From: Alphaproteobacteria bacterium
Lineage (GTDB): Bacteria; Pseudomonadota; Alphaproteobacteria; Rhizobiales; Xanthobacteraceae
Assembly: GCA_005884465.1 (NCBI GenBank)
Contig: VAZH01000327.1
Coordinates: 1-10,002 of the forward strand
Direction: 5' to 3'
Length of the DNA: 10,002 bases
Both the position numbers and the translations under genes were made by a program. How positions within the stretch are numbered: the first letter of the stretch is position 1; each line of letters starts with the position of its first letter. The notes under the pieces were generated by a model that was given only the letters and a program-made list of their open reading frames with translations, had not been told where the DNA came from and did not search any database. Below are positions 1 to 10,002 of the stretch, piece by piece.

Positions 1-945
1 TTGCAGGCTGGCCCACATTTCTAGATCGCGCTCCGCGGTCCAGATCACGGGATCATCGATCCCCGAGGCTTCGTCGAAGGCCCGCGAGACATTGAACGGC
101 AGGCAGTGTTCGTAGATTGCAAAACTCGAAAATTTCGGGTCCATCACCTCGCGCGTCGCCGCCATGGTCTCCTTGAGGTTACGGCCCTTGGCGACCGCCG
201 ATTCCGCCGCGCCATAGAGCGTGGTGACGAAATCGCGCGTCATCGCGATGGCGTCGCGCCCGGTTGCAATACCCTTGAGGGCGTCGCCGCGCCCCGGCGC
301 GATCGCCTTGGGATTGAAGGCGCGAATTTCGTTCAGCGTCATCGGCCATTCGCGCAAATGCGCGTCGCCGCAATAGCAGGCGGAATGATATTCGATCAGG
401 TCGCCGGAAAACATCACTTCCGCATCCGGTACCCACGCGACGATGTCGCCGGAGGTATGTCCGGCGCCGAGCGCCATCAAGCGCACTTCGCGTTTTCCAA
501 GATAAATCGACATCTCGGTTTCAAAGGTCAGCGTCGGCCAGGTCAGGCCCGGGATGCTCTGGGTATCCTGGAACAGCCGGGGAAAGCGGCCGTATTCGGA
601 GTCCCAATCCTGCTGGCCGCGCTCCTCGATCAGCCGATAGGTTTCCTCGGATGCGATAATTCCCTGTGCCTTGTAGGCGGAAGCCCCGAGCACCCGCACC
701 GCGTGATAATGCGACAACACTACATATTTGATCGGCTTGTCGGTGACGGTTCGTACCCGCTCGATCACTTTGTTTGCCATGGCGGGCGTCGCCTGCGCGT
801 CGAACACGATGCAGCCATCGTCGCCGACGATGACAGCCGAATTGGGATCGCCCTCCGCAGTGAAGGCATAAAGATCGGTGCCGATCTCGGAGAACGTGAC
901 TCTCTTCTCCGCCAGATCTGCAGTGGACGCGAAACCCTTCGCCAT
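1..945 (-). CDS. MBL-fold metallo-hydrolase with only one metal site (3' end cut by window edge)
   Basis: The frame is open from an ATG at 945 to the left edge (315 codons, no stop seen), so the C-terminus is incomplete, probably by little. The start has a good Shine-Dalgarno (AAGAGGAA on the minus strand, 949-956). The metallo-beta-lactamase fold is shown by the N-terminal strand pattern (NSAVIVGDDGCIVFDA), the HxH motif (H79, H81), GHTSGD with H163, and FSGDL with bridging D182. The canonical HxHxDH reads HYHAVR here, so the Asp and final His are V83 and R84. The usual C-terminal GHG reads GRG (R219). All ligands of metal site 2 are therefore gone, while site 1 (H79, H81, H163) is kept. A Cys/His cluster (H187, C190, C192, H196) follows D182. 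It is the last visible gene of the operon with the DUF2783 protein (14-bp gap) and the monooxygenase. Substrate unknown; a mononuclear hydrolase or a binding role in aromatic degradation is inferred. Confidence 0.9.
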   Translation of the reverse strand, partial: MAKGFASTADLAEKRVTFSEIGTDLYAFTAEGDPNSAVIVGDDGCIVFDAQATPAMANKVIERVRTVTDKPIKYVVLSHYHAVRVLGASAYKAQGIIASEETYRLIEERGQQDWDSEYGRFPRLFQDTQSIPGLTWPTLTFETEMSIYLGKREVRLMALGAGHTSGDIVAWVPDAEVMFSGDLIEYHSACYCGDAHLREWPMTLNEIRAFNPKAIAPGRGDALKGIATGRDAIAMTRDFVTTLYGAAESAVAKGRNLKETMAATREVMDPKFSSFAIYEHCLPFNVSRAFDEASGIDDPVIWTAERDLEMWASLQ

Positions 946-948
946 CAA

Positions 949-956
949 TTCCTCTT
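949..956 (-). promoter_or_regulatory. Ribosome binding site for the MBL-fold gene
   Basis: The minus strand reads AAGAGGAA three bases before the ATG at 945. It lies between the stop of the DUF2783 gene (960-962) and this start, which supports translation of the three genes from one message. Confidence 0.6.
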
Positions 957-959
957 GCG

Positions 960-1184
960 TTACTGTTGTTGTTGTTGCTGCTGGCCGGCCGCCACCATCC
1001 GCCGCTGCGCCAGCGCGATCGCCTCGCGCAGCACGTCGAGATCGCCGATGTGATTGGCAAGAATCAAAACCAGCGCCGCGTCGAGGTCGGCGCTTTCCTC
1101 ATCAGTCAGTCCGCGATGTGCCTCGACGATCGCGCGAAATGCATCATCCGGCTTGGCAAAATTCGAGCTGGTGGACAATGCCAT
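960..1184 (-). CDS. DUF2783 domain-containing small protein with C-terminal poly-Gln
   Basis: A 74-residue protein starting at ATG 1184. Its Shine-Dalgarno (TGAGG) overlaps the stop codon of the upstream monooxygenase; the gap between the two genes is 11 bp. The core (GLTDEESADLDAALVLILAN, then IGDLDVLREAIALAQ) matches my memory of DUF2783, a family of about 60-75 residues of predicted helical proteins often encoded beside FAD monooxygenases. No signal peptide, membrane segment or catalytic motif is visible. The last seven residues (68-74) are all Gln, encoded by CAG/CAA codons. By position it may be a small partner or coupling protein for the flavoprotein. The two-gene 3-hydroxyphenylacetate hydroxylase MhaA/MhaB of Pseudomonas has a similar large-plus-small layout, but homology to MhaB is not shown here. 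Sure of the gene, fairly sure of the family, unsure of function. Confidence 0.88.
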   Translation of the reverse strand: MALSTSSNFAKPDDAFRAIVEAHRGLTDEESADLDAALVLILANHIGDLDVLREAIALAQRRMVAAGQQQQQQQ

Positions 1185-1195
1185 GATCGAAAACC

Positions 1196-2809
1196 TCAGT
1201 TGATGCCGGCCGCGCGCGCCAGCGCGCCCTCGAGGGCCGATCGTGTCGGCTGCCGGAAGCGCGCGGCAACATAGCCATCAGGCCGCAGCAGATAGGCCGT
1301 GCCCGGCTCGGCATCGTAGCGTGAGCGGACGAGGCCTTCGCAGTCGGAAAAACCATCATGGCCGCCGATGCGGATCGCCCCCAAGCCTTCCCCAGCATCG
1401 ACCGCCGCGCCATTGGCAAACTCAAGCAGCGTGAACCGCGTTCCCGCTTTGATGAAAGCATCGATCAGATAGGTGGAGGTGCCGCCGCGCCCGGCGATCG
1501 GCGCGTCAAGCATGGAAGCGCCGGGCGGCGGGCCGCCGCGCCATGCATCGCAATCGGCGCTCGAAAGCGGCGAGTCATAGATCGAGGGAACCGAGAGCCG
1601 TCCGCCATTGATCATGCGCTTGCCGAATTCCGTTTCCCTGGCCAGCGACAGCACCGCCTGCCGCAAGCGCGCTTCCTGGCGCGAACCAGGCGCCATGAAA
1701 TCGGTCGAGCGGGTCGATTCGCGGATATTCTCGTCGGCTGCAGCGCTGCGCTCGACATGATAGCTCTCCAGCAATGCCTCCGGCGATATCCTCTTCAGCA
1801 CGCGATCCAGTTTCCACGCCAGGTTCTCGGCATCTTCCAGACCGGAATTGGCGCCACGGGCGCCGAACGGCGAGACCTGATGCGCCGCGTCGCCGGCAAA
1901 GATCACGCGGCCGTGAATGAATTTGTCCATCCGGCGGCACTGGAATTTGTAAAGCGAGATCCACTCGAAATCGAATTTTTCGTGCCCGAGCATGCGCGCG
2001 ATCCGCGGCCGCACGTTTTCCGGCCGCTTCTCGACCGCAGGATCGGCATCCGGATGGAGCTGCAGATCGATCCGCCAGATGTCGTCCGGCTGCTTGTGCA
2101 ACAGCGCCGATCGCCCGGCGTGAAACGGCGGGTCGAACCAGAACCAGCGCTCGGTCGGAAATTCCGCCGTCATCTTGACGTCGGCAATCAGAAATTGATC
2201 CTCGAATACTTGTCCCTTGAATTCGGCGCCCACCATTTGCCGCAGCGACGATCGCGCGCCGTCGCAGGCGACGACATAGCTTGCGCGCATCCGATACGAC
2301 CCGTCCGGCGTCTCGATCGTTACCACGACATGGTCGTTACGTGGCTCCAATCCGATCACCTTGTTGCGCCAGCGCAGGTCGACTGCGGACAACTCCTGCA
2401 CCCGGTCCACCAGATAGGCTTCGGCATGGAATTGCTGGAGGTTGATGAACGCGGGCCGCTTGTGCCCCTGTTCCGGCAGCAGGTTGAATTGATAAAGTAA
2501 CGACGCACCGTGAAAAATTCTGCCGACGCTCCACACCACGCCCTTGTCCACCATGCGGCTGCCGACGCCGAGCCGGTCCCAGTACTCCAGCGAGCGCTTG
2601 GAAAAACAGATCGCGCGCGAGCCCTCGCCGATCCGGTCGGCGTCGTCGAGCAGCACGACAGGTTGGCCGCGCTGCGCCAGATCGATCGCGAGCGACAACC
2701 CAACCGGCCCGGCGCCGACCACGACGACGAGATGTTCAGCCAAGTCGGCGCCGGTGCGATCCTGATCGGGGTGGCGGCGGTAGCCGAACTGGGTTTTGGA
2801 CTGCGCCAT
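1196..2809 (-). CDS. FAD-dependent monooxygenase (PF01494, MhpA/3-HPP hydroxylase-like)
   Basis: A 537-residue group A flavoprotein hydroxylase. Such enzymes use NAD(P)H and O2 to hydroxylate phenolic rings in the cytoplasm. Visible motifs: the Rossmann GAGPVG (32-37) after four Val, the acidic end of strand 2 (D55-D56), the DG motif (D183-G184 in ACDGARSSL), and the GD motif (G306-D307 in FAGDAAHQVSPFGARGANSG) that contacts the FAD ribityl and pyrophosphate. The last ~110 residues match the C-terminal region of the MhpA/phenol hydroxylase group and end in YLLRPDGYVAARFR. I chose ATG 2809; the frame extends upstream to a TTG at 2833, which would add eight residues. An AAGG lies about 10 bases before 2809. 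It is first gene of an operon with the DUF2783 and MBL genes and diverges from marR across a palindromic operator. The substrate is probably a hydroxylated aromatic acid; sequence alone does not fix it. Confidence 0.93.
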   Translation of the reverse strand: MAQSKTQFGYRRHPDQDRTGADLAEHLVVVVGAGPVGLSLAIDLAQRGQPVVLLDDADRIGEGSRAICFSKRSLEYWDRLGVGSRMVDKGVVWSVGRIFHGASLLYQFNLLPEQGHKRPAFINLQQFHAEAYLVDRVQELSAVDLRWRNKVIGLEPRNDHVVVTIETPDGSYRMRASYVVACDGARSSLRQMVGAEFKGQVFEDQFLIADVKMTAEFPTERWFWFDPPFHAGRSALLHKQPDDIWRIDLQLHPDADPAVEKRPENVRPRIARMLGHEKFDFEWISLYKFQCRRMDKFIHGRVIFAGDAAHQVSPFGARGANSGLEDAENLAWKLDRVLKRISPEALLESYHVERSAAADENIRESTRSTDFMAPGSRQEARLRQAVLSLARETEFGKRMINGGRLSVPSIYDSPLSSADCDAWRGGPPPGASMLDAPIAGRGGTSTYLIDAFIKAGTRFTLLEFANGAAVDAGEGLGAIRIGGHDGFSDCEGLVRSRYDAEPGTAYLLRPDGYVAARFRQPTRSALEGALARAAGIN

Positions 2810-2851
2810 GCACTCAAACCTTGCTCTGGCCAAGGGACCTCGTCCCCGCTA

Positions 2852-2875
2852 AGATAGTCGCATCTGCAACTATCT
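2852..2875. promoter_or_regulatory. Palindromic operator, probable MarR-family binding site
   Basis: Two 11-base arms, AGATAGTCGCA and TGCAACTATCT, flank a 2-base centre (TC). They are complementary at 10 of 11 positions, the exception being C2859/A2868. The outer seven bases (AGATAGT/ACTATCT) pair perfectly. The site lies between the monooxygenase start (2809) and the marR start (2890 or 2920). Length, symmetry and place fit an operator for a dimeric winged-helix MarR protein controlling both itself and the operon. That the adjacent regulator binds it is inferred. Confidence 0.8.
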
Positions 2876-2909
2876 AAACGCCTCTGACGGTGCGCCGTCA
2901 ACTCAAATT

Positions 2910-2913
2910 GGAG
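2910..2913 (+). promoter_or_regulatory. Shine-Dalgarno supporting the TTG start of marR
   Basis: GGAG lies six bases before TTG 2920. No comparable purine-rich motif precedes the in-frame GTG at 2890, so this site decides in favour of the downstream start. Confidence 0.5.
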
Positions 2914-2919
2914 CGATTT

Positions 2920-3459
2920 TTGCCAAAAGCGTTTTCAGGCCAGGGAGCCACCGGCCGGCGCGACGAAAACGCGTCCGACAAAGGCTCCAGCCTCGACCTG
3001 TTCAGGTTCGTGCCGTTCCGGCTGAACCGGCTGGCGGCCGAGGTTTCGGCGGCGCTGTCGGGCGAATATCAGGAACGCTACGGGCTCGACATTCCGGAAT
3101 GGCGCGTGCTGGCGACGCTCGGCTTCCGCAACGATGCGTGCAGCGCGCAATACATTGCGCATTGCACCCGAACCCACAAATCCACCATCAGCCGCGCGGT
3201 CACGGCGCTGATGACGCGGCAACTGGTGGAACGCGTCGAGAATGAAGACGACCGCCGCGAGTTCCAGCTGCGCATGACACGAAAGGGCAAGGCGCTGTAC
3301 GAGGAGCTGATCCCGCGGCTGAAGCGCAGGGAGCAGCAGATCCTTTCCTGCCTCTCCGCGCAGGAGCGCAAGGATTTTGCGATTATGCTCGGCAAGATCG
3401 AAAAAAGCCTCGGTCTCGTGCAGACCAGCAGGGAAGCGGACAAAACAGGCGCGTATTGA
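2920..3459 (+). CDS. MarR-family transcriptional regulator
   Basis: A 179-residue winged helix-turn-helix protein. The helical N-terminal dimerisation part (about 25-55) is followed by the DNA-binding domain: recognition helix near 86-101 (HKSTISRAVTALMTRQ) and the wing with the family signature DDRREFQLRMTRKG (110-123). A C-terminal helix completes the dimer interface. MarR proteins usually repress and are released by phenolic ligands. This gene diverges from the aromatic monooxygenase operon across a 24-bp palindrome, which argues for ligand-relieved repression of that operon plus autorepression. The start is uncertain: TTG 2920 has GGAG at a good distance, while GTG 2890 adds ten residues and lacks a clear ribosome site. 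The first ~24 residues are polar and look disordered, somewhat longer than usual for the family. The ligand cannot be read from sequence. Confidence 0.92.
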   Translation: MPKAFSGQGATGRRDENASDKGSSLDLFRFVPFRLNRLAAEVSAALSGEYQERYGLDIPEWRVLATLGFRNDACSAQYIAHCTRTHKSTISRAVTALMTRQLVERVENEDDRREFQLRMTRKGKALYEELIPRLKRREQQILSCLSAQERKDFAIMLGKIEKSLGLVQTSREADKTGAY

Positions 3460-3467
3460 AAATTGGT

Positions 3468-3562
3468 TTCGTCGTGCCCGGCCTTGTGCCGGCATCGACG
3501 TTCTTGCTGCGGGTTGCGAAGTAGGAAGACGTGGATGGCCGGGACAAGCCCGGCCATGACGA
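3468..3562. repeat. Dispersed hairpin repeat, copy 1
   Basis: It starts nine bases after the marR stop. A perfect 9-bp stem, ATGGCCGGG (3535-3543) and CCCGGCCAT (3549-3557), has a 5-base loop, preceded by a weaker GCCCGGCCTTGTGCCGGC hairpin. The right half, AAGACGTGGATGGCCGGGAC then AGCCCGGCCATGACG, recurs almost unchanged at 7208-7243. It resembles the REP-like intergenic repeats of Bradyrhizobium and relatives (from memory). With no T-run after the stem it is not a classical intrinsic terminator, but it may limit read-through or protect 3' ends. Confidence 0.75.
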
Positions 3563-3596
3563 CTCTTGCCGATGGGAGCATCTACCTCAGACTGGC

Positions 3597-3733
3597 CATT
3601 CCGGGATGGTCCGAAAGGACCAGGCCTCAGATGTGCAATTCCACATCGGGGAATCTCGAGATTTCGGGTTCGCTCGCGAAGCCTGTCATCGGGCCGGCCA
3701 GCGGCCGGACCCGTTGGCTCGCGCCCCGGAATG
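3597..3733. repeat. Multi-hairpin intergenic repeat bounded by 9-bp inverted repeat
   Basis: The ends are exact inverted repeats: CATTCCGGG (3597-3605) and CCCGGAATG (3725-3733). Inside are four hairpins in series. TGGTCC/GGACCA (3607-3622) has a GAAA loop. GATGTG/CACATC (3630-3647) has a 6-base loop. AATCTCGAGATT (3652-3663) is a perfect palindrome. CCGGCC/GGCCGG (3694-3708) has a 3-base loop, extended by GGG/CCC. The left part matches my memory of a common intergenic repeat in Bradyrhizobium genomes. It lies between the convergent marR and MBL hydrolase genes, and the spacer from 3460 to 3745 holds no credible gene. Confidence 0.65.
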
Positions 3734-3745
3734 ACGGAATAGGGT

Positions 3746-4552
3746 TTATTTCGCAAACGAGCGCGATGGTTGCAGGTGCAATGCATAGGCATCGACCTCG
3801 TCGCTGGCGCGCGGATAGATCTCGGTCACGATCGGATCGTGCCCGGGAATGACGCGGTCGGAATGGCCGGCCAAACGCGCCACGATGTTCCAGCCCTCGA
3901 ACATGTCGCCGAGGTTATAGAGAATCGGAAACGGGCTCTTGCGATGCATGTTGGCGTAATAGTGCGAAGCGTCGGACGCCAGCACCACCGGGCCCCGCGC
4001 GGTCTCAACCCGCACCACCTGCAGGCCATCGGAATGGCCGCCGACGCGATGCAGCGTCACGCCGGGCGCCACCTCGCCGTCGCCGGCGTGAAAGGTCACC
4101 CGCTCGCTGAAGACGTGGCGGACCATCAGCGTGACATGCTCCACCGAGAAAGGATGACGCAGCACGCCGTGGCACATGCAGCGCCCGGTGGCGTAGCTCA
4201 TCTCGCGGTCCTGCAGATGAAATCGCGCATTGGGAAACAGCTCGAGATTGCCGGCGTGGTCATAGTGCAGATGGGTGACCACGACATCCCTGATGGCTTC
4301 GGCGCGGACGCCGAAGCGCGCCAGCGCCTCGACCGGATTAAGCGTGAGCTTGCGGTTGCGCGCTTGCGCCTCTGCCGCGTTGAAGCCGGTGTCGACCAGA
4401 ATATCGCGGCCGTAGCCTCGGATCAGCCAGACGAAGTAGTCGAGGTCTTGCGCGGAGGTCTCATGCGGATCGGGCAGCAGGTGATTCATGTGGGGCGTTC
4501 GCCGCGACATCGTCGCATAGCGAATGGCGTAGATTTCGTAGGCGTTTTCCAT
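3746..4552 (-). CDS. N-acyl homoserine lactonase-like MBL-fold hydrolase
   Basis: A 268-residue metallo-beta-lactamase fold protein. All two-metal ligands are present: H94, H96, D98 and H99 in HLHYDHAGN, H173 in GGHSDG, bridging D194 in ASDASHYY, and H238 in PGHDP. The layout and length match the AHL lactonase (AiiA-like) branch, which opens lactone rings, although many bacterial members have unknown substrates. No signal peptide is visible, so it is likely cytoplasmic. I chose ATG 4552, which has GGGAAGA on the minus strand eight bases upstream (4561-4567); the frame extends to a TTG at 4621, but the added residues look like translated leader. It is a single gene, convergent with marR and divergent from the caspase-like gene. 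Quorum quenching or a lactone step in catabolism are both possible; the substrate is inferred only from the family. Confidence 0.88.
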   Translation of the reverse strand: MENAYEIYAIRYATMSRRTPHMNHLLPDPHETSAQDLDYFVWLIRGYGRDILVDTGFNAAEAQARNRKLTLNPVEALARFGVRAEAIRDVVVTHLHYDHAGNLELFPNARFHLQDREMSYATGRCMCHGVLRHPFSVEHVTLMVRHVFSERVTFHAGDGEVAPGVTLHRVGGHSDGLQVVRVETARGPVVLASDASHYYANMHRKSPFPILYNLGDMFEGWNIVARLAGHSDRVIPGHDPIVTEIYPRASDEVDAYALHLQPSRSFAK

Positions 4553-4867
4553 CGGTTCACTCTTCCCGGATGCGCGATTGGCCGATGTCGGCACCAAGAC
4601 ACCGTCATCGGCAAAGGTCAAACGTGCCTGGCCGTCTGCTTTGAGCAGGGCCCTTTTGCTATGTGAGAGGCGTCACAGGCTTGTTGCCCGCCAAGGGAAC
4701 CCCTTTCCCTCGCGTGTCAGTTTATTGCGGTGAATTGTCGCGATTACCGGCGGCTTTGCAAACAGTTGACAGGGCTTGCCGACCCGGTTTGATAATGCGG
4801 TTTTCGTAGAGTAAGGTCGCCGAGGCGCAAGCTGGAATCGGCGCCCCGTTGGTTGGACCGCCGTGGA
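4553..4867. other. Divergent intergenic region
   Basis: About 315 bases separate the AHL lactonase-like gene from the caspase-like gene. It holds a sigma-70-like promoter on the plus strand (4766-4796) and an AGGGAA/TTCCCT hairpin around 4700. I find no convincing small gene. The minus-strand promoter for the lactonase-like gene must also lie here, but I cannot place it. Confidence 0.5.
4766..4796 (+). promoter_or_regulatory. Candidate sigma-70 promoter for the caspase-like gene
   Basis: A perfect -35 TTGACA (4766-4771) and a -10-like GATAAT (4791-4796) are separated by 19 bases, slightly wide. Using TGATAA as the -10 gives 18. Transcription would begin near 4803 and leave a leader of about 65 bases before ATG 4868. 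Confidence 0.5.
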
Positions 4868-6307
4868 ATGATAATTCGCCTCGCACTGCTTGTGATCTTT
4901 GTGTTGTCGGTTACCCCGATCATCCCGTCCGCCGCTGCGGGCGCCGATCGATTTGCGCTTGTGATCGGCAATGCGAAATATCCCGACGCCGAAGCGCCGC
5001 TCAAGGAGCCGATCAACGACGCCCGTGACATTGCCGAAGAACTCAAGCGCGACGGCTTCAACGTCGAGATCGGAGAAAACCTGACCGGCGACGCGATGCG
5101 CCGCGCCTTCGAGCGCCTCTACGGACGCGTCAAGCCCGGCTCTGTCGCGCTGATTTTCTTTAGCGGATTTGGCGTCCAGTCCAGCCGTCAAAGCTACATG
5201 ATCCCGGTCGACGCACAGATCTGGATCGAAGCGGATGTTCGCCGCGATGGTTTCAGCCTGGAGACGGTACTGGGGGAAATCAACAGCCGCGGCGCAGGCG
5301 TCAAGATCGCCCTGATCGATGCCTCCAGACGCAATCCGTTCGAGCGCCGCTTCCGCAGTTTTTCCGCAGGCCTGGCGCCGGTGATTGCGCCGAACGGAAC
5401 GCTGGTGATGTATTCGGCGGCGCTCTCTTCCGTCATCTCCGACAATGGCCGCGATCACAGCCTGTTCGTGCAGGAGTTGCTCAAGGAAATCCGCGTTCCC
5501 GACCTGATGGCCGAAGAGACGCTTAATCGGACCCGGGTCGGCGTCACCCGCGCATCCCGCAGCGAGCAGGTGCCGTGGATTTCGTCCTCCCTGGCCGAGG
5601 ATTTTTCGTTTATCCCAGGCGCGGGCGGATCGCGACCTTCCGCTCCCGGTCCGGTGGCGACGCTTCCCCCACCCTCCGAACCGCCGCCGCCTCCGCGCGT
5701 TGATCCGTTGCCGCCGCCCCCAAAGCCGGTCGAAGTCTCGATTCCCCCTCCTGAAAAACCGGCCGACAAGCCGGCGGACAAGAATGACGGATCGACGCCG
5801 GTGGCGCTTGCCGATGACCCGCTCATCAAAAGCCTGACCGCCAAGCTCACGGACAATCCGGACGACGCCAGCGCGCTCTATCGGCGCGGACAGGTCTATG
5901 CCAGCAAGGGGGCGTATAACCTTGCCATCAAGGACTTCGATAGCTCGATCAGACTGAACCCCAAGGACGTGGAAGCCTTCAACAATCGCTGCTGGGCGCG
6001 CACCGTGATCGGCGACCTGAAGGCGGCATTGAAGGATTGCAACGAGGCGCTTCGGTTGCGACCGAACTTCGTCGATGCCCTCGACAGCCGCGGCCTCGTC
6101 AACCTGAAGAGCGGACAGACCAAAAATGCGATTGCCGATTTCGACGCGGCCCTGAAGATCAATCCGAGACTGACGTCCTCGCTGTACGGGCGTGGCCTCG
6201 CCAAACAGCGCAGCGGGGCCGTCTCGGAGGGTGAACTGGATATCACCAATGCCAAGGCCATGGACCCGAATATTGCTAAGGAATTCGCCAGTTACGGGGT
6301 AAATTGA
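4868..6307 (+). CDS. Secreted caspase-like (peptidase C14) pseudoenzyme with TPR repeats
   Basis: A 479-residue exported protein. Residues 1-24 form a signal peptide (MIIRLALLVIFVLSV, ending SAAA-GADRF). Residues ~26-250 are a caspase p20-like domain, recognised by FALVIGNAKYP, the LKEPINDARDIAEELKRDGF helix, SYMIPVDAQ and ALIDASRRNPF. The catalytic His (normally AGHG) is F101 in FFSGFG (codon TTT, 5168-5170), and the catalytic Cys (normally DACR) is S153 in DASRR (codon TCC, 5324-5326), so proteolysis by the known mechanism is excluded. A Pro-rich linker (258-298) could span periplasm or cell wall. Four exact 34-residue TPR units follow (332-365, 366-399, 400-433, 434-467), a protein-binding scaffold. 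An in-frame TTG at 4853 would add five residues; ATG 4868 is preferred, though neither has a strong ribosome site. The OmpA-C gene follows 163 bp later in the same direction. A periplasmic binding or scaffold role is inferred. Confidence 0.9.
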   Translation: MIIRLALLVIFVLSVTPIIPSAAAGADRFALVIGNAKYPDAEAPLKEPINDARDIAEELKRDGFNVEIGENLTGDAMRRAFERLYGRVKPGSVALIFFSGFGVQSSRQSYMIPVDAQIWIEADVRRDGFSLETVLGEINSRGAGVKIALIDASRRNPFERRFRSFSAGLAPVIAPNGTLVMYSAALSSVISDNGRDHSLFVQELLKEIRVPDLMAEETLNRTRVGVTRASRSEQVPWISSSLAEDFSFIPGAGGSRPSAPGPVATLPPPSEPPPPPRVDPLPPPPKPVEVSIPPPEKPADKPADKNDGSTPVALADDPLIKSLTAKLTDNPDDASALYRRGQVYASKGAYNLAIKDFDSSIRLNPKDVEAFNNRCWARTVIGDLKAALKDCNEALRLRPNFVDALDSRGLVNLKSGQTKNAIADFDAALKINPRLTSSLYGRGLAKQRSGAVSEGELDITNAKAMDPNIAKEFASYGVN

Positions 6308-6457
6308 CAATAATTTGAGTGGGGCGCCGGCACTTGCTCGAACCCCGGGACAGGCGCCGGACACAAACGGAAAGTGGCTGAAACTACGAAGCACCAGCTC
6401 GCGGCCGTTCCGTCCGGAAGCTTATTCGCAAATTGATTGGAACCGCGCGGGCAGCGC

Positions 6458-6463
6458 AGGAGG
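6458..6463 (+). promoter_or_regulatory. Strong ribosome binding site of the OmpA-family gene
   Basis: AGGAGG lies seven bases before ATG 6471. It fixes the start there, although the frame is open back to 6315. The signal peptide beginning at 6471 agrees. Confidence 0.8.
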
Positions 6464-6470
6464 ACTGGCA

Positions 6471-7127
6471 ATGTCGAAAATATCTGGAAGGAGAAGTCTC
6501 ACCGCGATCCTTTCGCTTCTGACGCTTGGCGCCGCGCTTTCATTTGGCCTGGGCAAAGCCGTTGCCGCCGACGATGTCACCGAGGATCAGATCGTCCGGG
6601 CGCTTGCGCCCAAGAAACCCCTGACCAGAGGCCTGTCGTCGGGTCCTCAGGCCGATCCGGCGGCGATCGCCGCGGAAGGCCGTTTTGTTCAGACCATCCG
6701 CGGCCGCGCCACGCGCTCGCTCTCGAGCAGCGAGCGCGAAGAAATCGCCACCATCGCCAAGGACAAGCCGAATATCGATCTGGAAATCAACTTCGATTAC
6801 AATTCAGCCGATATCAGCAAAAAATCACTGCCCTCGGTTCAGGCGCTCGGGAAAGCGCTTACCAATCCCGATTTGAAGGGCTCGACCTTCGTTGTCGCGG
6901 GCCATACCGACGCTGTCGGCAGCGACCCCTATAACCAGGATCTGTCGGAGCGGCGCGCGGACTCGGTCAAGCGCTATCTGGTCGAAAAGTACGGAATTCC
7001 CGGCGCTGACCTCGTGACCGTCGGATACGGCGAGACCAAGCTCAAGGACCCGAAGAACCCGACCTCGGAAGTCAACCGCCGCGTGCAAGTCGTCAACATG
7101 GCGAACAAGACCACCGCCTCCAAGTGA
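6471..7127 (+). CDS. OmpA-family peptidoglycan-binding protein
   Basis: A 218-residue exported protein. The signal peptide spans residues 1-33 (basic start, hydrophobic LTAILSLLTLGAALSFGLG, cleavage after AVA). A linker of about 70 residues follows, with no beta-barrel. The OmpA C-terminal domain covers roughly 103-212: LEINFDYNSADIS, then VVAGHTDAVGSDPYNQDLSE, RRADSVKRYLVEKYGI, and VGYGETKLKDP...VNRRVQVV. D147 (in HTDAVG) and R162 (in ERRADSV) match the Asp and Arg that hold diaminopimelate in characterised OmpA-C domains. It is probably periplasmic and bound to the cell wall rather than an outer-membrane porin. It follows the caspase-like TPR gene by 163 bp on the same strand, and co-transcription is plausible. 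No lipobox Cys is visible. Confidence 0.93.
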   Translation: MSKISGRRSLTAILSLLTLGAALSFGLGKAVAADDVTEDQIVRALAPKKPLTRGLSSGPQADPAAIAAEGRFVQTIRGRATRSLSSSEREEIATIAKDKPNIDLEINFDYNSADISKKSLPSVQALGKALTNPDLKGSTFVVAGHTDAVGSDPYNQDLSERRADSVKRYLVEKYGIPGADLVTVGYGETKLKDPKNPTSEVNRRVQVVNMANKTTASK

Positions 7128-7148
7128 ATGGTGGTCAGGCTCCGCCGT

Positions 7149-7245
7149 TTCGTTCGTGATGCCCGGCCTTATGCCGGGCATCCACGTCTTAGCGCGCCAA
7201 AGCAAGAAAGACGTGGATGGCCGGGACGAAGCCCGGCCATGACGG
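7149..7245. repeat. Dispersed hairpin repeat, copy 2
   Basis: A well-preserved copy between the OmpA-family gene and the efflux adaptor gene. Three stems are exact: GATGCCCGGC/GCCGGGCATC (7158-7167 with 7173-7182), CCACGTCTT/AAGACGTGG (7182-7190 with 7208-7216), and ATGGCCGGG/CCCGGCCAT (7217-7225 with 7232-7240). The right half repeats the element at 3528-3560. It is probably a REP-like mobile repeat, possibly ending or stabilising the OmpA transcript. The rest of the 7128-7346 gap shows no gene. Confidence 0.78.
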
Positions 7246-7346
7246 AGAAGCGACAGGATGAACGGGATGGTTTCAGGGTGTCGCCTCGATCTAGTATCAT
7301 CCTGCTCGCTACCGTCCTGCCAATTTAGCTCTGGATTGATCCGGCG

Positions 7347-8273
7347 ATGATGCTCTCCGAATACCTCAAGCCTGCGTTGGGAGTGGTGGTCGCGGCAGCG
7401 CTGGTGGGCGGATGGTATTGGTTTGAGCATCGCCCGCGGCCCGAGGAGAAGGAAACGCCCAGCAACGCTCTGGTCATTGTGACGAAATCCAGGGGCAATG
7501 CGTGTTTCTCCGACCTGGTGCGGGTCACCGGATTCATCGTGCCGCGCAGGGAAGCGGTTGTTGGGGTCGATCAGGAAGGATTCAAGGTTTCCGATGTTCT
7601 GGTCCGGGAAGGCGAAACGGTCACCGAAAATCAGGAGCTGGCCCGGTTGACGCCGCCTCCGGCGCAGCCCGGCGCCGGCGCAAGGCCATCCGCGCCGACG
7701 TCGTTGCGCGCGCCGGCTGCCGGTCTCGTCACCGAGGTCAAGACCATCGTCGGAGCGCCGGCCTCGCCACAGGCCGGGCCGATGTTTCGGATTTCCGTCA
7801 ACAACGAGATCGAGCTGGATGCCGAAGTGCCGGCGGTCCATATGCTGAAACTCAATCCAGGCGCGACGGCGCGGATAAGCCGGGATAATGCGCCTGATCT
7901 GGTGGGACGCGTCAGGCTGGTTTCGCCGCAAATCGATCGCACCACCCAGCTCGGCCATATCAGGATATCGTTGACCAATAATCCCTCACTCAAGGTCGGC
8001 ATGTTTGCCCGCGCCAACATCGACGCCAAGCGCAGCTGCGGCGTGGCCGTTCCACGCACCGCCATTGACCATCTGACCGTTCAAGTGGTCAAAGGTAATA
8101 CCGTTGAGACGCGAAGGGTTCGGACTGGACTGGTATCCGATACCGATATCGAAATCCTTGAAGGCCTCGCCGAGGGCGAAATCGTCGTGGCCGACGCTGG
8201 CTCTTCGCTGCATGACGGCGACCAGATCAAGACCATGTTCGCCGAGGAACTCGATCGAGCGCGGGTACGCTGA
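7347..8273 (+). CDS. RND efflux periplasmic adaptor (membrane fusion protein), hairpin-less
   Basis: A 308-residue HlyD/AcrA-type adaptor that couples an inner-membrane RND pump to an outer-membrane channel. One N-terminal membrane anchor (9-26) precedes the periplasmic part. The first lipoyl half-motif is about 72-102 (GVDQEGFKVSDVLVREGETV) and the second about 120-149 (LRAPAAGLVTEVKTIVGAPA). They are joined by only ~17 Pro/Ala/Gly-rich residues (103-119), where most family members have a long alpha-helical hairpin. The beta-barrel part follows (IELDAEVPAVHMLKLNPGA to LKVGMFARANI), then the membrane-proximal domain (VPRTAI to EGLAEGEIVVADAG). Usual length is about 350-400 residues, and the missing hairpin accounts for the difference. 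Two adjacent ATGs (7347, 7350) are possible starts. The stop overlaps the pump start by one base (TGATG), showing translational coupling. No local regulator gene is seen. Confidence 0.9.
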   Translation: MMLSEYLKPALGVVVAAALVGGWYWFEHRPRPEEKETPSNALVIVTKSRGNACFSDLVRVTGFIVPRREAVVGVDQEGFKVSDVLVREGETVTENQELARLTPPPAQPGAGARPSAPTSLRAPAAGLVTEVKTIVGAPASPQAGPMFRISVNNEIELDAEVPAVHMLKLNPGATARISRDNAPDLVGRVRLVSPQIDRTTQLGHIRISLTNNPSLKVGMFARANIDAKRSCGVAVPRTAIDHLTVQVVKGNTVETRRVRTGLVSDTDIEILEGLAEGEIVVADAGSSLHDGDQIKTMFAEELDRARVR

Positions 8274-10002
8274 TGGCTCTCAATATCTCGGCATGGTCGA
8301 TCCGAAATCCGCTGCCTTCCGTCGTGTTTTCGATCATCCTTTTGGTGCTGGGCTGGGTCAGTTTCACCAAGCTTGCGGTGACGCGGCTGCCCAGCGCCGA
8401 CATTCCGGTGATCTCGGTCGCGGTATCGCAGTTCGGCGCCGCCCCGGCCGAGCTTGAATCGCAAGTTACAAAAACCATCGAAGACGGCGTCTCGGGCGTC
8501 GAGGGCGTGCGGCACATTTCATCCTCGATCACCGACGGACTGTCGCTGACCACGATCCAGTTCGCGCTTGAGACCAACACCGACCGGGCGCTCAATGACG
8601 TCAAGGACGCCGTCACAAGGGTGCGCGCCAACCTGCCGCAAAACGTCAACGAGCCGCTGATCCAGCGCGTCGACGTCATCGGCCTACCGATCGTTACCTA
8701 TGCCGCGATCTCGCCAGGCAAGACGCCGGAGCAACTGTCCTACTTCGTCGACGACGTCGTCAAACGCGCATTGCAGGGTGTGCGCGGCGTCGCCCAGGTC
8801 GAGCGCATCGGCGGTGTCGAGCGCGAGATTCTCGTCTCGCTCGACCCCGACCGGCTGCAGGCCGCGGGGCTGACCGCCGTCAATGTCAGCCAAAGCCTGC
8901 GCGGCACCAATGTCGACCTCGCCGGCGGCCGCGCCGAGATCGGCAAGAACGATCAGGCGATCCGGACGCTGGCCGGCGCCAAGACGCTCAATGATCTCGC
9001 GGGAACGATGATTCCGCTGTTCGGCGGCGGCGAGGTTCGTCTCGACGATCTCGGCACCGTCACCGACACCATCGCCGACCGCCGCACCTTCGCACGCTTC
9101 AACGGCGAACCCGTGGTGGCGCTCGGCATCAAGCGCTCCAAGGGCGCCAGCGACGTCGTGGTCGCAGCAGCCGTGCAGAAGCGTATCGACGTGCTGAAGG
9201 TCGCCTATCCCGATGTCGATTTGAAACTGATCGACACGTCGGTGGAGTTCACAAAAGGCAATTATGAAGCCGCGATCTCGACGCTGTTCGAAGGCGCTAT
9301 TCTCGCCGTCATCGTCGTGCTTTTGTTCCTGCGCGATATCAGAGCGACGATCATCGCCGCGATCTCGCTGCCGCTGTCGATCTTCCCGGCATTCTGGGCG
9401 ATGGACCTTCTTGGTTTCTCGCTCAACCTCGTCAGCTTCCTCGCCATCACGCTGTCGACCGGTATTCTGGTCGACGACGCCATCGTCGAGATTGAGAACA
9501 TCGTGCGCCACATGCGGATGGGCAAGTCGCCCTACCGTGCCGCGCTGGAGGCCGCCGACGAAATCGGGCTGGCCGTCATCGCGATCTCGCTGACCATCAT
9601 CGCGATCTTCGCGCCCGCAAGCTTCATGTCCGGCATCGCCGGTCAATTCTTCAAGCAATTCGGCATTACGGTTTCGGTGCAGGTGTTCTTCTCGCTATTG
9701 GCTGCGCGCTTCGTCACGCCGGTGCTGGCGGCCTATTTCCTGAAGGATCATCCGCACGACGATCCACCGCCGGGGCGCGTCCTGCAGGGTTACACAAAGC
9801 TGGTGACGTGGTCGGTCCGGCATTACTTGATCACCGTTCTGATCGGCTTCGGAATCTTCGCCGCCTCGATCTGGAGCATTACGCTGTTGCCGCAAGGCTT
9901 CCTGCCGGCGCAGGACACCGCGCGTTCGCTGTTGGCGATGGAGCTGCCGCCCGGCTCCCAGCTTGCCTTCACCGAGAAGACCACCGAGGAAATCGTTTCG
10001 CG
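8273..10002 (+). CDS. RND multidrug efflux pump, HAE type (3' end cut by window edge)
   Basis: An inner-membrane proton-driven pump subunit. 576 codons are visible, about 55% of a typical ~1030-1050 residue RND protein. TM1 is at about 17-34 (SVVFSIILLVLGWVSFTKL), followed by the periplasmic porter region. TM2-TM6 lie roughly at 336-490, and another membrane segment near 519-539 begins the second half. The proton-relay pair of TM4 is intact (D401-D402 in GILVDDAIVEIENIV), the HAE/AcrB pattern rather than the CzcA metal-pump pattern. ATG 8273 overlaps the adaptor stop by one base. Substrates are probably hydrophobic or amphiphilic compounds. No substitutions in visible key residues were noticed, so the pump looks functional. 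Confidence 0.95.
   Translation, partial: MALNISAWSIRNPLPSVVFSIILLVLGWVSFTKLAVTRLPSADIPVISVAVSQFGAAPAELESQVTKTIEDGVSGVEGVRHISSSITDGLSLTTIQFALETNTDRALNDVKDAVTRVRANLPQNVNEPLIQRVDVIGLPIVTYAAISPGKTPEQLSYFVDDVVKRALQGVRGVAQVERIGGVEREILVSLDPDRLQAAGLTAVNVSQSLRGTNVDLAGGRAEIGKNDQAIRTLAGAKTLNDLAGTMIPLFGGGEVRLDDLGTVTDTIADRRTFARFNGEPVVALGIKRSKGASDVVVAAAVQKRIDVLKVAYPDVDLKLIDTSVEFTKGNYEAAISTLFEGAILAVIVVLLFLRDIRATIIAAISLPLSIFPAFWAMDLLGFSLNLVSFLAITLSTGILVDDAIVEIENIVRHMRMGKSPYRAALEAADEIGLAVIAISLTIIAIFAPASFMSGIAGQFFKQFGITVSVQVFFSLLAARFVTPVLAAYFLKDHPHDDPPPGRVLQGYTKLVTWSVRHYLITVLIGFGIFAASIWSITLLPQGFLPAQDTARSLLAMELPPGSQLAFTEKTTEEIVS

Follow-up and report, generated by a model that had tools for sequence, protein, structure and literature searches.

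A described system that the locus analyzed here resembles is MhaAB of P. xenovorans LB400, in which MhaA (560 aa) and MhaB (60 aa) are encoded beside hmgA1B1C1 and have been proposed to act as a 3-hydroxyphenylacetate 6-hydroxylase (PMC3053370). For P. putida, MhaAB was described in 2024 as accepting 3- but not 4-hydroxyphenylacetate, and the same report relates the hypothesis that MhaAB of LB400 carries out the NIH shift of 4-hydroxyphenylacetate (PMC10983741). Hosts of a C1-hydroxylation route are listed in a review, which also cites a 4-hydroxyphenylacetate 1-hydroxylase activity and, in its account of that activity, names no MBL-fold protein (PMC9338888). The operon bll2330-bsl2328 of B. 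diazoefficiens is given as VOC-FAD oxidoreductase-DUF2783, with no MBL gene in the list of its members (PMC6710368). Within the MBL fold itself, the persulfide dioxygenase ETHE1 is a mono-iron enzyme that binds its iron through His, His, and Asp, and the metal-2 ligands of the B1 metallo-beta-lactamases are D120, C221, and H263 (PMC4383860). The word "lactamase" is absent from PMC3053370 and PMC10983741, and the MBL family presented below is not described in the pathway literature reached, which covers open-licence PubMed Central papers from part of the long result lists.

The window, by which we mean the whole analyzed stretch of 10,002 bases, is the entire contig C542 and stems from a 3.83 Mb genome bin that is 70.9% complete (Table 1). 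Among named organisms, those closest to it belong to Bradyrhizobium. It begins with a gene for an MBL-fold protein, whose translation is free of stop codons across its 315 aa. A DUF2783 gene and then a gene for an FAD monooxygenase sit upstream of it in the same direction, and a MarR-like gene, found here on the opposite strand, is close to most Bradyrhizobium copies of the MBL gene. The same genome bin contains a second MBL copy, which is 95% identical (contig C582, 48-989), is followed by HmgA, and possibly represents a second strain within the bin. The remainder of the contig encodes a second, separate MBL-fold protein, which resembles quorum-quenching lactonases; all of its NCBIfam scores lie below cut-off (AiiA, 59.8 of 375 bits), and homologues at E <= 1e-30 occur in 66 of the 80 genome_contigs loci described below, with 89% identity in L040.

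Table 1. Features of the window, with the codons of the seven site residues of the MBL-fold protein
Feature	Position	Strand	Remarks
MBL-fold protein, second metal site replaced	1..945	-	315 aa; contig end precedes stop codon
R219 codon	289..291	-	Replaces C-terminal site-2 His; PGRG vs PGHG
D182 codon	400..402	-	Bridging-ligand position, kept
H163 codon	457..459	-	Site-1 ligand position, kept
V83 codon (697-699) and R84 codon (694-696)	694..699	-	Replace Asp and His of HxHxDH
H79 codon (709-711) and H81 codon (703-705)	703..711	-	Site-1 ligand positions, kept
DUF2783 protein	960..1184	-	74 aa, poly-Gln C-terminus; PF10932 95.3 bits, cut-off 25
FAD-dependent aromatic monooxygenase, PRK08132 subfamily	1196..2833	-	NF006002 788.7 bits, cut-off 416
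MarR-family regulator, divergent from operon	2890..3459	+	PF12802 47.3 bits, cut-off 27
Second MBL-fold gene	3746..4621	-	Full HLHYDH
Caspase-domain (Peptidase_C14) protein with TPR repeats, then OmpA-family protein	4853..7124	+	
HlyD-type membrane-fusion gene, then AcrB-type RND pump gene	7347..10000	+	Pump gene runs off contig

The protein encoded at the start of the window belongs to the MBL-fold superfamily: it scores 52.9 bits against Pfam Lactamase_B (PF00753, cut-off 22.7), and its predicted model, with a pLDDT of 93.3, matches MBL proteins in the PDB. The first-pass annotation had read H79, H81, H163, and D182 as an intact first site with its bridging aspartate, and V83, R84, and R219 as replacements of all residues specific to the second site. 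All seven residues, as well as H187, C190, C192, and H196 of a nearby cluster, stand at the stated positions in the window translation, so the protein has neither of the metal-2 ligands, Asp and His, that define a two-metal MBL hydrolase. The reading of the three changes holds for two of them: Asp to V83 and His to R219 are true ligand losses. Judged by the B1 enzymes, R84 does not count as a lost ligand, because these carry HxHxDR and bind metal 2 through D120, C221, and H263; in the alignment, BcII (3KNR) shows this HxHxDR motif at the position of R84. Relative to the sister sequences of the family, R84 is nonetheless a change.

Relatives came from three sources: whole genomes of Pseudomonadota, 80 genome_contigs loci (the top-scoring 80 of 347), and 40 retrieved stretches. 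The alignment has 159 rows, of which 151 are distinct; L003 and L152 (a 25%-identical paralogue from the same genome) were left out, L079 has one stop within the matched stretch, and L151 covers residues 5-258 only. The distinct relatives are at least 44% identical to the window protein and are not independent, as the 80 loci, which make up half of the rows, belong to Bradyrhizobium or its kin and are at least 91% identical. Sequence comparisons revealed that all seven site residues are kept in 150 of the 151 distinct relatives, the sole departing row being L144. Taken singly, H81, R84, H163, and R219 occur in all 151 rows and H79, V83, and D182 in 150, and the ETHE1-like combination of H79, H163, and D182 is likewise found in 150. 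Among the 79 rows from outside the genome_contigs set, near-copies included, V83 is present in 78 and R84 and R219 in all. A classical second site, with D83 and H84 or with H219, is found in none of the 151 distinct rows. Homologues with full HxHxDH and GH motifs in the DUF2783 and monooxygenase context, an outcome that the first-pass annotation had named as refuting its reading, were thus not encountered (0/151). The loss is coordinated and not scattered; it is shared throughout a clade of many Pseudomonadota families, in the predicted gene context, and the replacement of the second site is confirmed as a family trait. Scattered decay or a pseudogene was rejected on the agreement of 150 of the 151 rows.

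Conservation outside these seven positions is uneven. The cluster H187/C190/C192/H196, suggested in the first-pass annotation as a source of substitute ligands, is complete in only 107 of the 151 rows, with Gly, Glu, Pro, Leu, Thr, Tyr, and other residues in its place elsewhere; as a set of new ligands it was rejected for this variability. Several other residues are invariant or nearly so, namely Y191, D194, R120, and R123 (151 of 151 each), E185 (150), and H280 (150, with one gap), and these might line the pocket.

The history of the replacement was traced with a sister set of 20 sequences from outside the family, obtained by a profile search of 70 genomes. HxHxDH is kept in 19 of these 20 and the PGHG histidine also in 19, with L181 as the exception for both. 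A tree built from 81 family rows and 20 sister rows sets the family apart on one side of a branch with support of 100/99; the same tree flags long branches among the sisters, and which of them is nearest is unsure. Since the family is monophyletic and the sisters keep the full motif, the second site was altered a single time, where the family arose, and the alteration has persisted since.

The distribution of the family was analyzed in 398 Pseudomonadota genomes, using thresholds of E <= 1e-60 for the MBL protein and E <= 1e-100 for the monooxygenase, with three monooxygenase candidates scored per genome. The MBL protein is present in 60 genomes, the PRK08132 monooxygenase in 59, and DUF2783 in 58, and all 59 and all 58 fall inside the 60. 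No genome among the 398 has the monooxygenase or DUF2783 without the MBL protein. Fisher tests, which ignore relatedness and give a sense of scale only, yield p = 5e-68 for MBL and DUF2783 and p = 3e-70 for MBL and monooxygenase. In a separate family sample of 61 genomes, MBL and DUF2783 occur in 25 each and always together, 3 of the 25 being shared with the 398-genome sample. The MBL protein, the FAD monooxygenase, and DUF2783 are thus a near-obligate trio in Pseudomonadota, where the association was tested.

Linkage alone is insufficient to explain this co-occurrence, because the MBL and DUF2783 genes are unlinked in three genomes: a single contig carries both in G019 (3.82 and 0.89 Mb) and in G231 (0.73 and 1.42 Mb), while in the three-contig genome G324 they occupy two contigs. 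They are also found on different contigs of six drafts (G333, G338, G366, G367, G424, and G448). Evidence against a strict one-to-one bond comes from G335, which has two DUF2783 genes and one MBL gene, and from the B. diazoefficiens operon, in which a monooxygenase and DUF2783 pair is listed with no MBL gene (PMC6710368). PRK08132 monooxygenases outnumber DUF2783 genes in several trio genomes (G287, G379, G324, and others).

DUF2783 is missing from two MBL genomes, G004 and G139. In G004, the match to the monooxygenase breaks off at position 464 of 552, 78 bases before the contig end, and the DUF2783 gene may have been cut off by that end. G139 contains neither partner gene, though HPPD and a short HmgA-like gene are present. 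Its MBL protein (L144) carries N79, L83, and A182 and is the only relative in which H79 and D182 are lost, and it is likely to be a natural pseudoenzyme or to have acquired a new function.

The link to HmgA is looser. HmgA is found in 108 of the 398 genomes (106 above cut-off), 49 of which have the MBL protein and 59 of which do not. Conversely, the main HmgA model finds no match in 11 of the 60 MBL genomes, two of which have a short form; neither of the two HmgA models tried is matched in the remaining nine. Given these nine, the end product of the pathway may not always be homogentisate.

Gene neighborhoods were compared in two sets of loci. In the 80 genome_contigs loci, the monooxygenase, DUF2783, and HmgA are each present in all 80, FAH in 77, and HPPD in 67. 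In 38 diverse loci, covering about 5 kb per side, the monooxygenase is found in 30, DUF2783 in 28, HmgA in 16, and a related aldehyde dehydrogenase in 5, with some homogentisate lower-pathway gene in 22. Matches were accepted from 40 aligned residues, with 40% identity also required for the monooxygenase, a rule that sets aside a 29% monooxygenase match in L142 and a 35-residue DUF2783 match in L132. Within the 22 homogentisate loci, L145 is counted for an FAH-like gene alone, which was named by eye, and L150, L158, and L159 for MaiA alone. The eight loci without a nearby monooxygenase are L127, L138, L140-L144, and L156; seven of the eight genomes, all except that of L144, hold one elsewhere.

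Individual loci illustrate the context of the trio. In L040, the operon continues with homogentisate 1,2-dioxygenase (679.5 bits, cut-off 510.75) and fumarylacetoacetase (590.5 bits, cut-off 375.3); 4-hydroxyphenylpyruvate dioxygenase is encoded nearby in L117 and maleylacetoacetate isomerase in L129, and L125 adjoins a PaaX-like gene and a short HmgA-like gene. In L147, the trio genes lie on either side of a set that includes genes of the methylamine/aralkylamine dehydrogenase type (above Pfam, below NCBIfam cut-offs) and genes for an aldehyde dehydrogenase (below every model cut-off), an indolepyruvate/phenylpyruvate decarboxylase, and an acetoacetate-CoA ligase. Such a gene set is consistent with a route in which a para-hydroxylated amine or keto acid is converted to 4-hydroxyphenylacetate by way of 4-hydroxyphenylacetaldehyde, but in its genome (G204), neither HmgA model nor HPPD found a match. 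The DUF2783 proteins vary at the C-terminus: a run of approximately 6-15 Gln (window positions 960-1000, minus strand) is present in most Bradyrhizobium copies among the 60 of 100 adjacent pairs listed, and is absent from the eight listed copies of other genera in the family (L013, L033-L039).

The two partner genes resemble MhaAB in layout: as in the published description of LB400, a flavoprotein of about 560 aa and a coupling protein of about 60 aa adjoin hmgA (PMC3053370). In the window, an FAD flavoprotein and an adjacent small protein are both found, each scoring above the cut-off of its model (Table 1). G324 has the order monooxygenase, DUF2783 (a match of 59 positions), HmgA. Because G324 repeats the LB400 order with a protein of similar size, DUF2783 is probably an MhaB-type coupling protein, by analogy of size and gene order and not of sequence. 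The FAD monooxygenase of the window is probably an MhaA-type hydroxyphenylacetate hydroxylase. In P. putida U, mhaAB reportedly yields homogentisate from 3-hydroxyphenylacetate unaided.

Our preferred reading, held with moderate confidence, is that the MBL protein is a catalytic single-metal enzyme in a near-obligate trio with an MhaA-type monooxygenase and an MhaB-type DUF2783 protein, encoded in an operon for the formation and degradation of homogentisate. Aromatic-acid oxidation would then probably have a third part that has been overlooked, and the gene would not be a decayed one. From the replacement of the second-site residues, we infer that each chain would bind one metal. Two observations favor a mononuclear enzyme: few residues are kept as strictly as D182 and the site-1 ligands, and the sole relative that lost H79 and D182 comes from the only MBL genome of the sample in which both partners are missing; a purely ligand-binding role is less likely, as metal ligands would not then be expected to stay invariant.

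In the mechanism that we propose, one metal, zinc or, as in ETHE1, iron, would be held by H79, H81, H163, and/or D182. R219 and R84 would occupy the places of the second metal and its ligand, where they probably give a fixed positive charge that binds a carboxylate or oxyanion of the substrate. The enzyme would act on a compound peculiar to the monooxygenase reaction, the likeliest being the product; with 4-hydroxyphenylacetate as substrate, the target would be the ring-hydroxylated p-quinol or its lactone, and the MBL protein would help to deliver homogentisate to HmgA. This substrate and reaction, the processing of a quinol or lactone, are a tentative guess. The tie to the monooxygenase's own product or substrate, and not to homogentisate, is drawn from two facts: the distribution of the MBL protein matches that of the monooxygenase rather than that of HmgA, and in the only MBL genome that lacks the monooxygenase the site is broken although homogentisate genes are present. 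Several points count against the preferred reading: the reported formation of homogentisate by mhaAB of P. putida U unaided, the 4-hydroxyphenylacetate 1-hydroxylase activity described with no MBL protein named, the nine MBL genomes in which neither HmgA model is matched, the eight diverse loci with no monooxygenase nearby, and the B. diazoefficiens operon listed with no MBL gene. A more specific version, which we consider unlikely, would make the MBL protein the missing rearrangement component between 4-hydroxyphenylacetate and homogentisate. The flavoprotein and DUF2783 would form the C1 p-quinol, and the single Lewis-acid metal of the MBL protein, with R84 and R219 gripping the carboxylate, would drive the 1,2-shift of the carboxymethyl group (as an isomerase) or open a quinol lactone so that the shift can occur.

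Other roles have to be weighed against this single-metal enzyme. It is rather unlikely that the protein hydrolyses an ester, amide, or thioester, either upstream, to supply the monooxygenase, or downstream, to release what a CoA-dependent carboxymethyl shift has formed. Hydrolysis is the prevailing activity in the MBL fold, of which the thioesterase glyoxalase II is an example, and a thioesterase is said to act in the carboxyl shift of 4-hydroxybenzoate; the distribution with the monooxygenase rather than with HmgA would also suit such a hydrolase. However, among the 25 neighbor clusters listed, no CoA ligase was recognized by eye, although one cluster is a CoA-transferase.

A non-catalytic or structural function, as a third subunit of the monooxygenase, would account for the near-perfect co-occurrence with both partners, and some database proteins combine DUF2783 and Lactamase_B in one chain (P0006, P0007, P0009, P0010, and others listed). 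We regard this role as quite improbable, given that the metal ligands are kept in all distinct relatives except L144 and that the MBL gene is unlinked in some genomes. In-frame DUF2783-MBL fusions, considered as a sign of a complex, were found in 0 of 100 adjacent pairs, and this argument for a complex was rejected.

The adjoining homogentisate genes could instead point to a general homogentisate lactonase or to an enzyme that clears benzoquinone acetate, and lactonases are common within the MBL fold. The genomic distribution makes this very doubtful: more than half of the HmgA genomes (59/108) lack the MBL protein, which tracks the monooxygenase and not HmgA, and G139 has lost MBL ligands although it retains HPPD and a short HmgA-like gene. 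An ordinary two-metal site built from other ligands, either H187, C190, C192, and H196 or E185, D194, and H280, is extremely improbable, because the first set is incomplete in many relatives and, for all the near-invariance of the second, V83 and R219 would render the usual site-2 pocket hydrophobic and cationic.

The association of this MBL family with the PRK08132 monooxygenase and DUF2783 is new here. Through it, an unnamed family whose structure has been solved but left unexplained becomes a putative third component, open to testing, of an aromatic-acid hydroxylase. For the NIH-shift step between 4-hydroxyphenylacetate and homogentisate, which in LB400 has been assigned to MhaAB as a hypothesis only (PMC10983741), the family supplies a candidate. 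Furthermore, it shows clearly that fixed arginines can take the place of one MBL metal site and persist throughout a large clade, and L144 is a naturally broken copy from a genome in which the partner genes are missing.

Comparison with known MBL proteins places the replacement of the second site as a variation within the MBL fold and not as a new fold. The SoxH-related quinoprotein-relay hydrolases (TIGR04558, 114 vs 300 bits in NCBIfam) were rejected as an identity for the window protein. Membership in subclasses B1 and B2 is likewise not supported, with NCBIfam scores of 79.1 against a cut-off of 200 bits (NF033088) and 63.5 against 240 (NF033087). Beta-lactamase identity was rejected on these scores, and there is no reason to expect lactamase activity. 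Compared with the B1 and B2 enzymes BcII, CphA, and Sfh-I, the window protein has no equivalent of D120 or H263, and its D182 stands at the C221 place of the B1 enzymes; the alignments with these proteins stop near its residue 241-250, leaving approximately 65-75 additional C-terminal residues. The chlorothalonil hydrolytic dehalogenase (6UXU) is 19% identical to the window protein and acts in a different pathway. The iron ligands of ETHE1 occupy places equivalent to H79, H163, and D182, according to the published description of its site (PMC4383860), but ETHE1 retains an unused Asp83, His84, and His195 where the window protein has Val, Arg, and Arg. A relative of solved structure is the MBL superfamily protein 8D2Z of Burkholderia cenocepacia, deposited in 2023 under a generic name only, for whose function no paper was found in the open-licence PubMed Central literature. 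It carries the same seven site residues, which, given a three-residue insertion, would be numbered H79, H81, V83, R84, H166, D185, and R222 in 8D2Z; it is homologous to the window protein over the full length and stands beside the G324 protein in the tree.
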